This document shows positions 1 through 64,000 of a stretch of DNA of 64,000 nucleotides, one piece after another. The stretch's first letter is position 1; every line of letters begins with the position of its first letter. Source of the DNA: Pseudobdellovibrionaceae bacterium. Lineage in GTDB: Bacteria > Bdellovibrionota > Bdellovibrionia > Bdellovibrionales > Bdellovibrionaceae. A model generated the notes under the pieces. The model saw nothing but the letters and a program-made list of their open reading frames with translations, did no database searches and had not been told where the DNA came from. The DNA lies in NCBI GenBank assembly GCA_019637875.1, contig JAHBUW010000007.1, positions 124,001-188,000 on the forward strand. Reading direction: 5' to 3'. The position numbers and the translations under genes were made by a program.

Positions 1-1
1 C

Positions 2-700
2 TCCACCAAAGCCGAATATGAACGTCCCTTGTCGCTGACGAGCATCGTCGGTGCGGCCGTTGCGCGCGTGCTCGCACGTCGACCCGAGATCAACGCGATT
101 CTGTACCGGGGAAGTATCCGGCGTCGCGAGACCGTGGATTTGTTCTTCCAGTTGAACGTGCCGGGAGCGGGACCCGATCCCGTCGCGGGCGCGGAGCTGA
201 AGGGCGTGACGGTTCGTCGCGCCGACACCAAGGATCTGCGCCGCGTGCACGAGGAGCTGACCGGCAAGGTGCGCGACTCGAAGGCCGGCAAAGAAAACGA
301 ACTCGATGCTTCGATGAAGGTCCTCGCGCTGTTGCCGACGTGGCTGATGGCGCTCGTGCTGCGGGCGGCGGCTTGGTTGAATTACGACATCGGCCTTCCG
401 CTCACGTGGTTGGGGATGCCTAGGGATGCGTTCGGCTCGGTGATGATCACGAACGTCGGAACGCTGGGTGTCTCGGTGGCCTGGGCGCCGCTGGTGCCGT
501 TCTCGCGCGTGCCGCTGCTGTTGACGGTGGGCGCGCTGGAAGACCGGGCGTGGGTCGTCGACGGCCGCGTCGAGGTTCGTCCGATCGTGCGTATGGGAAT
601 CACCTTCGATCACCGTCTGATGGACGGCGCGCACGCGGCCGAAATGCAGAAACTCTTTTTGGATTATATGCGAAACCCGTCGGTCTTACTCGGCCAGTAA
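2..700 (+). CDS. 2-oxoacid dehydrogenase E2-type acyltransferase, C-terminal part (5' end outside window)
   Basis: The reading frame is open to the left edge, so the true start lies upstream; 232 residues are visible. The sequence fits the catalytic (chloramphenicol acetyltransferase-like) domain of dihydrolipoamide acyltransferases. The active-site pattern FDHRLMDG near the C-terminus matches the family HxxxDG motif, and GSVMITNVGTLGV upstream resembles the conserved substrate-channel strand. No lipoyl domain is visible in this part. It may be a stand-alone acyltransferase domain rather than a true pyruvate dehydrogenase E2; the missing N-terminus would decide. Its stop codon lies inside a palindrome shared with the convergent gene. 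Confidence 0.75.
   Translation, partial: STKAEYERPLSLTSIVGAAVARVLARRPEINAILYRGSIRRRETVDLFFQLNVPGAGPDPVAGAELKGVTVRRADTKDLRRVHEELTGKVRDSKAGKENELDASMKVLALLPTWLMALVLRAAAWLNYDIGLPLTWLGMPRDAFGSVMITNVGTLGVSVAWAPLVPFSRVPLLLTVGALEDRAWVVDGRVEVRPIVRMGITFDHRLMDGAHAAEMQKLFLDYMRNPSVLLGQ
686..700. other. Palindromic shared stop-codon overlap
   Basis: TTACTCGGCCAGTAA holds the TAA stop of the plus-strand acyltransferase and the TAA stop of the minus-strand lipoprotein. The outer five bases (TTACT/AGTAA) and the central GGCC are self-complementary, so both genes end symmetrically within 15 bp. Confidence 0.9.
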
Positions 701-1768
701 GGCGGGATAAGTCGTCCCGGGATTGACGATAAGGATATCCGAAACCGAACGCGTGAAGATGCTCGGTGTGATGAAGGGCTTCGACTTCACGCGGGTGAGC
801 AGACCCGTGCTCGGGTCGAAGCTGAAGTGTTCGATCGTGTTGAAGGCGGCCGCGGCCGCGACGACCAGAACGTCACCGTTCGCGAGCTCGGCCATTTTCG
901 AAATCCCTTGAAGGACCGCCAGATCGCCGAAGGCTTTGACGGGCGTGCCGAAGGCGGCCGAGTTCACGGCGACACTGTGAATTTCGTGAACGGGGCCGGT
1001 GTTGTTGCCGTAGCCGATCAAAAGCTGTCCCGAGGAGTGCATCAGCAGCGATGTCGGAAACGAGGCCGTGGTCGGAGCCGCGAGCACCGCTAGGCAGTCG
1101 CCCGCCGTCGCGTAACCTGATTTAGAAATCATGACCACTCGGTTGTTCGCGGCCGCTGCGGTGAAGGCATGAGCCATCAGAACTTGTCCATCGGGGCCGT
1201 TGGCGATCGAACTGATGTTCGTGATCACGGGCGCGCAGGCGCCGCCGGGGGCGTTCACGAAGGCATTTGCGCCCATGGTCACACGTACGCCGTTCGCGGT
1301 AAACTTCTCGACGGCGGTCGAACGCGAAATCAATAGCGCGCCCGCCGAATCATATCTCATTTGTCGCAAGACCGAAGAGAGGCCCGCGTTCGTGAAAAGC
1401 GTCGAATAGCTGGAGCCATCTTTGCGCACGAGTTCCACGCGGCGGCTGGCGGTGTTTTCAACGAGCACCAGAATGTGTTGTTCATCATAGTCCGCGAGCG
1501 AGACCGGAGTATCGCCAGGAGAGCTCGTGTAGTCGCGCAAAACCGCGACGAAGTTTCCGTTGCCATCAAAGCGCGAGACCGTTTGCGAAGGTGCGGCCGT
1601 CGTGACGCCTAAGCCGACGTAGACCGTGCCGCTGGCCAGGTAGATGTCGGCCAAGGGGGCGGCGATCGCGGGCTCGTCTTTTTTCTTCTCGCACGCGGCG
1701 AAAAACCCCACGCACATCAGCACGAGAAGGCTTTGCCGCAGAAATTGAGAAGAGGACTTCTTGTTCAC
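686..1768 (-). CDS. Secreted lipoprotein with repeat-like beta architecture, function unknown
   Basis: A GTG at 1768 gives a 360-residue product starting VNKKSSSQ, with a hydrophobic stretch and the lipobox FFAAC, so a lipid-anchored envelope protein is likely. The frame stays open upstream to 2083, but that extension lacks a signal sequence and overlaps the lipocalin region, so I rejected it. The mature part is rich in Ala, Ser, Thr and Val, with recurring short segments (DGNGNFVAVL, PDGQVLMAH, SSGQLLIGYG) that resemble blades of a beta-propeller such as NHL or SMP-30-like proteins. The domain assignment is inference. It ends tail-to-tail with the acyltransferase gene, sharing 15 bases. Confidence 0.7.
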   Translation of the reverse strand: MNKKSSSQFLRQSLLVLMCVGFFAACEKKKDEPAIAAPLADIYLASGTVYVGLGVTTAAPSQTVSRFDGNGNFVAVLRDYTSSPGDTPVSLADYDEQHILVLVENTASRRVELVRKDGSSYSTLFTNAGLSSVLRQMRYDSAGALLISRSTAVEKFTANGVRVTMGANAFVNAPGGACAPVITNISSIANGPDGQVLMAHAFTAAAANNRVVMISKSGYATAGDCLAVLAAPTTASFPTSLLMHSSGQLLIGYGNNTGPVHEIHSVAVNSAAFGTPVKAFGDLAVLQGISKMAELANGDVLVVAAAAAFNTIEHFSFDPSTGLLTRVKSKPFITPSIFTRSVSDILIVNPGTTYPALLAE

Positions 1769-1970
1769 AATTAAGAGATCGGAAGCCTGATATGAGACTG
1801 AACAGGACTTACGGCATGTAATCGACGGATGACATGACCTATATCCCCCCGAGTAACCCAAGATTTTCGCGGTTTTTGAGGTCCGAATGTTCCCAACCGG
1901 CTTCGGGTTGATAGTTTGCATAGACGTTTCAGGGGATGAGAAAAGGGACAACAATCCAACGGGAGGATCC

Positions 1971-2495
1971 GTGAAGAAGTTTTTTGCTCGTCGAATCGCC
2001 GTGCTTTTGTCGGCGCTGCTCTGCTCGGCTTGTGTTTTCGCGCAGCCCGATGACCCGCAGGTCGTCAGCGCGGTCGATCTCAAACGTTATATGGGAAAGT
2101 GGCTTGAGATCGCCCACTCGCCCAACTTTTTCCAGAAGGGCTGCGTGCGTTCGACCGCTGAATACACCTTGAATGAAGACGGCAGCGTGAAGGTCTACAA
2201 CGTCTGTACGAAAGGGGACGGCTCGGTCAGCGATATCGAAGGCGTCGCGACGGTGCCGAACGCGAATGAGCCGGCGAAGCTAAAGGTCGACTTCGGGTTT
2301 CCTTGGAAGGGTGACTACTGGGTCATCGATCTCGAGCCGAACTATGAATGGGCGGTCGTGAGCGGGCCGGGGAAAGACTCGCTCTTCTTCCTCTCACGCA
2401 CGGCGCCAATGCCCGTGGCGACGCTCCAACCGATTCTGGAGCGTTTAGAGGCCCAGGGCTTCGAAACGGATGAGTTCGTGTTTGATCAGTGGTGA
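1971..2495 (+). CDS. blc: Bacterial lipocalin (Blc-like)
   Basis: The product is 174 residues. I chose GTG 1971 because GGGAGG lies 4 bases upstream; a longer frame from 1887 has no such site. The N-terminus VKKFFARR plus a hydrophobic run ends in LLCSAC, a slightly atypical lipobox; cleavage by signal peptidase I after VFA is the alternative. The lipocalin signature is clear: YMGKWLEIA at the first strand (invariant Gly-x-Trp), a conserved Cys-rich first half (KGCVRSTAEY, YNVCTKGDG) and WVIDLEPNYEWAVV in the barrel core. Blc-type lipocalins bind fatty acids or lysophospholipids at the outer membrane. It is a single gene lying head-to-head with the lipoprotein gene. Confidence 0.9.
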   Translation: MKKFFARRIAVLLSALLCSACVFAQPDDPQVVSAVDLKRYMGKWLEIAHSPNFFQKGCVRSTAEYTLNEDGSVKVYNVCTKGDGSVSDIEGVATVPNANEPAKLKVDFGFPWKGDYWVIDLEPNYEWAVVSGPGKDSLFFLSRTAPMPVATLQPILERLEAQGFETDEFVFDQW

Positions 2496-2573
2496 GGGAA
2501 GGGGCGCTTGCTTTTTAGGCACGAGGCTCCGTCGGTCGCGGCACTAGCCCGGCTTTCAATTCTTTGTTAAGAG

Positions 2574-2605
2574 GGCCTTTTCATTCTCAAGCGAAAGGCC
2601 TTTTT
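2574..2605 (+). promoter_or_regulatory. Hairpin plus T-run directly before menB, overlapping its likely ribosome-binding site
   Basis: GGCCTTT (2574-2580) pairs with AAAGGCC (2594-2600) around a 13-base loop, followed by TTTTT, the form of an intrinsic terminator. The menB ATG is at 2607, and AAAGG in the 3' arm is the only Shine-Dalgarno-like sequence at usable distance. It could end lipocalin transcription or act as an attenuator or sequestering leader for menB. Confidence 0.6.
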
Positions 2606-2606
2606 C

Positions 2607-3461
2607 ATGGCAAAACCCACCGTGCCCAATCCCATCACTCCCGCCGCGGATTGGAAAAGCATCAAGACTTTCGAAGACATCAAGTTCGAAAAAACCGAGG
2701 ACGGCATCGGCAAAATCACGATCAACCGTCCCGAACGGCGTAACGCCTTCCGTCCGCAAACCGTCTTGGAGCTTCAAGAGGCCTTCCACATGGCGCGTGA
2801 AGATCAGTCGATCGGCGTGATCATTTTGACCGGTGAGGGGCACGAGGCGTTCTGCTCGGGAGGCGATCAGAAAGTGCGCGGCGATGCGGGTTATGTCGGT
2901 AAAGATGGAATTCCGCGCCTGAACATCCTGGATGTGCAAAAACAAATTCGTCAAATTCCCAAACCCGTCGTCGCGATGGTCGCGGGCTACGCGATCGGCG
3001 GGGGGCACGTGCTGCACGTCGTTTGCGATCTGACGGTCGCCGCGGACAACGCGAAGTTCGGTCAGACGGGACCCAAAGTCGGCTCGTTCGACGGCGGTCT
3101 GGGCTCGAGCTACCTGGCCCGCATCGTGGGTCAGAAAAAAGCGCGCGAGATTTGGTACCTGTGCCGTCAGTACGATGCGCAGCAGGCTCTCGACATGGGC
3201 TTGGTGAATACCGTCGTTCCCGTCAAAGACCTGGAACTCGAGACCGTGAAGTGGTGCCGCGAGATGCTCCAACACTCGCCCATGTCGCTACGGATGCTGA
3301 AGGTCTGTCACAACGCGGATTGCGACGGTCAGATGGGACTTTTGGACCTCGCGGGCAACGCGACGCTGTTGTACTACATGAGCGAAGAGGCCCAAGAGGG
3401 ACGCGACGCTTACGTCGAAAAGCGCAAACCCGATTTCTCGAAATTCCCGCGTCTTCCCTAA
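2607..3461 (+). CDS. menB: 1,4-dihydroxy-2-naphthoyl-CoA synthase
   Basis: This crotonase-fold enzyme (284 residues) closes the ring of o-succinylbenzoyl-CoA to form 1,4-dihydroxy-2-naphthoyl-CoA in menaquinone synthesis. Visible family features are [12 protein letters not shown] near residue 35, the oxyanion-hole strand [32 protein letters not shown], and [33 protein letters not shown], which is diagnostic for MenB over other crotonases. The C-terminal [16 protein letters not shown] and [13 protein letters not shown] are also typical. Length matches the family. The gene heads menB-menA-menC-menE, and menA starts 3 bases after its stop. Confidence 0.96.
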
Positions 3462-3464
3462 TCG

Positions 3465-4355
3465 ATGAAGCAGTGGCTCTTGGCCTTCCGGCCGAAAACT
3501 TTGACCGCCGCGGTGGTGCCGATCTTTGGCGCGACCGCGCTGGCGCTCTACGAAGGGCACGAGGCGGGCGCGCCCCCAATCCGCTATTGGATTTCGGGTC
3601 TGGCGCTTTTCATTTCGGTGCTGATTCAGATCGGCACGAATCTCATCAATGATGCCGTCGACTTTGAAAAGGGCGCCGATACGAAAGAACGCATCGGCCC
3701 CGTGCGCGTCACTCAGGCCGGATTGATCTCGAGTCGTCGCGTTTACCAAATGGCCTTCTTCACTTTCGGCCTGGCGCTGTTGTGCGGGATTCCTTTGGTG
3801 CTCGTGGGCGGCTGGCCGATCGTGGTGATCGGGATCGCCTCTTTGATCGCGGGTTACTCCTACACCGGAGGTCCGTTCCCGCTGGCGTACCGGGGGCTGG
3901 GCGATCTGTTCGTCGTTTTGTTTTTCGGGATCGTCGCGACTTCGGGGCTTTTCTTTTTGCTGACCGGTGCCTGGGATCTGTCGGCCCTGCTGTTAGGGAC
4001 CCAAATTGGCTTTCATTGCGCGGTTTTGATCGCGATCAACAATTTGCGGGATATGCATGGAGATAAGCTTGTCGGTAAGCGCACTTTGCCCGTGCGCTTC
4101 GGGGCTTCCTTCGCGCGTTACGAGATCGCGTTTTTGTTACTGATCCCGTTCATCCTCAATTTTTACTGGTTGTGGCGGGACGCGGTCTGGGCGTTCGCGC
4201 TGGGTTTCTTGATTTTGCCTTTAGCTTTCGTTCTTATCCATCGTGTCTTTACCACCCCTCCGAGTCCTGCGTACAATAAGTACCTGGGCCAGTCCGCACT
4301 CGTGCATCTGGTCTTCGGTCTTTTGACGTCGGTGGGGTTGGTGTTATGTCGGTAA
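3465..4355 (+). CDS. menA: 1,4-dihydroxy-2-naphthoate polyprenyltransferase
   Basis: This integral membrane UbiA-superfamily enzyme (296 residues) attaches the polyprenyl tail to dihydroxynaphthoate, giving demethylmenaquinone. The first Asp-rich motif NLINDAVDFEKGAD and the second NNLRDMHGDKLVGKRTLPVRFG, which bind the diphosphate through magnesium, are both intact. About eight or nine hydrophobic segments follow the N-terminal FRPKTLTAAVVPI. Its ATG follows the menB stop closely and its end overlaps menC by 10 bases, so the genes are probably translated together. Confidence 0.95.
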   Translation: MKQWLLAFRPKTLTAAVVPIFGATALALYEGHEAGAPPIRYWISGLALFISVLIQIGTNLINDAVDFEKGADTKERIGPVRVTQAGLISSRRVYQMAFFTFGLALLCGIPLVLVGGWPIVVIGIASLIAGYSYTGGPFPLAYRGLGDLFVVLFFGIVATSGLFFLLTGAWDLSALLLGTQIGFHCAVLIAINNLRDMHGDKLVGKRTLPVRFGASFARYEIAFLLLIPFILNFYWLWRDAVWAFALGFLILPLAFVLIHRVFTTPPSPAYNKYLGQSALVHLVFGLLTSVGLVLCR

Positions 4356-5356
4356 TCCAGTTTTCATTCTGGAAGTACGCTTTGAAGCCGAAAACGCGTA
4401 TCGGTTCGGTCGCCACGGTGGCCGAGCGCGAAGGCGCGCTTTTGCGGATCAAGTGGCCGGATGAACTGACGGGGTACGGGGATTTGTTTCCGTGGCCGGA
4501 GTTCGGCGATGCGGACGTGACGACCCAGCTTTTCAATTTGAAAAGCGGACGCCTGTCGACGGGATTGGAACAGACGATTCATTTGGCCCGCAAAGACGCG
4601 CAGGCACGCGCGTTCAATCAGAACTTGATGCGCGGACTGCCCCGCGTGCGCAACCACTTCCTGATTGCCGATCCCGATGCGATCACGGAGGCCGAGTTGA
4701 CCGAAGCGAAAAAACTCGGCTTTCAAAGCGTGAAACTCAAGTGCGGTAGCCAGATCGACAAAGAGCTCGAATTGGCCGTGCGTCTGGTGAAGCAAAAAGG
4801 CTTTCTGCTGCGTTTGGATTTCAACGGCAAGGCGACTCCCGCCGACATCGAAAAGTTCAAGCATGAATTTCCGGAAGGTTTACGCTCGAAAATCGAGTTT
4901 ATCGAAGATCCGTTCCCTTTCGTTCACGAGCTGTGGCAAGAGGCTTCGGAACTGGCTCCCCTGGCGGTGGACCAAGAGTACGTGCGTGTCCCGTGGGCCG
5001 ACTATTCCGAGTCGAAACCGCCGCCTTTCAAAGTTATCGTTTTGAAGCCCGCCCGTCAGGACATGGTGAAAGCCCGCGAGTTCGCCCATCGTTTTCGCCT
5101 GAAGATCGTCGTGACCAGTTCGCTTGATCATCCGGTGGGCATCATGCACGCCGCCGCGGCCTGCGGGGACATGAAGCGCCTTTACCCGAACATGGTTTTG
5201 GACTCGGGTTGTTTTTCCCATACCGCTTACGAGCCCGATCGCTTCTCGCAGATGATGTCGCCGAAGGGTCCGTTTCTGGCCGAGGTCGCGGGATCGGGCG
5301 TGGGCTTCGACCAAATCCTGAAAGAGCTACCGTGGACCGATCTGCGCAGCCTGTGA
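4346..5356 (+). CDS. menC: o-Succinylbenzoate synthase
   Basis: This enolase-superfamily dehydratase (336 residues) converts SHCHC to o-succinylbenzoate. The catalytic SVKLKCG (KxK lysine pair), metal ligands in LRLDFNGKA, IEFIEDPFP and AVDQEY, and the C-terminal lysine strand KVIVLKPAR are recognisable in the correct order. The sequence is divergent, as is common for MenC, but the position between menA and menE supports the call. The final TGA shares bases with the GTG start of menE. Confidence 0.88.
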   Translation: MSVIQFSFWKYALKPKTRIGSVATVAEREGALLRIKWPDELTGYGDLFPWPEFGDADVTTQLFNLKSGRLSTGLEQTIHLARKDAQARAFNQNLMRGLPRVRNHFLIADPDAITEAELTEAKKLGFQSVKLKCGSQIDKELELAVRLVKQKGFLLRLDFNGKATPADIEKFKHEFPEGLRSKIEFIEDPFPFVHELWQEASELAPLAVDQEYVRVPWADYSESKPPPFKVIVLKPARQDMVKAREFAHRFRLKIVVTSSLDHPVGIMHAAAACGDMKRLYPNMVLDSGCFSHTAYEPDRFSQMMSPKGPFLAEVAGSGVGFDQILKELPWTDLRSL

Positions 5357-6492
5357 TTCCGGCTCCGGGGCTTTTGCTGAATCCCAGATTACCCGAAGGT
5401 GAAGTGAGCGAGTTCGCGTCGCTGCGCCCGCAACTCAAACCCGATCACTACTGGATCCTCAGTTCGGGTTCGACCAGCGCGCGGGTTTCCAAAGTGATCG
5501 GTCTTTCGACGGAAGCTTTACGTATATCCGCGCGCGCGGTGAACGCGCACTTGCGAGCACGGGCCGATGATGTCTGGGGCCTTTCGCTGCCGACTTACCA
5601 CGTGGGCGGTTTGGGGATTTTGATTCGTGCCGAGCTCACGGGCTCGGTGGTCGTGGATCTGAATCCGCCGCTCGAGGGGCGCGGCTTCGCCGAGGCCGCC
5701 CGTGAATTCGCGTTGCGGTTGTTTGAGCGAAAGGTCACGTTGCTGTCGCTCGTGCCCACGCAAGTTTATGATTTGGTCGATCAGCGCATCCCCGCACCGC
5801 CGGCCCTACGAGCCGTCGTCATTGGCGGCGCGGCGCTCGCGCCGGACCTGTACGCGCGGGGGATCGAGCTGGGCTGGCCGCTTTTGCCGAGTTTCGGGAT
5901 GACGGAATGCGGATCGCAAATCGCCACGGCCGAACTGGATCGGGGGTTGTCGTCGGCGGACCCGCGCCTGCGGTTGCTCGATCACGTCGAGGCGAAGACG
6001 GATGCGGAAGGGCATTTGATCTTGCGATCGGCGGCTTTGCTGACCGGACAATTCGAGCGCGGTGACGACGAGAAATGGGTTTTCCGCGATCCGAAGGTCG
6101 ATGGCGCTTTGCGAACCCAAGACCGCGTCGAAATCGACGGACCCTGGTTGAAACCTTTGGGCCGCGCGACGGATTTTGTGAAAGTGAAAGGCGAAGGCGT
6201 GAATCTGGAAGATTTGCGCGAACGCTTCTTCGCGGATTGGTCGCTGGAAGAAAAGTCCCGCGCCGTGATCGTGGATCTTCCGGATGCGCGGGATGGGGCG
6301 AAGCTCGTTCTCGTTTTGGAATCCGCGACGACCGGGGCGACCATTCAGCAGCGGCTACAGGCCTGGAATCTGGGCGCGTTTCCGCCCGAGCGTTTGACGG
6401 ACGTGCGGTCTATCGACCGTCTGCCCCGGACCGATCTGGGGAAGATCGCTTGGGCGAAATTACGCCAGCTCCTGGCGCATTCGGATCGATAA
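5353..6492 (+). CDS. menE: o-Succinylbenzoate-CoA ligase
   Basis: GTG 5353 overlaps the menC stop as GTGA; the open frame upstream of it is a shadow of menC. The 379-residue product is an ANL-superfamily adenylating enzyme: phosphate-binding loop SSGSTSARVSK near residue 35, A5-type motif SFGMTECGSQ, hinge region KPLGRATDFVKVKGEGVNLEDL, and C-terminal lysine segment PRTDLGKIAWAKL. It is shorter than typical MenE (about 450-480), with a reduced N-terminal domain. It activates o-succinylbenzoate for MenB. Its last 83 bases overlap the convergent protease gene. Confidence 0.88.
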   Translation: MIPAPGLLLNPRLPEGEVSEFASLRPQLKPDHYWILSSGSTSARVSKVIGLSTEALRISARAVNAHLRARADDVWGLSLPTYHVGGLGILIRAELTGSVVVDLNPPLEGRGFAEAAREFALRLFERKVTLLSLVPTQVYDLVDQRIPAPPALRAVVIGGAALAPDLYARGIELGWPLLPSFGMTECGSQIATAELDRGLSSADPRLRLLDHVEAKTDAEGHLILRSAALLTGQFERGDDEKWVFRDPKVDGALRTQDRVEIDGPWLKPLGRATDFVKVKGEGVNLEDLRERFFADWSLEEKSRAVIVDLPDARDGAKLVLVLESATTGATIQQRLQAWNLGAFPPERLTDVRSIDRLPRTDLGKIAWAKLRQLLAHSDR

Positions 6493-7555
6493 GCGTCTGG
6501 TTTTTCGACCCCAAAAAGCCGCGACCCGAACGTGGGGGCGTGAACAAGCCCGCGCGCACGGGCGGAGTGAAAAGCGGTCGCAGTGAGGCGACCAGCGGCG
6601 CGTCGTCGCCGCGATATTTCGCGAGCGCCATGTGGATCACGCCCAAGCGCTGCACGTGCGATCCCGTCGCGAAGAAATCCGAAGCCTCGTCGCAGCGCTG
6701 ACCGGACTCGTTGCACTTGTTCATCGTGTAGCAGGCGCCGCCGTCGCTGACGAAGTCCTCGGGATAACCACGCACCAGAATGCCGTGCACCAGGCCTTTT
6801 TCGTCGAAGATGGGGCTACCGCTGTTCCCCATGAACGTGTCGATGTTCGCCGAGTAGAATTTCGTGAAGTCCTCGCTGATCACGCGGGCGGGGCCCGCGA
6901 GTTTCAGCGGAAGGCCCAGCGGATAGCCCATGGCGTAGAGTTGGCGCGGGGCCTTGAATTCACGCGACATCGTGAGCGGCGTGCGTCCCGGCACGGGGTT
7001 TTTCAAACGCACCAGCGCGAAGTCATCGCCAAAAACCGGCGGTGCGAACGCCGGTGAAGAGAAGTCGGGATTTTGCCCGTCGATGACCTCGGCGCATTCG
7101 AAAATTTTCTCGCGCGGCCAACGGTCGACGTTCAACGGGGTGCCGTTCGCGGGCTGCGCGAAGTCGGCGATCCAAACGAAGTCCGAACAACCGGCGGTTT
7201 CTTTGCGCTCGCTGCGTCCATAGGGAACGATACAGTGACCGGCGGTGACCACGAGATCCGGTGCGATCAGAAAACCGCTGCAGTTGATACCGGCGGTGAG
7301 CTGATCGGCGAAACGTTGGTTCGCGCACATATTGATCATCGAGCTTTCGCCGGAGGCTTTTTGGAAATCGAGTTTCACGAATTGGGGATCGCCCTCGTCG
7401 ATGACGAAATTTCGGGAGGTCATCAGCAGGACGGCGGGGGCGTGGGGTTTGGCCCAGGAGAGGAGCGCCTCTTGGCGGTCGTCGGTGCCGTAAATCATGG
7501 CGAAGGCGGGAAGGGCGAACGAGAAGCTGAGCAGCGCGATGAAAGAACGAAGCAT
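6410..7555 (-). CDS. Secreted trypsin-like serine protease
   Basis: The product is 381 residues. ATG 7555 is preferred because AGGTG lies 7 bases upstream; a GTG three codons earlier is possible. A signal peptide (MLRSFIALLSFSFALPAFA) precedes a chymotrypsin-fold domain. All three catalytic elements are present: VTAGHC (His), FGDDFALVRL (Asp) and TFMGNSGSP (Ser). Several Cys residues suggest disulfides in the periplasm or outside. The C-terminal about 60 residues are Pro/Gly/Ser-rich and partly encoded opposite the end of menE, so this tail may be dispensable. It resembles the V8/trypsin-like secreted proteases common in predatory bacteria; the substrate is unknown. Confidence 0.88.
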   Translation of the reverse strand: MLRSFIALLSFSFALPAFAMIYGTDDRQEALLSWAKPHAPAVLLMTSRNFVIDEGDPQFVKLDFQKASGESSMINMCANQRFADQLTAGINCSGFLIAPDLVVTAGHCIVPYGRSERKETAGCSDFVWIADFAQPANGTPLNVDRWPREKIFECAEVIDGQNPDFSSPAFAPPVFGDDFALVRLKNPVPGRTPLTMSREFKAPRQLYAMGYPLGLPLKLAGPARVISEDFTKFYSANIDTFMGNSGSPIFDEKGLVHGILVRGYPEDFVSDGGACYTMNKCNESGQRCDEASDFFATGSHVQRLGVIHMALAKYRGDDAPLVASLRPLFTPPVRAGLFTPPRSGRGFLGSKNQTLIDPNAPGAGVISPKRSSPDRSGADGR

Positions 7556-7630
7556 GGCGATCACCTCGCCCGCGGTTATCGCAAAAAGGCGGGCGGAAAA
7601 CCATGCGGAGCGGGGCTCTTTGTAAGGCTT

Positions 7631-8086
7631 TTAGCGCAGACGATTGCGTCCCGAGATTTCGTCCTCGGCGGCCTGCTGTTCCTTCATTTGGCGTTCGATG
7701 TCTTCGGGCGAGCGGAGCGGGCCCTTACCGACGCCAGGGCAGTAGTCGGCGACTTCTTTTTTCCAGGTTTTGGCGCCCATGACTTCGGGCCAAAAGGGCC
7801 AGGTGCGACACTGCACGGGACGGGCTTTGTAAACTTCGCAACGGTTGCCGTCGAGGAACATGCATTCGGGACGGCTGGGCTCTTCCTTCAGGTGATAGGC
7901 GGGGCCGAGCTTGGTGGTGTATTTACGCGTGAAGGTCGCGAGCGAGACGCCGATCTCTTTGGCCATGTTGCGACGATCTTGCAGGGTCAGGAAAACGAAG
8001 CCGTATTCGCCGCGCGAAATGCAGCACTGCCCAGAACCTTGGCATTGAAAACGTACGCCTTCGGACCACCACTTTTTACCGCTCAT
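7631..8086 (-). CDS. YkgJ-family cysteine-cluster protein
   Basis: ATG 8086 overlaps the upstream thioesterase stop as ATGA; the longer open frame would cover that gene. The 151-residue product has the family Cys pattern: FQCQGSGQCCISRGEYGFVFL, CMFLDGNRCEVYKARPVQCRTWPFWP and YCPGVG. Such proteins (UPF0153/YkgJ) are thought to bind zinc or an iron-sulfur centre, but the biochemical role is not settled. The C-terminus is charged and helical (SPEDIERQMKEQQAAEDEI). It probably shares an operon with the thioesterase. Confidence 0.85.
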   Translation of the reverse strand: MSGKKWWSEGVRFQCQGSGQCCISRGEYGFVFLTLQDRRNMAKEIGVSLATFTRKYTTKLGPAYHLKEEPSRPECMFLDGNRCEVYKARPVQCRTWPFWPEVMGAKTWKKEVADYCPGVGKGPLRSPEDIERQMKEQQAAEDEISGRNRLR

Positions 8087-8508
8087 GTGTTCGCTCCTTC
8101 GGTGCTCTGGTAGGCCGCGAGGCGCTCGCGGAATTCCGCGGGCCACGGCGTGGGGGCTTTCGCTTTCACGTCGAGCAGAACGTGAGTCGAATCCAAAACG
8201 AGCGCGGTTTCGCCGCCGGTTTTGAAGGTGAATTGGAAACTCACGCTGGTTTCGCCCAGGCGTTTGACGACCGCTTCGACCTCGTAAAGGGCGCCGGCGG
8301 GAATCGGGCGTCGGTAATCGGCCTGCGCCTGGCGAATAGGCATCGCGTACTGGGCGTTCGCGAACCAGTCCTTCCACGGAAAACCGGCCTCGATGAGCAG
8401 GTCTTCCATGCAGTCATGGGCCAATTCGAAAGCCCGGCCGAAGAACATCCAACCGGCGGGATCGGCCTGATGGAAGCGCATGCGGTTCTGCCAACGGAAG
8501 CTTTTCAT
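8083..8508 (-). CDS. Hotdog-fold acyl-CoA thioesterase, candidate DHNA-CoA hydrolase
   Basis: A 141-residue 4-hydroxybenzoyl-CoA-thioesterase-like protein. The segment RFHQADPAGWMFFGRAFELAHDCMEDLL carries the catalytic Asp of the D-P-x-G pattern and the helix that follows in this family; YEVEAVVKRLGETSVSFQF is the central strand pair. I chose ATG 8508; an upstream TTG at 8529 is less likely. The substrate cannot be read from sequence. Location beside menBACE and opposite a polyprenyl synthase makes dihydroxynaphthoyl-CoA hydrolysis, the step between MenB and MenA, a reasonable inference. The alternative is general acyl-CoA clearance (YbgC-like). Confidence 0.8.
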   Translation of the reverse strand: MKSFRWQNRMRFHQADPAGWMFFGRAFELAHDCMEDLLIEAGFPWKDWFANAQYAMPIRQAQADYRRPIPAGALYEVEAVVKRLGETSVSFQFTFKTGGETALVLDSTHVLLDVKAKAPTPWPAEFRERLAAYQSTEGANT

Positions 8509-8573
8509 AGACTGTCGAGAATGACGCAATTCCCATCTTGCGGCAAGGCGGAATCCCGAATAGTTTGGCGGTT

Positions 8574-9518
8574 ATGAGCCTCAAGATCTACGACCCCCGG
8601 GACTTTCCCGCCTATCTCCCGAAATTGAACAACCTCTACGACGATCTGTTCACGGGCGGTAAAGGTTTCCGGTCGCAGCTCATCAAGTGGGTCGCGGGCA
8701 GCTTGGGTTCTTCCGACAAAATTCAGAATCTGCTGGGGCAGACGATCGAGTTCATCCACAACGCCTCGCTGTTGCACGACGATCTGATCGACCGCTCGCA
8801 ATTGCGTCGCGGGAAAACCGCGGCCTGGGTGAAGTACACGCCCGAGTACGCCGTGCTGGCGGGGGATTACCTGCTCGCGCGCGTGATGGTGAATCTGTCC
8901 GGTAACGGCAACATCCGCCTCGTGCAGTACACGGCCGAGGTCATCTCGGATCTACTTGAGGGCGAGTGGCTGCAGGACTCGCTCGTCGGCGATATGGAAG
9001 TCGACTTGAGTCAGCTCGATCGCGTGCACAACCTGAAAACGGCGTCGCTGTTCAAGTGGTGCCTGCGCGCGCCGTTCCTCGCGGAGGAACGCTACGAGCC
9101 GGGACTCCATACGGCTCTTGAAGAGATGGGCACGCTGCTGGGGCAGCTGTTCCAACGCTCGGACGATCTTTTGGATTTTGACGTGCGCAACGACGAAGGG
9201 AAAAATCCTCTGGGCGATCTGAAGTCGGGATACTTGAACAGCTTCGGCGCGTTCGCGACCCGTGACCTGACCGCCGCGCAAAAACGCGAACTCAAAACTT
9301 GCGAAACTTTGGCGGACTTCCAGGCCCGGCTGGGGGGCGCTGCGGTTTTTGAGGCGCGCGTGAAAGAGTTCGACCAGAAAAACCAATTCCTGATTGATCT
9401 TTACCGCCACCAAATGGTCCTCTTGAAGAACCACCTGAAACCCGGTGAGGAAGTGCTGCTCGAACGGCTGGAGCCTTTGACGGAAATTCTTTACTGGCGA
9501 CGTAAACCGAAATCTTGA
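8574..9518 (+). CDS. Polyprenyl diphosphate synthase
   Basis: This 314-residue trans-prenyltransferase elongates allylic diphosphates with isopentenyl diphosphate. Both Asp-rich motifs are intact: HDDLIDRSQLRRGK (first, about residue 65) and QRSDDLLDFDV (second, about residue 200). GGKGFRSQL, GDYLLAR, NLKTASLF and the post-SARM GKNPLGDLKSG lysine are also present. Chain length cannot be set from sequence; a menaquinone tail is likely given the neighbours. ATG 8574 is the chosen start; TTG 8538 would add 12 residues. It is divergent from the thioesterase and is followed closely by a UbiA-family gene. Confidence 0.9.
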   Translation: MSLKIYDPRDFPAYLPKLNNLYDDLFTGGKGFRSQLIKWVAGSLGSSDKIQNLLGQTIEFIHNASLLHDDLIDRSQLRRGKTAAWVKYTPEYAVLAGDYLLARVMVNLSGNGNIRLVQYTAEVISDLLEGEWLQDSLVGDMEVDLSQLDRVHNLKTASLFKWCLRAPFLAEERYEPGLHTALEEMGTLLGQLFQRSDDLLDFDVRNDEGKNPLGDLKSGYLNSFGAFATRDLTAAQKRELKTCETLADFQARLGGAAVFEARVKEFDQKNQFLIDLYRHQMVLLKNHLKPGEEVLLERLEPLTEILYWRRKPKS

Positions 9519-9526
9519 GGTCCCGG

Positions 9527-10618
9527 ATGACCCAACTGAAGACGCTCTCGCGCCAAGATCCCGAATTCCAAAAGTATCTCGACGGTCGTTTTTCCAAAAC
9601 GGAACGCGCGATCCCGCTTGAGACTTTGAACGTGAACTCCGAGTCCGAGTCCGTCACCTTCCGTATCGTGCCCTTGAAGGACGTTGTCCGCCCCGGGTTC
9701 TTCGCGATGTGGTCCGAAGTTTTCAAGTTCCGTTACTTCCTGCTGTTGGCTTTTCCCGCGTTCGTGATCCTGACGAAAAACATGTTCGACGACATCGAGA
9801 TCGATCCGCTCATCACGTCGACCTCGCTTCTGGGCGCGTTCTTTCTGATCGCGGCGGCGAATCTGTGGAACGACTACTTCGATCATCTGAAGGGCGTGGA
9901 CCGCATCCTGCCCGAAACGCAGAAGAAACCGATCCAGAAGGGTTGGGTGACGGCGTGGGCGACGAAGGCGTGGGCCTGCGCGTACCTGATCCTGGGCGTG
10001 GCGCTGGGGCTTCCCGCCGTGATCGTCGAGCCCGTGATCCTCGCGATCGTGGCGCTGCCGGGCGCGCTGGCGCTGTGGGCTTGGTTGAACCCGATCAAAG
10101 GCTTGCGGTTCCGTCGCGGAGCGGAGCTTTTGGTCTTCCTGCTCGTGGGGCCGATGTTCGCGGTGGGCTTTCAGATCGCGTCGAGCGGATTTTTTGACAT
10201 CGAAAGTTTGTGGATCGGCGTGCTGACCGGCTGGGTCGCGGTGTTTTTGATTCACGTCCGCAACTTCGAAGCGGTGATGGTGAACTCGCAGGCCGGTTTT
10301 CAAAGCACGGTCGTGGGTTTGGGCTTCGAAAGCAGCAAGAACCTGCTCGTCCTGTGGTGGGCGGCGCTGTGGGGCGCGTTCATCCTGTACCAATACGTCT
10401 ACACGCCGCTGATCTGGTGGCCGTTGGGCAGCTTCGCGATGGCCCTGGCGACGATCTTTCCGTTGAACCGTCGGGTGTCGCAGCTGAAGTCGCCGATGGG
10501 CTCCGAGATGACCGCCTTGATTCAGAACTGCCGTTCGTTCGTGAACGTCTTCTGGTGCTGGTGGCTGCTGCAGTGTCTGTGGATGTACCTTCTTCTGGAA
10601 ATCGCGCCGGCCTCATGA
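9527..10618 (+). CDS. UbiA-family prenyltransferase-like membrane protein
   Basis: A 363-residue integral membrane protein starting at ATG 9527 with GAGG 8 bases upstream. After a soluble N-terminus of about 70 residues it has UbiA-type helices and the first Asp-rich motif NLWNDYFDHLKGVD. The region of the second motif reads VRNFEAVMVNSQAGFQS and lacks the usual DxxxD aspartates, so its chemistry may differ from menA in the same window. It directly follows the polyprenyl diphosphate synthase and overlaps the next gene by ATGA. A role with a polyprenyl donor is likely; the acceptor is unknown. Confidence 0.75.
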   Translation: MTQLKTLSRQDPEFQKYLDGRFSKTERAIPLETLNVNSESESVTFRIVPLKDVVRPGFFAMWSEVFKFRYFLLLAFPAFVILTKNMFDDIEIDPLITSTSLLGAFFLIAAANLWNDYFDHLKGVDRILPETQKKPIQKGWVTAWATKAWACAYLILGVALGLPAVIVEPVILAIVALPGALALWAWLNPIKGLRFRRGAELLVFLLVGPMFAVGFQIASSGFFDIESLWIGVLTGWVAVFLIHVRNFEAVMVNSQAGFQSTVVGLGFESSKNLLVLWWAALWGAFILYQYVYTPLIWWPLGSFAMALATIFPLNRRVSQLKSPMGSEMTALIQNCRSFVNVFWCWWLLQCLWMYLLLEIAPAS

Positions 10619-11322
10619 GCGCGCCGAGCTTCGCCATCGAAGACGGCGTTCCCGTTTTGCGTTTCCCCGACGACCGGCGCCTGCGCTTGGACTTCGCGGA
10701 TTCGCGCTATCACCGTAAACTGCGCGGGAAAAACGAACTTCTGGCCAAAGCCGTGGGCATCAAGACTTTACCGACGGCCCCGCGCGTTTGGGATTTGAGT
10801 CTGGGACTCGCGGAAGATGCGTGGACACTCGCGCGTTTGGGCTGCGATCTGTGGGGGTTCGAACGTCAGCCGCTGCTGGCCCAGTTGGTTGAAGCTTCTT
10901 TGCAAGAGTACCGCATGCGGGTGGAGCCCGGTACGCACTGGGATGAGTCCGCCGCGCGTTTGCACGTGAACGCCGCTTCGGCGCGGGACGTGCTGCTCGC
11001 GTTGCGTGACGGGACGTCGGCGTTTCCGCGACCGGGGGCTTTGTACTTCGATCCGATGTACGAAGGCACCGGTAAATCCAGCGCGCTGCCGCGGTTGGAG
11101 ATGCAGCTGCTGCGCGGTTGGGTCGGGACCGATGACGATCAAGCCGAGGTCCTCGCGTTGGCGCGCTCCATTCCCGGAATGCGGGTCGTGGTGAAGCGCG
11201 CGGTGAAGGCCCCGGCTTTGGGCGGAGCGCCCACGCACGCCTTTGTCGGCGAAAAGGTGCGTTACGACATGTACCAGAACACCGTCACCGCTGCGGGGGC
11301 GACGGATACGGAGGCGCCATGA
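10615..11322 (+). CDS. RsmJ-like class I SAM-dependent methyltransferase
   Basis: ATG 10615 overlaps the preceding stop (ATGA); a longer frame upstream is a shadow. The 235-residue protein resembles RsmJ, which methylates N2 of G1516 in 16S rRNA: GKNELLAKAVGIK near residue 45, VWDLSLGLAEDAWTLARLGCDLWGFERQP as the SAM-binding motif I region, and catalytic YFDPMYEGTGKSSALPRLEM, matching the family DPMF...KSALVKKEM arrangement. Motif I is less Gly-rich than usual. It may be true RsmJ or a divergent relative. Confidence 0.75.
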   Translation: MSAPSFAIEDGVPVLRFPDDRRLRLDFADSRYHRKLRGKNELLAKAVGIKTLPTAPRVWDLSLGLAEDAWTLARLGCDLWGFERQPLLAQLVEASLQEYRMRVEPGTHWDESAARLHVNAASARDVLLALRDGTSAFPRPGALYFDPMYEGTGKSSALPRLEMQLLRGWVGTDDDQAEVLALARSIPGMRVVVKRAVKAPALGGAPTHAFVGEKVRYDMYQNTVTAAGATDTEAP

Positions 11323-11972
11323 TCGAGATGTTACTGCTCGCGAAAAAGGTCGGGATCACCGGAGCCTCGCGTTCGCGACTTTTGGCCTTGGCGCTTTTGC
11401 CGCTCGTGGCGCTGGTCGACTTCACGGTGCTCGCGGCTTTGGTCTATGCGGTCAGCTTCACCGGCGTGTTTCTGCCCATCGTGCGCGAGGGCATGGGGAC
11501 GGATCCGGCGGCCTGGGTGCTGTGGGTCGGCGATCCCGCCTGGACCCAAATGGCGGTGGCGGCGTTGCTGGGCCTGGTCGGCGGTTACGTTTGCGGAAAG
11601 TGGCCGCTCGTCAGCGGTTTGGCGATGGTCCTGACCTTCCCGAGTTTTCTGTCGGTGAAGGCGCTCGCGGTGATTTTTCTGTCGGAACGTTTGGGATTCC
11701 GCCTGCGCGATGCCCGTCGCGGGGTCGACGTCCGCGCCCGTGGCCTGGCGCTTCTGGCGACCTTGCTCGGCGCGCTCGCGCTCTTCGTCTTCGGGCAACT
11801 CGTCCAGATGATGTGGACCGAACTCATCGGGTTCGAATCAATTTTCCATCCGCGTTCGCGGTTCGTGCTTGCGGGACTGGTCGTCAGTCTGGGGCTGTGC
11901 CTGGAAGTGCTGCTGAACTTGGTGAGTTTTCATTTCCATTTCGAGCAGGTCTCCAAAGCCGCGCGGACGTAA
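11319..11972 (+). CDS. Polytopic membrane protein, function unknown
   Basis: A 217-residue protein starting within an ATGA overlap with the methyltransferase gene. I see about five hydrophobic segments (residues near 20-45, 65-90, 95-115, 145-170 and 185-205) separated by short basic loops such as RLRDARRGVDVRARG. It has no motif that I recognise. Co-translation with the UbiA-like gene and methyltransferase suggests the same operon, but nothing in it gives a function. Confidence 0.7.
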   Translation: MIEMLLLAKKVGITGASRSRLLALALLPLVALVDFTVLAALVYAVSFTGVFLPIVREGMGTDPAAWVLWVGDPAWTQMAVAALLGLVGGYVCGKWPLVSGLAMVLTFPSFLSVKALAVIFLSERLGFRLRDARRGVDVRARGLALLATLLGALALFVFGQLVQMMWTELIGFESIFHPRSRFVLAGLVVSLGLCLEVLLNLVSFHFHFEQVSKAART

Positions 11973-12014
11973 AGGCTTTGCCATCAAGTTGCGCGCCCCT
12001 TACGATCAGAGGGA

Positions 12015-12896
12015 ATGTCGAAAGAGTTGAAATCCCGCATCGAAGAATTGGAAGAGGCGCTCCGTCTGAAGGAGCAAGAGCTCGGCCGTTATCGCGCCGA
12101 ACTTCAGAAAACCAACCAATCTTTGGAGCGGATCATCACCGATCTCTCTCAAGAATTGAAATGGGTCGGCATCATCCAGAAGGCGCTCGCGCCGACGCAG
12201 ATTCCCAATATTCCCGGCTTCGAGTTCAGCTCGAAGTTTTTGCCCGGTCAGAGCGGCGGCGGGGATTATTTCGACATTTTCGAGCACGATGACCGACTGA
12301 AATTCGGCGTTCTGCTCAGCAGCTCGAGCGGATACTCCATGTCCGCGCTTTTTCTTTCGGTTCTCATGAAGGTTTCGGGACGCATCGAGGCGAAAAAAGG
12401 ATTGCAGCCCCAGCAGGCTTTAGAGACGTTGGCCGCCGAGATGACGCCGAATATGCAGGCGAAAGACGAAGCCTCCGTTTTTTACGGGGTCGTTGATCGT
12501 CGCAGCTTCGAGCTGCGTTATACGCTGCTCGGGGATCTGGCCGTCTTTCACCAACCGCAGTCCGGAGATAAGCTCGTGCGACTCGATCCGGCTGGTCGTG
12601 GACTGTCGTTGAAGAACAACACGGGATTTATCGACCACACCATCCAGCTGGGACCGCGCGATCGCGTGATCCTGTGTTCGGAAGGCATCGTGCAGGCTAA
12701 AAATCCGGCGGGCGAAGCCTTCGGGATGGAGCGTCTGCAGAAATTGGTGCTGCGCGCGCCCCGCGGGGGAGTTCACGATTTGCGCAATGAGATTTTGTTC
12801 CGCAACGAGCAATTCTCCGAGACGAATGAACCGCTGCGTGACCAAACCGTGCTCGTGATCGAGGTCAATGACCGGGTCATTAAACTTGCGAAATAA
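12015..12896 (+). CDS. Coiled-coil plus SpoIIE/PP2C-like phosphatase domain, probably degenerate
   Basis: The 293-residue product starts with a coiled coil (residues about 1-55, KSRIEELEEALRLKEQEL), a common signalling linker, then a SpoIIE/RsbU-like fold beginning VGIIQKALAPTQIP. The first metal Asp is present in GGGDYFDIF (Asp84). The second metal motif, normally DvsGhG, reads SSSGYS (Ser near 103), and the usual TDG near the C-terminus reads SEG; the last DQTVLVIEV keeps its Asp. Loss of a metal ligand suggests weak or no phosphatase activity and a partner-binding role. SD AGAGGGA lies just upstream. Confidence 0.8.
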   Translation: MSKELKSRIEELEEALRLKEQELGRYRAELQKTNQSLERIITDLSQELKWVGIIQKALAPTQIPNIPGFEFSSKFLPGQSGGGDYFDIFEHDDRLKFGVLLSSSSGYSMSALFLSVLMKVSGRIEAKKGLQPQQALETLAAEMTPNMQAKDEASVFYGVVDRRSFELRYTLLGDLAVFHQPQSGDKLVRLDPAGRGLSLKNNTGFIDHTIQLGPRDRVILCSEGIVQAKNPAGEAFGMERLQKLVLRAPRGGVHDLRNEILFRNEQFSETNEPLRDQTVLVIEVNDRVIKLAK

Positions 12897-12955
12897 GACC
12901 ACGTCAGGGATATTGAACCCGACGTATTCAGTCTCTCTGAGGAAAGGACCAAGCG

Positions 12956-14098
12956 ATGGCGGAAATTACGATTTATGAAGGTGCACTCGATAAAGGCCTG
13001 GAAGGGGTTGTCGCATGTTCGACGGCCGTTTCGACGATCGCTGACTCCACTTTGAGTTTCCGCGGTTACACGATCGAAGACCTCGCGGCGAATTCCACTT
13101 TCGAAGAAACCACCTATCTGCTGTGGAACGGCAAGCTGCCCACCAAGCCCGAACTCGACGCGTTCTCGAAAGAGCTGCACTCGGCGATGGCGCTTTCACC
13201 CGAGTACGTGAAAGTCTTGAAGACGATCCCCACCAAAGATGTCCACCCCATGGCTTGGCTGCGCACGGCGGTTTCGCTGATGGCGCACTGGGATGGCGAC
13301 GCGAACGATATGTCGGAGGCGGCGAACAAGAAAAAAGCTGTACGCATGACGGCGCAGATGGCGTCGATCGTGTGCGCATTCGAAGCGATCCGTAACGGCA
13401 AAGAGCCCCTCGCTCCCAAAGCGGACAAGTCGGTCGCTTGGAACTTCATGTACATGCTGAAGGGCACTGAGCCGACTCCTGAGCTCGTTAAAGTGTTCGA
13501 TACCTGTTTGGTCCTGCACGCGGATCACGAGCTGAACTGCTCGGCGTTCGCGACCCGCGTGACCGCTTCGTCGCTTTCGGACATCCACTCGGCGATCGTT
13601 TCGGCGATCGGTGCGTTGAAGGGCCCGCTCCATGGCGGCGCGAACGAGCAGGTCATGCTCATGCTCAAACGCATCGGCACCATCGAAAAAGCGCAGCAGT
13701 TCGTGAAAGACGCTCTGCAAGCGAAAGAGAAAGTCATGGGGATCGGTCACCGCGTTTACAAAAACGGCGACCCCCGTGCGGCGATCCTGCGCAAGATGTC
13801 GGACAAGCTGACCGCGCAAATCAACGAGCACCACTGGTACGAGATGTCGACTTTGATCGACGATACCATGTTCAAAGAGAAGGGCTTGATGCCGAACGTG
13901 GATTTCTACTCGGCGACCGTGTACTACTCGATGGGCATTCCGATCGACATTTACACGCCCATCTTCGCGGTTTCGCGCATCAGCGGCTGGCTGGCGCACG
14001 CGTTCGAGCAGTACGCGAACAACCGCATCTACCGCCCCCGCGGGAAATGGGTGGGACAAAAGGATATGAAGTACATTCCCTTGAGCGACCGGAAGTAA
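12956..14098 (+). CDS. gltA: Citrate synthase
   Basis: A 380-residue citrate/2-methylcitrate synthase of the short form. Catalytic residues are visible: His in GPLHGGANEQV, His in MGIGHRVYKNGDPRA, and Asp in NVDFYSATVYYSMGIP. HADHELNCSAFATRV and the C-terminal arginine segment NNRIYRPRGKWVG are also conserved. It condenses oxaloacetate with acetyl-CoA. The length and sequence style are shared with methylcitrate synthases, so propionyl-CoA use cannot be ruled out, but no other methylcitrate gene is nearby. GAGGAAAGG precedes the start. Confidence 0.93.
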   Translation: MAEITIYEGALDKGLEGVVACSTAVSTIADSTLSFRGYTIEDLAANSTFEETTYLLWNGKLPTKPELDAFSKELHSAMALSPEYVKVLKTIPTKDVHPMAWLRTAVSLMAHWDGDANDMSEAANKKKAVRMTAQMASIVCAFEAIRNGKEPLAPKADKSVAWNFMYMLKGTEPTPELVKVFDTCLVLHADHELNCSAFATRVTASSLSDIHSAIVSAIGALKGPLHGGANEQVMLMLKRIGTIEKAQQFVKDALQAKEKVMGIGHRVYKNGDPRAAILRKMSDKLTAQINEHHWYEMSTLIDDTMFKEKGLMPNVDFYSATVYYSMGIPIDIYTPIFAVSRISGWLAHAFEQYANNRIYRPRGKWVGQKDMKYIPLSDRK

Positions 14099-14102
14099 GC
14101 GC

Positions 14103-14828
14103 GTGCCGACTCGGGTGGTTTTAGTCGATACGTCCTATGAGCACCAACAGCGGCTCGAGGACGTGAACGAAGCCCACACGAGCGGTCAGTACACTTTCGA
14201 AACGACCGCTTCGTTTGCCCACGACGCCGCCTTCTGGGCGGCGGTCGACGTTTTGGTTCTGCATGTTCCCGATGAGCCCATGATTCAGGGCGCGTTTCTG
14301 GAAAAACTGAAGGCGCAGGTGGGGCCCAAGACCCGCGTGATCATCATGGCGCCGCAGATGAACCCCGCGTTGATCGCGGTTTCCCATCAATTTCCCAAAG
14401 TGCGTTTGATGAAGCTGCCGGTGACGGGCTACGCGCTTTACCGTGCGTTGGTGGACATCACGACGGACTATCCGCGGGGGCAGCAGCAGGTGCATCCGCG
14501 TTTTCTGACGGATCTCGCGGTCGAAGTCGTTTCGGATCTGAAGTCGGTGAAAAGTCCGGCGCGCGTGAAAAATCTGTCGATCAGCGGCGCGTATTTCGAA
14601 ACCGTCGAGACCACTGAGGCGCAGGCCGTTTTCGTGGTCGGCGATCTGGTGCGGATGGCGATTGCGCTACCGACGGGTGCGGCGGGTGGCGTCCCCAAGG
14701 CCTATCAGTTCGACGCGCGCATCGTCTGGCAAAGGCCGCTCGAGGACGGGCAGGGCATCGGATACGGCTGCGCGTTCTTGAACAAAGAGCAGGTCTATGA
14801 TGAACTCCTGGCGCAAGTCGGGAGGTAA
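14103..14828 (+). CDS. PilZ-domain protein with receiver-like N-terminus
   Basis: A 241-residue protein from GTG 14103, 4 bases after citrate synthase. Residues 1-120 have a receiver-like alternation (TRVVLVDTS, VDVLVLHVPDE, TRVIIMAP, MKLPVTGYALYRALV) without a convincing phospho-acceptor pair. Residues about 135-240 are a PilZ domain: PRFLTDLAVEV stands where the RxxxR motif is expected but is degenerate, while VKNLSISGAYFE matches the (D/N)xSxxG motif and GIGYGCAFLN is a later strand. PilZ domains bind cyclic di-GMP; with a weak first motif, binding is uncertain. Confidence 0.8.
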   Translation: MPTRVVLVDTSYEHQQRLEDVNEAHTSGQYTFETTASFAHDAAFWAAVDVLVLHVPDEPMIQGAFLEKLKAQVGPKTRVIIMAPQMNPALIAVSHQFPKVRLMKLPVTGYALYRALVDITTDYPRGQQQVHPRFLTDLAVEVVSDLKSVKSPARVKNLSISGAYFETVETTEAQAVFVVGDLVRMAIALPTGAAGGVPKAYQFDARIVWQRPLEDGQGIGYGCAFLNKEQVYDELLAQVGR

Positions 14829-14833
14829 TTTCT

Positions 14834-15223
14834 ATGGCTTCGGTTTTCACGAAAATCATCAGCGGTGAGTTGCCCGCGCATAAAGTGTACGAAGACGAGC
14901 GGATCATCGCGATCTTGGCGTTGGATCAGATCAACATGGGGCATACCCTCGTGATTCCCAAAGTCGAAGTGAACCATTGGTTCGATGTTCCCGAAGACGA
15001 TTTCCTGCATCTGCAAAAAATCGCGCAACGGATCGGCCGCGCGATCAAGGCGGCGACCGATTGCCCGCGCGTGCTGACGGCGGCGGTGGGTTTCGAAGTG
15101 CCTCACTATCACTTGCATTTGATTCCGGCGGCGGCCATCGCCGACCTGAATTTCGCGAAGGCGACGCGCCGGACGGACGACGAAATGCGCGCGGTGCTTG
15201 AAAAAATTCGGGCGCATTTGTAG
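14834..15223 (+). CDS. HIT-family nucleotide-binding protein
   Basis: A 129-residue histidine-triad protein, with SD GGGAGG ahead of ATG 14834. The signature VPHYHLHLIP (H-x-H-x-H) is complete near residue 92, with the N-terminal FTKIISGELPAHKVYEDERIIAILALDQINMGHTLVIPK characteristic of HIT/HINT hydrolases. Family members cleave nucleoside phosphoramidates or dinucleotides; the exact substrate is unknown. It lies 5 bases after the PilZ gene and is likely co-transcribed. Confidence 0.93.
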   Translation: MASVFTKIISGELPAHKVYEDERIIAILALDQINMGHTLVIPKVEVNHWFDVPEDDFLHLQKIAQRIGRAIKAATDCPRVLTAAVGFEVPHYHLHLIPAAAIADLNFAKATRRTDDEMRAVLEKIRAHL

Positions 15224-15315
15224 CCCGGGCGTCGGGAAAATCGCCCCGACTTTGGTCTGGGGCTCCTCCTAACAGTAATCATAAAATCAATTGTCTGGGA
15301 TCACCCCGCGATTTT

Positions 15316-15324
15316 TGTTATCTT
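15316..15324 (+). promoter_or_regulatory. Extended -10 promoter candidate for small RNA
   Basis: TGTTATCTT fits an extended -10 element (TGn then TATCTT). No good -35 is seen at 16-18 bases. Start of transcription would be near 15331, upstream of the structured region. Confidence 0.4.
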
Positions 15325-15330
15325 GAAGTT

Positions 15331-15514
15331 GCCGTTCTCACGGCGCGGAAGGGGGTGATGCTTGGTGACGAAATGTGACAAGACCAAGGCGGAGGTGAGT
15401 GTCCTTTAGGGACTCACGCTTTCGAGCGCGAACCTAAATGCGACATTTGCTTTCGCCTATAAGGTTTTACAGTTTCTTCTAGGGGGTTGCTTCAGGCAGC
15501 CCCCTTCTTTTTTT
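15331..15514 (+). ncRNA. Candidate structured small RNA (about 180 nt), family unknown
   Basis: This non-coding stretch holds consecutive helices: CTTGGT...ACCAAG (about 15360-15387), GTGAGT...ACTCAC closed by a TTTA loop (about 15393-15416), CGCT-TTCG-AGCG, and GCGAA...TTCGC enclosing AAATG-CGA-CATTT. AGGCG and CGCCT can close the central part. It ends in a strong intrinsic terminator. No open reading frame or ribosome-binding site is apparent. I could not match it to RNase P, tmRNA, SRP, 6S or the cyclic di-GMP riboswitch consensus. Boundaries are estimated from the promoter-like element and terminator. Confidence 0.55.
15482..15514 (+). terminator. Intrinsic terminator of the small RNA
   Basis: GGGGGTTGC (15482-15490) pairs with GCAGCCCCC (15496-15504), a 9-bp stem with a 5-base loop, followed by TTCTTTTTTT. 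Confidence 0.9.
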
Positions 15515-15552
15515 GTGGGTGGGGATTGGGGGGTTCAACTCCCAACTTCCAG

Positions 15553-15580
15553 ATTCCCAATTCCCAATTCCCAATTCCCA
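15553..15580 (+). repeat. Tandem heptanucleotide repeat, (ATTCCCA)x4
   Basis: Four perfect tandem copies of ATTCCCA, preceded by degenerate copies (ACTCCCA, ACTTCCA). It lies between the small RNA terminator and the HNH gene. A single ATTCCCAAT also occurs at the 3' end of the HNH coding sequence (16792-16800). Confidence 0.95.
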
Positions 15581-15581
15581 A

Positions 15582-15930
15582 TGAGACGGCTCTCGGTCAG
15601 CTCCGACTTTCGCGGAGTTGAGAAGTCGTAATGGACTCGTCGGGCGGAGCCGAGAAATCAGCGGAGTTTAGGAATAACTTCGCTGGCGGCGAAGCTTTGC
15701 GTTGAGAAATATTTGCTACGCGGTTTTTCGCTTTACAGGAATTTTCCACTTTGACGTTTCTGCAGGAGAAACGATCTGCGCGACATTTTCTAAAAATGAC
15801 TCTCGAGTTGAGATCTCTCGTCATGCGCGAAGCTCCCGTCTTAGAAGGGGAAATAGACTTTGATCCTCGCCTCACGCGAATTCGTCTCTGGAAAACCCGT
15901 GCTAAGACATGTCTAGCGGAGGCGAAAGAA
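15582..15930. other. Gene-free stretch upstream of the HNH gene
   Basis: No supported gene. It contains small inverted repeats (CTCCG...CGGAG near 15601-15617 and CTTCGC...GCGAAG near 15680). The HNH frame is open from 15751, but the well-spaced GGAGG at 15918-15922 points to the start at 15931. Base composition is lower in GC than the surrounding core genes. Confidence 0.5.
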
Positions 15931-16812
15931 ATGACGAACGCCGAACTCATTCGGAACTTCGAAAAGCTTGTCCAGGTCGAGCGACGTGTGACTCGAAAGC
16001 TACTCGAGCATATCGCCGAGATCGAGTCATGCCGTGCATATCTCGATCTCGGATACGATGGAATGTATGCCTATTTAACGAAAGGCTTGGGCTACTCAGA
16101 AGGGGCTGCTTACCGCCGACTACAAGCGGCGCGCGTTCTGAAGGTGGCGCCCTCGGTGGCTGAAAAAGTTGAGGCCGGAACTTTGAATCTCACCCAGCTC
16201 GCCGAAGTCGCAAAAGTCAGCCGACAAACGAAACTCAAGCCGACCGCCGAGCTTTTCGCGAAATTGGAAACGCGGTCGAAAGCGGCGACCGAGCAGATCG
16301 TCGCGCAGGCTTTTGACGTTTCGCCACGAAGTGAAGTTCACAAACGCACGCAGCGCGATCATTCGGTGCGTCTGGAAATCACTTTCTCGGCAGAGCAGTT
16401 TGCTGCCGTCGAAAAGGCGCGCGGTCTGCTTTCGCATATTTGTCCCGAGGGGGCTTGGCCCGAAGTTTTTGTGGAACTCGCCCGACGCTATTCAGAAAAA
16501 TTCGAAGCTCGTGAAAGCCAACGCGCGAAACCCACGGCATCCGTTGAGGCGAAGGCCGCTTGGGTCCCGCTGGCGGGGAGACGCCGCAGCATCCCAGCCT
16601 CGCAACGGCGCCTTATTTTTCTGCGCGCGGGTGGATGTTGTGAGCACGTCGATCTCGCCAGTGGGCGGCGCTGTGGCTCGGCTTATCAACCTCAAGTGGA
16701 TCATATCCAACCTGTCGCCCGTGGTGGTACGAACGATCCCGCGAATCTGCAGCTGCTGTGCGGCTCCCACAACCGAGCGAAGGGATTCGCGATTCCCAAT
16801 CGGAAATCGTGA
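15931..16812 (+). CDS. HNH endonuclease
   Basis: ATG 15931 has GGAGG 8 bases upstream; the product is 293 residues. The first 190 residues are helical and charged, with a segment resembling 13E12/DUF222-type HNH proteins (SCRAYLDLGYDGMYAYLTKGLGYSEGAAYRRLQAAR). The C-terminal HNH domain is complete: GGCCEH, RRCGSAYQPQVDHIQPVARGG, and LQLLCGSHNRAKG, with paired Cys for structural zinc. Such nucleases are often repeated in genomes and sit in accessory spots; here the gene stands alone with repeats upstream. Target is unknown. Confidence 0.88.
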   Translation: MTNAELIRNFEKLVQVERRVTRKLLEHIAEIESCRAYLDLGYDGMYAYLTKGLGYSEGAAYRRLQAARVLKVAPSVAEKVEAGTLNLTQLAEVAKVSRQTKLKPTAELFAKLETRSKAATEQIVAQAFDVSPRSEVHKRTQRDHSVRLEITFSAEQFAAVEKARGLLSHICPEGAWPEVFVELARRYSEKFEARESQRAKPTASVEAKAAWVPLAGRRRSIPASQRRLIFLRAGGCCEHVDLASGRRCGSAYQPQVDHIQPVARGGTNDPANLQLLCGSHNRAKGFAIPNRKS

Positions 16813-16815
16813 AAG

Positions 16816-16834
16816 GCCCCTGAAGCAGAGGGGC
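16816..16834 (+). terminator. Weak terminator-like hairpin after HNH gene
   Basis: GCCCCT (16816-16821) pairs with AGGGGC (16829-16834) around a 7-base loop; only a poor T-run follows. Confidence 0.45.
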
Positions 16835-16887
16835 TTGCCTAAAAATCCCGCTGGACGGAGCCCTCAAGTGGGCCTATCACTCAGAAC

Positions 16888-18045
16888 ATGGTTCAAGATC
16901 TCGGCCAACTGATTCCGGCGCTTCAAGCCGCGAAGAAATCACTGCAAGCCATCGAGCCGCTCACCCGTGAGCAGCGCCTGGACAACCTCGCGAAGCTCGC
17001 GGAGGCCTGGGGGCGTGAGTTCGAGAGCGCGACCGCCGCCCAGTTGGCGCAAGAGTCGGGTCTTTCCGAAACTCTCGTGCGTGCTTGGGATTTCGCGGGC
17101 GCGAAGGCGTATCTGCGGAGCTGGCTCCAAGGCGAGATCGCCGCCTCCCAATCCGCCGTGACGGAAGGCGCGGTCGCCCGGGTTCAGCATCAACCTCGCG
17201 GGGTCATCTCGCTTTTGCAGCCGCGCTTTCACGGGCCGCGACTTTTTATCGAACGCTTCGCGCCGGCCTATCTCGCCGGAAATCCGGTTCTCGTAAAAAT
17301 GAGTTCGAAAACACCGACGGCCGCCGTTCTCGTGGACCGTTGGTTGCGCGAAGCCGGCATCCCCGAAGAGCATGCCGTCGTCGTTGGGGGCCAGAGCGCC
17401 GACTACGCGAATCTGCTGGTGAAACATCCCGCCGTCAGTGCGGTCAGCGCCGTCGGCCGCCGCGAAACTCTGCTCGCGATTTATAAGGATTGCGCCGAGC
17501 TGGGCCGTGCGTTTCAAGGCTTTGCCGGCGGTCGCGCCACGATGTTCGTGATGGACGTCCAGGACGCCGACGCTTGGGGGAAGCTCCTCGGTTCTTCATT
17601 GGAGGATGGAAAGGGCCAGCGTCCCTACGACAACCTTCGCGTCTTCGTTCTCGAAAAAGACGAGAAGACCCAGCTCGCGAATCTTGAAACGGCCATGTCG
17701 CGGTTTCCGCAGGCGCGGTTGAGCGGTCACCTGACCCAATGTTCGGAAGATCATCAGGCCGAGGCTCTGGGGCCCGTCATCCTGTTCTCGTCGATCAAGT
17801 ACCCGTTCGATCTTGCGAAGTGGGTGAACAATGCTTCGACGGGGTTCGCGGTGCAGATGTTCGGTCCTTTGGAGCGTCTGGAAAAGATCGCCCCGAAGCT
17901 CGACGTCGGCGCGATTCTGGCGAACCGCGATTTCGATCCGGCGGAGTCCGTTCTGTTCGGGACGAAAGAATCCGTCATCGGCGACACTCAGCTTTCCTCG
18001 ACCGGAAGCTTCTTCAGTCAGCGCACGCAGCGGCGCGGACTTTAG
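16888..18045 (+). CDS. Aldehyde-dehydrogenase-like pseudoenzyme
   Basis: A 385-residue ALDH-superfamily protein, shorter than the usual 450-500. The fold markers are recognisable: QPRGVISLLQPRFHGP, AGNPVLVKMSSKTP (cofactor lysine region), GIPEEHAVVVGG, and C-terminal ALGPVILFSSIKYPFDLAKWVNNASTGFAVQMFG. At the catalytic glutamate the usual LELGGK reads GFAGGR, and at the catalytic cysteine the usual GQxC reads GQRP. Both catalytic residues therefore appear to be replaced. It may be a non-dehydrogenase binding protein. ATG 16888 is chosen though no strong SD is seen. It stands alone. Confidence 0.75.
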   Translation: MVQDLGQLIPALQAAKKSLQAIEPLTREQRLDNLAKLAEAWGREFESATAAQLAQESGLSETLVRAWDFAGAKAYLRSWLQGEIAASQSAVTEGAVARVQHQPRGVISLLQPRFHGPRLFIERFAPAYLAGNPVLVKMSSKTPTAAVLVDRWLREAGIPEEHAVVVGGQSADYANLLVKHPAVSAVSAVGRRETLLAIYKDCAELGRAFQGFAGGRATMFVMDVQDADAWGKLLGSSLEDGKGQRPYDNLRVFVLEKDEKTQLANLETAMSRFPQARLSGHLTQCSEDHQAEALGPVILFSSIKYPFDLAKWVNNASTGFAVQMFGPLERLEKIAPKLDVGAILANRDFDPAESVLFGTKESVIGDTQLSSTGSFFSQRTQRRGL

Positions 18046-18137
18046 GCGCAACGTTCGCTCGGTCCGGGTGCGACGTCCCGTGACCCGACGGTGTCGGCCA
18101 AGCACACTGTTCCCACATCACCAAAAAAGGGGTTCCC

Positions 18138-18455
18138 ATGTTGAAATCCATCCTGACAAGCGTCGCCGTTGCGGCGGCCCTCACACTTTCGGCGTGCGCG
18201 CACAAAGACACCGCCACCACCGAAGCCACTCCGGCGGCCGTTGAAGCCGCTCCGGCCGCGGACGCCGCGACCACCGAGAAACCCTGCCCCTGTGGCCACG
18301 ACCACAAGCACGCGAAGGGCGACAAAAAGCACGAGCACAAACATGAGCACGGCAAGTGCGAGCTTTGCGCGAAGTCGGAAGCCGCGTTCGAGGCGAAGAA
18401 AAAAGGCAAAGACGCCAAAAAGGACTGCGGTTGCGGTCACAAGCACGAAGGCTGA
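18138..18455 (+). CDS. Cys/His-rich small lipoprotein, probable metal binder
   Basis: A 105-residue protein with a lipoprotein signal (lipobox LSAC near residue 20), an Ala/Thr/Pro-rich linker, then CPCGHDHKH, a run of Lys/His pairs (KKHEHKHEH), CELC and a C-terminal CGCGHKH. The paired Cys and many His strongly suggest binding of soft or transition metals such as Cu, Ni or Zn at the envelope. No metal transporter or sensor is adjacent, so the metal is unknown. The SD-like AAAAGGGG precedes ATG 18138. Confidence 0.85.
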   Translation: MLKSILTSVAVAAALTLSACAHKDTATTEATPAAVEAAPAADAATTEKPCPCGHDHKHAKGDKKHEHKHEHGKCELCAKSEAAFEAKKKGKDAKKDCGCGHKHEG

Positions 18456-18525
18456 TCCCCACGAAAGGATCAAAGCTTCGACACCTCTCCGCCAAATCTC
18501 TGGCGGTGGGGGTCAGAAAACGGGG

Positions 18526-18555
18526 GCCGTCAGGAAGCTGACGGCTTTTGTTTTA
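18526..18555 (+). terminator. Intrinsic terminator after the Cys/His lipoprotein
   Basis: GCCGTCAG (18526-18533) pairs with CTGACGGC (18538-18545) across GAAG, followed by TTTTGTTTT. It overlaps the end of the convergent zinc-ribbon gene. A second hairpin, CCGCCA...TGGCGG, lies at 18489-18506. Confidence 0.85.
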
Positions 18556-18759
18556 GTGGATCTTGTAAAGGCGCGAACGGTTGCGAATCTGGCATTCGGG
18601 GCAATGGGCCGTTTCGTGGATCTCGGTGCCGTCGTCGGTAAATCCGTGATCCAAGATCAGAATTGAGCTGCATAGCGAGCAGTGGTTCTGATCCAAAAGG
18701 AATTCCTGTTGCTGAGGATTTTCCACTTTCTCAAAGTATTGAAGCTTATCTACAGACAT
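18553..18759 (-). CDS. Small zinc-ribbon-like protein
   Basis: A 68-residue protein with GAGGGG placed 7 bases before the ATG. Two Cys pairs, HCSLC and HCPEC, about 25 residues apart form a probable single zinc ribbon; the rest is charged. No enzyme motif is present, so a regulatory or adaptor role is only a guess. It is the last gene of the minus-strand run. Confidence 0.75.
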   Translation of the reverse strand: MSVDKLQYFEKVENPQQQEFLLDQNHCSLCSSILILDHGFTDDGTEIHETAHCPECQIRNRSRLYKIH

Positions 18760-18775
18760 CCATGTCCCCTCTTCA

Positions 18776-18797
18776 CATCGTTCATTGCGGAACGATG
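18776..18797 (-). promoter_or_regulatory. Hairpin just upstream of the zinc-ribbon gene's ribosome-binding site
   Basis: On the minus strand CATCGTTC, six loop bases, then GAACGATG form an 8-bp perfect stem ending about 3 bases before GAAGAGGGG. No T-run follows on the minus strand, so a regulatory or processing function is as likely as termination. Confidence 0.55.
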
Positions 18798-18843
18798 CAA
18801 AGAGCGTTCACAGACCAAGGGCCGGTCCGGCGTCCAAAATTTG

Positions 18844-19197
18844 CTACTCGGAGTCGTCCTCGACGGGAACGAGCGGACCCTTCACGGTGTCGCGTGCGAA
18901 GGCGCTGCCCACCGGAGATTTCAAAAAGGGCACGATCTCGGGATCGTAGTTCGCGATGGTGTTGATGTCGTAAACGCCGAGCATGGTGGCGTCGTTCATT
19001 TCCTCCTCGGACTCGAGACCCGAGGTGAAGCGCCAGCCGCTGTCGATGTCGTCATCGGGCGTTTCGCGGTACATGAACCCGACCTTGTGTCCGCGCACCA
19101 TGATGTGATCGGTGGCGAAACCCGCGCCGTAACCGGTCGCGAGGTTTTTCAGGTTTTCGGCGGCAATGTAGAACTTCTTTTGCGGAGGTTTGCTCAT
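18844..19197 (-). CDS. DUF2185-family protein
   Basis: A 117-residue soluble protein. The segment VGFMYRETPDDDIDSGWRFTSGLES and later YDINTIANYDPEIVPFLKSPVGSAFARD match the DUF2185 (Imm33-like) domain, whose members include proposed immunity proteins and stand-alone housekeeping copies. There is no adjacent toxin gene, so immunity is not supported here. It lies 52 bases downstream of the truncated haemoglobin gene. Confidence 0.85.
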   Translation of the reverse strand: MSKPPQKKFYIAAENLKNLATGYGAGFATDHIMVRGHKVGFMYRETPDDDIDSGWRFTSGLESEEEMNDATMLGVYDINTIANYDPEIVPFLKSPVGSAFARDTVKGPLVPVEDDSE

Positions 19198-19249
19198 GGG
19201 CGCATCAAAGCACGAGCCGCGTGCGGGCTCAAGCGCCGGGACGTCAGTT

Positions 19250-19657
19250 TCACTTCGTTTCGCCCTCTTCCGGGTGATTTCGCATAAAATCGGCGGTGTG
19301 GAGCATGGCGTGCAGAAATTCCGTACGTACGGGCTCGGCCAAGCCGACGGAATCCACCGCCGCGACCATACAGATCATCCACTGATCGCGCTCGGATTTA
19401 CGGATCACGAAGGGCATATGACGTGCGCGTAGTCGGGGGTGGCCATGCTTTTCGATGAACAGATTCGGCCCGCCGGACCAGCCCGACAAAAACATGAAAA
19501 GCTTTTCGGCCGAGGAGGTCAGGTCAGGCGGGTGCATGTCACGGACGACGCGGACTTCCGGCAGCGTGTCCATGAGCAGATAGAACGAGGTCACGATTTT
19601 ACGAAGGCCGGCTTCGCCGCCCAGGCGGTCGTAAAAAAGGGGTGCGGGTTCACTCAT
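19250..19657 (-). CDS. Group II truncated haemoglobin
   Basis: A 135-residue globin. KLFMFLSGWSGGPNLFIEKHGHPRLRARHMPF carries the proximal histidine, and ERDQWMICM carries the Trp typical of group II at G8. YDRLGG at the N-terminus and FYLLMD (B-helix Tyr region) also fit. Group II truncated haemoglobins bind oxygen or NO and are linked to nitrosative or oxidative stress handling. It is upstream of the DUF2185 gene and downstream of ddl on the minus strand. Confidence 0.92.
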   Translation of the reverse strand: MSEPAPLFYDRLGGEAGLRKIVTSFYLLMDTLPEVRVVRDMHPPDLTSSAEKLFMFLSGWSGGPNLFIEKHGHPRLRARHMPFVIRKSERDQWMICMVAAVDSVGLAEPVRTEFLHAMLHTADFMRNHPEEGETK

Positions 19658-19688
19658 GGGCGCAACCTAACGCCCGGATCCCGGCGGG

Positions 19689-20783
19689 TCAACCGCGCGG
19701 GAACTGGGTTTTGAGCGCGTCTTCCGTGCGGGCCTTGGTCAAAGCGTCGTCGATCAGGGCGTGGATCAGATCCTTGTAGCCCCAGCCGCTCGCTTCCCAC
19801 ATCTTCGGGTACATGCTGATCGAGGTGAAACCCGGCAGCGTGTTGATCTCGTTGATGTGAAACTGATTCGGTCCCGTCATGAAGAAATCGATGCGGGCCA
19901 TGCCCTCGCAGCCGAGCACCCGGTAGGTGTCTTTGGCGATCTTCTGGATCGTGGCGAGCTCTTCGGGAGTCATCTCGACGGGGATTTTGTAGGCCGCGCC
20001 GTTGGGATCAAGATACTTCGCCTCGTAAGAGTAGAACTCGTGCTGGGGAATCACTTCGCCCGGCAGGCTGACCTTGCAATCTTCCGTGGGGCCGAAGGCC
20101 GAGATTTCGATCTCGCGGCCCTTCATGAATTTCTCGGCCAGGATCTTGCGGTCGTATTGGAAGGCGTCCGCGAGATTTTTATCGAAGTCCGCGCGCGATT
20201 TGATTTTGTGCACGCCTACCGAGGATCCCGCGTTCGCGGGTTTGATGAAGAACGGCAGGCCCAGCGTTTTTTCCAAAGCGTCGAAGCCGGGATTGTTCTT
20301 CGGCGTGATCAGCATGAAGGGGGCGTTCGGAATTTTCGCCTCGTTCAGCAGACGCTTCAAAAAGTCTTTGTCCATGCCGACCGCACTCGAGGTGACGCCG
20401 CAGCCGACAAAGGGCAGACGCATCACGCGGAAGAGGCCTTGAATGGACCCGTCTTCACCGTAGGTGCCATGCAGGACGGGGAAGGCCACGTCGACGGGAC
20501 GTTTTTCCGAACCGCGCGTGAAGAACAGGTGGGGGCGGCCGCCCTCGCACCCCAAAGAGACGGGGTCGACGTCCGCTGCGGGCAACTCTTCGACGCGTTT
20601 CAACGCGTCGGGGATAAACGCTTTTTTCAACAAGACCCAGTCCCCCGTGTCGCGGATGCCGACGAAGGACAGCTCGAATTTGTCTTCCGAGAGGGCGCGC
20701 GAGATATTGCGGGCCGAGACGACCGAGACTTCGTGTTCCGCGGACCGACCGCCGAAAAAGAGAACCAACTTCGTTTTGCTCAT
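19689..20783 (-). CDS. ddl: D-alanine-D-alanine ligase
   Basis: A 364-residue ATP-grasp enzyme making the D-Ala-D-Ala dipeptide for peptidoglycan. N-terminal VLFFGGRSAEHEVSVVSA, substrate region GEDGSIQGLFRVMRLPFVGCGVTSSAVGMDK, ATP-grasp LPFFIKPANAGSSVGVHK, and metal-binding INEINTLPGFTSISMYPKMWEASGW are intact. Its ATG overlaps the elbB stop as ATGA, so it is co-translated with elbB rather than with mur genes. Confidence 0.97.
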   Translation of the reverse strand: MSKTKLVLFFGGRSAEHEVSVVSARNISRALSEDKFELSFVGIRDTGDWVLLKKAFIPDALKRVEELPAADVDPVSLGCEGGRPHLFFTRGSEKRPVDVAFPVLHGTYGEDGSIQGLFRVMRLPFVGCGVTSSAVGMDKDFLKRLLNEAKIPNAPFMLITPKNNPGFDALEKTLGLPFFIKPANAGSSVGVHKIKSRADFDKNLADAFQYDRKILAEKFMKGREIEISAFGPTEDCKVSLPGEVIPQHEFYSYEAKYLDPNGAAYKIPVEMTPEELATIQKIAKDTYRVLGCEGMARIDFFMTGPNQFHINEINTLPGFTSISMYPKMWEASGWGYKDLIHALIDDALTKARTEDALKTQFPRG

Positions 20784-21436
20784 GCCATCTCCAGCAGTTC
20801 TTGGGTCAGTCCCTGAATCCCGTCGTACACTTGATGCGGTTTGGAGTCGCCGTGCATGTACGCGGGGGTCGTGATGATCTTGTGGACGCGATCGGTGATG
20901 TAATCGTCGACCGGGCAGGTCTCGACGTTGGCGCCCGTTTTACGGGCTTCCGCCGTGGCTTCGTTGTCGGCACCGAGGGTGATCGTGATGCCCTTCGGTC
21001 CCAAAACGCGCGCCAAAAGGACCGGCGCGATGCAGACGGCGGCGATCGGCAGTTCCTTTTTGTAGAACTCTTCAATCACGCGGCGGACGTCGACGTTCAC
21101 CACGCACTGCGCGCCCTTTTCGTGCCAAGAGGAAAGGTTGCGGGCCGCGCCCGCACCGCCGGGGAAAACCAGCGCGTCGAATCCGTCCGCGTTCAGTTCC
21201 TTGAGCGGTTTGATTTTCGAGCGCGCGATGCGTGCGCCCTCGATCATCATGTTGCGTTCACCGCTATTTTCGTTGGTGAGGAAGTTGAGGGACTGAAAAT
21301 TTTGATCGGGGGCGAAGAAGTGCAGTTCCGCGCCTTTGCGCGAAAGACCGACGATCAAGGCGACGGTCTCGGTGATTTCACTGCCATCTTTGTTTCCGCA
21401 ACCCGACAGGACGAGGGCGATGCGCTTGGTGCTCAT
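20780..21436 (-). CDS. elbB: ElbB-type isoprenoid biosynthesis glyoxalase (DJ-1/PfpI superfamily)
   Basis: A 218-residue protein with IALVLSGCGNKDGSEITETV at the N-terminus and DALVFPGGAGAARNLS and IAAVCIAPVLLARVLG with the nucleophile cysteine, all typical of ElbB. The enzyme has glyoxalase activity in other bacteria and has been linked to early isoprenoid synthesis, but its role is not settled. It overlaps ddl by 4 bases. Confidence 0.93.
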   Translation of the reverse strand: MSTKRIALVLSGCGNKDGSEITETVALIVGLSRKGAELHFFAPDQNFQSLNFLTNENSGERNMMIEGARIARSKIKPLKELNADGFDALVFPGGAGAARNLSSWHEKGAQCVVNVDVRRVIEEFYKKELPIAAVCIAPVLLARVLGPKGITITLGADNEATAEARKTGANVETCPVDDYITDRVHKIITTPAYMHGDSKPHQVYDGIQGLTQELLEMA

Positions 21437-21451
21437 CGCCTCATTGTCCGA

Positions 21452-22285
21452 TCAGTCGCTACCGAATGTAAAGTCTTTGATTTCGTCGCACTGGGTGACC
21501 TTCACGCGTTGTCCTTCATAGGGAACTTGCGTCGTGCCGCAGGACTTCAAAACGCCGGCGGGACTGGGGAACATGGTGCTGCCGAAGTAGGGGATGTCGG
21601 GACTGAAAATCCAAAGGACCGAGAAGCGCTGGCCTTCGTTGCCGGTCCACTGCACTTGATCGAAAGTCATGACGAAAGCTTTGAGGGCGCCACGGCATTT
21701 TTCGCTGCTGAGACCGCCGCAGTTCGCGCGTTGTTTGACGAAATCCGGCACGGGAACATAAGTCTTTTCCAGCTTCAGATTGTGGAAAGTGACTTTCTCG
21801 GTTGATGCGGGACGGTACGCGAAGGGCGTCAGCGTCGACATCTGCACGATGGGCGCCGTGCGGGTTTCGGTCGGGCGGAATTGCAATTGCGAGAGTTTCA
21901 GCGAAGACGTATTCGACGAGCGCTTGGTCAGTCGGACTTCGCTTTGGTTTTGCGAGATCTTTTCTTGGTCGCCGACGTATTCGCGGGTTTCCTTCACGAA
22001 CGAAAAGATGTGATCGTTCGCATCTTCGGTTTTGTTCGTGACGGTATAAGCCCAGCGCTTATCGAGCTGATAAACTTGATCTTGCAGGACCGTACTGCGA
22101 ATGAAGTAGGCGTACTCGTCCTTTTTGATCGTGTACGGATCCGGTCCTTCGATTTCCGAGAGCTTGCTCGAAAACTCGGCCGACGTCACCTCGGGACCGA
22201 AGTCCGCTTTCAGTTCGGGTTCTTTCATGCAGCCCGCCGCCGCGAGGGCGACGAGTGGAAGCCAAAGACGCAAATTTTTGATCAT
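21452..22285 (-). CDS. Lipoprotein of unknown function
   Basis: ATG 22285 overlaps the upstream GNAT stop (ATGA). The 277-residue product has MIKNLRLWLPLVALAAAGC, a good lipobox. The mature part lists many polar strands (YAYFIRSTVLQDQVYQL, YTVTNKTEDANDHIFSFV) and four to five Cys residues near the C-terminus (NCGGLSSEKC, KSCGTTQ, TQCDE), probably disulfide bonded. No known domain is recognised. Confidence 0.75.
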   Translation of the reverse strand: MIKNLRLWLPLVALAAAGCMKEPELKADFGPEVTSAEFSSKLSEIEGPDPYTIKKDEYAYFIRSTVLQDQVYQLDKRWAYTVTNKTEDANDHIFSFVKETREYVGDQEKISQNQSEVRLTKRSSNTSSLKLSQLQFRPTETRTAPIVQMSTLTPFAYRPASTEKVTFHNLKLEKTYVPVPDFVKQRANCGGLSSEKCRGALKAFVMTFDQVQWTGNEGQRFSVLWIFSPDIPYFGSTMFPSPAGVLKSCGTTQVPYEGQRVKVTQCDEIKDFTFGSD

Positions 22286-23319
22286 ATGGAGTCCCAGCCC
22301 CAGAGCCAAAAGCGCAGGGGCAGAATTTCGCGGATGCGAGGGTTGAAATCAAGAATGGGGGTGAGCGCTTCGTCGTGAGGTCCGAACAGAAGGCGGATAA
22401 AATCCGCGTCGTTCAGCTGGTCGACCTCGGCCGGTAGGCCTCCGTAGGCGCCGAGCGCACGTTGTACTTTCGCCATCAGGGAGGGGCGATTCAAAGCTTT
22501 GATCATGCCGAGGTGCCCGTCGACACGTAGAACGTCCCGGGCCTCGAAAGCCTGGGCCAGGCTTTGCGAGTGGCGGGGAGCGATCACGGTGAAGGGGCGA
22601 TTTTTGGTCATGAGGATGAAGTTGAAGAGCTGCAACAGCGACGAAACCGAGCCGGCCCACTCGTGAACGTAGTCGCGCAAGTCCGCGCCCTTGCCTTCGA
22701 CCGCGAAGGCTTCCAGTCGGCCGTCCAGGGACCATGCGGTGTACAGGGTCGAATTCGGGATTTGCAGGAAGCGGCGGACCTCTTCCAACGAACGGTGGGT
22801 CATGACCGTATGCTTTTGCATCAGCCGGTAAATGGCCTCGGGATCGACCTGGGTGGTCGTGCGGAACGCGAGCTTCGCGCCGGTCACTTCCAGTTGATTT
22901 TCAATGAAGAAGGTCTGTTCGAAGCCCGCGAGTTCGAAGCCGATACGGCGGTAGAAGTCGTGAATCTCGGTCCATAAGACGGCGATGTCGCAGTTCTGGC
23001 GAACGGCTTCATCCAGGCACGAGTTCATGATCTTCGTCGAAAGGCCCTGGCCGCGTGCGGATTCGTCGGTAACGACGCTGCCGATCGCGCCGACCTTCAG
23101 CACCACGTGAGGGGTTTTGACGATCAGGGGCTTCAGAACCGCATGCGAGAGAATACGTTCGTTCTCTGTAATAATTCGCATATTGTGAAGGTTGGTCGTC
23201 GACAGGGCCGTCGGATACTCTTGGGCGATGGACCATTGGCTATCGGGACGCAGCTGGCCGTTCAAAAAGTCCAGGACACGGTCAAATTCGTTTTCCGTCG
23301 GAGAACGGGGTCCTTCCAT
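22282..23319 (-). CDS. GNAT-family N-acetyltransferase, two-domain
   Basis: A 345-residue protein. The acetyl-CoA motif A is GAIGSVVTDESARGQGLSTKIMNSCLDEA near residues 80-110, followed by DFYRRIGFELAG, the last GNAT strand pair. The C-terminal half (about 160-345) resembles a second degenerate GNAT domain, an arrangement seen in Eis-like proteins. Substrate is unknown. It is the first gene of the minus-strand run, divergent from the ferredoxin gene. Confidence 0.8.
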   Translation of the reverse strand: MEGPRSPTENEFDRVLDFLNGQLRPDSQWSIAQEYPTALSTTNLHNMRIITENERILSHAVLKPLIVKTPHVVLKVGAIGSVVTDESARGQGLSTKIMNSCLDEAVRQNCDIAVLWTEIHDFYRRIGFELAGFEQTFFIENQLEVTGAKLAFRTTTQVDPEAIYRLMQKHTVMTHRSLEEVRRFLQIPNSTLYTAWSLDGRLEAFAVEGKGADLRDYVHEWAGSVSSLLQLFNFILMTKNRPFTVIAPRHSQSLAQAFEARDVLRVDGHLGMIKALNRPSLMAKVQRALGAYGGLPAEVDQLNDADFIRLLFGPHDEALTPILDFNPRIREILPLRFWLWGWDSI

Positions 23320-23350
23320 GGATCACCTCTTTCCCCAATTCTAACTTTCT

Positions 23351-23378
23351 TTGACTCCAGGCCAAAATTCATTATAGT
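23351..23378 (+). promoter_or_regulatory. Sigma-70-type promoter for the ferredoxin operon
   Basis: TTGACT (23351-23356), a 16-base spacer and TATAGT (23373-23378). A start near 23385 would give a leader of about 35 bases before the ferredoxin ATG. Confidence 0.75.
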
Positions 23379-23420
23379 CCCTCCGGACGTAGAACCAGTG
23401 CGATTTTGAGGTCAGGCGAG

Positions 23421-23666
23421 ATGGCAGATCTGTCGTTGAAATGGAAACAAAACATGCACGGCAAGATGTTCGTGGATCAGTCTTGCATCGCGTGCGACGC
23501 CTGCGTTCTGGCAGCCCCCGATAATTTCAAGATGGACGAGGACGAAGGCCATGCTTTTGTCTCGAAACAGCCCGCTTCGGCCGAAGAAGAAGCCGCTTGT
23601 AAAGAGGCCATGGACGGATGTCCAGTCGAAGCCATCGGTGACTTCGGTGAGCAAGAAGAAGCCTAA
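23421..23666 (+). CDS. Single-cluster [4Fe-4S] ferredoxin
   Basis: An 81-residue electron carrier from ATG 23421. CIACDAC provides three Cys and GCPVEAI the fourth, a monocluster ferredoxin with the CxxCxxC...CP arrangement. The sequence is acidic (KMDEDEGHAF, AEEEAA), typical of ferredoxins. Its 3' end overlaps the nth start by 20 bases, which implies close expression with the iron-sulfur DNA glycosylase. The redox partner is not identified. Confidence 0.92.
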   Translation: MADLSLKWKQNMHGKMFVDQSCIACDACVLAAPDNFKMDEDEGHAFVSKQPASAEEEAACKEAMDGCPVEAIGDFGEQEEA

Positions 23667-24378
23667 AATTCTGTCCGCTGCGGTCAAACCCAAGACGGCC
23701 GCGAAAAAGCCGACCAAGGCCCGGAAACTTCCACCCCCGAAAAGTCGCAAAGCCTTGCCCATTCGGGAAACCCTGGAGCGCCTTCGCGAGGCCTATCCCG
23801 ACGCTCATTGTGAGCTTGATCATCGCAACGCTTTCGAACTTTTGGCCGCGACGATTCTTTCCGCCCAGTGCACGGACGTGCGCGTGAATATGGTGACGCC
23901 CGAGCTCTTCCGTCGGTTCCCCACGCCGCTCGCGATGTCCGAGGCGCCGCTTGAGGAGCTCGAAGAGCTCGTGCGCACGACGGGGTTCTTCAAGAATAAA
24001 GCGAAAAGTCTGAAAGGGATGGCGACCGCGATCGTCACCCGACACGCCGGTGAAGTTCCCCGGACGCTGGAAGAGCTGGTCGAATTGAGCGGGGTGGGGC
24101 GCAAGACCGCGAACGTGGTCCTCGGGAACGCGTTCGGCATCGCCTCGGGGGTGGTGGTGGATACCCACGTCTCGCGGATTTCACAACGCTTTGGCTGGGT
24201 GAAAGGCGGCAGCGCTGAGGCCATTGAACGCGAACTGAACGAAATGATCCCGCGCGCGGATTGGATCATGACGCCTCACCTGTTGATCTTCCATGGCCGT
24301 CGCGTTTGCAAAGCCCCCACACCGCGATGTGAGGAATGCTTCTTGTTTGACGCTTGTCCGCGCCGAGAGGTTAAATAG
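23647..24378 (+). CDS. nth: Endonuclease III, base-excision repair
   Basis: I chose GTG 23647, which overlaps the ferredoxin end; ATG starts upstream would lie within the ferredoxin gene. The 243-residue product is longer than the usual 210 because of a basic N-terminal tail (KKKPKIL...PPPKSRKALP). The helix-hairpin-helix LSGVGRKTANVVL with catalytic Lys, the catalytic Asp in VVDTHVSRI, and the [4Fe-4S] ligands in CKAPTPRCEECFLFDAC (C-x6-C-x2-C-x5-C) are all intact. It excises oxidised pyrimidines. Confidence 0.95.
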   Translation: MSKKKPKILSAAVKPKTAAKKPTKARKLPPPKSRKALPIRETLERLREAYPDAHCELDHRNAFELLAATILSAQCTDVRVNMVTPELFRRFPTPLAMSEAPLEELEELVRTTGFFKNKAKSLKGMATAIVTRHAGEVPRTLEELVELSGVGRKTANVVLGNAFGIASGVVVDTHVSRISQRFGWVKGGSAEAIERELNEMIPRADWIMTPHLLIFHGRRVCKAPTPRCEECFLFDACPRREVK

Positions 24379-24381
24379 GCC

Positions 24382-24864
24382 ATGTTTGTCGCCTTCTTCG
24401 AGAGCGTGAAGTACGTTGGCCACCTGATCCCGATCGCGTTCTTGCGCGTTTTTCTGGGTTACTACTACCTTGATCTGGCGATGACCAAATTCCGCGGTCC
24501 CTTCTTGGTGCAGCCGCGCTTTGCGGGCGAAATCGCCGAAATCCTGCCGACGTTGCAAGCGCCCATCTGGTACAAAAATGCGATCGAGACTTTTTTGATC
24601 CCGCACTGGCAAACCATCGCGTTCTTGCTTGTGGGATTGCAGTTCGCGATCGCGTTCTCGTATCTGCTGGGTTACGTCGTGCGCCCGATGGCGCTGATCG
24701 CCGCGTTCTTGGCGCTGAACCAACTGGCGCTCACCGCGGCGGGAACGGAAGAGCTGCCGCGGATGCTGCTGGCGATTCACCTGACGCTCGCGTGGGTGGG
24801 GGCGGGACGCTGTTTGGGGCTGGACTACTATTTCTTCAAACGCCGTCGCGGGCTGTGGTGGTAA
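24382..24864 (+). CDS. DoxX-family membrane protein
   Basis: A 160-residue protein with four hydrophobic helices. The N-terminal FLRVFLGYYYLDLAMTKF resembles the DoxX/TQO small-subunit helix one. DoxX proteins are linked to redox and quinone-related functions, but no specific function follows from this sequence. It starts 3 bases after nth and ends 4 bases before thiB, so it is inside the operon. Confidence 0.75.
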   Translation: MFVAFFESVKYVGHLIPIAFLRVFLGYYYLDLAMTKFRGPFLVQPRFAGEIAEILPTLQAPIWYKNAIETFLIPHWQTIAFLLVGLQFAIAFSYLLGYVVRPMALIAAFLALNQLALTAAGTEELPRMLLAIHLTLAWVGAGRCLGLDYYFFKRRRGLWW

Positions 24865-24868
24865 AGTC

Positions 24869-25900
24869 ATGAGACACGTCATCGGATTTCTCGCGATCGT
24901 TTTTGCCGGTCTTATCGGCGCGCAGTTTCTGAAAAACAGCCGCGACACGAGTCGTGATGCGCGGCCCGTGGTGCGCGTCTTCGGTCCGAGCTCTTTCGTA
25001 TCGCAATGGGGACCCGGGCCTTGGCTCAAAACGCAATTCGAGAAAACCTGTGACTGTCGCGTTGAATTCGTCGACGGTGCCGACTCGACGATCCTTTTTC
25101 AGCGCGTGAAATCCGAAGCGCGCAGCGGAACGGATGTCGTTGTCGGTATCGACCAGTACGATCTGGAGACCGCGAGCAGTTCGTTTGAGTGGCGCGATCT
25201 TTCCAAAACGGGTTTCGTTTTCGATCCCGCCGTGCAAAACGCGCTGGGACACTCGAAGTTCATTCCGTACGACTGGGCGCCGCTGGCGTTCGTGTTGCGT
25301 CGGAGCGATCACCCGCAGCTGCCGACGAAGTTGGACGATTTGCTGGCGCCGACTTGGGCGGGCCAGATCTCGATGGAAGATCCGCGGACGAGCTCGCCCG
25401 GTTTGCAGTTCCTGCTTTGGTTGATCCACGTGAAAGGCGAAGAGCCCGCGTTCGAGTACCTGAAGAAATTCAACAAGAACGTGAAAAGCTACGCCGCCAG
25501 CTGGTCGATGGCCTACGGTCTGTTCACAAAACGTCAGGTGAAAGCCGCTTTCAGCTACGTGACTTCGCCGATCTTTCACGTGGTCGAAGAAAAAGACACC
25601 GACGTCGTGGCGGTGGAGTTTCAAGAAGGTCACTTCGTTCAATACGAATATGTCGGCGTCCCCACGCAGTGCCGTCAGTGCGAGCTGGCCGAAAAATTCG
25701 TCGCGCTTCTGCTTTCACCCGAAGGACAGAAGATCGTGATGGAAAAGAACTATATGTTCCCCGTCATTCAGGGAGTCAAAGAAGGTACGCCCTTCGTGAA
25801 CGTGCCGCCGTTACGCACGGTCGAGCCGGTCAATCTGCCGAGCCTCGCCGATCGCGAACGGATCTTGAAGAAGTGGTCCGCCCTGCGCCGGATGGAGTGA
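24869..25900 (+). CDS. thiB: Thiamine ABC transporter substrate-binding protein (TbpA/ThiB)
   Basis: A 343-residue extracytoplasmic protein with an N-terminal hydrophobic segment (VIGFLAIVFAGLIGAQF) and no lipobox. VVRVFGPSSFVSQWGPGPWLKTQFEKTCDCRVEFV, DVVVGIDQYDL, FIPYDWAPLAFV and ISMEDPRTSSPGLQFLLWL match ThiB, including the aromatic positions that stack on thiamine. The adjacent permease and ATPase confirm the system. It binds thiamine or its phosphates in the periplasm. Confidence 0.92.
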   Translation: MRHVIGFLAIVFAGLIGAQFLKNSRDTSRDARPVVRVFGPSSFVSQWGPGPWLKTQFEKTCDCRVEFVDGADSTILFQRVKSEARSGTDVVVGIDQYDLETASSSFEWRDLSKTGFVFDPAVQNALGHSKFIPYDWAPLAFVLRRSDHPQLPTKLDDLLAPTWAGQISMEDPRTSSPGLQFLLWLIHVKGEEPAFEYLKKFNKNVKSYAASWSMAYGLFTKRQVKAAFSYVTSPIFHVVEEKDTDVVAVEFQEGHFVQYEYVGVPTQCRQCELAEKFVALLLSPEGQKIVMEKNYMFPVIQGVKEGTPFVNVPPLRTVEPVNLPSLADRERILKKWSALRRME

Positions 25901-25906
25901 TCCAAC

Positions 25907-27388
25907 GTGCGCGCGCTCGTCGTTCTTTTCTGCCTTTCCCCTTACGTTTACCTGCTGACGCAAATCGCGAGTTTCAAAAAGATCGATCTTGCGGAATTTT
26001 CCTGGGCGCTCGGAAATTCCCTGAAGCAAGCCTCGCTGAGCGCGCTCTTGGCGACCCTTTTCGGTCTGTGGATCGCCTTGGGTTTGAACCGACTGGAGCT
26101 TCATCGCCGGGCGTTCGCGCAAGCGTTGAAGGCCGCGCTTCTTTTACCGAGTATTTTGCCGCCATTTTTCATCATCCTGACTTTTCTGAGTTGGGTGCAG
26201 CCGTTCCCGTTCGGGGTGACCGGTATGGTGGTCGTGCATTTTCCGATGATGGCGGGTTTCGCGGCCATTTTACTGCAAGGACAGCTCAACGATAAATTGG
26301 GTGAGCTGTCGAATGTCGCGCAGGTGTTGGGATCGGGGCGTCTTCTTTTCTGGCGACGGAGCTTCGCGCTCGTCCGTCGTGAAGTCTTTTCGGTCGCGGG
26401 TTTTCTGTTCGTATGGGCCTTCACGAGTTTTTCGGTGCCGCTGGTTTTGGGGGGCAGTCGGGGGACGACGCTCGAGATTCTGATCTATGAAAAGATCCGG
26501 ATCTCGGGGGACTGGGGGACGGCGCTGACATTGTCGCTGGTGCAGTCGGTGTTGGTGGCGACGATGCTGCTTTCGCTACCGACGACCAAAGCGCATCAAG
26601 GCCGCGGCGACGTGAAGCCTTCGGGCCTCTTGCGGTCGCGGGTGGGTTTAGGGGTCGGCGTTTTGTTCGCGGTGTTGTTCGTCGTGCCTTGGGTCCTCTT
26701 GAGTTGGTCGGGCTGGTCTTATCTTTTCGGCTCGGCCGAAGTGGTCACCCAAGTGGCGAACGCGGCCTGGATGTCGCTACGTCTAGGAACGCTGGCGGGC
26801 GTGTTCACACTTTTGTTTTTGAGTTTGTGCGTTTTCGGCTTCGGGCGTCCCTGGTTTTTTCGATTCTTGCGCGGCTACTTCGCGCCAAGCGCTTCGCTTC
26901 TGGGGCTTTGCGGATTGGGATTGATGAGCGCGGTCGTCGATCTGGATCCGGGATACTTCCTGCTTCGCGGGGGACGCGAGTTTTCGAATATCGTCTATGC
27001 TTTGACGCTCGTTTTGATGTTCGCCCCTTCGCTTTTCCGGATCGGTGTCGACTCGCGGCTGACGGATTTGGAAGAGCAAGTGCAGTCCGCGCGGATTTTA
27101 GGTGCTGGGAATTGGCAGATTTTCGTTGAGATCGTGCTCCCGCAGGTGTGGTCGCGTTTGTGCCTGCTTTCGGCGCTGGCCGCTTTTTGGACGGCCGGGG
27201 ATTTTGCGCTCGCGAAGTTTTTCTTCGAATCGGGCGAAACCTTGCCGTTGATGATCGAGAATCTACTCGGCAGCTACCGCATCGATCCCGCGCTGTCCTT
27301 GGGGCACGCGGTATTCGTGATCGGCGGACTTTTGTTCTTCGCGTTCTGGAGGTTGGGCCATGTCTTTGATCCGCGATCTAAAACTTAA
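25907..27388 (+). CDS. thiP: Thiamine ABC transporter permease
   Basis: A 493-residue protein from GTG 25907 with about 12 transmembrane segments and two permease halves, the fused form typical of ThiP. The cytoplasmic EAA-type loops are LSNVAQVLGSGRLLFWRRS (first half) and LEEQVQSARILGAGNWQIFVEIVLP (second half). Some loop residues differ from the consensus. Its 3' end overlaps thiQ by 29 bases. Confidence 0.92.
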   Translation: MRALVVLFCLSPYVYLLTQIASFKKIDLAEFSWALGNSLKQASLSALLATLFGLWIALGLNRLELHRRAFAQALKAALLLPSILPPFFIILTFLSWVQPFPFGVTGMVVVHFPMMAGFAAILLQGQLNDKLGELSNVAQVLGSGRLLFWRRSFALVRREVFSVAGFLFVWAFTSFSVPLVLGGSRGTTLEILIYEKIRISGDWGTALTLSLVQSVLVATMLLSLPTTKAHQGRGDVKPSGLLRSRVGLGVGVLFAVLFVVPWVLLSWSGWSYLFGSAEVVTQVANAAWMSLRLGTLAGVFTLLFLSLCVFGFGRPWFFRFLRGYFAPSASLLGLCGLGLMSAVVDLDPGYFLLRGGREFSNIVYALTLVLMFAPSLFRIGVDSRLTDLEEQVQSARILGAGNWQIFVEIVLPQVWSRLCLLSALAAFWTAGDFALAKFFFESGETLPLMIENLLGSYRIDPALSLGHAVFVIGGLLFFAFWRLGHVFDPRSKT

Positions 27389-28004
27389 AATCGACGACTT
27401 CCAGATCGACATTCCCGAATGGGAAATCGCCGATCAAGGTATCACCGCGCTCACGGGACCTTCGGGTGCGGGGAAGACCAGCATCGTGAAAGTGCTTTTG
27501 GGGTTGACCCCATGCCCCGGCTTTTCTTGGAAGATGGGGGATGTCGATGTCGCCCAGCTTCCCGTGGAAAAGCGTCAGTTGGGCGTGGTTTTTCAGAATT
27601 ACCTGCTGTTCCCGCACCTGACCGGTCGGCAGAATTTGACCTTCGCGGCCGAGGCGCGCGCGGTGCCCGCCGCGCAGGTCGAAGAAAAGCTCGCCGCTTG
27701 GTCGAAAATCTTGGGGCTTGAGTCCTGTCTGGACCGTCGGGCCGAGGTTCTTTCGGGCGGCGAAAAACAGCGGGTCTCGCTGGCGCGCGCGCTGATCGGG
27801 CGTCCCCGGTTTTTGATTTTGGATGAGCCCTTTTCGGCCATTGATGCGGATCTACGTTCAGAGAGCCGCCATTGGGTGAAGAATTTAATCGCGCTCGAGG
27901 GGCTGCCGACGCTGCTGATCTCGCATGACCGCGTGGACGTCGAAACGCTTGCCACGAGCGAGTTCCACTTGCGCGCGGGACGTATCTCGCGTGTGGGTGT
28001 CTGA
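27360..28004 (+). CDS. thiQ: Thiamine ABC transporter ATPase
   Basis: A 214-residue ABC ATPase, short as usual for ThiQ. Walker A GPSGAGKTS, Q-loop FQNYLLFPHLT, signature LSGGEKQR, Walker B FLILDEPFSA and switch ISHDR are all present. GGAGG precedes ATG 27360 within thiP. No TPP riboswitch is visible before the operon or before thiB, so thiamine-dependent control is not evident here. Confidence 0.94.
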   Translation: MSLIRDLKLKIDDFQIDIPEWEIADQGITALTGPSGAGKTSIVKVLLGLTPCPGFSWKMGDVDVAQLPVEKRQLGVVFQNYLLFPHLTGRQNLTFAAEARAVPAAQVEEKLAAWSKILGLESCLDRRAEVLSGGEKQRVSLARALIGRPRFLILDEPFSAIDADLRSESRHWVKNLIALEGLPTLLISHDRVDVETLATSEFHLRAGRISRVGV

Positions 28005-28047
28005 TTTTTCGACACAGCGACAAACTCCGTCATCGAAGTTTTTCAAA

Positions 28048-28080
28048 GATCGTTGGCACCGCACTCCTGCGGTGACGATT
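28048..28080 (+). terminator. Terminator-like hairpin after thiQ
   Basis: CACCGCA (28057-28063) and TGCGGTG (28068-28074) form a 7-bp stem with a CTCC loop, extended by ATCGT/ACGAT. No convincing T-run follows, so it may be a processing or Rho-assisted site. Confidence 0.5.
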
Positions 28081-28178
28081 TACGTGCGCATGATTCCCGA
28101 TTTTCCAACGGCCCGGAAGAGTTCCGCCGGGGTGGTTCCATTCTGGTAAAGTGCGGATCTCGGTGGAAGGAGTTTCGG

Positions 28179-29936
28179 ATGTCGTCGGTCTCTCGCAAAT
28201 CGAAGCTGATTTTGCGCTCCAACCTGGTGCTGTCAGTGCTGGTGATGGCGGGCTGTATGAAGCCTTTGACGAACGGTCAGACGGTGATCGATCCGTCCCA
28301 TGACGGTTCGCCGGATCCGACCGAGGTTTATAATCCCGACGTTCTGAAACCCGACTTCCGCGAAAATATGTCTCCGAAATTGGAGCTCGATTCCAGTGAG
28401 ATGCTGCCGGGCCGTCGCAATCAACCGACGACACCCGCGAAAGTGAAAGTCTTAGGTGATCAACCCGACGAGATGATGGAAGACGCCCCTTTGCCGGGCG
28501 AGACGACACGCGTGGGTTCGGTCACGACTCCGGCCGACGGTGGAACGACGTCGACCACGCCGAAAGTAGACGGAACGACGACGGTGACGCCGGCGGAAAC
28601 CGCGCCGGACGTGCGTCGTCGCTTCAATCCGATTCCGAAACCCCGTGAAACCGAAGCCCGCCCCGGCGTCACCGCCGCGACGGGAGCCACCTCTCCGGGA
28701 GTTGTCGCGGCTACGGGCGCGCGGAAAGTCACGGCACCGACAGGAGTGCAGAAGGTCACCGCACCCACGGGCGTGCAGAAGGTCACTGCACCCACGGGCG
28801 CGCAAAAGGTCACTGCACCCACGGGTGCGCAGAAAGTGACTGCGCCCACCGGTGTACCGAAGGTCACCGCACCGACCGGTGCGCAGAAGGTGACCGCGCC
28901 CACCGGCGTCACCGCCTCGACCTCGACCGATGTTTCCGGCCGTCGCCGCTTCCGTCCGATCCCGCGTCCCACAGACACGGCCGTGACCGCACCGACGGGA
29001 AAACAAACCGCCGTGGCGCCCACGGGCAAGCAGACCGTTACGGCGCCGTCGGGAAAAGTCGAAATGAAGCCCATCCCGAAGCCGAAACCCGTCGTGACGA
29101 CGCCGACCGAGCGCGAAGCTAAGCCCGTGACGACCACGCCGCAAGAGACGCGCACGACTCCGGCGACGGATGGCTACTCGGTACGTGTGGCGGATAACCG
29201 TGATATCAACGAAACCGGCACGATCACGCCGACCGTCTATTTCGTGGCCGTGATCGACGAAGACAAAGAGTCTTGCGATGACAAAGTCGGGATGTATCTG
29301 ACGAGCGGCACCGTTTCGATGCGCGTTTGTCGCCGGACGGCTTCATTCTGCTCGGAGCAGGGATCTTGTTTGATCAAAAAAGGCGGCAAGTGGCAGACGT
29401 TCAACGTCGTCCGTCGCGTGAACGGGATCGACCGCTACGTGCTGATCAACGATGGCTGCTCGTATGGCTACGGTGTGCGCAATATCTGTTTGGATCCTTA
29501 CTACTCGTTGGCGGCGGATTTGTCCGTTTACGATCCGGGTGACGTGATTTTCATTCCGAAGTTGCGCGGACTGAAGCTGCCGAACGGCGCGCGGCATGAC
29601 GGTTACTTCATCGTGCGTGATAAAGGACGTGGCGTGAAGGGCCGCGGTCGCTTCGACTTCTTCTCGGGGTCCAAGAACTGGGGCGACGGCTCGAATCCTT
29701 TCGTGAAGATGCGTTTGAACGACAAGGATACGGACATGACCTATCACAAAGTCGCCGGCGATTTAGCGGCGCGGGTAAAGGCGAAGCGCGGTTATCCGAA
29801 GCTTCCGGCCCGTGGGACCGTGCACTCGGCGTTGAACGAGGCGAACACGAAAGGTGTTCCCACGTCGCACTTGGCTCAGCCGGGGGCCGAGGTTCAAGCG
29901 GGTCATGGTTTCGAGGAAACGCCAAGTTATCAGTAA
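28179..29936 (+). CDS. Repeat-bearing lipoprotein with C-terminal 3D (MltA-type) domain
   Basis: ATG 28179 has AAGGAG 6 bases upstream; the product has 585 residues. The signal ends at lipobox VMAGC. Residues about 30-380 are low-complexity Thr/Pro/Lys-rich with seven tandem KVTAPTG(V/A)(Q/P) nonapeptides at residues 183-245, consistent with an extended periplasmic spacer. The C-terminal domain has the 3D aspartates HDGYFIVRD (Asp474, Asp481) and RFDFF (Asp493), the pattern shared with MltA lytic transglycosylases and RpfB-type proteins. A wall-cleaving or wall-binding role is likely. Four Cys near residue 370-400 may form disulfides. Confidence 0.85.
   Translation: MSSVSRKSKLILRSNLVLSVLVMAGCMKPLTNGQTVIDPSHDGSPDPTEVYNPDVLKPDFRENMSPKLELDSSEMLPGRRNQPTTPAKVKVLGDQPDEMMEDAPLPGETTRVGSVTTPADGGTTSTTPKVDGTTTVTPAETAPDVRRRFNPIPKPRETEARPGVTAATGATSPGVVAATGARKVTAPTGVQKVTAPTGVQKVTAPTGAQKVTAPTGAQKVTAPTGVPKVTAPTGAQKVTAPTGVTASTSTDVSGRRRFRPIPRPTDTAVTAPTGKQTAVAPTGKQTVTAPSGKVEMKPIPKPKPVVTTPTEREAKPVTTTPQETRTTPATDGYSVRVADNRDINETGTITPTVYFVAVIDEDKESCDDKVGMYLTSGTVSMRVCRRTASFCSEQGSCLIKKGGKWQTFNVVRRVNGIDRYVLINDGCSYGYGVRNICLDPYYSLAADLSVYDPGDVIFIPKLRGLKLPNGARHDGYFIVRDKGRGVKGRGRFDFFSGSKNWGDGSNPFVKMRLNDKDTDMTYHKVAGDLAARVKAKRGYPKLPARGTVHSALNEANTKGVPTSHLAQPGAEVQAGHGFEETPSYQ
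28725..28913 (+). repeat. Seven in-frame 27-bp tandem repeats inside the 3D-domain gene
   Basis: Units start at 28725, 28752, 28779, 28806, 28833, 28860 and 28887, each coding a KVTAPTG(V/A)x nonapeptide. Third-position differences show they are not recent perfect duplications. Shorter relatives (VTAPTGKQ, VAPTGKQ) follow near 28980-29060. Confidence 0.93.
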
Positions 29937-30097
29937 AAACAGGGACTTATGAATACAGACTAAAGTCATAACGCAGTGCGTCCGAAGAGAGGGACGACTG
30001 TTGATGAGTTCCTAAAAAGAGTCTGTGGGCACAGGGTTCAAAAGCGCGGCGTCTCGGGCTGGGACACGCGGGGATGAATCCGAGGAGGAGTTGCCCC
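29937..30097 (+). promoter_or_regulatory. Leader of flagellin 1 with sigma-28-like promoter (29961-29988)
   Basis: TAAA (29961-29964), a 16-base spacer, then TCCGAAGA (29981-29988). This resembles the sigma-28 pattern TAAA-N15-GCCGATAA with one extra spacer base. A start near 29995 gives a leader of about 100 bases ending in GAGGAGGAG (30082-30090) before the GTG start. Confidence 0.6.
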
Positions 30098-30925
30098 GTG
30101 AGCCTTCGAATCAATACCAACATGGCCGCCATCACCGCGCAGCGGGCGATGGCCCAAACCCAGCGTAAGCTCGGCACCGCGATGGAGCAGCTTTCGACGG
30201 GCAATCGGGTGGGCGATCCCAGTACGGGCGCCGCCGACTTCGCGATCTCCGAACATCTGCGCGCGCAAATCCGCGGTCAAAAGGCCGCGCGGATCAATGC
30301 GGAAAACGCGACTTCCTTCATGCAAGTCGCCGAGGGTGGGCTCAGTGAACAAACCAATGTTCTGATTCGAATGCGCGAACTGGCTGTGCAGTCCGCGAGT
30401 GACACATTTTCGAATACGGAGCGCGGGATGCTGGATCTTGAGTTCCAGCAGCTGGCGCAAGAATTCGATCGCATCGCGCGGACGACCAAATTCGGTTCGA
30501 CGGATCTTTTGGCGGGCGGCTCGAAGGATTTCGAATTCCAGATCGGTCCGGGCGGTAGCGGCGCGGACGTGATCAAATTCACCTCGGACGCGAATACGAC
30601 CGCGGGGCATCTCGATGTGGACGGGCAGTCGGTCGCCGACAAGTCGGATGCGCGCGATTCCATCGAAGTTCTCGACGAGGCTTTGACGACCGTCGCATCG
30701 GCACGCGCGAACTTCGGCGCGGCGATGTCGCGTCTGGATCATGTGACGAACAACTCGGATATCATGACCGAGAATCTCGAGGCCGCTCGTTCGCGTATCG
30801 CCGATACCGACGTGGCCGAGGCGTCGAGCGAGATGTTCAAACAGCAAGCGCTCACGCAGTACCAACTCGCCGTGATGTCGCAGGCGAATCAGTTTCCGGG
30901 CTCTGTGCTTCGATTGATCGCGTAA
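30098..30925 (+). CDS. fliC: Flagellin (divergent copy)
   Basis: GTG 30098 has GAGGAGGAG 7 bases upstream. The 275-residue protein has only the conserved N- and C-terminal D0/D1 helices (LRINTNMAAITAQRAMAQTQRKLGTAMEQLSTG, ARSRIADTDVAEASSEMFKQQ), with no outer D2/D3 domain. The segment that is DDAAGLAIS in most flagellins reads STGAADFAIS here, unlike the two copies downstream. It is a filament subunit, possibly a minor or positional one. A perfect terminator follows. Confidence 0.93.
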   Translation: MSLRINTNMAAITAQRAMAQTQRKLGTAMEQLSTGNRVGDPSTGAADFAISEHLRAQIRGQKAARINAENATSFMQVAEGGLSEQTNVLIRMRELAVQSASDTFSNTERGMLDLEFQQLAQEFDRIARTTKFGSTDLLAGGSKDFEFQIGPGGSGADVIKFTSDANTTAGHLDVDGQSVADKSDARDSIEVLDEALTTVASARANFGAAMSRLDHVTNNSDIMTENLEAARSRIADTDVAEASSEMFKQQALTQYQLAVMSQANQFPGSVLRLIA

Positions 30926-30951
30926 GGGCGAAATCTCTCAATGAAAGCGCG

Positions 30952-30990
30952 CAAAACTCCTGGTGAAGCCCACCAGGAGTTTTGTTTTTG
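30952..30990 (+). terminator. Strong terminator after flagellin 1
   Basis: AAAACTCCTGGTG pairs with CACCAGGAGTTTT around a short loop, followed by GTTTTTG. It separates flagellin 1 from the downstream flagellin promoters. Confidence 0.92.
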
Positions 30991-31384
30991 GGCCTCGACC
31001 TGGACCTTGGTGGGTCTAGAACTCGACCAAAGCCCCCCCTAAAACACCCCTTCCTGGACCTTCGTCGAAATATTTTTTCTTTTCTCTTTCCCATGAAATC
31101 ACGCGGACAAGATGCGCTGCGTCACGATCTGGACTGGACCTAAGTCCTCAAGGTTCCTGGACCTTCGCCGAGAAGTAGCATGTCACGTTGGAGAAAAGTT
31201 CGAAGCGCAGACTCTGGGAACTCATCAACAGTCAAACTGATGAATCCCCCCGGAAGAAGTGATGCGAATGAGGAAGTGCAAGTCATGGCCGTCACCATGG
31301 TTTGGATGGACTCCTCTGACATAACGCAAACCAACTGTCTGTGGAGAGTCCGATGGGGAATCGGGGTCTCAGAGGGGAGAATCT
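30991..31384 (+). promoter_or_regulatory. Upstream region of flagellin 2 with sigma-28-like promoter (31148-31174) and repeated words
   Basis: TCAA (31148-31151), a 15-base spacer, then GCCGAGAA (31167-31174). The leader to ATG 31385 is about 200 bases. CTGGACC occurs four times in the region, twice as CCTGGACCTTCG(T/C)CGA (starting 31053 and 31156), and CGACCAAAGC (31024-31033) and ATCACGCGGAC (31098-31108) recur upstream of flagellin 3. Confidence 0.7.
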
Positions 31385-32212
31385 ATGGGCTTAAGAATTC
31401 AAACTAACTTGCCGTCGATTTCGGCGCAGCGAGTTCTCGGAGTGCAGCAACAACGTATGCAGCACGCGACTCAAGCACTGGCGTCAGGTAGCCGGATCGT
31501 CAGCGCGGCGGATGATGCCGCTGGTCTCGCGATTTCGGAAAACTTGCGCGGTCAAATCCGCGGTATCTCGCAAGCGCGTAACAACGCGTTCAATGCGGGC
31601 TCGGCGATCCAGATCTCTGAAGGGGGCCTGAACGAGGTCAACAACGTGTTGATTCGTTTGCGGGAACTCGGGATCCAGGCCGCATCCGACACGGTCGGAG
31701 AGAAAGAGCGGACATTCCTTAATGAAGAAGCAAAACAGCTGATCCTTGAAGCGGATCGTATCGCGAACACAACACAGTTCGGCGATCAGAAACTGCTCGA
31801 TGGTTCAGGTGGTGAAATGACTTTCCACGTCGGCCCCTTCGCCGGTGAGGAAAACACGGTCTCGTATTCGCTCGCGGCGAACGCCCGTGCCGGTGAACTC
31901 GGCATCGAAGGTCTCGAAATGACGGATAAGGAATCCGCTCGCGAGGTCCTGAGTGTTGTCGATGAAGCCTTGGTGAAAGTTTCGACGATGCGAGCGAACT
32001 TCGGTGCGGTTCAAAGCCGACTGAACGCTACGGTTTCGAACTTGGATATCCAGCATGAAAACTTGTCGGCCGCCAACTCGCGCCTGCGTGACGTCGATGT
32101 CGCGAAGGAATCCGCGGAAATGGCTTCGGCACAGGTTCTTCAATCGGCTGCGGTGTCGGTCTTGGCTCAAGCCAACACCTTCCCCGGCATGGCGCTGAAG
32201 CTCTTGGGTTGA
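31385..32212 (+). CDS. fliC: Flagellin
   Basis: A 275-residue flagellin with canonical GLRIQTNLPSISAQRVL, SGSRIVSAADDAAGLAISENLRGQIR, and C-terminal AANSRLRDVDVAKESAEMA. As with its neighbours there is no variable D2/D3 insert. AGAGGGGAGA precedes the ATG. Its 3' region carries a short GAGC-TTCG-GCTC hairpin followed by TTT. Confidence 0.96.
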   Translation: MGLRIQTNLPSISAQRVLGVQQQRMQHATQALASGSRIVSAADDAAGLAISENLRGQIRGISQARNNAFNAGSAIQISEGGLNEVNNVLIRLRELGIQAASDTVGEKERTFLNEEAKQLILEADRIANTTQFGDQKLLDGSGGEMTFHVGPFAGEENTVSYSLAANARAGELGIEGLEMTDKESAREVLSVVDEALVKVSTMRANFGAVQSRLNATVSNLDIQHENLSAANSRLRDVDVAKESAEMASAQVLQSAAVSVLAQANTFPGMALKLLG

Positions 32213-32759
32213 TCCGTCCGGCACCCGCCGGTCTGAGCTCCCGAGCTTCGGCTCTTTAGACCTTCTACTATATAAGTACAAAAGTTCGTCCACGGTGTGC
32301 GAGTCACATCGGGTACCGTGGGCGAATGAATAAAGACAGGGGGGATGTCTGCTTGACGGCGCCTTTCTCTCTGGACGCGGAACCACCAGGTGAAAACTTG
32401 GAGCCCGCCAACGGTTAAATTTGCGACCGCCGCTCGATGATCGAAAGATCGGGTGAGTGAACGGTCATCGAGTTGATGAGTGATTGAAGATGGGTTCGCG
32501 AAAGCTCATGGCGTAGCCATGCGCGATCGGGAAGCCGGATGGTAAAGGACGAGGCTCACGCGGTTTTCCCTCTGGGGATCGGGTGGACGAGTCCGCGAAA
32601 AAAAAGAAAAGCTCTCGAAGAGCGGACTTTGACCTTTACATTGAAGATCACGAACCAACTTGTGGATTGGTTTGCTAAGTTACCCAGCTTTTTGGGTCGT
32701 CGCCCACAGACCGATGACTCTAAGCCCACCCTCGGAAGAGAAGTCTTCCGGGGGTTTTT
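32213..32759 (+). ncRNA. Structured non-coding stretch ending in a terminator; candidate long 3' UTR or ncRNA
   Basis: No supported gene in about 547 bases. Several helices can be drawn: CCACGGT...ACCGTGG (about 32291-32322), GATC-GAAA-GATC, CATGGC-GTA-GCCATG (about 32508-32523), GTCCGC...GCGGAC enclosing CTCT-CGA-AGAG, then a strong terminator. The density of hairpins favours a functional RNA, either an independent transcript or the tail of the flagellin 2 message. I find no known family signature. Confidence 0.45.
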
Positions 32760-32761
32760 TC
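32730..32761 (+). terminator. Intrinsic terminator upstream of the GNAT stop
   Basis: CCCTCGGAAGA pairs with TCTTCCGGGGG (one G-T pair) around GAAG, followed by TTTTTT. It ends rightward transcription from flagellin 2 before the convergent GNAT gene. Confidence 0.9.
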
Positions 32762-33305
32762 ATTCCGTCCACTTCACCGGAGTTCGGGTGCCACTTAGCC
32801 AATCGCTTCTTAATATCGCATAACTGACCGTGTCTTTAAGGGCGCCATCTTGGGCTGGCCATGATTGTCGGTAGTGGCCTTCCTTAACGTAACCGCAAAA
32901 TTCAAATACTTTTCTCATCGCGACGTTGTCCACACGAGTGGTGCCCTCAATACGTTGAAGAGAAGGCCATCCATTGAACAAGTAATTGGTGAGCCATTTG
33001 ACGGCGCTTCTGCCAATTCCCAATCCCTGGAAGTTACTGGAAATGCGGATGTCAAATACGGGCGCTCCATCCTCGATGTCGTCCATTTCAAATAGACGAA
33101 CGATACCGATTCTTTTTTCGTCTGCGCCAACGATCCAAAACGTATGGTTGTTTTCCCCCGAGTAATTTCCTTCCCGTACGGACTGAAGAATTTGTTCTTC
33201 GGAAACGCTCGAGTGGACATGAAACGGCCACTGCTGACTCGTAAGAAATTGCGCTAACGCGACACCATCAGAAGAAGGTTGGAAGGCTACGAAAGAAATA
33301 TTCAT
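32760..33305 (-). CDS. GNAT-family N-acetyltransferase (RimJ/RimL-like), probable insertion
   Basis: A 181-residue acetyltransferase opposite in direction to the flagellin genes around it. DIRISSNFQGLGIGRSAVKWLTNYLF is the acetyl-CoA motif, and NVAMRKVFEFCGYVKEGHYRQSW the C-terminal part common to RimJ/RimL and aminoglycoside-type members. Base composition is clearly lower in GC than its neighbours (near 48% by eye), suggesting separate acquisition. Acetyl acceptor is unknown. Confidence 0.88.
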   Translation of the reverse strand: MNISFVAFQPSSDGVALAQFLTSQQWPFHVHSSVSEEQILQSVREGNYSGENNHTFWIVGADEKRIGIVRLFEMDDIEDGAPVFDIRISSNFQGLGIGRSAVKWLTNYLFNGWPSLQRIEGTTRVDNVAMRKVFEFCGYVKEGHYRQSWPAQDGALKDTVSYAILRSDWLSGTRTPVKWTE

Positions 33306-33773
33306 TGCGAAGATGTCATCACGCGGACCTCATTCTGTCCAAGATGGATGTAAACAGATCTGCGCCACCATTCTGATCCTTCCGCCTAAGGTCCGGCGCT
33401 GGACCGACTAGTCTAATATCTTAGGACCTATGTCTCCGGACCCAAGTCGCCCGACTAGGCCGACCAAAGCAGCGCGACTCGACGACACCTACGGCCTGAT
33501 TTCAAAACTTTAGTCCAGGAAAACCCGCGACGATGGTCCAGACCTTCCTCCGTCGAAAGTCCAGTTGTGGCGAAAAGGCATCCGTCTTTGGTCCAGTTCT
33601 CGAACGCTCGACTAAAGGCTCCCCGGACCTCGCCGAAGAGCTTGGTGTGAGCAGTTGAATGGTTCAGCGGCTCGAAAAAAAACCCGGCCGGAGCGCCACG
33701 GTTGCATCGGGGAAGAGTAGGTTCCGACCCACGCAGCCGAGTCACAGGATGGACATCTAATTGGAGGTCCCAG
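33306..33773 (+). promoter_or_regulatory. Upstream region of flagellin 3 with sigma-28-like promoter (33613-33639)
   Basis: TAAA (33613-33616), exactly 15 bases, then GCCGAAGA (33632-33639). The leader to ATG 33774 is about 128 bases with GGAGG at 33763-33767. Further upstream the region is crowded with CTGGAC/GTCCAG words and repeats ATCACGCGGAC (33318-33328) and CGACCAAAGC (33461-33470) from the flagellin 2 upstream region. Confidence 0.75.
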
Positions 33774-34607
33774 ATGGGAATGAGAATTTCGACAAACGTG
33801 TCTTCGATCAATGCGCAGCGTACACTCACGGCGTCGCAGCGTGAAATCAACAAGAGCATGGCTCAGCTGTCCTCGGGCAGCCGTATCACTAAGGCAGCGG
33901 ACGATGCTGCGGGTCTCGGGATTTCGGAAATGTTGAAATCGCAGATTCGCTCTTATTCTCAGGCATCGCGCAACGCGAACGACGCCATCTCGATGGTGCA
34001 AGTCGCGGAAGGTGGACTTGGTGAAATCTCGAATATCCTGACCCGTATGCGCGAACTGGGCATCCAGGCCGCATCGGACACTGTCGGCGACAAAGAACGT
34101 TCTTACTTGAACCTCGAAGTCAGCCAATTGAAAGAAGAAGTCCAACGTATCGCGAAGACGACCAAGTTCGGCAGCACGAACCTGCTCGATGGCACCGGAT
34201 CGAAATTCGATATCCAAGTCGGTATCAACAACGACAGCTTCGAAGATCGCATTTCGTTCGATTCGTCGGTCCTGAACGCGACGAGCGCGGAACTGGGCAT
34301 CGACGACGTGGACTACTCCAATAAAGAGGGCGCACAAGACTTCCTGATGGTGGTCGATGAAGCTCAATCGCGGGTTGCGGCTTACCGCGCTAATGTGGGT
34401 GCTCTGCAAAACCGCTTCTCTTCGACGATCGAAAACTTGGGCGCGCAACACGAAAACCTCTCGGCCGCGAACTCGCGTATCCGTGATGCCGACATCGCGA
34501 CCAGCACGTCGGAAATGGCCCGCAACCAGGTTCTGCTGAACGCTTCGACTTCGGTCCTCGCGTCGGCGAACCAACAGCCCCAGCTCGCGCTGAAGCTGAT
34601 CGGTTGA
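33774..34607 (+). CDS. fliC: Flagellin
   Basis: A 277-residue flagellin from ATG 33774. MGMRISTNVSSINAQRTL, SGSRITKAADDAAGLGISEMLKSQIR and C-terminal AANSRIRDADIATSTSEMARNQVLLNAS are the conserved D0/D1 helices; there is no variable outer domain. It is close to flagellin 2 and clearly different from flagellin 1. A GGAAGAG...CTCTTCC hairpin follows at about 34628-34650. Confidence 0.96.
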   Translation: MGMRISTNVSSINAQRTLTASQREINKSMAQLSSGSRITKAADDAAGLGISEMLKSQIRSYSQASRNANDAISMVQVAEGGLGEISNILTRMRELGIQAASDTVGDKERSYLNLEVSQLKEEVQRIAKTTKFGSTNLLDGTGSKFDIQVGINNDSFEDRISFDSSVLNATSAELGIDDVDYSNKEGAQDFLMVVDEAQSRVAAYRANVGALQNRFSSTIENLGAQHENLSAANSRIRDADIATSTSEMARNQVLLNASTSVLASANQQPQLALKLIG

Positions 34608-34714
34608 TCCTTATCGTCTAAATTCAGGAAGAGGCCTCCTGCTCTTCCGGTACTAACCTACCCGGGCGTCTCGTCGGAAGACCCGAGCCGTCCGGGGTAC
34701 TTAGGTCCGGAAAT

Positions 34715-34742
34715 TAAAGGCCCTGGCTGAATTGACCGATAA
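34715..34742 (+). promoter_or_regulatory. Sigma-28-like promoter abutting flaG
   Basis: TAAA (34715-34718), a 16-base spacer, then ACCGATAA (34735-34742), 7 of 8 matches to GCCGATAA. The ATG of flaG is at 34749, where the transcript would begin, so the message may be leaderless or flaG may start further in. Confidence 0.65.
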
Positions 34743-34748
34743 AGAGAC

Positions 34749-35132
34749 ATGGACATCCGTCACGCGATCGGATCACTGCTACCCACGAACCTTCGGAAGA
34801 AAGATCCGGTGGAGCGTAACATCAAGTCGGATTCGGCAACGGATCGCGATGGGAACGGGCAAATGCCCGGACAGGACAAGAACCAAGGCGAGCAAAAACC
34901 GCCGATGTCCGAGGAGCAGTTGAAAAAAGCGATGGATCATCTGAAGGGCCTGCCCGTCGTGAAAGACCACAACCTTTTGGTGGAGCTGCTCACGAATGAA
35001 GGCGGAAAGAGATTCGTGCTTCTGAAGGAACCGAACGGCAAGTTGATTCGCCGAATTCCCGAGGAAGAGCTGTGGACTCTGCAAGTCGTCAAAGAAACCG
35101 AGAAGGGCCAACTTCTTCGGAAGACCGCTTAA
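34749..35132 (+). CDS. flaG: FlaG-like flagellar protein
   Basis: A 127-residue protein. The first half is polar and poorly conserved; the C-terminal LLTNEGGKRFVLLKEPNGKLIRRIPEEELW matches the FlaG domain, where a D-x-x-G-E-x-I-R-Q-I-P pattern is usual. FlaG affects filament length in other bacteria. Placement between flagellins and fliD supports the call. There is no clear Shine-Dalgarno; a GTG near residue 21 is a possible alternative start. Confidence 0.75.
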   Translation: MDIRHAIGSLLPTNLRKKDPVERNIKSDSATDRDGNGQMPGQDKNQGEQKPPMSEEQLKKAMDHLKGLPVVKDHNLLVELLTNEGGKRFVLLKEPNGKLIRRIPEEELWTLQVVKETEKGQLLRKTA

Positions 35133-35229
35133 TGAAAGACGTTTCAGAATGAGACGTTTGCGGCATTTGTTTCCGAATGAGTCGATCGTCCCGCATAATG
35201 TGTCCAGGGGTAGCAACTTGGGGGCAGAC

Positions 35230-35907
35230 ATGGGAAGCGTTCGTTTTCTCGCGCTCGCGATCTTGATCTTGAGTTTTCAAAACGCCAATGCCAACAACGC
35301 CAATTGTTCCGACCTTTCGCCGGAAGCGAAGCAGAATATGCAGAGCTGGCTGAATAAGTGCGGATCGAAGCTCGCCAACAACGGTGCGGGCAAAGTCGCG
35401 ATCGTGGACATGGGCGGAAGCGAGCCCAAACTTTTCCTTTTGGACAAACAGACTTTGAGTTGTTCGCTGGCCGTTCCGGTCGAGATCGGTAAAAACAGCG
35501 TCGGACGTCCCCCGAAGGCCGGTAATGAAGCTGAAAGCAACATGACTCCGGCGGGATTTCACATCACTCGTTTGCATCAGGGCGAACGTTACGGACCAAA
35601 CAATTCTTTAGCGATGGACGGCACGGGCAGCGAGAACAACAACAGCCTCAGCCGCGCTATTTTGCTGCACGCCAAACAACCCGGGGTCAATACGATCGGT
35701 TGCATCGGCGTTCCCCCCGAGCATTTGAATACGGTGATGAACGAGCTCGGTACGGGCTCGGTGATTTATAATCACTTCCCAAATGAAAAGGGCGGCGATA
35801 GCCAAAACAACTGCGACGGTAAAGGCGCCGGAGCGCCGACGAACCGCAATTACCACGGCGGTCCCGGTCAATCGCAAGAGGGTTCGAGAACCCGAGGTCG
35901 GAACTAA
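35230..35907 (+). CDS. Secreted L,D-transpeptidase-like (YkuD_2/murein transpeptidase catalytic) protein
   Basis: ATG 35230 is preferred because it starts a signal peptide (MGSVRFLALAILILSFQNANA) and follows GGGGG; an open frame from 35149 has no signal. The 225-residue product has VAIVDMGGSEPKLFLLDKQT at the N-terminus of the domain and ILLHAKQPGVNTIGCIGVPPEHL with the His and Cys of the catalytic motif HA...(S/T)xGC. A peptidoglycan-modifying role in the periplasm is likely, possibly for flagellar passage through the wall given its position. Confidence 0.8.
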   Translation: MGSVRFLALAILILSFQNANANNANCSDLSPEAKQNMQSWLNKCGSKLANNGAGKVAIVDMGGSEPKLFLLDKQTLSCSLAVPVEIGKNSVGRPPKAGNEAESNMTPAGFHITRLHQGERYGPNNSLAMDGTGSENNNSLSRAILLHAKQPGVNTIGCIGVPPEHLNTVMNELGTGSVIYNHFPNEKGGDSQNNCDGKGAGAPTNRNYHGGPGQSQEGSRTRGRN

Positions 35908-36341
35908 TGGATCTTTTTAAAACGACGCTCTCGGCGGCGATGATTTTTGTATCCCTCTCTGCTTTCGCGAACGATCTGCCGGTGCCGCCGCCGACGGCGC
36001 ACGCCAAACCGGCGAAGCTCACGCCGGAGCAATATGCCGAGCTGATGGCGCTGAAGATCAATGCGGGCGCCAATGTTAAAGTGAAGTCCTATGATGCGAA
36101 GTCGAAAACCTTCGACATCATGATCAAAAATGAACCCGCCGTCGGCCCCAATACGACGTCGTTCGAGAACCTTCGGCGCGCCATGGGTGAGCCCACGGCC
36201 GCTCGCCGCATGGGAAATCCTGGGGACTGGGTTGGACGGGAAATGACGCTGGTCCAGGACCTGATTTTGCTGCCGGATGCGCCCGCGGTTCCGGATAAGC
36301 CCGTGGCGAAACCCGCCACCCGTCCGGGAAAAAGCCGCTAA
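35907..36341 (+). CDS. Secreted small protein of unknown function
   Basis: A 144-residue product whose ATG overlaps the stop of the preceding gene. A signal peptide (MDLFKTTLSAAMIFVSLSAFA) precedes a Pro-rich segment and a short conserved-looking region (NVKVKSYDAKSKTFDIMI), ending in a Pro/Lys-rich tail. No domain is recognised. Co-translation with the transpeptidase-like gene suggests a shared function. Confidence 0.7.
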   Translation: MDLFKTTLSAAMIFVSLSAFANDLPVPPPTAHAKPAKLTPEQYAELMALKINAGANVKVKSYDAKSKTFDIMIKNEPAVGPNTTSFENLRRAMGEPTAARRMGNPGDWVGREMTLVQDLILLPDAPAVPDKPVAKPATRPGKSR

Positions 36342-36475
36342 GTCCTTGATAGTTCGAGCGAGAATCCTCATCCATCGTCCTGTCAAAACGCCGCGCCCGG
36401 AGCCTCAAGATTTTGGGGGTCCGAGGACAAACGATTGACTCACGAAATTCGAAAACGCCATGCGATGATTTTTGT

Positions 36476-37861
36476 ATGGCGGCAATTCGTTTCTCGGGAA
36501 TGGCCAGTGGTCTTCCCCCGAACATTGTAGAGCAGATCATGGATGCGGAGCGCATCCCGGTGAAGCAAATGGAGGCCAAGAAGGCGGACGAGGACAACAA
36601 GTTGACCCTCGTGACCGATCTGGAGACCAAGGTGAACGCCATCACCAAAAGCATCGGGGAAATGGTCGGCATCCGCGGATTCGCGAATCACAAGTTCGTT
36701 TCCTCGGACACGAACGTCATCGACGGCGCCGTCGACCCGGAAAAGGTCGTGACCGGCGATTGGCAGATCGAAGTCGTACAGCTCGCGCAGAAACCCGGGG
36801 CGATCAGCAACGGCTTTCCCGACAAAGACAAAACTCAGCTGGGCGTCGGTTACTTGCGCTTCGAAACCACGGAAGGACGCAAGGACGTTTACATCAGTCA
36901 GTCGAATAATACGCTCCAAGGCGTGGCGAACGCGATCAACTCCTCCAACGTGGGCCTGCGCGCGCAGGTCATGAACGACGCCAAGGATGCGGACAATCCC
37001 TTCCGTTTGATGGTGACGGGAATGGCGACGGGTAAAGGCAACGAAGTCGAGTTCCCGAAGATCTACATGCTGGATGGTGATCGTGACGTCTTCTTCGAAG
37101 AATCGCGTCCCGCGCAGAACGCGATCGTCAAAATGGACGGATTCCAGATGGAGATTCCCGAGAATAAACTCGAGGACGTCATCCCCGGCGTGAGTTTGGA
37201 TTTGAAATCGACCGCGCCCGGCCGCGCGATCAATTTGTCCGTGAAAGAAGATCACGAAAAGATCACGGGCAAGATCAAGGAATTCGTCGATTCGTACAAC
37301 GCGGCCCTGCAGTTCATTCAGGACCAGCACAAACTTCAGAAGGACAAACGAACCGGTAAAGAACGTTTGGGCCCTTTGGGCGGTGATAGCCTGGTGCGCT
37401 CGACCGAGTCGGCGCTTCGCCGCGTGATCATGGCGCCGCAGCTCGGAACCGGTAGCACGATCGGCCGTATCGCCGAGCTCGGGATCGAATTCGGCCGTAA
37501 CGGAACGCTGTCCTACTCGGAAGAAAAATTTCAGAAGAAATTGAACGCGGATCCGCGGATGGTCGCGAACTTTTTGCGCGGCGACGGATTCGCGACGGGA
37601 TTCATTCCGACTTTGAAGCGTGAGATTTCGAATCTGACGAATTCGGCTTTCGGACCTTTGGCCAATCGTAAGCGGGGTCTGACGGATAAGATCAATCAGA
37701 TCGACCGTCGGATCGACATGAAGGAACGGCAGCTCGAAAAGAAGGAAGAACAGCTGCGCTCGAAATTCGCGGATTTGGAAAGCAAGATGTCCAATCTGCA
37801 AAGTCAGGGTGCGGCCGTGGGTGGAATCGCGGCGGCGGCGAAAGCCGGCGCGGGCGGGTAG
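36476..37861 (+). CDS. fliD: Flagellar filament cap protein
   Basis: I start at ATG 36476 (MAAIRFSGMASGLPPNIVEQIMDAERIPVKQM), which matches the FliD N-terminal helix; the open frame from 36413 is non-homologous. The 461-residue product has the FliD_N region, a central region around residues 90-300 and a C-terminal coiled coil (KINQIDRRIDMKERQLEKKEEQLRSKFADLESKMS), the usual FliD layout. It caps the growing filament and helps flagellin fold. It is followed by fliS. Confidence 0.94.
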   Translation: MAAIRFSGMASGLPPNIVEQIMDAERIPVKQMEAKKADEDNKLTLVTDLETKVNAITKSIGEMVGIRGFANHKFVSSDTNVIDGAVDPEKVVTGDWQIEVVQLAQKPGAISNGFPDKDKTQLGVGYLRFETTEGRKDVYISQSNNTLQGVANAINSSNVGLRAQVMNDAKDADNPFRLMVTGMATGKGNEVEFPKIYMLDGDRDVFFEESRPAQNAIVKMDGFQMEIPENKLEDVIPGVSLDLKSTAPGRAINLSVKEDHEKITGKIKEFVDSYNAALQFIQDQHKLQKDKRTGKERLGPLGGDSLVRSTESALRRVIMAPQLGTGSTIGRIAELGIEFGRNGTLSYSEEKFQKKLNADPRMVANFLRGDGFATGFIPTLKREISNLTNSAFGPLANRKRGLTDKINQIDRRIDMKERQLEKKEEQLRSKFADLESKMSNLQSQGAAVGGIAAAAKAGAGG

Positions 37862-37959
37862 TTGAACGGACATGAACTGGACTCGAGGACGCGTTGAAAA
37901 GTGCCGAATTGAGATTGAATAGTGTTGTTGTTTTTGAACGAAACTGAGGTCGGTAAGCG

Positions 37960-38370
37960 ATGAGTAATCCGTATCAGAAGTACAAACAGACTCAGGTGAC
38001 CAGCGCCAGCCGCGAGAAGCTGCTGCTCTTGATGTACGAAGGTGCGATCAAGTTCACCAAGAAGGCGATCACCGCGGCGGAAGAGAAGAACGTCGCCGAA
38101 CGTTGCACCAACATCGGTCGCGCGTACGATATCGTCAGCGAGCTGAACAACACGCTCGATCACAAAGTCGGGGGGCCGATCGCGGCGAACCTCGAGCAAT
38201 TGTATATGTTTATCACCGATCAGTTCACGAAAGCGAACATCAACGGCACGGTCGAGCCTTTACAGAACGCGCTGAAGATTCTGGAAACCCTGTACGAGGG
38301 GTGGGTCCAGGCGGTCGAGCAAGTGAAGAAACAGGAATCCGCGCAAGCGGGAACGGGCGCCAAGGGCTGA
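37960..38370 (+). CDS. fliS: Flagellin export chaperone
   Basis: A 136-residue helical protein. NPYQKYKQTQVTSASREKLLLLMYEGAIKFTKKAI and later RAYDIVSELNNTLDHKVGGPIAANLEQLYMFITDQF match FliS along their length. It binds the flagellin C-terminus in the cytoplasm and prevents premature assembly. The gap from fliD (about 98 bases) contains no recognised promoter. Confidence 0.96.
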   Translation: MSNPYQKYKQTQVTSASREKLLLLMYEGAIKFTKKAITAAEEKNVAERCTNIGRAYDIVSELNNTLDHKVGGPIAANLEQLYMFITDQFTKANINGTVEPLQNALKILETLYEGWVQAVEQVKKQESAQAGTGAKG

Positions 38371-38444
38371 TTCGTCAGCCCCCAACTCCGCCGACATGAA
38401 GTCCGCGGTTTATTGAATTGTTACTTAAGACCAAGGAGGGTCCT

Positions 38445-38861
38445 TTGCGAGTCATCCAGCTGCTTCAAGAGAAAAATCACTATCTCGAGAAGTTCTACAC
38501 CCTGAACGAAACCGAACTCTTGAACTTCGCTCAGGCGAACTTCGACGGCCTGGAGACCTTCTACCAGACGCGTGAGCGTATCTTGGAGATGCTTGCTTAC
38601 ATCGATCGCGAACTCGAGAAGTGCGACCTGGGACCGCATATCCAGATTTCGATGGAAGACCGCGACCTGGTGCGCGAGTGTTTGGCGACCAAAGAGGGTT
38701 ACGTTAGCCGCATCCTGGCCCAGGATCTGGAAATCCTTTCGTGCATCGAGAAGGCGAAGTCCGCCATCATCCGCGAGCTGCAAGAAGTTCGTCGCGCGCG
38801 CAAGGCCGTTTCGGGTTACCGCTCGGGTCCCGCGCCCAGCCGCCTGAACGAAGAAGCCTAG
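38445..38861 (+). CDS. FlgN/FliT-like flagellar chaperone
   Basis: A TTG start at 38445 has AAGGAGGG a few bases upstream and fits better than an ATG-less extension from 38418. The 138-residue helical product (VIQLLQEKNHYLEKFYTLNETELLNFAQANFDGLETFYQTRERIL) resembles FlgN/FliT-type export chaperones in size, helix pattern and position after fliS. Family assignment is by pattern and context only. Confidence 0.7.
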   Translation: MRVIQLLQEKNHYLEKFYTLNETELLNFAQANFDGLETFYQTRERILEMLAYIDRELEKCDLGPHIQISMEDRDLVRECLATKEGYVSRILAQDLEILSCIEKAKSAIIRELQEVRRARKAVSGYRSGPAPSRLNEEA

Positions 38862-38881
38862 ACCTCCGCTGCCAGACCATA

Positions 38882-38932
38882 GCCCGCAGGTCCTGCGGGC
38901 AAATTGACGGGCCGGATCTTTTCCGGCGTCAA
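38882..38932 (+). terminator. Tandem hairpins after the flagellar chaperone
   Basis: GCCCGCAG/CTGCGGGC (38882-38900) with a 3-base loop, then TTGACG...GCCGGA/TCCGGC...GTCAA (38904-38932). Neither has a U-tract, so they may be Rho-dependent or RNA-stability elements between two operons. Confidence 0.55.
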
Positions 38933-39042
38933 ATCGACGACCCAATCTGCGCGAAACTCCCGCCAAATCGTTCTGAAAGAAAATCCTGACTGGCACCGTG
39001 GTTGCTTTGTTTCTCCATCAAACAATTTGGGGGAAGCTCACT

Positions 39043-40176
39043 GTGCAGACGTCCAGTCTAGATTTCGTTATTGATCAAGAGCGTGCGCACAACGATGAAC
39101 ACGTTGGCGTTCGTTTTCCCATTGCGTCCGCCCCGGTCGAAGGCGCGGAGCGCCCGATGGTCCACGCGGAGCGTCCGGTCGCGCGCGCACAGAGCGCGGA
39201 AACTCGTCGCCAGGCGATCGCCGAATTCGAAAATGAATTTTCGGACGTGCCCGCACTCGTCGGCAACGCCGAAGTCTTAGCGCAGAATCAAGAGCGCGCG
39301 CTGGCGCTTGTGCTTTTGCGCCAAGCGATGAGCGAGGATAGCTTTCACGTTTCCTCTTTGCGCCGAATTTATAATCTGCTGCCCGGGGGCGAGTGGACCC
39401 TGGCCGAGCGGACCGCGATCGCCGAGACTTTGTCGACGACGACGAAGCTCGCCAGCGATACGCTGCGCTTGGCGAAACTCGAGTACGAGAAAGGCGACCT
39501 GGGACGCTCGCTCGAAATGTACTTCGAGGCGGCCGCGCAAATTCGTGAAGAGGACCAAACCGTTTTTGAAATCTACAAGGACATCGGGAACATTTACGTC
39601 CGCCAAGGCGACTTCGACGGCGCGGAAGAGTATTACCACAAGGCTTTCGCATTGAATCCCGACAGTGACGCCCTTCACGTCAATCTGGGGACGCTCGAAA
39701 TCCAGCGTCAAGAATGGGGCGCCGCCCGTGACCGTTTCCGTTTCGCACTGGGACTCAACGAAAGAAACGACAAAGCCTGGGTCGGTCTGGCGTTGGCGCA
39801 TTATCACTTGGGCGACACCGAGCTGGCTTTCGGTAACTTGGAAAAGGCGATCGACCTCGCTCCCGGCAATCGGACGGCGGTTCTGCTGCTCGCCGGCTGG
39901 GCCGAAAAGCACAATCGCACGGAAGAGGCGATCAACGCTTTGGAAAACTATCTGGGGGAAGTTTCTTTCGACGAGGACATGTCCCTGGCCCTGATCCAAC
40001 TTTTCTGCCGCGAGAAGAATTACTTCTGCGCGAAATTTGAAATTGAACGCACGTTACTTTGGAACCCGACGCGTCCCGATCTTTTCGAACTGCTGAAGAA
40101 GATCGAAGACCTCGAGGGCGCGGAAGCCGAACCGGTTTTCAAAAAGTCGGGCTTGGCCGGGGAGATCTTCGGGTGA
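39043..40176 (+). CDS. TPR-repeat protein, first gene of glycosyltransferase series
   Basis: GTG 39043 is supported by GGGGGAAG upstream; the product has 377 residues. The first 75 residues are polar; from about residue 130 several tetratricopeptide repeats appear (LAKLEYEKGDLGRSLEMYFEAA, KDIGNIYVRQGDFDGAEEYYHKAFALNPDS, VGLALAHYHLGDTELAFGNLEKAIDLAPGN). TPR proteins next to GT9 genes often act as scaffolds or are part of filament-modification clusters. It overlaps the next gene by GTGA. Confidence 0.85.
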   Translation: MQTSSLDFVIDQERAHNDEHVGVRFPIASAPVEGAERPMVHAERPVARAQSAETRRQAIAEFENEFSDVPALVGNAEVLAQNQERALALVLLRQAMSEDSFHVSSLRRIYNLLPGGEWTLAERTAIAETLSTTTKLASDTLRLAKLEYEKGDLGRSLEMYFEAAAQIREEDQTVFEIYKDIGNIYVRQGDFDGAEEYYHKAFALNPDSDALHVNLGTLEIQRQEWGAARDRFRFALGLNERNDKAWVGLALAHYHLGDTELAFGNLEKAIDLAPGNRTAVLLLAGWAEKHNRTEEAINALENYLGEVSFDEDMSLALIQLFCREKNYFCAKFEIERTLLWNPTRPDLFELLKKIEDLEGAEAEPVFKKSGLAGEIFG

Positions 40177-40757
40177 GTCGCATTCAGTTTCAAGGCGAAC
40201 AAGTCCTGCGTGATGGACGGAGTTTACACTCGCCGCGCGATCCCGCGCGCGAGGCCGGCGTTTGGGTCGCCGGACGTCCCGCACGCGTTCAGGGCTTGGT
40301 TTTCGTTTTGGGACTGGGCGCCGGTCATCACGTGCGCGAGTGGGCTCGTCAACGACCCGATCTGACGATCGTGGCCATCGATTTCGATCAAGAGCTTTTC
40401 CATCACATGACGATGATCGACGACGTGGATGCGGCGGTCGATTTAACGGCCGGGATATATGGATTGTCGCTGGAGCACGCCATGATCGGTCGTGGTGAAG
40501 CGTTGATCGATCACGGGTATTCGGTCGTGCGGTTCCGTCCCGCGTGGGGGGGACGCGAAACCGAATTTCACGCTCTGGAAGATATTTTGCTGGATCGTTC
40601 GATTTTGCATTTGCGGAGTGATCTTGTGGCCGGCGGCGCGCAGGCATGGCCGCGGGGCCTGGATCTGAATATCAAAAGCCTGACGGCGGCGGGCGTGGAA
40701 ATCGTCGATCTGGAAGACCGTAAACTGCTGATGGCGCTGCGGGAGCTCGTGGCATGA
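40173..40757 (+). CDS. Rossmann-like protein resembling motility accessory factor (Maf/DUF115) N-terminus
   Basis: GTG 40173 overlaps the TPR stop; the longer frame is a shadow. The 194-residue product has a glycine-rich strand LVFVLGLGAGHHVREWARQRPDLTIVAIDFD, the pattern of the Maf-associated N-terminal domain or a SAM-type Rossmann. Maf proteins transfer pseudaminic or legionaminic acid to flagellin, but the catalytic Maf domain is not evident here. Assignment is tentative. Confidence 0.55.
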   Translation: MSRIQFQGEQVLRDGRSLHSPRDPAREAGVWVAGRPARVQGLVFVLGLGAGHHVREWARQRPDLTIVAIDFDQELFHHMTMIDDVDAAVDLTAGIYGLSLEHAMIGRGEALIDHGYSVVRFRPAWGGRETEFHALEDILLDRSILHLRSDLVAGGAQAWPRGLDLNIKSLTAAGVEIVDLEDRKLLMALRELVA

Positions 40758-41902
40758 GAATCCTGGCTTTGTCCCTTCTTCGTTTAGGAGATCTGTTTCA
40801 TCACGTGCACCTGTTGCGCGAGATCAAACGTCGCGCGGAAGCGACGACCCGTACGGGTTCGGTGGAACTGCACGTCCTTGCCTTTACGGATACGAAAGCC
40901 GCGGAAAAGCTTTTCCCGGAATTCCGCTTTCACTTCATCCCGCGTGCGGAGTTGCAGACCGAGCTGGTCGAGCGTCACCGGAGCTGGCGCCGCGCCCTGC
41001 AGCTTTTGAAAACGTCGATTCGCGATCTGAATGAATACGACTTCACGCAAACCTACAATCTGACGCACACTTCGTTTTCGGGGCGGATCATGGATTTGCT
41101 CGAGTGTCCCGAAAAGAAGGGGCTTCGCTTCGAGGACGGCCGCGCCGTTTTGGACGGACAAGGTCTGCGTTACGTGAACGAGATCTGGGCGTTCGAAAAG
41201 GAACCCCTGTTCAATTGGATCGACGCCACCGCGGCCTCGGTCGATACGCCGGAGCCGCCCATCATGGCTGCGGACGCGCGTGAGCGCGGTGAAGTTTGGC
41301 TGCAACCTTTGACCAGCGATTCGAAAAAGAATTGGTCCATTCCGAAGTGGCGTGAACTCGCGCGCCGCCTGCGCGCGCAGAATACGAAGTTCCGTTTCAT
41401 CGCGGCGCCTGGCGAGGGGGCCTTGTTGGCCACGGCCTTGGGTGAAGACGTTTACGAAATGACTTTCCAAGCCCTGCGCGAAACGCGTGAACACTGCGCG
41501 CTGCTCGTCGCCGGCGATACGAGCGTCTTGCATTTCGCGGTGCTGGAGAAGATCCCGGTCATGGGGATTTATTTGGGCCCGGCGAATCCGTTCAAAACTC
41601 CACCCCGTCAAAAGGGCGCCGGCATTTGGTGGTCGCCCGTGGGCTGCTCGCCTTGCGGCCATCGTTCGACCTGTAGCCAGGCCACGCACGCGTGCGAAGA
41701 GGCCCTTGGCGCCGAGGAAGTCGAACTGGCCATTCTTGCGAAACTTAAGAAAATCGACATCGGATCACACCTGACCCAAGCCCATGCGCTTTATGGAGAA
41801 GTGCAGAGTTTCGGTCGGGTGCATTTCAGGAGGAATGATGCAGAAGCAAAACCCGGGCGCAGCCCTGGAAGCTTATCTGTTGCAGGCGCTCGCCCGGCTT
41901 GA
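40754..41902 (+). CDS. Glycosyltransferase family 9 protein (heptosyltransferase-like), first copy
   Basis: A 382-residue GT9-type protein. N-terminal ILALSLLRLGDLFHHVHLLREIKRR is the acceptor-side start, and C-terminal LLVAGDTSVLHFAVLEKIPVMGIYLGPANPFKTPP matches the nucleotide-sugar region. GT9 members transfer heptose to LPS, and some glycosylate flagellin or adhesins. With two copies next to flagellar genes and no LPS core genes, filament modification is inferred. It overlaps its neighbours at both ends. Confidence 0.82.
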   Translation: MRILALSLLRLGDLFHHVHLLREIKRRAEATTRTGSVELHVLAFTDTKAAEKLFPEFRFHFIPRAELQTELVERHRSWRRALQLLKTSIRDLNEYDFTQTYNLTHTSFSGRIMDLLECPEKKGLRFEDGRAVLDGQGLRYVNEIWAFEKEPLFNWIDATAASVDTPEPPIMAADARERGEVWLQPLTSDSKKNWSIPKWRELARRLRAQNTKFRFIAAPGEGALLATALGEDVYEMTFQALRETREHCALLVAGDTSVLHFAVLEKIPVMGIYLGPANPFKTPPRQKGAGIWWSPVGCSPCGHRSTCSQATHACEEALGAEEVELAILAKLKKIDIGSHLTQAHALYGEVQSFGRVHFRRNDAEAKPGRSPGSLSVAGARPA

Positions 41903-42035
41903 GAAAGCCAGTGAAGCGATCAGAAAAACCCAAGGCTATACGCGTGAAACCGCGAAGGTCCGTATTTTAACTGAACTCGTACGTGAACAGGTGCCGCATG
42001 AAAATACTCGCGATACAACTCGCCAGACTCGGTGA
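41838..42035 (+). CDS. Small helical protein between the two GT9 genes
   Basis: A 65-residue product from ATG 41838 (ATG 41835 is equally possible) behind CAGGAGG. ALEAYLLQALARLEKASEAIRKTQ is an amphipathic helix. It overlaps GT9 copy one by 65 bases and copy two by 38 bases in different frames. The strong ribosome-binding site argues for a real gene; function is unknown. Confidence 0.65.
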   Translation: MQKQNPGAALEAYLLQALARLEKASEAIRKTQGYTRETAKVRILTELVREQVPHENTRDTTRQTR

Positions 42036-43491
42036 TATCTATCAAAGCTGGCCGGGCCTGCGTGCGCTGAAGCGAATGCTTCCGGACGCCGAGATTCACG
42101 TCTTGGCGCGTCCGCGTTTCATGGGCGCCTTCGAAGGTTTGGATGCCGTTTCGAAGGTGAAGGTCTTTCCGTCGCAAGACATTCTATCCGCTTACGGAGC
42201 GGGGGATGTCGCCGCCACGGCTGCCGAAGGACAGATTCTGACCCCGCGCGATCAGCTCGCGGTCGCGAAAATTGAAAACGTCGTGCGCGATCTGGAAGAC
42301 GAAAGCTACGACTGGATCATCAACTTGTCCTTTTCGCCGTTGTCGGCGGATCTGACGTCGTTGCTCAGCGGACCGGACACGAAGGTGTCGGGTTACACGC
42401 GTTTTGACGACGGGTATCTCAATCTACCCGATGCGATGAGCGCGTATTTCTTCGCGCAGGTTGGTCATGACCGTGGCAATCGCTTTCATCTGTGCGAGAT
42501 CTTCGGCACGCTTTGCGAAGTCGATTTGACGCCCGCGGATTGGCGCGCCCCGGTTCTGCCGGCGGTCCGCACGGAGCTGCCCGGTGAGTATATCGCCGTG
42601 CACGTCGGAGGATCCGAGTCGCACAAATCGATCTCGGTTTCGAAATGGATTTCGATTCTGCGGCACTTGCGCGGTTTGCAGCCGTTCAAGTTCGTTTTGA
42701 TCGGCGGTCAAGAAGACGCCGACAAAGGCCTGCAGCTGCAATCTGTCGCGCCTGACGGCGAGGTGCTGAATCTGGCGGGGCAGCTGTCGCTGCTCGAGAC
42801 CATGTCGGTGATCGCGAACGCGAAGTGTTTGATTGGTCCCGATAGCGCGCCCATCCACATGGCGTCGTTGACGGGAACGCCGACGCTGAATCTGAGTGTC
42901 GGTCAGGTCAATCACTACGAAACCGGTCCCCGCGCGGCGGGCTCGGTCGTGCTGAAAGCGGCTTCCGAGGATGAGCTGATGTCGAACGTGATCGGGGACC
43001 GCTTCATCGAAATGGTGCACGGTCTGCGGTATCCGTTGGGAACGATCGAAGTGAAGCCGGGAACGCCCAGCTACACGGGTTCGACCACGCGCGAGGCGAA
43101 TTTCGTCTGGGACTTCATGCAGGCGATCTACATGGGAACCCAGTTCCCCGCCGTGGAAGAATTGATCTTCCTGGAAGGGATCAAGCAGCTGGCGGACGTG
43201 AATTCGTTCATGCTCGAGCAGCTGGAAGGCGTCCGCACGGTTGAGGATTTGCAAAACCGCAACGCGCTTTTGCAGCGTGGTGAGGAAGTGATCGAGACCA
43301 TCGCGAAATTGGTGCCGGCATTGGCGCCCCTCGTGCGTTGGTACCAAACCGAGAAGGTTCGGGTCGGTCCGCAGCCCTTGGATCGCGTGCTGAGTCGAAA
43401 TATCGAGATCCAGCGCCTGCTTCAAGGCGTGATCGAGATTTACAAACCGGGTGGGGCTCCGGCCACGCAGCCCGAAAAGGATGCCTTATGA
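41998..43491 (+). CDS. Glycosyltransferase family 9 protein, second copy with long C-terminus
   Basis: ATG 41998 begins ILAIQLARLGDIYQSWPGLRALKRMLP. The 497-residue product has the GT9 core (KFVLIGGQEDADKGLQLQSVAPDGEVLNLAGQLSLLETMSVIANAKCLIGPDSAPIHMASLTGTPTLNLSVG) in residues about 1-330 and an extra 160-residue helical region (ADVNSFMLEQLEGVRTVEDLQNRNALLQRGEEVIETIAKLV) not found in heptosyltransferases. It overlaps the next gene by ATGA. A flagellin or envelope glycosyltransferase is likely. Confidence 0.8.
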   Translation: MKILAIQLARLGDIYQSWPGLRALKRMLPDAEIHVLARPRFMGAFEGLDAVSKVKVFPSQDILSAYGAGDVAATAAEGQILTPRDQLAVAKIENVVRDLEDESYDWIINLSFSPLSADLTSLLSGPDTKVSGYTRFDDGYLNLPDAMSAYFFAQVGHDRGNRFHLCEIFGTLCEVDLTPADWRAPVLPAVRTELPGEYIAVHVGGSESHKSISVSKWISILRHLRGLQPFKFVLIGGQEDADKGLQLQSVAPDGEVLNLAGQLSLLETMSVIANAKCLIGPDSAPIHMASLTGTPTLNLSVGQVNHYETGPRAAGSVVLKAASEDELMSNVIGDRFIEMVHGLRYPLGTIEVKPGTPSYTGSTTREANFVWDFMQAIYMGTQFPAVEELIFLEGIKQLADVNSFMLEQLEGVRTVEDLQNRNALLQRGEEVIETIAKLVPALAPLVRWYQTEKVRVGPQPLDRVLSRNIEIQRLLQGVIEIYKPGGAPATQPEKDAL

Positions 43492-44135
43492 TTACGTTGA
43501 GATTTTCCCAAGAGCAACTGCACTCACAGTATCCGGGTTGTCAGACGTTATCTGAGCTGTTCCGCGCGGTCGAAAAGACCGCTGAACACGATGGGCGGGT
43601 GGTTTGTCAGTTCCGGATCAACGGCGTCAACTTCACCGAAGCCGATGAGAAGAAACTCGAACCTCTCAGCATGCGCGAGGTGAACCTCGTCGAAGTCTTG
43701 GTCGATACTCCAGAAAATCTGCTGAATTCCGTCATCGGGAACTGGATCGAGGAACTTCCGCGTATGGTCATCCAAAGCGACGGTATTTCGACGGCGCTGC
43801 GCGAGGACGGCTTCAACGTCCAGTATACGCCCATCGTGCGTTTGATCGACGCGTGCCAGTTTCTGACCGAAAGTTTGGTGTCGATCAAAAGCTTCCCGAA
43901 CCTCAAGGGCGTTCTGGACGAAGACGATTGGGAGAAGAGCACCGCGCAGATGCAAAAAGCCATCAGCGAGACGCTCACCGCCTTCGAAAAGAAGGATTCC
44001 AACTGGGTGGCCGACGTGATTGAATATGACCTGGCGAACTGTCTGCAGCAATGGCAGGACGTTCTGAAGGGTCTGCATGGAAAGCTCAGCTCAGGCGGCC
44101 ACTTTTCGGCCTCTGGTCCTGCGGTTCTCCCGTAA
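43488..44135 (+). CDS. Conserved-looking soluble protein, unknown function
   Basis: A 215-residue product from ATG 43488, coupled to GT9 copy two. Its predicted structure is alpha/beta at the N-terminus (ITLRFSQEQLHSQYPGCQTLSELFRAVEKTAEHDGRVVCQFRINGVNF) and helical at the C-terminus. I recognise no domain. The last 59 bases overlap the kinase gene, so it is part of the coupled series. Confidence 0.65.
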   Translation: MITLRFSQEQLHSQYPGCQTLSELFRAVEKTAEHDGRVVCQFRINGVNFTEADEKKLEPLSMREVNLVEVLVDTPENLLNSVIGNWIEELPRMVIQSDGISTALREDGFNVQYTPIVRLIDACQFLTESLVSIKSFPNLKGVLDEDDWEKSTAQMQKAISETLTAFEKKDSNWVADVIEYDLANCLQQWQDVLKGLHGKLSSGGHFSASGPAVLP

Positions 44136-46140
44136 GGGAACCGCCGGGATCGTTCGTACATCGGCCACGAAGGCGGCTGAAGCGCGCACGTCATCCGGGC
44201 TCGGCTTCGATTGGGCCGAGCTCGTTACGCAGGACTCCGAAGTCATTTCTCAATACTTACGCGCGGGGCAAGTGGCGGTTTTGGTCGTCGACCAAGATCT
44301 GGACCCGCAATTGGCGCACCTGACGGAATGGGTCGGCGCATCCCCGGGTAGCATTCGCATTTTGATTTCCGAACATGCCGATCTGCATTTGATCCGCCAA
44401 GCGATCAACCGGGGACGCATCTACCGAATCGCGCAGTCGCACGACGAAGTGGATGAGCTCGTCGAGGCGGGCCTGCGCGAATTCCACCGCGAGATTCAGC
44501 GGGTGGAGCTGGTGCGCGAGTCCGCGCGCCAGAACCGTGAACTCGAAGAACTCACGCTGAGCCTGGAATCACGGGTCGAAGAACGGACGCAAAACATCCT
44601 CGTCTCGAAAGAGCAGGAAGAGGACAAACTCAATCGCATCCGGCGCCTGGTGAAATTCATCAAGCAGATGACCCAAATCAGCTCGATCGAAGAGCTGCTT
44701 TCGGTGATTCGCAATGATTTGCGCGGCTTTCACCACGTCGTTTCGCCGATCTTGATTTTCCCGGTGGGCGTCGACGAACACAACGTCGTCTATTTTTCCA
44801 AGACGCAGATTCAACTGCGCACCCTCGGCGCGGGTTTCCGCGCGGTGAAGTCGGGACAGCAAAGTTTGGGCGGCGAGGACGACACGCTGCCGGGCCTGCT
44901 GGCGAACGTGCTCGTTCGTCCCGTCGCGAAGCTTCTGCGGCTCGAGATCGAATTGCAGAACCGCCCGGCCCTTTTGGTCGTCGAGCACACGGGGAACGCG
45001 CGTGAGCTGAAGGCGCTCGAGAATCATTTGATCGAACGCCGCAAACCCTTCGGGATGAGCCTGGACCGTCTGCTCCTCGAGATGGAGAACAACTTCAGCT
45101 CGTACCGTTGGGAAAAAACCTTCGATAACTTGAAGAGTCCCATCTCGATCATCGATCGGCAGATGTCGGTGTTGCGCTCGAACCGGCAATTCAACGCCGG
45201 GGCGGGCGCGGTCGCGAACGGCCCCACGGAGCATCGCCGCGGCTCTTGCCACCGCATCTTCGCGGGGCGCGAGGCCTTGTGCGAGGGCTGTCCGGTGCCG
45301 CAAGTGATGGAAACGGGGTTGACCCAAACCGGAGTGGTGCAGGCGGGCGGTCAGGCCTTCGAAGTCCACTCGTATCCGATTCATTTGCAGCACGGTGGAC
45401 CGATCACCAACATCGTGAACATCTACGTCGACATCACGCCCCAGCGCGAGCTGCAGCGGCGGCTCTTGCAAAACGAGAAGATGAGCGCGATCGGCTTACT
45501 TGCCGGCAATATCGCGCACGAGCTGAACAATCCCCTGACGGGGTTGCGGTCGCTCGCGCAGGTGCTCGCGCTGCAAGTCGAGCCGGAAGGGACGATGGCG
45601 CAGGATTTGAAAGAAATCGAAAAGGCCTCGGCGCGCTGTCAGACGATCATCCGCAATCTTTTGGATTTCACGACTCCGGGCGCCCAGCCGCTGCAGACGA
45701 CCACCATGGATGCCATCGTCGAAAAGACTTTGCCGTTCTTGAAGTCGATGCTGCGCAATCACCGCTTGGACCTGCAGCTTCACGCCGAAAAAGCGAACAT
45801 CGAGGTCGAACCCAACCTGATCCAGCAGGTCGTTTTCAATCTGATCAACAATGCTTGCCAGGCGATGAAGAAAAGCGGCACGTTGGGGCTTGAGACCCGC
45901 GTGCAGGACGGCGAGATCGTGTTGACCGTCAGCGATACGGGCGGGGGCATTCCGCCGGAAGTGCAATCGCGAATCTTCGAGCCCTTCTTCACGACGAAAT
46001 CCGAAGGGCACGGGACGGGATTGGGACTGAGTCTTTCGAAAGAGATCGTGGAAAAATTCGGTGGCCGCATCGGCTTTGAAACCGAGCCGGGGACGGGGAC
46101 GCGTTTCTTCGTCCGGCTTCCCGTGAAAGGACGAGCATGA
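44077..46140 (+). CDS. Sensor histidine kinase with degenerate receiver-like N-terminus and PAS-type domain
   Basis: A 687-residue protein. Residues about 40-130 look receiver-like (VAVLVVDQDLD, IRILISEHADLHLIRQAINRGRIYRIA) without the acidic pocket, followed by a coiled coil (LELTLSLESRVEERT), a GAF-like or sensory region, and a PAS region with a Cys motif RGSCHRIFAGREALCEGCPV. The kinase core is complete: phospho-acceptor His481 in GNIAHELNNPLTGL, N-box LINNACQAMKK, DTGGGIPPE, FEPFFTTK and GHGTGLGLSLSKEIV. There are no membrane segments, so sensing is cytoplasmic. The Cys cluster could bind metal, heme or redox signals. Confidence 0.88.
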   Translation: MESSAQAATFRPLVLRFSRKGTAGIVRTSATKAAEARTSSGLGFDWAELVTQDSEVISQYLRAGQVAVLVVDQDLDPQLAHLTEWVGASPGSIRILISEHADLHLIRQAINRGRIYRIAQSHDEVDELVEAGLREFHREIQRVELVRESARQNRELEELTLSLESRVEERTQNILVSKEQEEDKLNRIRRLVKFIKQMTQISSIEELLSVIRNDLRGFHHVVSPILIFPVGVDEHNVVYFSKTQIQLRTLGAGFRAVKSGQQSLGGEDDTLPGLLANVLVRPVAKLLRLEIELQNRPALLVVEHTGNARELKALENHLIERRKPFGMSLDRLLLEMENNFSSYRWEKTFDNLKSPISIIDRQMSVLRSNRQFNAGAGAVANGPTEHRRGSCHRIFAGREALCEGCPVPQVMETGLTQTGVVQAGGQAFEVHSYPIHLQHGGPITNIVNIYVDITPQRELQRRLLQNEKMSAIGLLAGNIAHELNNPLTGLRSLAQVLALQVEPEGTMAQDLKEIEKASARCQTIIRNLLDFTTPGAQPLQTTTMDAIVEKTLPFLKSMLRNHRLDLQLHAEKANIEVEPNLIQQVVFNLINNACQAMKKSGTLGLETRVQDGEIVLTVSDTGGGIPPEVQSRIFEPFFTTKSEGHGTGLGLSLSKEIVEKFGGRIGFETEPGTGTRFFVRLPVKGRA

Positions 46141-46511
46141 CCCGGGCGTTGATCATCGACGATGAACCCTTGGTGCGGCGTTCGCTTGAGCGCGTATTGC
46201 AGGTGTCGGGCTTCGAGGTTCAGCAGGCGGCCGATGGGCTGACCGGGCTGCAGATGTGGCTCGATCAGAAACCCGACGTGGTGCTGCTCGACGTGCTGAT
46301 GCCGGGTCTGTCCGGACCCCAGGTGCTGGAAAAAGTCCCCAGCGAGGTGAAGGCCAACTGCAAAATCATGATGATGTCGGCGTTCACCGGCGAATTCTCC
46401 CAGACGAAGGCCCATGAACTGGGCGCGCACTTGTTCGTGGCGAAACCTTTCGATGATATCTTTGAGGTCGTGAAGAAGGTGAAGACCTTGTTAGGCCAGG
46501 AGAATTCATGA
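46137..46511 (+). CDS. Single-domain response regulator
   Basis: A 124-residue CheY-like receiver overlapping the kinase by ATGA. The acidic pair IIDDEPLVRRS, phospho-Asp52 in VVLLDVLMPGLSG, and Lys in FVAKPFD are conserved. No output domain is attached; signalling probably passes to the adjacent PilZ-like protein or another partner. Confidence 0.92.
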   Translation: MTRALIIDDEPLVRRSLERVLQVSGFEVQQAADGLTGLQMWLDQKPDVVLLDVLMPGLSGPQVLEKVPSEVKANCKIMMMSAFTGEFSQTKAHELGAHLFVAKPFDDIFEVVKKVKTLLGQENS

Positions 46512-46861
46512 GTGCCGTCTACCCCATCGCCGCGTCCATACTGACTCCGGCGAGCCCGACGCCCGTACGGGGCGAAATCTTGAAGCTGACCAATCTCGGG
46601 TTTTTGGTTCAAGTGGCCACCCCCCAGAACTGGCAGACGGGGGACCGGATGCAGGTGCAGTTCGAGCTGCCCGGGGTGGCGCGCGATTACGACGAGCCCG
46701 TTAAAGTCATCAGGGCCTACCTGAAGTGGGTTCAAGGCCCCTCTGAGAAGCTGAAAGTGCAAATCTTTGAAATGCACTTTTTGAGTTTGGCCGCCTCGAA
46801 AAAGTTGGTTATTGATCAGTTCGTCGCCGCTCACAAATCCAGCGCCGACGAATCTGGATGA
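46508..46861 (+). CDS. PilZ-like small protein
   Basis: A 117-residue protein coupled to the regulator gene. VRGEILKLTNLGFLVQVATPQNWQTGDRMQVQFELPG has the beta-barrel pattern of PilZ domains, with RG and TNLGF resembling the two ligand motifs in weakened form. If cyclic di-GMP binding is lost, the domain could still act as a docking module. Position after a kinase and receiver suggests output function. Confidence 0.55.
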   Translation: MSAVYPIAASILTPASPTPVRGEILKLTNLGFLVQVATPQNWQTGDRMQVQFELPGVARDYDEPVKVIRAYLKWVQGPSEKLKVQIFEMHFLSLAASKKLVIDQFVAAHKSSADESG

Positions 46862-47448
46862 GAATCATTTCTGGTAAGTATCGGGGTCACGCCCTGGTTT
46901 CATTTTCCGCCTCGCATATCCGCCCGACCACCGATCGCGTGAAAGAGAGCCTTTTCAACATCTGGCAGAACCAGATGGAGGGCGCGCGCGTTTTGGATCT
47001 CTTTTCGGGAACGGGGAACTTGGGCCTGGAAGCGCTTTCGCGGGGCGCCGCCAGCGTGCAGTTCGTGGACGCGCATCCGAAGTCGATCCAGATCCTGCGG
47101 CAGAACGTCGAAAAGCTGAAGCTGACCGAAGACCACCGCATCATGACGGCGGACGTCTTTCATTTTTTGAAGCGTTACAAAGACGAGCCCTTCGATTTGA
47201 TCTTCATCGACCCTCCGTTCACCGAAGCCATCGCCGACAAGGTCATGGGGGCGGTGGCCCGCAGTTCGAGTTTTCACTCTAACACCCTGATCGCGATTGA
47301 ATCGGGGCGGCGAGAGAAGATCGGCGAAGACTACAAGACCCTCATTCGTTATGATCATCGTGAATTCGGTGACAAGGTGCTGTCCCTGTTCCGCGCGAAG
47401 GACGTTGCGGAAACGGACGCCGTGCCGGATTCGGCTCCGACAGAGTAG
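46858..47448 (+). CDS. rsmD: 16S rRNA (guanine(966)-N(2))-methyltransferase
   Basis: A 196-residue enzyme with MRIISGKYRGHALVSF and IRPTTDRVKESLFNIWQ at the N-terminus, SAM-binding VLDLFSGTGNLGLEALSRGA, and catalytic LIFIDPPF. It methylates G966 of 16S rRNA. Its ATG overlaps the PilZ-like gene by ATGA, joining a housekeeping gene to the flagellar and signalling series. coaD follows, a common neighbour. Confidence 0.95.
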   Translation: MRIISGKYRGHALVSFSASHIRPTTDRVKESLFNIWQNQMEGARVLDLFSGTGNLGLEALSRGAASVQFVDAHPKSIQILRQNVEKLKLTEDHRIMTADVFHFLKRYKDEPFDLIFIDPPFTEAIADKVMGAVARSSSFHSNTLIAIESGRREKIGEDYKTLIRYDHREFGDKVLSLFRAKDVAETDAVPDSAPTE

Positions 47449-47457
47449 GATGTGGTG

Positions 47458-47976
47458 ATGGCGAAAAAAGTGAAAGCGACGGCGGCACGCACCGCGGTTT
47501 ATCCGGGGAGCTTCGATCCGATCACCCTCGGCCACGTCGACATCATCGAACGGGTCGCGCGCACCTTCGATCGCGTGATCGTTTTGATCGCCCGCTCTCC
47601 GGATAAACAAAGCCTGTTCACTCCGGAAATCCGTAAGACCCTGATCGAAAAAAGTCTCGCGCATCTGGATAACGTCGAAGTCGACATCCACGAGGGACTG
47701 ACGACCGACTACGCGAACCGGGTCGGCGCGATGGTGCTGGTGCGGGGATTGCGTGCGGTCGTGGATTTCGAATACGAAGTGTCCATGGCGAACATGAACG
47801 CGAAGCTCGCGCCCGATATCGAAACGCTGCTCGTGTTCGCGCGTCCCGAGTATTACTTTCTGTCCTCACGTTCGGTGAAAGAGGTCGCCCGTCACCAGGG
47901 GGAACTCAGCGGTCTGGTGCCGTCACCGGTGCAGGACGCTCTCTTGAAAATCTTTAAAAAAGGAAAAAAGAAATGA
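47458..47976 (+). CDS. coaD: Pantetheine-phosphate adenylyltransferase
   Basis: A 172-residue nucleotidyltransferase making dephospho-CoA. ATG 47458 has AGGA 7 bases upstream; GTG 47452 is less likely. AVYPGSFDPITLGHVDIIERVA contains the TxGH motif, RGLRAVVDFEYEVSMANMNAKL is the CoA loop, and SSRSVKEVARHQG the C-terminal motif. A basic tail (KKGKKK) ends the protein. Confidence 0.96.
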   Translation: MAKKVKATAARTAVYPGSFDPITLGHVDIIERVARTFDRVIVLIARSPDKQSLFTPEIRKTLIEKSLAHLDNVEVDIHEGLTTDYANRVGAMVLVRGLRAVVDFEYEVSMANMNAKLAPDIETLLVFARPEYYFLSSRSVKEVARHQGELSGLVPSPVQDALLKIFKKGKKK

Positions 47977-49172
47977 TCTCGAATCGCGCGAAGCTTTTGA
48001 AGCCGTCTCCGACTCTGGCCATGGCGAATCGCGCCCGTGAGCTTCAGGCCACGGGGAAAGACGTGATCTCGTTGACCGTCGGTGAGCCCGACTGGCCGAC
48101 GCTCCCGTCGGCGGTGAAGGCGGGCATCCAGGCGATCGAGACGGGCTTCACCAAATACACGGCGGCGTCGGGTACGCCCGAGCTGCGTAAAGCGCTGCGC
48201 CCCTGGATTCAGGAAGAGACCGGCATTGATTACCCCGAAGCGCAGATCGCGGTCGGCAGCGGCGCGAAGTTCGTGATCGCGGCGGCGTTGCAGATGCTCG
48301 TCGATCCGGATGATGAAGTGTTGATCCCGAGCCCCTACTGGGTGTCCTACCCCGTCATGGCGGAACTCGCGGGTGGCGTGCCTCGCACCATCGAGTGCGG
48401 CGAGGCCGACGGCTTCAAGCTGACTCCCGAGCGTCTGCGCAACTCGGTGACGCCGAAATCGAAAGTCCTGATCCTGTGTTCGCCCTCGAATCCCACCGGC
48501 ATCGCCTACAGCGAAGCCGAGTTGAAGGCACTGGCCTCGGTGTTGAAAGAGTTCCCGCAGCTCGTGGTCATCTCGGATGACATCTACAATCGCCTGATGC
48601 TCGACGGCACGGCGATCGCGCCGCATCTGTTGAAGGTCGCGCCCGAACTGCAAGACCGCACGCTGGTCGTGAACGGCGCTTCGAAGGCGTTCTCGATGAC
48701 GGGCTGGCGGATCGGTTGGGTCGCGGGGCCGGCGGCGGTTCTGAAACCCTTGGCGGATTTCTTCTCGCAAACGACTTCGAATCCCACGAGCATCTCGCAG
48801 AAGGCGGCTTTGGCGGCGATCCTGAACGGTCGCGGCGAAATCGCCGCGTCGGTGGTGGAGCTGCGCAAACGCTACGACTCGGGCGCGAAAGCGCTGGCGG
48901 GCGTTCCCGGTCTGAAGGTCGTCCCCGCGCAGGGCGCGTTCTACTTCTGGGTGGACGTGCGCGGCTGGTTCGGCAAAACGACCGCGAACGGTAAGAGTCT
49001 GAAAGGCTCGAAGGACGTGGCGGAAGCGCTGCTGGACGAGTCTTTGATCGCGACCGTCCCGGGCGCCGAGTTCGGCACCGAGGGCTTCCTGCGCCTGAGC
49101 TTCGCCATCGAAGAAAAGCGCATGACCGAGGCGGCGGCGCGCATGAAGGCTTTCGCGGGTTCGCTTAAATAA
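47973..49172 (+). CDS. Class I pyridoxal-phosphate aminotransferase (aspartate aminotransferase type)
   Basis: A 399-residue fold-type I aminotransferase starting in an ATGA overlap with coaD. VGEPDWPTLPSAVKAGIQAIETGFTKYTAASGTPELRKAL, CSPSNPTGIAYSEAEL, the cofactor lysine motif NGASKAFSMTGWRIGWVAGP and the C-terminal LRLSFA arginine are conserved. It resembles the Ib subgroup aspartate aminotransferases; prephenate use in this subgroup is possible. Confidence 0.9.
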   Translation: MISNRAKLLKPSPTLAMANRARELQATGKDVISLTVGEPDWPTLPSAVKAGIQAIETGFTKYTAASGTPELRKALRPWIQEETGIDYPEAQIAVGSGAKFVIAAALQMLVDPDDEVLIPSPYWVSYPVMAELAGGVPRTIECGEADGFKLTPERLRNSVTPKSKVLILCSPSNPTGIAYSEAELKALASVLKEFPQLVVISDDIYNRLMLDGTAIAPHLLKVAPELQDRTLVVNGASKAFSMTGWRIGWVAGPAAVLKPLADFFSQTTSNPTSISQKAALAAILNGRGEIAASVVELRKRYDSGAKALAGVPGLKVVPAQGAFYFWVDVRGWFGKTTANGKSLKGSKDVAEALLDESLIATVPGAEFGTEGFLRLSFAIEEKRMTEAAARMKAFAGSLK

Positions 49173-49252
49173 CAGGCATCTCACTCCGTTTTCATTGCCT
49201 GGAATCTGGCGTCAGGGCTTGATTGTCCCGCGTGCCGTGAGAGGTTCCGGGC

Positions 49253-50320
49253 ATGAAAAACACCCACTTGTTCACGAAAACCATGATCGTTCTGGCGGGT
49301 TTGACTCTCGCCGCTTGTGCCTCGCAACCCCATACTCCCGAGAAGCTCGCGACCGAGCCCGCCGCGGACTCGCGTGAGGTCGGAATCAAAGCGCTGAACC
49401 GTATGGCCGGTTGCTACATCGTCGACTACAGCTACACCGAGACCGAAGCGCTGAAGAAGGGCTACCAAGTCGACAAACGCGTCTACGACGTGAACCGCGA
49501 CAAAGCGGTCAAAGAGTGGATCTATCCCGAAGAAGTGACGCCGAACCGTCTGCGCCTGCAGCACGTGATGTTCTTCACCGATAAGACCGGCAAGATGGTT
49601 GCGGGCTCGGAGCTGAAGCACCATGCGGAAGACTGGGAGTACACGGCTCCGTATTGGTATGACTTCACCGCGCCGAACACTTGGGCCGTGAAGCCTATCG
49701 ACGCGAACGGGAAGACCTGGCTCCGTCGCATCACCAATCTGGATGACGGTCTTCGCTATCAGTGTGCGGCCCAGTGGACCGGCGGCGCGAATCCCGAGTG
49801 GAAGTGCGACAACTACGCGCCGATCCCCGGCCGGGAAACTCGCGACATGAAACGTAAGGACTACCAGACGCTGGATCGTTCGACTCGCGTGATCGTGTAC
49901 GGCGACAGCTGGCTCGAGCGCCAAGACAACGTGAAGACCCTGCACGATGCGAAAGGCCGCGCGCCGCTCGCGAAAGAACTCGGTAAAAACTGGTACGTCC
50001 GCGTGCCCGATCACGAGTGCTCGGAAATCCGCGCGTGGATGGCGCCCCGTCAGGCGTTCTGGACTCTGCTCCGCGAAACTTGGGATCAAGAGCTGAACGG
50101 CCAAGCCGGCGTTCAAGAGGCGATCCCCGCTGGACAACCGCCGCGCTTCATGAAAATGGGCGAGATCGAAGACAAGTACTACAAAGAGAACCTGAAGAAT
50201 CCCGAGACACGTGAAAAAGTCCGCGCGGAAATGCTTCAAGTGATCGCGAATTACAAAAAGGCTTCGGTTGATGCGGCCGCGGCGACCGCGACCTCCAATA
50301 AACCGAGCGTGAAAAAATGA
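49253..50320 (+). CDS. DUF6607-like lipoprotein
   Basis: A 355-residue protein with lipobox TLAAC. CYIVDYSYTETEALKKGYQVDKRVYDVNRDKAVKEWIYPEE, LQHVMFF and LKHHAEDWEYTAPYWYDF resemble the DUF6607 family found in Gram-negative bacteria; the recurrent His and Trp in this region are typical. The function of the family is unknown. It overlaps a small secreted protein by ATGA, and the pair is likely one unit. Confidence 0.72.
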   Translation: MKNTHLFTKTMIVLAGLTLAACASQPHTPEKLATEPAADSREVGIKALNRMAGCYIVDYSYTETEALKKGYQVDKRVYDVNRDKAVKEWIYPEEVTPNRLRLQHVMFFTDKTGKMVAGSELKHHAEDWEYTAPYWYDFTAPNTWAVKPIDANGKTWLRRITNLDDGLRYQCAAQWTGGANPEWKCDNYAPIPGRETRDMKRKDYQTLDRSTRVIVYGDSWLERQDNVKTLHDAKGRAPLAKELGKNWYVRVPDHECSEIRAWMAPRQAFWTLLRETWDQELNGQAGVQEAIPAGQPPRFMKMGEIEDKYYKENLKNPETREKVRAEMLQVIANYKKASVDAAAATATSNKPSVKK

Positions 50321-50604
50321 TCGCGCGTTCGCTCGCGGCGCTGTCCGTCGTCTGGTTCGCGGGGGTTTCGGCCTTCGCGCACGGGACCGTGACTTCGCAA
50401 ATGAAAGTCGCGACCCAAAAGGTCGTCGAGATCTTCGACGTCGCCCACAAAGACGACGCCGACAAGGTCACCCAAATCACCGTCGAAAAGAAAGGCGAGG
50501 AGCAGTTCCTCGTCGTCGTGAAGCTTCCGCTGAAGTCCTACCAGTACGACTGCGGACTCGATATCCCCACGCCCAAGAAGTGGGGCTGCGCCGAAAAGCG
50601 CTAG
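50317..50604 (+). CDS. Small secreted protein paired with the DUF6607-like lipoprotein
   Basis: A 95-residue product with signal peptide MIARSLAALSVVWFAGVSAFA followed by HGTVTSQMKVATQ. The mature part is about 73 residues, with two Cys (YDCGLDI, KWGCAEK) that may pair. It may correspond to the DUF6488 family that accompanies DUF6607 in other genomes, but I cannot confirm that by search. Confidence 0.65.
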   Translation: MIARSLAALSVVWFAGVSAFAHGTVTSQMKVATQKVVEIFDVAHKDDADKVTQITVEKKGEEQFLVVVKLPLKSYQYDCGLDIPTPKKWGCAEKR

Positions 50605-50630
50605 CCGCGCATTGGGCCGGTACACCCTCG

Positions 50631-50666
50631 ACCTTCGGCTCGGGAACTCCTTTCCCGGGCGAAGGT
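50631..50666 (+). terminator. Hairpin between the small secreted gene and the DUF2802 gene
   Basis: ACCTTCG (50631-50637) pairs with CGAAGGT (50660-50666) and an inner CGGGA/TCCCG helix; no U-tract follows. Confidence 0.5.
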
Positions 50667-50740
50667 CCGAATCTCCTCGCCTCCCTGACTTCAGCCAAGT
50701 TCCCCTGATAAACTGATCCCATGCAGGGGGTGAGTTCAGG

Positions 50741-51709
50741 ATGAGCTCCGGATCGGTCTTACAAATCCTAGCCAATTTGATTTTCATCGCCGGCTTCATC
50801 GTCGTGTGGATCCGCCTGAATAAACCCGCGAAAGACGATCCGCGTTTGAGTCGCGGTCTGCAGCTCTTGCAATCGAAGATCGCGATCCTTGAAGACCTGA
50901 GCGACCAAGTGGAGCGCCAAGTGCAACAGGTCGCCCAGCTCATGGAAGTGAAGGGCAAAGACCTGCAAGCGCAGATCGCCCGCGCCGACGATGAAATGCG
51001 CCGGATCGAAACCGCGACCGCGCGTTCCCTTGAAGTTGCGCGCATCTTCCAGGATCGCATCCCGCACGAAGAGATTATCGATCGTAAAGCGACGCTGAAG
51101 TACATCAAGGCCGCGCGCCTAGCGAACCAAGGCGTCTCGATCGACGAAATCTCCGAACAGGTGGACCTGTCCCGTGGCGAGCTCGAAATCATCGCGAAGG
51201 TGAACCGCGAGCAGCTGCAGTTCTCGACCGAGGATCTGCCGGAGTGGGCGCTGCGCGAACTGGATCTCGGGGCCGATGTCGCGCCGGCGGAGCAGACGCC
51301 GCGTATGGAAGGCCTCGAAAAAGTCGCGGCCGTACCGGTGCACGAAACTTTGGTCGAATCCCAGCCCCTGATGCGCATTCAAGATCGCACCGTCGAACCT
51401 CTGTCGGATCTGGGCAAACGTTTCCGCGAGGCCTTCGATGCCGGTCAGGTTCCGACCGAGGCCGGTCGTCTGGTCGGAGCGTCGGCCGAGGGCGGTCGCC
51501 TGATGGGCGGCGAAGGAGCGGTGACCGAGCTGGTGCGCGCGGGCGGCATCGTCGCCGACAAAGCGAAGGCGTCGGCTTCGGCGGCCGTGTACCCCAAGAC
51601 CTCGCGCGAAACCGCGACCGCGAAAGTCGACCGTATCGCCGAGCAAGCGGCGGACAAACTTTTCGGCCCCGTCGTGAAGAAAGTCGTGTTTCCGAAAATC
51701 GACCTCTGA
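50741..51709 (+). CDS. DUF2802-type membrane-anchored coiled-coil protein
   Basis: A 322-residue protein with one N-terminal membrane helix (LQILANLIFIAGFIVVWIRL), a coiled coil (LQLLQSKIAILEDLSDQVERQVQQVAQLME) and an HTH-like segment KYIKAARLANQGVSIDEISEQVDLSRGELEIIAKVN, the DUF2802 signature. The C-terminal half is Ala/Gly/Glu-rich and disordered, ending VVKKVVFPKIDL. It precedes a small protein gene by 19 bases. Confidence 0.75.
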   Translation: MSSGSVLQILANLIFIAGFIVVWIRLNKPAKDDPRLSRGLQLLQSKIAILEDLSDQVERQVQQVAQLMEVKGKDLQAQIARADDEMRRIETATARSLEVARIFQDRIPHEEIIDRKATLKYIKAARLANQGVSIDEISEQVDLSRGELEIIAKVNREQLQFSTEDLPEWALRELDLGADVAPAEQTPRMEGLEKVAAVPVHETLVESQPLMRIQDRTVEPLSDLGKRFREAFDAGQVPTEAGRLVGASAEGGRLMGGEGAVTELVRAGGIVADKAKASASAAVYPKTSRETATAKVDRIAEQAADKLFGPVVKKVVFPKIDL

Positions 51710-51728
51710 GACCCGCGTGGGAGGGGAC

Positions 51729-51968
51729 ATGTCCGCACAAGCCGAGCGCAAACGCCGTTGGGTCCGTGACGAAATGTTACGCGCCCGCGTGGTCGAAATC
51801 CCCAGCCCCGGCAATCTGATCGTCGACATCGAAGGCTTCCTGTTCCGCGTCGCCAATCGCAGCGTCGCGCAACCCTCGGTCGGCGACGTCTTGCGCCTGC
51901 AGGTGCAGGCGATCGAACCCCTCGAGCTGAAAATCGTGGGCGGCGCGGGCTTCGCGCGCCTGGCCTAG
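51729..51968 (+). CDS. Small hypothetical protein, beta-rich
   Basis: A 79-residue product from ATG 51729 after GGGAGGGG. RARVVEIPSPGNLIVDIEGFLFRVANRSVAQPSVGDVLRLQVQAIEPLELKIVG could form a small barrel similar to the FliK C-terminal or OB-like folds. No firm family is assigned. It follows the DUF2802 gene and probably shares its transcript. Confidence 0.6.
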   Translation: MSAQAERKRRWVRDEMLRARVVEIPSPGNLIVDIEGFLFRVANRSVAQPSVGDVLRLQVQAIEPLELKIVGGAGFARLA

Positions 51969-52015
51969 AGCTCGCGCTCGCTTGACCTTTCGCGCGGCCT
52001 CCCGGAAAACAGGGC

Positions 52016-53737
52016 ATGAATCCCACTCCTGATCCCGTTGCTTCTTCGTCCGTCACGCTTCCGCAAGTTTCCGAAAAATGGTGGAAGGAAGCGGTCGCCT
52101 ACCAGATTTATCCACGCAGCTTCAAAGACAGTAACGGCGACGGCGTCGGGGACTTGGCCGGCATCACGTCCAAACTCGACGAGCTGAAGTACCTGGGCGT
52201 GAACGTCTTGTGGCTTTGCCCGATGTACAAGTCGCCCCAGGACGACAACGGCTACGATATTTCCGACTACCAGGAGATCCACGACGAGTTCGGTACGATG
52301 AAGGACTTTGACGAGCTCATGCAGGCCGCGCACGCGCGTGGCATGAAGGTGCTCATCGATCTGGTGATCAATCACACCTCGGACGAGCATCCTTGGTTCG
52401 TCGAGTCGCGCTCGTCGAAGGACAATCCCAAACGGGATTGGTACATCTGGCGCGATCCCAAAAACGGCGCGGAACCGAACAACTGGGAAAGCATCTTCGG
52501 CGGTCCCGCTTGGGAGTTCGACGCGAAGACCGGGCAGTACTTCATGCACCTGTTCTCGACGAAGCAACCCGATCTCAACTGGGAAAACCACGACATGCGC
52601 CGCGAGGTCTACCGCATGATCAACTGGTGGCTCGACCGCGGGATCGACGGCTTCCGCATCGATGCCATCACGCACACCCGCAAGAAGCCGGGCTTTCCCG
52701 ACATGCCGAATCCGCAGGGGCTGAAGTTCGTGCCGTCCTACGACGGACACATGAACCAGGACGGCATCCTGGATTACATCGAGGATTTGAGCGCGAACAC
52801 CTTCCGCAAGTACGACATCATGACCGTCGGCGAAGCGAATGGCGTGACCATCGCGACCGCCGATCAGTGGGTGGGCGAAAAGGCGAACCGCTTCAATATG
52901 CTTTTCCAATTCGAACATCTGGGGCTTTGGAGCCCGAACCCCGAAAGCCGCATCGATCTGCCGAAAGTGAAGGACGTTTTCACGCGCTGGCAGAAGGGTC
53001 TCGAGGGACGGGGCTGGAACGCGCTCTATCTGGAAAATCACGATATCCCGCGCATCGTCTCGAAATGGGGGGACGCCGAGAAGTTCTGGAAAGAGAGCTC
53101 GACCTGCCTGGCGAATCTGTATTTCCTGATGCAGGGAACGCCCTTCATCTACCAGGGCCAAGAGATCGGCATGACGAATACGGTCTTCGCGGGGCGCGAC
53201 GACTTCAACGACGTTCGCGATCGTAACAGCTTCGAGGCGAACCGGGCCAAGGGCATCTCGGACGAGGTCACCACCCGTGAGCTTGCGGCGGGATCGCGCG
53301 ACAACTCACGGACCCCCATGCAGTGGGACGATTCGGAAAACGCCGGGTTCGGGAGCGGGCGTCCGTGGCTCAAGGTGAATCCCAACTACCGTCAGATCAA
53401 TTGGAAGTCCCAGAAGGGCGTCGCGGGATCGGTGCTTGAGCATTACCGCAAGCTCATCGAGCTGCGCCGCTCGGATCGGTTGTGGGTCTACGGCGCCTAC
53501 GACATCGTCGCGAAAGAGCATCCGCAGGTGTATGCCTACACGCGGACTCTCGGCATCAAGAAGGGGCTCGTGATCTGTAACGTCAGCGGCCGCGAGGCGA
53601 CACTCGAGCTACCGGGTTTGATGCTGAAACACGATCATCTGCGACTCGCGAACGGGGAGGTCCCCGCCCACGGCGACACCTCGACGCTCACACTGAAGCC
53701 GTTCGAGTCGCGGGTGTATAGTTTGGCGAACGTGTAG
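52016..53737 (+). CDS. GH13 alpha-glucosidase (oligo-1,6-glucosidase type)
   Basis: A 573-residue glycoside hydrolase family 13 enzyme. AVAYQIYPRSFKDSNGDGVGDLAGI, conserved region I DLVINHTSDEHPWF, nucleophile Asp in GFRIDAITHTRKK, acid Glu in MTVGEANGV and LENHDIPRIVSKWGD are intact; the GDGVGDL loop is the usual calcium site. It acts on short alpha-glucans or isomaltose-type sugars. There is no signal peptide, so it is likely cytosolic. No transporter genes adjoin it. Confidence 0.93.
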   Translation: MNPTPDPVASSSVTLPQVSEKWWKEAVAYQIYPRSFKDSNGDGVGDLAGITSKLDELKYLGVNVLWLCPMYKSPQDDNGYDISDYQEIHDEFGTMKDFDELMQAAHARGMKVLIDLVINHTSDEHPWFVESRSSKDNPKRDWYIWRDPKNGAEPNNWESIFGGPAWEFDAKTGQYFMHLFSTKQPDLNWENHDMRREVYRMINWWLDRGIDGFRIDAITHTRKKPGFPDMPNPQGLKFVPSYDGHMNQDGILDYIEDLSANTFRKYDIMTVGEANGVTIATADQWVGEKANRFNMLFQFEHLGLWSPNPESRIDLPKVKDVFTRWQKGLEGRGWNALYLENHDIPRIVSKWGDAEKFWKESSTCLANLYFLMQGTPFIYQGQEIGMTNTVFAGRDDFNDVRDRNSFEANRAKGISDEVTTRELAAGSRDNSRTPMQWDDSENAGFGSGRPWLKVNPNYRQINWKSQKGVAGSVLEHYRKLIELRRSDRLWVYGAYDIVAKEHPQVYAYTRTLGIKKGLVICNVSGREATLELPGLMLKHDHLRLANGEVPAHGDTSTLTLKPFESRVYSLANV

Positions 53738-53760
53738 GCGTTCGACGTCTTGGCGAACGC
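53738..53760. terminator. Bidirectional hairpin between convergent genes
   Basis: GCGTTCG (53738-53744) pairs with CGAACGC (53754-53760), filling the whole space between the GH13 stop and the protease stop. No T-run is present. Confidence 0.55.
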
Positions 53761-55023
53761 TTAAAGCTCTTTGGGCGGCGTGCAGGGACGGAAGTGCAGG
53801 CGCTTGCGTTTGGCGTGGCGGCCCCACTCGTACCAGTCGAAGGTGACGTATTTGCCGGGCTTGATCTGATCGAAACTCCAGCGCACGTCGATGGTGGTTT
53901 CGGTTTCGGTGGTCGTCGTTTTGAAGCGGTAGTGCTCATCGAGTTCGGTCAGGACTTCCGGCAGTTTGATCTTCATTACCGAGCGCTGGCGTTTCGCGCC
54001 GACGTTCATCATCGAGCCCCAGCGCGCGCAGGACGGCGTGATCTCGAAGCTCTGCCGGATTTTGAGTTCGTCCTCTTTCGCGGGACCACGGTGGTCGATG
54101 ATGTTCACGTTGAACGGCACGAAACTTTTGTCGGCCATCTCTTTGAGGCGCGCCATGGCCAGTTTTTCGGCGGCGGCCCACGCGGGTTCCGCGGATTGAT
54201 CCAGTAATTTTTTGCGCATGTCCTCGCGGAACTTTTCGCTCAAAGAGATTTTGCACGAGGGATCGTAACCCTTGTTGAAGCCCAGAAAGCCCGTATCTAG
54301 ACAGCTGAAGTTCGTGCCGTGGCCCGAGGTGCCTTCCACTTTATCCTCGACTTCCTTGCGGACCGAGTTCGGCGCCATGATGACCGAAAGGTTCGAAACG
54401 ATGCCGATCGCCTTGCCCTCGGGGTTCAGCATGGGTGAACCCGAGTTCCCGCGCTCGATCGGGCAGCCCTGAAAGTGAATGATGGGGCTTTGGTTGTTCT
54501 GGAAGTAGGGGTTGATGACCGAGTTCTGGACGGCGGTGCACTGCACGCGGCGGATCTTGCCGCCGCCCTTCGCGTCGGGGTCCATCTTCACGATGCTGAA
54601 TTTGACGTTGTCGTCGAGCCCGGTCTGCGCCAGGTCCGCGACTTCGCGCTCGACGGGTTTCGCGAGCCGCAGGATCGCGATGTCGAGGGGGATGAATTCG
54701 TCGCCGAATTTATCCGAGATCTGCACGATCTCGTCACAGTCGCGAGATTCTTTTTTGTATTTGTCGGTTTCGGGGAAGTGGAAGGTGATCTTCCCTTTGC
54801 AACTGACCTTCGCGTGGGTCGTATCGTCGGGCATGCAGTGGCGGTTGGTGGCGATGATGTCGGGCTTCAAAAGGAAGCTCGAGCAGTTGCCGCCTTCATG
54901 ATTTTTGAGGTGCGCGAACCAGCCGGGGCAATCGGCTTTGTCTGCGCAGACGGCGACGTTCTGCGCCTGCGCGAAAGTGGGAACGCCGAAAAGGGCCGCC
55001 AGGGCGAGGATTGCGGAAAACAC
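53761..55023 (-). CDS. Secreted trypsin-like serine protease, second copy
   Basis: A 420-residue product from GTG 55023, preceded by AGGTC. A signal peptide (VFSAILALAALFGVPTFAQA) leads to a chymotrypsin-fold domain. Catalytic elements are IIATNRHC (His), IPLDIAILRL (Asp) and IERGNSGSP (Ser). Many Cys residues suggest disulfides. The C-terminal 150 residues form an additional beta-rich domain (DEHYRFKTTTTETETTIDVRWSF, KYVTFDWYEWGRHAKRKRL). It differs from the other protease in this window and may have its own substrate. Confidence 0.87.
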   Translation of the reverse strand: MFSAILALAALFGVPTFAQAQNVAVCADKADCPGWFAHLKNHEGGNCSSFLLKPDIIATNRHCMPDDTTHAKVSCKGKITFHFPETDKYKKESRDCDEIVQISDKFGDEFIPLDIAILRLAKPVEREVADLAQTGLDDNVKFSIVKMDPDAKGGGKIRRVQCTAVQNSVINPYFQNNQSPIIHFQGCPIERGNSGSPMLNPEGKAIGIVSNLSVIMAPNSVRKEVEDKVEGTSGHGTNFSCLDTGFLGFNKGYDPSCKISLSEKFREDMRKKLLDQSAEPAWAAAEKLAMARLKEMADKSFVPFNVNIIDHRGPAKEDELKIRQSFEITPSCARWGSMMNVGAKRQRSVMKIKLPEVLTELDEHYRFKTTTTETETTIDVRWSFDQIKPGKYVTFDWYEWGRHAKRKRLHFRPCTPPKEL

Positions 55024-55072
55024 GACGACCTAGTTTCGCACGCGGGTCCCGCGCGCGAAAGGCCAGTCTAGA

Positions 55073-55594
55073 TTACTTCGAACTTTCGCGGATGAAGAGC
55101 GTGATATGGTAACGCACGAGCGCCGCCATGTTCACGGGCTGCTCGTTGAAGGTCCACACGAGCTCTTGGAACGCGCCTTTACGGGCTTGGACCAGATGCT
55201 CTTCCATCGCGACGGTATTGGTGTTCGTCGCGGAGGGGATCGTCTGCGGAATGTAGCTCGGCCCCATGAAGTTGAAGCGGATGGACACCGCGCCGGCCTC
55301 TTTGATCGTGAAGATCATTTTGAAACCGTTGCGGAACAACATGAAGTCGGCTTGGGTCTTCGCGATACCGTAGATCTTGATGCGACCCAGGGGCGACGTC
55401 TTCATGTCGTTGAAGGCGGTCGCGGCTTCGATGATCTGCTGTTTGATCTCGGTCATGAAGCGCAAAGTTTCGCGCATGAGGGCCGGTTCGCTATCGAGTC
55501 CCAGCGACAGATCGACCATTCCGGACTCTTCCATCTGATCTTCGGCACGCACCAGATCTTTGATCCAGAAGAATTTGTCGGTCAGTTTTTCCAT
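55073..55594 (-). CDS. Soluble protein of unknown function
   Basis: A 173-residue product from ATG 55594, with GGGGGAGG just upstream. There is no signal peptide. Helices (LMRETLRFMTEIKQQIIEAATAFNDM) are followed by a beta-rich part (IKIYGIAKTQADFMLFRNGFKMIFTIKEAGAVSIRFNFMG). I recognise no family. It sits just downstream of the large zincin gene on the same strand. Confidence 0.7.
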   Translation of the reverse strand: MEKLTDKFFWIKDLVRAEDQMEESGMVDLSLGLDSEPALMRETLRFMTEIKQQIIEAATAFNDMKTSPLGRIKIYGIAKTQADFMLFRNGFKMIFTIKEAGAVSIRFNFMGPSYIPQTIPSATNTNTVAMEEHLVQARKGAFQELVWTFNEQPVNMAALVRYHITLFIRESSK

Positions 55595-55668
55595 GGGCCT
55601 CCCCCTCACCTTTCAGTTTTGGGGGAGGGGGACGCCTTGTCAACTTTGATGCGCCGTTCGGGGCGCCT

Positions 55669-58600
55669 TTAGAGAATGAGGAAGCCGCCCATACGGGGAA
55701 CGGACTCGGTATAGGGATTGGCAAAGGGCATATAGATGCCAAATCCGAACTGAATCGGGAAGTGGTAGCCGACGTTGACGTCAAAACGGGTTTCAAAGCC
55801 CGCGCTCCAGTAGCCCGTCCCTTCCGAACGGCGGTAGGTCATCGGGGTCGATTTTTCGTCATAAATCAGCCCGTCGACGAAGGTTCCGTCGGCGACGATC
55901 GCCCCATGCCAGCGGTGCGCATAGAAGGGATATCCATCGAACCCCTTGTCCAATCGACCGAAGGGCAGGCGATATTCGGCGTTGATGCCCAGAATATTCC
56001 GTCCCATGAGGCTTCCGCTTGAAAAACCGCGATTCAGATATTGGGGGATCAGCGAATTTGAGGTCGTTTGATTGGCGACGCTTTGATCCATGGTGCTGAC
56101 ATTCCAAGGCTCGTCGCTGGTCCGCGCTTGGCCTTTCAGCATCAGCACATGACGCTTCGGCAACCATCTCGAGAAGTAGTAGGCACCCGAAGCTTCGGCC
56201 ACATGGACGATGCGATTCAGGTCTTTCAACTTGCCGGGCACGTAGCTCAGAGAACCGACCCAACCCGACTCCGGCGAAATCTGATCGCCGTACTGAAAGG
56301 CATTTCGGTAGGTGGTGGCGAATCGAGCGTAGGTGCGTTCGATGTTTTGTCCGAAACGTTCATTTCCACCCTGTCCTCCGCCGAAACCGACGGTCCAATA
56401 AGGGCTTTGGTTTTCCATCGTCCAGTAGCTGACGAAGGATGTGGAATAGACGCGTGAGTACTGACCGCGCGTCGCCATTTGCAGGGACTGGTCGTAAGAG
56501 GTGATCGAAATGACGGGGTAGAAGCTTTGGTTTGTATAGCTCGCCAGATAACTTCCGCGTTGAATCGCCGAGTCGTACTGAGCTGACAAACTGTAAATGT
56601 GTTTTCCCAAGGGATCCGAGCCTTGGGTCAGCGCCGAAACGTAAACTCCGAGATCGTCCCACGCCACGAAGGGCAGCCAGAAGCGCGGCCACAGATAGCC
56701 CCAAGGGCTGTAGTCTTCCGACTGCGACGCCAAAGAGACGCCGGTGGGCTCCGTGACGGTCACGTGGGTCGCCTCGCCGGATTGATTGTCGATCTTGTGC
56801 GCTTCCTTGAGGGCTTCACCGGCCCCGAGTTTGGCGGGGGCGGCGACGGCATCGCCCTCGACGCCGACCGCTTTGCCGCTGGAGAAGGGCAGGGTGTAGG
56901 GCGCGTAACGATCGCCCCAGAAGTTGCCGACGACGGGAAGTGCCGCGGGCAAGGTTTGCGCTTCGGCTTCCGTCACGGTTTTGAGTTGATAAGCTTCCTC
57001 GGTGATTTCGGTGTAGTAGTAACGATCCAGCCAGCGGTCGTAAGTCGACCCCAAAATGTGGGAAACGACGTGCGTGACCGGGCGACCGTTTTTGAAGTCT
57101 CGGTCGGTGCGGTAAAGGTTGCGCACGCCGTTCTGTGAAGACGTGAACAGGACGCGGTCGCCAAGGACGGTCAGGAATTGCGGATCTTTCCACTCATCCA
57201 AGACTTTTTCGCTGACGCCGGTGTCGATATTCAGCTTGAGGACTTGTTCGCGTCCCTCGCTACGAAGCGAGAAAAGCAGTGTCGAGGTGTCGAGCCAGAC
57301 GGGGAAGCTCACGCGCCCTTGCGGGGGCGCCTCGAAGACGCGTTTGATTTCTTTCGTGTCCACGTTGAAGACCGAAAGATCGGTGCGGCCGGGAACGATC
57401 TGGGTGAACGCGATTTTCGAACCATCCGGAGCGTAGGCGGGTTCGCGTGCGCGCGCATCTTTCGTCAGCTGTTCGGCTTTGCCGCGGACCAGATCGAAAC
57501 TCCAGATGTCGGACACTTCACGGTAGCGATTCTTGAGGAGGACCTGGTCGAAGATGAATGAATTCGAACTCGGATGCCAGCTAATGCGGGTGATGTTTCC
57601 GCCGGGAGGCGCGTCGGGACCATGATCGCCGCCGTGATCGTCCCCGTCGGGCCCGTGTTGCAAAGATCCGCGCGGAATCGGCGAACCCGAGGGCATCGAC
57701 TGATCGAAAGCCTTTCCGAAAATCGCGACACGTTGAGAGGGCTCGAATAGGACCGAGGTCTGCGGGCGCACCAAGACTTGGACGCTCCGGCGAAGCGACG
57801 CGTTCTTCGCGACATAAGCCAGTTTCAAGCCGTCGGGACTGATCGCGGGCGAGAGGCTCTCGCGCATTTCGGAGTCGACCTTCACTCCCGGCGAAAGCGG
57901 CGTCGCCGCAAGGGTCGCGACTTCCGCTTTCGCGGCGTCGACCATTTTCTTTTTTGTCTCTTCAAAGAGCTGAACCATGTTACGGCCGCCGAAGACGGGT
58001 TCAAACGCGCCGTCCAGAAGCCACGGCACGCGGCCGCCGGTGTTGTTGTGCAGATCGCGAACGGTGTGGTCGCCGTAAGAGTTGATCCAGTCGCTCCACA
58101 TCAGACTTCCGTACAGATATGGACGCGAACCGTAGGGCCAAGTCGTGATATCGAATTCGTTGATTTCGGCTTGGCGAACTTCGTCGAGTTTTCCCGCCGC
58201 GCCGAGGGAACGCAGGATTCCCGCCTGCATCTTCGAACGCAGGCGACCACCTTTTGAGAAACGGGTTTCGTGATCGACCGCCGCGCCTTCGAGGGACCAG
58301 CGGGGAAGCAGGGCGTTCGGCGTCATGATCGAACCGAACAGGTAGGACAGTCCCCAAACCACGCCGCGGCGTTGATTCATCTCCAGGGTGTGTGTGTATT
58401 CATGAACGCTGATCTCCCACGCCCAGTCGTGGTACTCGCCGATGGAGTCCTGCGGACCCGGGACGACCGGGAAGATCATGATCAGATTGTAAGGGAGGAA
58501 AGTGGCGTAACCATTCGTCAGATCCGTGCGGTCGTTCAGGACGAACACGGTCTTGGGGGGAATTGTGACCCAGTGGGCCTTGTAGATCGGGGTCAACGCC

Positions 58601-58797
58601 TTCAGACGTTCGGCGTAGATCTCGGCCAATTGCTGATTCTCTGCATCATAAATCAGGTCGAAATGCCCGAGATGCAGCGTCCGCCAGCTTTTGTACGGAT
58701 TCACTTGGGCCGAGGCCGCGAAGGCGATCCATCCCGTGAAGAGAAATGTGAGTGCGGCCTTCATCAACGTATTTTGATTTTTCATTCGAGTGGCCAT
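55669..58797 (-). CDS. Metalloprotease-like, TolB-propeller and outer-membrane barrel fusion protein
   Basis: A 1042-residue protein. ATG 58797 starts MATRMKNQ with a signal peptide ending FAASAQ. Mature residues about 30-300 form a gluzincin (peptidase MA-like) domain with SVHEYTHTLEM (HExxH about residues 108-112) and the third ligand in SLEGAAVDHE (about residue 146). Residues about 300-640 carry TolB/WD-type blades (SPAISPDGLKLAYVAKNAS, EPAYAPDGSKIAFTQIV). From about 690 to the end, aromatic alternating strands (YSLSAQYDSAIQRGSYLASY, YPVISITSYD) and a terminal FGIYMPF suggest an outer-membrane beta-barrel. Confidence 0.82.
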   Translation of the reverse strand: MATRMKNQNTLMKAALTFLFTGWIAFAASAQVNPYKSWRTLHLGHFDLIYDAENQQLAEIYAERLKALTPIYKAHWVTIPPKTVFVLNDRTDLTNGYATFLPYNLIMIFPVVPGPQDSIGEYHDWAWEISVHEYTHTLEMNQRRGVVWGLSYLFGSIMTPNALLPRWSLEGAAVDHETRFSKGGRLRSKMQAGILRSLGAAGKLDEVRQAEINEFDITTWPYGSRPYLYGSLMWSDWINSYGDHTVRDLHNNTGGRVPWLLDGAFEPVFGGRNMVQLFEETKKKMVDAAKAEVATLAATPLSPGVKVDSEMRESLSPAISPDGLKLAYVAKNASLRRSVQVLVRPQTSVLFEPSQRVAIFGKAFDQSMPSGSPIPRGSLQHGPDGDDHGGDHGPDAPPGGNITRISWHPSSNSFIFDQVLLKNRYREVSDIWSFDLVRGKAEQLTKDARAREPAYAPDGSKIAFTQIVPGRTDLSVFNVDTKEIKRVFEAPPQGRVSFPVWLDTSTLLFSLRSEGREQVLKLNIDTGVSEKVLDEWKDPQFLTVLGDRVLFTSSQNGVRNLYRTDRDFKNGRPVTHVVSHILGSTYDRWLDRYYYTEITEEAYQLKTVTEAEAQTLPAALPVVGNFWGDRYAPYTLPFSSGKAVGVEGDAVAAPAKLGAGEALKEAHKIDNQSGEATHVTVTEPTGVSLASQSEDYSPWGYLWPRFWLPFVAWDDLGVYVSALTQGSDPLGKHIYSLSAQYDSAIQRGSYLASYTNQSFYPVISITSYDQSLQMATRGQYSRVYSTSFVSYWTMENQSPYWTVGFGGGQGGNERFGQNIERTYARFATTYRNAFQYGDQISPESGWVGSLSYVPGKLKDLNRIVHVAEASGAYYFSRWLPKRHVLMLKGQARTSDEPWNVSTMDQSVANQTTSNSLIPQYLNRGFSSGSLMGRNILGINAEYRLPFGRLDKGFDGYPFYAHRWHGAIVADGTFVDGLIYDEKSTPMTYRRSEGTGYWSAGFETRFDVNVGYHFPIQFGFGIYMPFANPYTESVPRMGGFLIL

Positions 58798-58817
58798 TGC
58801 AGCATGGCCCCAAATAT

Positions 58818-58846
58818 TTGACAACACGGGAGGGTTTAAGAATGAT
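58818..58846 (+). promoter_or_regulatory. Sigma-70-type promoter for pal
   Basis: Perfect TTGACA (58818-58823), a 17-base spacer and AATGAT (58841-58846). A start near 58853 would leave a short leader with GGAGG at 58859-58863. Confidence 0.75.
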
Positions 58847-58871
58847 GTCACTTCCAACGGAGGTTTCAACA

Positions 58872-59390
58872 GTGCGAGTACAATCTTTGATCGTGAAGTC
58901 GGTTCTGGCAGCGGGTTTGGTTTTGGCTTTGGGTGCGTGCGGATCTAAAAAAACCACAACGGACGCCGCAGCAGGTGACGGCGGCTCGGGCTCGCCTTCC
59001 ATTGAAAACACCCCCATGACTTTCGCCGCTGAAGGCAGCGACAGCGGTAAAATCGACGGTCTGCAAACCATCAACTTCGATTACGACAAAGCCGCATTGT
59101 CCGCGGACGCGCGTTCGAAGATCCAAGGCAACGCCGAGTGGCTCAAAGCCCGCGCGAACGTCGGTCTGCAAATCGAAGGTCACTGCGACAATCGCGGTTC
59201 GATCGAATACAACCTTTCGTTGGGTGAGCGCCGCGCACAAGCCGTGAAGAACTACATGGTCAGCCTGGGTGTTGCGGGCGATCGTTTGAGCGTCATCAGC
59301 TACGGTAAAGAGAAGCCGCTGGCTCAAGGCGATAGCGAGTCGGACATGGCGAAAAACCGCCGTGCGAACTTCCTGCCCTTGAATCGGTAA
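58872..59390 (+). CDS. pal: Peptidoglycan-associated lipoprotein
   Basis: GTG 58872 has GGAGG 8 bases upstream; upstream ATGs would lack an SD and a signal. The 172-residue product has lipobox LALGAC, a polar linker, then an OmpA-like domain: INFDYDKAALSADARSKIQGNAEWL, IEGHCDNRGSIEYNLSLGERRAQAVKNYM, ISYGKEKPLA and NRRANF. This matches Pal, which binds peptidoglycan from the outer membrane as part of Tol-Pal. DUF4398 and cpoB genes follow; tolQRAB are not in the window. Confidence 0.93.
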   Translation: MRVQSLIVKSVLAAGLVLALGACGSKKTTTDAAAGDGGSGSPSIENTPMTFAAEGSDSGKIDGLQTINFDYDKAALSADARSKIQGNAEWLKARANVGLQIEGHCDNRGSIEYNLSLGERRAQAVKNYMVSLGVAGDRLSVISYGKEKPLAQGDSESDMAKNRRANFLPLNR

Positions 59391-59767
59391 TGGTTCAGAA
59401 AAGTCTTCGTTCTAGTTGTCGGCCCGCGGGGCCGCTTCATTTCGGCGGCGCCCTGAGACTTGTGCTCAGTGGCGCTTTTCTCGTTCTGGGCTCCTTTTTG
59501 AGCGTGGGCTGTTCCACGATTCCCGCTCCGGTCCAGGACTATGCTCTGGCACGCGCGGCCCTCGAGGCTTGTAAAGCCGTGGAAGCTGCGCGATACTCTC
59601 AAGGTTACTATCACCGTGGTCTTGAGAATTACGCCCGCGCCGAGGTTTTGTACCGTGAACGCGAGTATCAAGAGGCCCGGGAACTTTTCGTCCGGGCGCG
59701 GCTGGATTTCGAGAAAGCCGAAAACTCGGCACAAGTGCAGAGGAAGAAAAGTGGGGAAGTTCTTTAA
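59390..59767 (+). CDS. DUF4398-type lipoprotein
   Basis: A 125-residue product overlapping the pal stop by one base. SVGCSTIPAPVQDYALARAALEACKAVEAARYSQGYYHRGLENYARAEVLYREREYQEARELFVRARLDFEKAE fits DUF4398, helical with an N-terminal lipobox (LSVGC) preceded by a hydrophobic stretch. It overlaps cpoB by 17 bases, so the three genes are coupled. Confidence 0.85.
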   Translation: MVQKSLRSSCRPAGPLHFGGALRLVLSGAFLVLGSFLSVGCSTIPAPVQDYALARAALEACKAVEAARYSQGYYHRGLENYARAEVLYREREYQEARELFVRARLDFEKAENSAQVQRKKSGEVL

Positions 59768-60419
59768 AGTCTTTCAAGTGGCGACGTTGGCGTTTCTTCT
59801 GACCGGCTTGACCGGTTGTTTGGTCACCCGCAACGAAGCCCGCGAAGTCGAGCGTCGCAGCCAAGATCAAGTCACGACCATGCAAAAGGCCAACGCCGAT
59901 CAGTCCAATCGCTTCAACGATGTGGATGCGGAAATGCGTTCGTTGAACGGTCGTATCGAGGTTTTGGAAAATCGCATGCAGCAGGTTCAAGCCCAGGCGT
60001 CCAGCCAGCAGGGGATGGATGCCGCACGTGGGGCCGAACTTGAACGTCGCGTGACGCTTTTGCAGGACGAGATCAAGCGCCTGAGCGATCTTTTGGACGC
60101 GACGGTGATGGAAGTCGGCGCACTGAAGGCGGGGGCGACGGCCGCCGTTCCCGAAGCGACCGGAAAAAAAGGGGCCTACGAAATCGCGGAAGAACTCTTC
60201 GGAAAAAAAGAGTGGCGCAAAGCCGTTCTCGCTTTCCAAAAGTTCCGTGATGAAAATCCGAAAAGTAAACGCTTCCCCAAGGCCACGCTGCGTATCGGGC
60301 AAGCTTTCCAGGAACTCGGGATGAAGGACGACGCGAAGACTTTCCTTGAGGAAGTCATCTCGAAGTATCCCAGCAGCGACGAGGCCAAGCAGGCCAAGAC
60401 CTTGTTGAAAAAGAAGTAA
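59751..60419 (+). CDS. cpoB: Cell division coordinator CpoB-like protein (YbgF)
   Basis: GTG 59751 follows AGGAAGAAAA; the product has 222 residues. Lipobox LTGC, a coiled coil (DVDAEMRSLNGRIEVLENRMQQVQAQ) and C-terminal TPR-like repeats (YEIAEELFGKKEWRKAVLAFQKFRDENPKSKRFPKATLRIGQAF) match CpoB/YbgF, which links Tol-Pal with peptidoglycan synthesis at division. E. coli CpoB is a soluble periplasmic protein, so a lipidated form would be a variation. Confidence 0.88.
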   Translation: MGKFFKVFQVATLAFLLTGLTGCLVTRNEAREVERRSQDQVTTMQKANADQSNRFNDVDAEMRSLNGRIEVLENRMQQVQAQASSQQGMDAARGAELERRVTLLQDEIKRLSDLLDATVMEVGALKAGATAAVPEATGKKGAYEIAEELFGKKEWRKAVLAFQKFRDENPKSKRFPKATLRIGQAFQELGMKDDAKTFLEEVISKYPSSDEAKQAKTLLKKK

Positions 60420-61453
60420 TGAGCCTCTATTTGGCGATTGAAACAAGTTGTGACGACACCTCGGTCGCCGTGGTGTCGCCGGATGGCCACGTCCGTCTGT
60501 GCCGCTCGCAAAGCCAAGACGCCAGCCATGCGATCTTCGGCGGGATCGTTCCCGAAATTGCCTCGCGCAATCACAGCCATTTCTTACTGCCGCTCATCGA
60601 CAATGTCCTGCGCGATGCGGGAGCGAAGCCCGCGGATCTGTCGGGGATTGTCGTCACGAATCGTCCGGGATTGATCGGAAGTTTGATCGTGGGGGTCGTG
60701 ACCGCGAAGTCCTTGGCCCTGGCATGGAATAAACCTTGGCTCGGCGTGAATCATTTGGAAGGTCATTTGCTCGCGCCGTTTCTGCGCGATGATTCCTATA
60801 CGCCCGCTTTCGAGTTCGGCGAGCCTTACCTCGCGTTGACCGTGAGTGGGGGGCATTCCAGTCTTTACGATGTGGAAGGATTGGGACGCTACCATGTCTT
60901 GGGCGCGACGCTCGACGATGCCGCCGGCGAGGCCTACGACAAATTCGGCAAGATGTTGGGGCTCGGCTTTCCGGGCGGCGTGCAGGTTGATCGATTGGCG
61001 CAAGGCGGGGATCCCTCGAAGTACGCCTTCCCGCGGGGGCTGATGCATGAAGACACTTTGGACATGTCGTTTTCAGGTTTAAAAAGTGCGTCGCACCGAT
61101 TGCTGTCCGCGATGGCGCCGGACGAGATGGAGCGCGAACGCGCGCATCTGTGCGCCGGCTTTCAACAGGCCGTGGTCGAAGTTCTTTTGCACAAGCTGGA
61201 CAAGGCACGGAAAAAAACGGGACGTCGCCGCGTCGTCTTGACGGGTGGGGTGTCCGCGAACAGTGAGCTGCGTCGTCAGACCGAAGCGTGGGCGAAGCGC
61301 GTGAAGTGCGAGCTGGCGGTGCCGCCGCTGCGCTACTGTACGGACAACGCCGCGATGATCGGGCTGGTCGGCGCTTTGCGGATGGAGCGTGGCGAGCGCG
61401 CGACCATGAGCGACGGCCCCAGCCCGGCCTCGGCCACGGGAGATTTTCAATGA
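60419..61453 (+). CDS. tsaD: tRNA N6-adenosine threonylcarbamoyltransferase
   Basis: A 344-residue enzyme of the t6A pathway. LAIETSCDDTSVAVV, FGGIVPEIASRNHSHFLLPL, NHLEGHLLAPF (metal His pair), VSGGHSSLYD, DDAAGEAYDKFGKMLGLGFPGGVQVDRLA and LTGGVSANSELR are all conserved. The C-terminal tail is longer than usual and Pro/Ser-rich. Its ATG overlaps the cpoB stop as TAATG, and the end overlaps rsmA. Confidence 0.97.
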   Translation: MSLYLAIETSCDDTSVAVVSPDGHVRLCRSQSQDASHAIFGGIVPEIASRNHSHFLLPLIDNVLRDAGAKPADLSGIVVTNRPGLIGSLIVGVVTAKSLALAWNKPWLGVNHLEGHLLAPFLRDDSYTPAFEFGEPYLALTVSGGHSSLYDVEGLGRYHVLGATLDDAAGEAYDKFGKMLGLGFPGGVQVDRLAQGGDPSKYAFPRGLMHEDTLDMSFSGLKSASHRLLSAMAPDEMERERAHLCAGFQQAVVEVLLHKLDKARKKTGRRRVVLTGGVSANSELRRQTEAWAKRVKCELAVPPLRYCTDNAAMIGLVGALRMERGERATMSDGPSPASATGDFQ

Positions 61454-62274
61454 GTAAAGCGCGTGAACGTTTGAAAACCGTCCGGGAAGAACTCGGCATC
61501 CACGCGAAACGTTCGCTGGGTCAGAACTTTCTGGTTTCCGATCACGTGATCGAAAAAATCGTCAATGCGGGGGCCGGCTTTCAGCCGACCACGATCATCG
61601 AGGTCGGTCCGGGTTGCGGGGCGCTGACCTGGGAACTCAAAGAAGTCTGCGAACGACTGCAACTGATCGAGTTGGATCACGAACTGGCCGAATACTGGCG
61701 CGGCAAAAATTTCGACGTCATCGAAACCGACGCGCTCAAGTGGTCTTGGGATCTGGCGGAGTTTCCGGGGCGCAAAGTTTTCGTATCGAACCTTCCTTAC
61801 CAGATTTCGTCGTCGATTTTGGTGGAGCGTTCGATCGACAAGGTTCCCTTGTCGGGCATGGTGCTGATGTTCCAGAAGGAAGTCGCGCAAAGAATCAAAG
61901 CGAAAGTCGGCGCCGAAGACTACGGTTTTCTGTCCGTGCTCGCGCAGACGTTCTGGGACGTGGAACTTCTGCTCGAGGCGGGGCCCCGCGATTTCGATCC
62001 CGCGCCACGGATCGCGAGCCGCGTTTTGACCTTCAATCCGCGCCAAGTACAGGTCGCGGATCGTCCAAAATATCTGAAATTTTTGAAGGCGTGCTTTCTG
62101 CACCCACGCAAAATCATGATCTCGAGCCTGATGGAAGGTTTGGGACGGCCCCGTGAAGAGTTGACCGCCGCCCTGGAAAAACGGGGTTTGGACCCCAAAA
62201 TCCGGGCGGGCGAGCTGCGTTTGCAGCAATTCCTTGACCTGTACCGCGAGCTTGGGATGGAACAGAACTCGTGA
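61450..62274 (+). CDS. rsmA: 16S rRNA (adenine(1518)/(1519)-N(6))-dimethyltransferase
   Basis: A 274-residue KsgA-type enzyme from ATG 61450 in an ATGA overlap with tsaD. RSLGQNFLVSDHVIEKIV, IIEVGPGCGALTWEL, SNLPYQISSSIL (NLPY catalytic motif) and VLMFQKEVAQRI are present. It dimethylates the two adenosines of helix 45. smpB follows by GTGA-type overlap. Confidence 0.96.
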   Translation: MSKARERLKTVREELGIHAKRSLGQNFLVSDHVIEKIVNAGAGFQPTTIIEVGPGCGALTWELKEVCERLQLIELDHELAEYWRGKNFDVIETDALKWSWDLAEFPGRKVFVSNLPYQISSSILVERSIDKVPLSGMVLMFQKEVAQRIKAKVGAEDYGFLSVLAQTFWDVELLLEAGPRDFDPAPRIASRVLTFNPRQVQVADRPKYLKFLKACFLHPRKIMISSLMEGLGRPREELTAALEKRGLDPKIRAGELRLQQFLDLYRELGMEQNS

Positions 62275-62720
62275 GCGCGATCTGGATTGTCACCGAAAAC
62301 CGCAAAGCCCGTTTTGACTACGAAATCACGCAGACTTTCGAGGCGGGATTGGTTTTGGTCGGCTCCGAAGTGAAGTCCATGCGGGATAAGCAGATGCAGC
62401 TGAAGGACAGCTACGTTTCGTTTCGCGGCTCGGAAGCTTACCTCCAGAACGCGCACATCGCCGTTTACAAATCGAGTTCGTACAACAATCACGAGCCCGA
62501 GCGTCTTCGTAAACTTCTTTTGAACCGTAGCGAGCTTGATAAAATCGACGCGGCCCTTCGCGAACGCGGACTTCAGTGCATTCCGCTGAAGGTCTATTTT
62601 AAAAAGGGGATCGCGAAGATTGAAATCGGAATCGCGCGCGGTAAAAAGCGCCACGACAAACGCGAGGCGATCAAGACGCGCGACGTGAACCGGGAGCTTC
62701 GGGCGGGACGGCGTGGATAG
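62271..62720 (+). CDS. smpB: SsrA-binding protein
   Basis: A 149-residue tmRNA partner from GTG 62271. ARFDYEITQTFEAGLVLVGSEVKSMRDKQMQLKDSYVSF, EAYLQNAHIAVY, YNNHEPERLRKLLLN and the C-terminal basic tail GKKRHDKREAIKTRDVNRELR are all present. It delivers tmRNA to stalled ribosomes. No tmRNA gene is seen nearby. The 3' end overlaps the convergent HAMP-protein gene by 50 bases. Confidence 0.97.
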   Translation: MSAIWIVTENRKARFDYEITQTFEAGLVLVGSEVKSMRDKQMQLKDSYVSFRGSEAYLQNAHIAVYKSSSYNNHEPERLRKLLLNRSELDKIDAALRERGLQCIPLKVYFKKGIAKIEIGIARGKKRHDKREAIKTRDVNRELRAGRRG

Positions 62721-63360
62721 CGCGCTTCCACTCGTCGGGAAGTTCCGGGGACGGCGGTTTCAGATTCATCTGCTTGCGCTTCAGATCCATCAAAGAATGT
62801 AAGGCATTGAAGGCGTCCCGGTGTTCCGGCGGGATGTGGATCTTTTCCAGAAGCTTCAGCTCGGATTCGGCCTGGGCTTTCAAAGAACGATACAAATAGG
62901 AATAGGCCTCGGCCAGATCGCGGAAGTCGTCTTCCGAACGGATTTTGAAGTCGGGGGAACTCCAGTCACCGGTCGTGACCTTCCAGATGTGACGTTCCAT
63001 CGAGATGAGCGGTCCAATGATGTTCGCGGTCATCTTCAGTCCCACCCAAGTGGTCACCACGATGAGCGAGGAGATCGAGAAAATGCTGAAGCCGATCAGC
63101 CACCACATTTCGCGGCGCAGGTGCTCCAACAGTTGGGGTTCGGCGACGCGGGCCAGACGGTTGAAGATGGCGTAGTTCTGATTCAGGAAGTACCAGCTGG
63201 GCGCCATGAAGAAGCTCAGCGAGACCAGCAGGAAAACCATCAGCGACAGCGTGTACTTCCATTGGAACTGAGAATTGACGACACGGAAAACCCGGTGCGC
63301 GGGTTTTTTGAAGAAGGGGCCTTCATGGCTTTTATCAAAGAGTCTTCGTCCGTAAATCAT
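62671..63360 (-). CDS. HAMP-domain membrane protein
   Basis: A 229-residue protein from ATG 63360; a GTG two codons upstream at 63366 is possible. Two membrane helices (YTLSLMVFLLVSLSFFMAPSWYFL and WLIGFSIFSISSLIVVTTWVG) surround a short periplasmic loop, followed by a HAMP domain (LKMTANIIGPLISMERHIWKVTTGDWSSPDFKIRSEDDFRDLAEAYSYL). There is no kinase, cyclase or methyl-accepting domain after it, so output must go through a partner. It overlaps smpB by 50 bases. Confidence 0.82.
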   Translation of the reverse strand: MIYGRRLFDKSHEGPFFKKPAHRVFRVVNSQFQWKYTLSLMVFLLVSLSFFMAPSWYFLNQNYAIFNRLARVAEPQLLEHLRREMWWLIGFSIFSISSLIVVTTWVGLKMTANIIGPLISMERHIWKVTTGDWSSPDFKIRSEDDFRDLAEAYSYLYRSLKAQAESELKLLEKIHIPPEHRDAFNALHSLMDLKRKQMNLKPPSPELPDEWKRAIHAVPPEAPGSRRAS

Positions 63361-63489
63361 CTTCACGTTTTTTCGTCGATTTCCGTTTTTTCTTGAGACA
63401 GACTGAACCTATTCCCGACCTTGGGCGGGCGCTTAAAATGGCGCTCGCGGAAAACCGGACGGGTGGACGGGCGAACGTGGAGGTTCCAG

Positions 63490-64000
63490 ATGGCGCGCAA
63501 AAAAACGCGGAACGTGCGGCGAGTAACCACGACCTTGGTCGGTTTGGCGTTGGTGGCTTCGGGCTGTCAGTCGACCTCGGATCAGAACCGCTACAAACCC
63601 ACCGACGAGAAACCGCCGCTGGTCGACGCGAAGTACTCGCTGAGCGCCGATCGCGAAAAGCTCGAACAGCTGCGCCACGAAGTCCCCACGGACACGAAGC
63701 AGGCCAATGACGAAGAGGCTCTGATTCTTCAGCTTTTCCAGGACACAAAACGTGAGCCCTCCGAGATCCGCCGGACCTTCGACCAGATGGTGCGCAAGAA
63801 GCGTGAAGCCATGGACCGGGACATCAAGAAGGAGCGCGACGAATTCGGTCGCAACGAAAAGAGTGCCCGCGATCAGTTTTTGAAAGAGCAGTCGCGCGCG
63901 CGCGACGTGAATCGGGGCAAGAAACTTGGCCGCGAAGAGACGAAACGTTTCTTCGACGATCAGGACGCCGCCCGCCGCGAGTTCTTCGCGAACGAGCGCG
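63490..64000 (+). CDS. Charged helical lipoprotein, 3' end outside window
   Basis: ATG 63490 follows GGAGG (63480-63484), and the frame is open to the right edge, giving at least 170 residues. It has a basic start (ARKKTRNVRR), hydrophobic stretch and lipobox VASGC. The mature part is polar and highly charged (REKLEQLRHEVP, RKKREAMDRDIKKERDEF, ARDQFLKEQSRARDVNRGKK), predicted mostly helical, with repeated RxxF/KRFFDDQDAARREFF-like segments. No domain is recognised; an envelope-anchored coiled-coil role is inferred. Confidence 0.75.
   Translation, partial: MARKKTRNVRRVTTTLVGLALVASGCQSTSDQNRYKPTDEKPPLVDAKYSLSADREKLEQLRHEVPTDTKQANDEEALILQLFQDTKREPSEIRRTFDQMVRKKREAMDRDIKKERDEFGRNEKSARDQFLKEQSRARDVNRGKKLGREETKRFFDDQDAARREFFANER

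Follow-up and report, generated by a model that had tools for sequence, protein, structure and literature searches.

A conserved gene block next to the flagellin genes of Bdellovibrionota as a candidate GT9-based flagellin glycosylation system

Introduction

Among described systems, the closest counterparts of the gene block studied here are Maf and FlmG. Maf, encoded at flagellin loci, combines an N-terminal Rossmann domain (PF20157) with a catalytic MptE-like domain (PF01973) and modifies its substrate in the cytoplasm before export. FlmG of Caulobacter crescentus, which also acts at flagellins, is a fusion of a TPR module with a cytosolic GT-B-type glycosyltransferase, and its TPR domain has been reported to bind flagellin (PMC7591256). 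At the level of enzyme family, the block is related to WaaC, WaaF and WaaQ, which share the GT9 family and the N-terminal G-D motif, and it can be compared with TibC and other autotransporter heptosyltransferases (BAHTs), which modify proteins.

Flagellins of B. bacteriovorus, 274-282 aa in length, have been observed to run at 29-31 kDa (PMC2791853), which allows only light modification. The literature searched contained no report of a flagellin-modifying system in Bdellovibrio, no report of a flagellin glycan for these bacteria and no transposon or locus-tag study on the genes of the block. Here we describe a run of genes found in a 64,000-nucleotide stretch of a Pseudobdellovibrionaceae genome (the window), which probably encodes a cytoplasmic, GT9-based system for flagellin O-glycosylation in Bdellovibrionota, a variant alongside Maf and FlmG.

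Results

Organization of the gene block

The block consists of nine consecutive open reading frames on the + strand of the window (39043-46861), beginning with the TPR gene and ending with the PilZ-like gene (Table 1). The original prediction of nine overlapping or touching genes was right in its coordinates as well as in its assignment of the two GT9 enzymes, the TPR protein, the kinase and the receiver, all of which have Pfam matches above cut-off. Overlaps range from 4 to 65 nt. The small gene overlaps GT9-1 by 65 nt and GT9-2 by 38 nt and the helix-bundle gene overlaps the kinase gene by 59 nt, while the pairs TPR/Maf_N, Maf_N/GT9-1, GT9-2/bundle, kinase/receiver and receiver/PilZ-like each share 4 nt. 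The PilZ-like gene also overlaps rsmD by 4 nt, and the gene run extends into rsmD and then coaD; rsmD is probably outside the system. A sigma-70 promoter scan found no promoter. Sequence analysis suggests that all proteins of the block are cytosolic.

Table 1. Features of the block and its neighbours, with positions in the window
Feature	Position	Strand	Remarks
Flagellin (fliC)	33777..34607	+	PF00669 match G000:C7:157786; neighbour, likely acceptor
fliD, filament cap	36479..37861	+	Upstream neighbour; position, conserved synteny, profile label, homology to known fliD order
fliS, flagellin chaperone	37960..38370	+	Upstream neighbour, kept in 27/29 loci
FlgN/FliT-like chaperone gene	38445..38861	+	Last before block; position conserved
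TPR protein, 377 aa	39043..40176	+	GTG start, alternative 38998; TPR families above cut-off
Stand-alone Maf N-terminal-domain homologue (Maf_N), 194 aa	40173..40757	+	PF20157 at family level
GT9-1 glycosyltransferase, 382 aa	40754..41902	+	PF01075 E 1.5e-12; own clade
Small overlapping gene, 65 aa	41838..42035	+	Homologues, codon-position pattern, alignment A7
GT9-2 glycosyltransferase, 497 aa	41998..43491	+	PF01075 E 9.4e-11; alignment A3; own clade
Helix-bundle protein, 215 aa	43488..44135	+	No Pfam family; proposed GT9-2 partner
Histidine kinase, soluble, PAS-HisKA-HATPase_c	44077..46140	+	PF00512, PF02518 above cut-off
Single-domain response-regulator receiver	46137..46511	+	PF00072 E 1.1e-24
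PilZ-like small protein	46508..46861	+	PF07238 E 0.16, under cut-off
rsmD, rRNA methyltransferase	46858..47448	+	Downstream neighbour, synteny conserved in Bdellovibrionia

Upstream of the block lie flagellin, fliD, fliS (bd0612 in strain HD100; PMC9140294) and the FlgN/FliT-like gene, whose matches to PF05400 FliT (E 4.6e-4) and PF05130 FlgN (E 0.01) are both under cut-off. The window's genome has eight flagellin_N matches, the fliC of Table 1 included.

Conservation of gene order and association with flagellin

Across 49 distinct loci of Bdellovibrio relatives, the order flgN-TPR-Maf_N-GT9-1-GT9-2-bundle-kinase-receiver-(PilZ)-rsmD is exact in 36. The same order recurs across many of the phylum's families even though the proteins mostly share only ~20-50% identity, which is more than chance. 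Throughout the Bdellovibrio order the module adjoins fliC-fliD-fliS. In a second deep lineage (f12), a version of the module that does not contain the TPR gene follows fliD-fliS; rsmD was not seen adjoining it there. The gene order thus extends far beyond a single strain, and the proposed flagellar link is upheld by the position of the block together with the co-occurrence of Maf_N and flagellin: of the 336 flagellated genomes, 175 have strong Maf_N matches, whereas none of the 33 flagellin-less ones does (21/32 versus 0/15 within family f4).

Many flagellated relatives do not carry Maf_N and some also do not carry GT9-2, so the module is not required for flagella in general. Maf_N and GT9-1 behave as a pair in every locus, either both present or both lost (42/7/0), and GT9-2 is retained in loci that have lost both. 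The record of B. bacteriovorus strain kdesi shows a deletion spanning GT9-1 and GT9-2. A collection scan seeded with GT9-2 (alignment A1 was too diverse) requires exact short motifs and missed f12; it is therefore only a weak test of absence outside the phylum.

The tracking of flagellin by Maf_N bears on whether the enzymes might instead modify another flagellar or surface protein, such as the cap, the hook or a secreted protein. In some loci fliD is nearer than fliC, and TibC and other autotransporter heptosyltransferases show that proteins of other kinds can be substrates of GT9-like enzymes (PMC4358343). However, glycosylation systems encoded at flagellar loci, such as Maf and FlmG, usually act on flagellin (PMC7591256; also general knowledge), and together with the distribution of Maf_N this makes a different acceptor unlikely.

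The two GT9 enzymes

Both glycosyltransferases score well above the PF01075 cut-off (47.8 and 41.9 bits against 22), and the N-terminal G-D as well as the catalytic and donor-site motifs are conserved in both. In the tree they form two old clades of orthologues, separate from WaaC, WaaF and the six other GT9s of the genome. With the LPS heptosyltransferase models TIGR02193/02195/02201 they reach 25-49 bits, far under the equivalog cut-offs of 134-185, while the other six GT9s are also under these cut-offs, yet higher (66-104 bits). The GT9-2 profile matches the WaaF structure 1psw (E 2.5e-12); however, GT9-2 differs from WaaC, WaaF and WaaQ in having a helical C-terminal extension, and the block differs from them in its flagellar gene context. 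The tree gives no support to the two copies being LPS enzymes, a grouping that would have counted against the original prediction.

The main alternative on substrate builds on the fact that GT9 enzymes are classically LPS heptosyltransferases: the two enzymes might act on a lipid-linked sugar, supplying an LPS particular to the flagellar sheath, in which case the sheath would account for the flagellar tie. This appears unlikely to us, given the separate clades and low equivalog scores; moreover, the neighbouring TPR, Maf_N and chaperone genes suggest that the substrate is a protein, and the reported difference of the sheath lies in its fatty acids, not in its sugars.

GT9-1 contains a four-cysteine cluster, as does TibC. 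Its spacing (CxxCx6Cx6C) differs from the TibC cysteines at 339/342/358/370 (PMC4358343), and a TibC-like iron finger was therefore rejected. The block also differs from TibC and the BAHTs in having no autotransporter context and no evidence of a dodecamer.

An ADP-heptose synthase domain is present, and an ADP-heptose-type sugar may be the donor. A nonulosonic acid was rejected as donor, as the sole NeuB match in the window's genome is weak and partial (E 3e-8, positions 57-238); the genome does not have the full nonulosonic-acid synthase, in which it differs from Maf systems.

The Maf N-terminal-domain homologue

PF20157 matches 16 of the 52 members of the Maf_N family (best E 3.5e-6) and does not match the window's own member. 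A plain HMM search with the Maf_N profile against proteins from Maf loci gave zero matches, and only profile-profile comparison linked the Maf_N family to the Maf N-domain (92-95%). The predicted structure (pLDDT 83) retrieved generic class I methyltransferase and spermidine-synthase folds (best Z 9), with no solved Maf among the matches listed, a result that does not speak against Maf homology. Neither the protein nor the window's genome contains PF01973, and a canonical Maf elsewhere in that genome was rejected on this ground. Profile comparison thus indicates that the homology is confined to the Rossmann domain at the N-terminus of Maf. The earlier description as Maf-like therefore stands at family level for this domain and fails for the catalytic one, whose place beside the N-domain is taken in the block by GT9 enzymes. 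In f28, a full-length Maf adjoins flagellin instead.

The small gene, the helix-bundle protein and the TPR protein

The 65-aa gene, which has no Pfam family, has a single homologue per locus in 76 loci (7,791 small ORFs were examined), and its codon-position pattern and alignment A7 support a conserved gene. It is preceded by AGGAGG at 41828-41833. The helix-bundle protein is modelled (pLDDT 93) as a small alpha/beta part with four helices. Its C-terminal helices are fused to GT9-2 in four loci. Searches with it gave generic four-helix matches only, including a weak one to the FliS-flagellin complex 6gow (E 0.32).

The TPR gene is kept in the conserved order but is absent in f12. Like FlmG, the block brings together a TPR module and GT-B-type glycosyltransferase activity in the cytosol, at flagellin genes. 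It does not have the TPR-GT-B fusion of FlmG: the TPR protein (39043-40176) and the glycosyltransferases (40754-43491) are encoded by separate genes. Further differences from FlmG are the presence of two GT9s and the absence of a pseudaminic-acid pathway.

The kinase, the receiver and the PilZ-like protein

The kinase has no hydrophobic segment. Its H-box is conserved among homologues, as are the acidic pocket, the phosphoacceptor Asp and the Lys of the receiver, and the two proteins therefore have the hallmarks of a two-component pair. The cyclic di-GMP input that had been suggested through the PilZ-like protein was rejected, because the binding motif is absent: [D/N]xSxxG, and hence RxxxR together with [D/N]xSxxG, occurs in 0/37 PilZ-like homologues.

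The kinase and receiver genes accompany the module and may regulate the modification. Alternatively, the kinase, receiver and PilZ-like protein could be a regulator with no link to the glycosylation genes beyond a common operon, which would be compatible with the preferred explanation for the enzymes. In one locus the enzymes occur with neither kinase nor receiver, and many loci do not have the PilZ-like gene. However, kinase and receiver also follow the enzymes in f12, where rsmD was not seen adjoining them, and in the window their overlaps with adjacent genes measure 4-59 nt; we therefore regard an unrelated regulator as somewhat unlikely.

Discussion

In the flagellin glycosylation system that we propose, the TPR protein would hold newly made flagellin by analogy with the TPR domain of FlmG in Caulobacter, and the two GT9 enzymes would attach one or two sugars to it ahead of export, the stage at which Maf also acts. 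GT9-2 may be the core enzyme, working with the product of the small overlapping gene and with the bundle protein, whereas GT9-1 and the stand-alone Maf N-domain may carry out a second step, since lost from some lineages. Once modified, flagellin would pass to FliS and the FlgN/FliT-like chaperones encoded just upstream, and the kinase with its single-domain receiver could tune glycosylation to the state of the cell.

In weighing this explanation, we counted in its favour the synteny, the tracking of flagellin by Maf_N, the GT9 motifs and clades, the Maf N-domain homology and the Maf of f28, as well as the joint losses, the fusions, the cytosolic proteins, the TPR domain of FlmG and the ADP-heptose synthase domain. 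Counted against it were the lack of any reported flagellin glycan, the electrophoretic size of B. bacteriovorus flagellins, the missing TPR gene of f12, the restriction of the Maf_N homology to family level and profile comparison, and the flagellated relatives without parts of the module.

A bolder possibility, which we put forward tentatively, is that the block represents an ancient apparatus of Bdellovibrionota for glycosylating flagellin in the cytoplasm, of a third type next to Maf and FlmG. In it, a Maf N-domain separated from any catalytic part of Maf would assist the GT9 enzymes, the small overlapping gene and the helix-bundle gene would supply dedicated partners, and the module's own kinase and receiver would control the sugar on flagellin.

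Prey finding by Bdellovibrio depends partly on flagellar motility. If our reading is correct, a GT9-based route would be added to those of Maf and FlmG, and the unstudied genes that immediately follow fliS (bd0612) in a model open to genetic work would gain a function. It would also be a possible case of two-component control over flagellin modification.

Gene block and domain content

The genome carrying the window is 99.6% complete and has its relatives in Bdellovibrionota; for the glycosyltransferase GT9-2, the nearest named locus belongs to a Bdellovibrio sp. bin (52% identity). Nine genes of the + strand overlap successively (see table), and every product looks soluble by hydropathy. Domain searches confirmed the TPR repeats, two GT9 enzymes, histidine kinase and lone receiver of the original prediction. 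The protein labelled 'PilZ-like' there matches no curated family over the cut-off. The same is true of the protein labelled 'Maf-like' (Maf_N), for which the label holds as family-level homology to the N-terminal domain of Maf.

Features of the locus (window positions; module genes on the + strand)
Feature	Position	Overlap with next gene (nt)
DRDxNGQ-motif conserved small protein	34749-35132	
Two ORFs (252 and 144 aa)	35149-36341	
Module (nine genes)	39043-46861	
TPR	39043-40176	4
Maf_N	40173-40757	4
GT9-1	40754-41902	65
65-aa gene	41838-42035	38
GT9-2	41998-43491	4
Bundle (helix-bundle protein)	43488-44135	59
Histidine kinase	44077-46140	4
Kinase N-terminal 140 residues	44077-44500	
Receiver	46137-46511	4
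PilZ-like	46508-46861	4 (rsmD)

Conservation of gene order

Labelling of 28 related loci with profiles built from the window genes reveals the order fliC-(conserved DRDxNGQ protein)-fliD-fliS-flgN-TPR-Maf_N-GT9-1-GT9-2-bundle-kinase-receiver-(PilZ)-rsmD-coaD-aminotransferase in nearly all sufficiently long loci. Among 49 distinct loci spanning flgN to rsmD, 36 keep the full order, with PilZ present or absent; in a further locus the sole departure is a split kinase. In family f12, which branches more deeply in the phylum, the order is fliD-fliS-flgN-Maf_N-GT9-GT9-bundle-kinase-receiver, with TPR missing and rsmD not nearby. A GT9-2 pattern scan of one genome per species (about 85,000 species) gave 71 loci, almost all of them from records whose titles name Bdellovibrio relatives, including B. 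bacteriovorus strain kdesi; the exceptions by title are one 'Proteobacteria' only and one Streptomyces, evidently mislabelled. The latter (CALQIT020000016.1), a bin titled Streptomyces griseus in the public record, is plainly a Bdellovibrio relative by its module locus.

Between flagellin and fliD, the small DRDxNGQ protein is found in 22 of 29 loci. The two ORFs in the same interval have signal-like starts and are absent from all other loci examined; on this comparison they appear to be an insertion private to this lineage.

Association with flagella and probable loss of the module

Of 336 genomes with flagellin, 175 have a strong Maf_N match (E<=1e-8, tallied by hand), against 0 of 33 flagellin-less genomes (Fisher 1.5e-10). 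Within family f4 the counts are 21 of 32 against 0 of 15 (p 1.4e-5); these p-values overstate independence, the genomes being related, yet several genera are without both. The association is one-way. Many flagellated genomes are without Maf_N, some of which keep GT9-2 (e.g. G010, G017, G058, G267) while others, e.g. genus g3, also miss it, so the module is a flagellar accessory and not a requirement. Genomes of genus g3 (G002, G021, G027, G031), which belongs to the same family as the window, encode 4-8 flagellins each. A GT9-2 orthologue is missing from them and any Maf_N match is very weak, so the whole module has probably been lost there. In strain kdesi (NZ_CP102930; L133:9381-12144), a net ~1.54 kb is missing relative to locus L048. 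The deletion runs from the 3' part of GT9-1 through the small gene into the 5' part of GT9-2, cutting both GT9 frames (243 and 278 aa), and kdesi is possibly a natural module mutant.

Maf_N and the partner genes

The Maf_N family is marked by the motif L.S..dP..EA..W, followed by vlGlGaG.H. Of 52 members, 16 match the Pfam model of the Maf N-terminus (best 3.5e-6), and fewer match methyltransferase models. Profile comparison with full-length Mafs of family f28 aligns Maf_N to their N-terminal Rossmann domain with 92-95% probability. The predicted fold is likewise a Rossmann domain, methyltransferase/spermidine-synthase-like. A search of the window's genome for the Maf catalytic domain gave no match. 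Family f28 of the same phylum (L188, L189; G360-G364) has multiple full-length Maf copies, some directly adjoining unusually long flagellins (about 500-520 aa), which suggests that Maf and the GT9 module substitute for one another.

Maf_N and GT9-1 occur together in 42 loci and are jointly missing from 7, and neither is found alone; median spacing is -4 nt from TPR to Maf_N and from Maf_N to GT9-1. In four loci missing the pair (L081, L096, L101, L105), TPR and GT9-2 are separated by another ORF (about 151-163 aa) that is similar among the four. The bundle protein is modelled (pLDDT 93) as a small alpha/beta part plus four helices. Its gene is missing where GT9-2 is longer, and GT9-2 there ends in the C-terminal helices of the bundle (four loci, E 1e-7 to 3e-4).

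Sequence comparison indicates that the 65-aa gene is real. Its profile, run against 7,791 small ORFs, finds exactly one copy in each of 76 loci, 64 of them at the labelled GT9-2 start, and also in loci lacking Maf_N and GT9-1. Codon-position identity outside the GT9-2 overlap (0.41, 0.53, 0.31, from a protein-made alignment) has a coding pattern. The conserved N-terminus of GT9-2 in part dictates the fixed end of the small gene, so its TR..TR tail at the C-terminus does not count as independent evidence. The product has no Pfam match of note.

GT9 enzymes and sugar donor

The N-terminal G-D motif is conserved in both module GT9s, as are the donor-site motifs. Among solved structures, GT9-2 is related to WaaF, WaaC and one GT9 of unknown role. 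In a quick-method tree of 69 GT9 proteins, which has long branches and leaves WaaQ unplaced, GT9-1 and GT9-2 form two separate clades, each including its positional counterpart from f12, while WaaC, WaaF and the six other GT9s of the window's genome form a third group (support 99).

An ADP-heptose-type sugar is a plausible candidate donor, since each of the eight genomes tested scores above cut-off for the ADP-heptose synthase domain; for gmhA only three do, and the search of the window's genome found none. A full NeuB match occurs in only two of the eight, which makes nonulosonic acid an unlikely donor in this case.

Regulatory genes

The kinase H-box and the receiver phosphoacceptor motifs are kept, and no hydrophobic segment was found in the kinase. 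None of 37 PilZ-like copies has the c-di-GMP motif. By eye, the kinase N-terminal region (AINRGRIYR stretch) resembles a degenerate receiver domain; it has no Pfam match.

Proposed function and relation to known systems

The best-supported model is that the module is a GT9-based flagellin O-glycosylation system, in which flagellin would be modified in the cytoplasm and then exported. The soluble look of all module proteins fits such an order of events, as reported for FlmG (PMC7591256) and for Maf (PMC4065374). B. bacteriovorus flagellins of 274-282 aa run at 29-31 kDa on gels, and FliC5 and FliC6, equal in length, at 29 and 31 kDa (PMC2791853); these sizes allow light modification at most and demonstrate none. 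The main rival is a sheath-specific change of LPS instead of flagellin, and for B. bacteriovorus a difference in the fatty acids of sheath LPS has been reported (PMC7175336); the module GT9s do not group with LPS heptosyltransferases. In strain HD100, fliD is bd0611 and fliS is bd0612 (PMC9140294), so the module is expected to come after bd0612; our literature search found no paper on the genes following fliS there.

Unlike Maf and FlmG systems, the glycosylation system proposed here has neither the catalytic domain that defines the former nor the fusion that defines the latter. We rate the module as a new variant among flagellin glycosylation systems, its function being putative.

Follow-up and report, generated by a model that had tools for sequence, protein, structure and literature searches.

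A predicted metalloprotease domain on a WD40-Omp85-like outer-membrane protein that is near-universal in the Bdellovibrionota

In Omp85 proteins, the front domains ahead of the barrel are periplasmic, and the RGF/RGY motif of loop 6 in the barrel is a defining motif of the Omp85/TpsB superfamily. Among the peptidases of the envelope, BepA belongs to family M48 and carries TPR repeats. This soluble E. coli enzyme is a periplasmic zinc peptidase that sorts LptD at the BAM complex (PMC8423444) and acts in the quality control of outer-membrane protein (OMP) assembly. Ten Omp85/TpsB subfamilies were distinguished by Heinz and Lithgow in 2014, including a WD40-Omp85 class in which a TolB-like propeller stands ahead of a POTRA-less Omp85 barrel and which they likened to a fusion of BamA and BamB (PMC4104836). 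The main-text sections on subfamilies in that paper mention no protease in the WD40-Omp85 class, and its separate "Metallo" (Omp85-metalloprotease) class is defined by PF00149. Since PF00149 is Metallophos in the Pfam library, a different domain from the protease described here, the name of the latter class seems to be a misnomer. Little is understood of the Omp85 proteins that bear enzyme domains, although they belong to a superfamily with essential members; a closely studied example is the patatin-Omp85 protein PlpD of Pseudomonas aeruginosa, whose patatin domain was long thought to be delivered to the cell surface but was shown by experiment to be periplasmic (PMC11116518).

The gene described here lies in a 64,000-nucleotide stretch of a Pseudobdellovibrionaceae genome (contig JAHBUW010000007.1; hereafter the window) and encodes a protein of 1042 residues (Table 1). 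Its anatomy is close to certain on sequence comparison and structure models and comprises a signal peptide, a gluzincin domain with an intact active site, a TolB-like propeller and a POTRA-less Omp85-type barrel. The propeller directly precedes the Omp85 barrel without any POTRA domain, as in the WD40-Omp85 class of PMC4104836, from which the window protein differs by the gluzincin domain in front of the propeller. Judged by predicted fold and conserved site, it is an Omp85 metalloprotease in a class that the subfamily sections of PMC4104836 do not describe as such; the propeller and Omp85 half is known already, and the protease domain on this architecture appears to be new. We give about even odds (roughly 50%) to the reading that the protein is a zinc peptidase of the WD40-Omp85 type, anchored in the outer membrane and facing the periplasm, that serves envelope upkeep at the interface of Tol-Pal and OMP assembly.

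Table 1. Features of the gene and its surroundings, in window coordinates
Feature	Position	Strand	Basis or remark
Entire gene, for 1042 aa with a signal peptide, a gluzincin protease, a propeller and an Omp85-type barrel (predicted)	55669..58797	-	ORF and structure model
Signal peptide, residues 1-30	58708..58797	-	by eye on the sequence, no predictor
Protease domain, residues 31-300	57898..58707	-	domain model and gluzincin fold matches
HEYTH, residues 132-136: H132 and H136 as predicted zinc ligands, E133 as predicted catalytic base	58390..58404	-	invariant 34/34 and 38/38
WSLEGAA, residues 167-173: predicted third zinc ligand E170	58279..58299	-	E170 and G171 invariant 34/34 and 38/38
Y227, candidate transition-state Tyr	58117..58119	-	invariant 34/34 and 38/38
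Six-bladed TolB-like propeller, residues 305-632	56902..57885	-	profile, PDB sequence and fold matches
His/Asp-rich insert, residues 380-394	57616..57660	-	
RARE loop of the propeller	57442..57453	-	R449 invariant 34/34; aligned with the TolB RHNGA stretch
Linker, residues 633-701	56695..56901	-	full-length model, mostly low confidence
16-stranded Omp85-type barrel, residues 702-1042	55672..56694	-	model, fold and profile matches
RGF, residues 923-925: loop-6 motif of the Omp85 type, placed between strands 11 and 12	56023..56031	-	conservation and BamA alignment
pal, divergent neighbour, OmpA family	58752..59390	+	TIGR02802 121.5 bits, just below the cut-off of 125.35
ybgF/cpoB homologue	59541..60419	+	214 bits with NF053852 "CpoB-like predatory vesicle lipoprotein", below its cut-off of 250
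Conserved 178-aa protein	55073..55609	-	same strand, some 60 bases downstream; adjoins the window gene in most Bdellovibrionales loci
Trypsin-like serine protease	53761..55023	-	Pfam Trypsin E 4e-14
DUF6607 protein	49253..50320	+	

The coding region begins with an ATG at 58797, while the mechanical ORF extends to 58869; M1, M5 and M12 are all candidate starts, and M12 may be the true one. By eye, the signal peptide ends in ASA, with cleavage expected ahead of Q31. A full-length AlphaFold2 model built with 23 sequences reached a pLDDT of 79.7 and a pTM of 0.82. Structure prediction, which the first-pass annotation had proposed as a check on its protease, propeller and barrel, supports each domain, and the zinc site gains support from the predicted fold together with conserved residues.

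The same annotation had picked out HEYTH and the glutamate of a downstream SLEGAA as the protease site, and had named non-conserved His/Glu ligands as an argument against it. Both motifs lie in the open reading frame, and H132, E133, H136, E170, G171, E177, R185 and Y227 are invariant in all 34 full-length sequences from the order (the window protein and 33 relatives that are 22-39% identical to it) and again in all 38 members of a wider set (28 ORFs drawn from this and one other phylum, 9 further paralogs and the window protein itself). A chance HExxH was rejected because H132, E133, H136, E170 and G171 are invariant across these relatives. In the full-length model, residues ~31-300 are mostly helical, with the HExxH in helix 125-140 and the WSLEGAA glutamate in helix 166-179, so that the arrangement typical of gluzincins, an HExxH with a downstream Glu in a following helix, is predicted for a site present in 38 of 38 sequences. 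Y227 would be the transition-state Tyr, a role that we assume by likeness to M1 and M30 peptidases.

Modelled alone, the protease domain gave middling confidence (pLDDT 75.9, pTM 0.77). All 50 matches listed in its fold comparison are gluzincins except two TFIID entries, and among them are lugdulysin of family M30 (Z 14.4, rmsd 5.0, 237 residues aligned), the M1 enzymes IRAP, APN and LTA4H, and M9 collagenases; Foldseek likewise returned LTA4H (8.5e-5) and collagenase T (1.9e-4). Because helical folds may attain Z scores of 13-14 through chance arrangement, the case for a gluzincin rests on these fold matches and the conserved site taken together. Membership in one of the named Pfam peptidase families M1, M9, M30 or M61 was rejected: none of the 34 members has a significant family match, the best being M9 (E 0.0059, in 7/34) and M61 (E 0.036, in 2/34), neither the M1 nor the M30 model is among the matches, and the protease profile found 0 matches among PDB sequences. 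The domain is, by predicted fold and site, of the gluzincin type but a family of its own, which shares fold and the HExxH...EG site with M30, M1 and M9 enzymes and differs from them by the absence of significant Pfam or PDB sequence matches and by a gap of 33 residues between HExxH and Glu.

The TolB-type blades of the annotation were borne out by a PD40 match, a partial match to the TolB model and, by sequence, a match of the propeller alone to TolB in the PDB (E ~1e-13). We count six blades on the full-length model, and TolB is also the closest propeller by fold comparison (3iax_A, Z 25.5, rmsd 2.5, 242 aligned). While the window protein and TolB have this propeller fold in common, the possibility that the window protein is itself TolB was rejected: it scores 50.8 bits with the TolB equivalog model TIGR02800 against a cut-off of 343.15, it has a membrane barrel attached, and the genome encodes a true TolB elsewhere (G000:C2:222863, 354.4 bits). 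In TolB, mutations in the RHNGA stretch disturb Pal binding. The window protein has different residues at this position, a point that we counted against the best explanation, within a RARE loop in which R449 is invariant. As a separate observation, the loop preceding the second blade holds a His/Asp-rich insert. In its columns, no row among the other 33 of the alignment has at least two His, and the insert may be a loop with which this species binds metal.

The absence of a barrel from the C-terminal third had been named as another argument against the annotation, and here, too, the prediction held up. The model places 16 strands in residues 702-1042, in line with the C-terminal 16-stranded barrel of the superfamily, and the closest folds are those of BamA (8xnb_A, Z 23.2, rmsd 3.7, 306 aligned) and TamA (8us1, Z 22.1, rmsd 3.5, 284 aligned). 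A profile of 58 family barrels aligned by hhalign with one of 20 Bdellovibrionales BamA barrels (P 95.9, E 5.7e-9, 287 columns) and with 10 TamA-like barrels (P 95.4), whereas reversed profiles gave P 0.2-0.4 (reversed BamA 0.2) and the protease profile 0.1; the narrower barrel profile A5 alone gave P 18.7 to BamA and 86.1 to TamA. The RGF motif aligns with LRGY of BamA and sits between strands 884-894 and 930-952, with R923 present in 34/34 and G924 in at least 90% of the 34-sequence set (R in 30/38 and G in 32/38 of the wider set). Searches with the barrel profile against PDB sequences returned chance-level matches only. As 0/34 family barrels match the Pfam Omp85 model (PF01103) over its curated cut-off, we do not file the barrel under that family; in a search of the source genome the model matched three other places and not the window gene, and no other family model recognises the barrel either. 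Taken together, profile comparison and model assign the barrel to the Omp85 (BamA/TamA) type.

Such a barrel with its loop-6 motif invites the reading that the protein is an OMP-assembly or translocation factor like BamA or TamA, with propeller and protease domain acting mainly as a client dock and proteolysis secondary, and the comparison of WD40-Omp85 with a BamA-BamB fusion (PMC4104836) points the same way. We consider this rather doubtful, because conservation is highest in the protease (the commonest residue has a mean share of 0.53 there, compared to 0.415 in the propeller and 0.418 in the barrel), because the RGF/RGY motif is missing in the f17 branch and in several paralogs while the active site is retained in 38/38, and because no POTRA domain is visible in linker 633-701 of the full-length model.

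The family is near-universal in the phylum, i.e., near-core. All 39 genomes of near relatives match, a few with a diverged or partial copy only, and the protease profile detects 128 of 144 genomes of the phylum (114/122 among those of good quality), so the protein is no oddity of a single genome, an idea that we rejected on these counts. The architecture had been called unusual in the first-pass annotation: its three parts are real, but the propeller and Omp85 half is published and the protease is widespread. A search for the same fusion in other phyla, as the annotation suggested, found the protease domain in 8/200 genomes of one other phylum, with seven full copies that form one group with support 97 in a quick, midpoint-rooted tree with several long branches, from which the cut-off copy L166 was left out. 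Among 28 protease-bearing ORFs from these wider groups, HExxH is present in every one and a barrel profile match in 25; the three others are L166 and the paralogs L145 and L147. A scan of named collections yielded 23 loci, mostly from Bdellovibrio or Bdellovibrionaceae and including B. bacteriovorus strain kdesi, one of which (L090) has a TolB-type match only, and a search of plasmids gave short propeller matches only, mostly to TolB. Paralogs with the same protease site fall into two diverged groups (L147, L145, L056, L057 and L054; L051-L053, L055 and L059).

The first-pass annotation had left open whether the protease is a surface or a periplasmic one. Very probably, the barrel is seated in the outer membrane and the two front domains project into the periplasm, a placement based on the periplasmic front domains of Omp85 proteins as shown experimentally for PlpD (PMC11116518). 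Like the window protein, PlpD has an enzyme domain fused to an Omp85 barrel, though it carries a lipase domain and one POTRA instead of a protease and a propeller without POTRA. Alternatively, the protein might be a protease displayed at or released from the cell surface, its front domains exported by its own barrel to act on proteins of the prey or the medium; the fold class does include secreted collagenases and M30 enzymes, the lineage includes predators, and CpoB, which has a homologue in this gene neighbourhood, finally resides in a vesicle that stays behind in the prey (PMC10769870). We regard this as quite unlikely, since a pair of folded domains of 600 residues would have to cross the barrel, the once-proposed outward location of the PlpD enzyme domain proved wrong (PMC11116518), and the family is near-universal in its phylum and present in some genomes of another. 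For the same reason of wide distribution, the prey-specific role that the annotation had considered is unsupported; the conserved neighbours pal and ybgF/cpoB, which belong to the genes for linking outer membrane and cell wall, point to envelope upkeep.

In the usual Bdellovibrionales order, the 178-aa gene, whose product has no Pfam or NCBIfam match, and the window gene are followed divergently by pal, DUF4398, ybgF/cpoB, tsaD, ksgA and smpB. The pal ORF overlaps the window gene, but translation of the lipoprotein probably begins near 58842, so that the two genes would stand head-to-head with a short gap. Divergent pal is found at 26/27 order-level loci (19/20 in L031-L050 and 7/7 in L060-L066), a count that covers 27 loci and not every one of the 39 near-relative genomes. 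Outside the order, the 18 non-paralog loci in L129-L148 divide into 5 with a divergent pal nearby (440 to 1541 bases between match starts), 1 with pal at a distance of 4.7 kb in the same orientation and 12 without pal in the fetched stretch. The gene was also not found at the 8 loci of the other phylum, nor beside paralogs of either group in the stretches fetched (L145, L147 and L051-L059), although its absence at L051-L059 says little because only small flanks were fetched there. The link to pal is strong within the order and partial beyond; as tsaD-ksgA-smpB are kept there too, it could be inherited, and may be merely conserved, gene order.

The head-to-head pal gene, together with a propeller closest to TolB and an invariant R449 loop at the RHNGA position, could also mean that the protein is a Tol-Pal accessory that uses its propeller to bind Pal and anchor the outer membrane while the protease trims Pal, CpoB or peptidoglycan-linked proteins. 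This seems somewhat unlikely given that the genome has its own TolB, that the gene adjacency is missing in most other families of the phylum and that the actual residues of the TolB loop are not retained. The neighbouring CpoB homologue is of interest because CpoB of B. bacteriovorus (Bd0635), a possibly essential protein, accumulates in the vesicle that stays behind in the prey (PMC10769870); the CpoB connection of the window gene is guilt by neighbourhood only. An improbable elaboration would make the protein a membrane-fixed Pal-docking protease: the propeller would hold Pal from the side of the outer membrane, and the zinc site would cut the Tol-Pal/CpoB tether, so that the outer membrane could come away locally during division and, among predators, for the invasion vesicle that collects CpoB.

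For the periplasm-facing peptidase of the WD40-Omp85 kind that we favour, we infer every functional step. The barrel would anchor the protein in the outer membrane, with protease and propeller on the periplasmic side. A partner, most likely Pal or an OMP-assembly intermediate, would dock at the face of the propeller that carries the R449 loop, and the protease would cut proteins held at the propeller. The protein might work like BepA but built permanently onto an Omp85 barrel, a proposed likeness of function and not of kinship, as BepA is of a different family. Its role would be envelope upkeep across the phylum and not prey attack as such; this function in docking and cleavage is a tentative proposal, with somewhat less than even chances. 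Our literature search, which was not exhaustive at the level of full texts, found neither a protease-propeller-Omp85 chain nor an experiment on any member. With a fully conserved protease site on an Omp85 barrel, in a near-core protein of the phylum encoded beside pal and cpoB, this family opens WD40-Omp85 function to experiments in Bdellovibrio and is a reason to re-examine the class for an overlooked protease domain. No paper naming the HD100 locus tags Bd0636-Bd0639 came up in that search; the ortholog of B. bacteriovorus HD100 would probably lie near these tags. Elsewhere in the window, the gene for a trypsin-like serine protease lies two genes downstream of the window gene, and a DUF6607 protein is encoded on the opposite strand.
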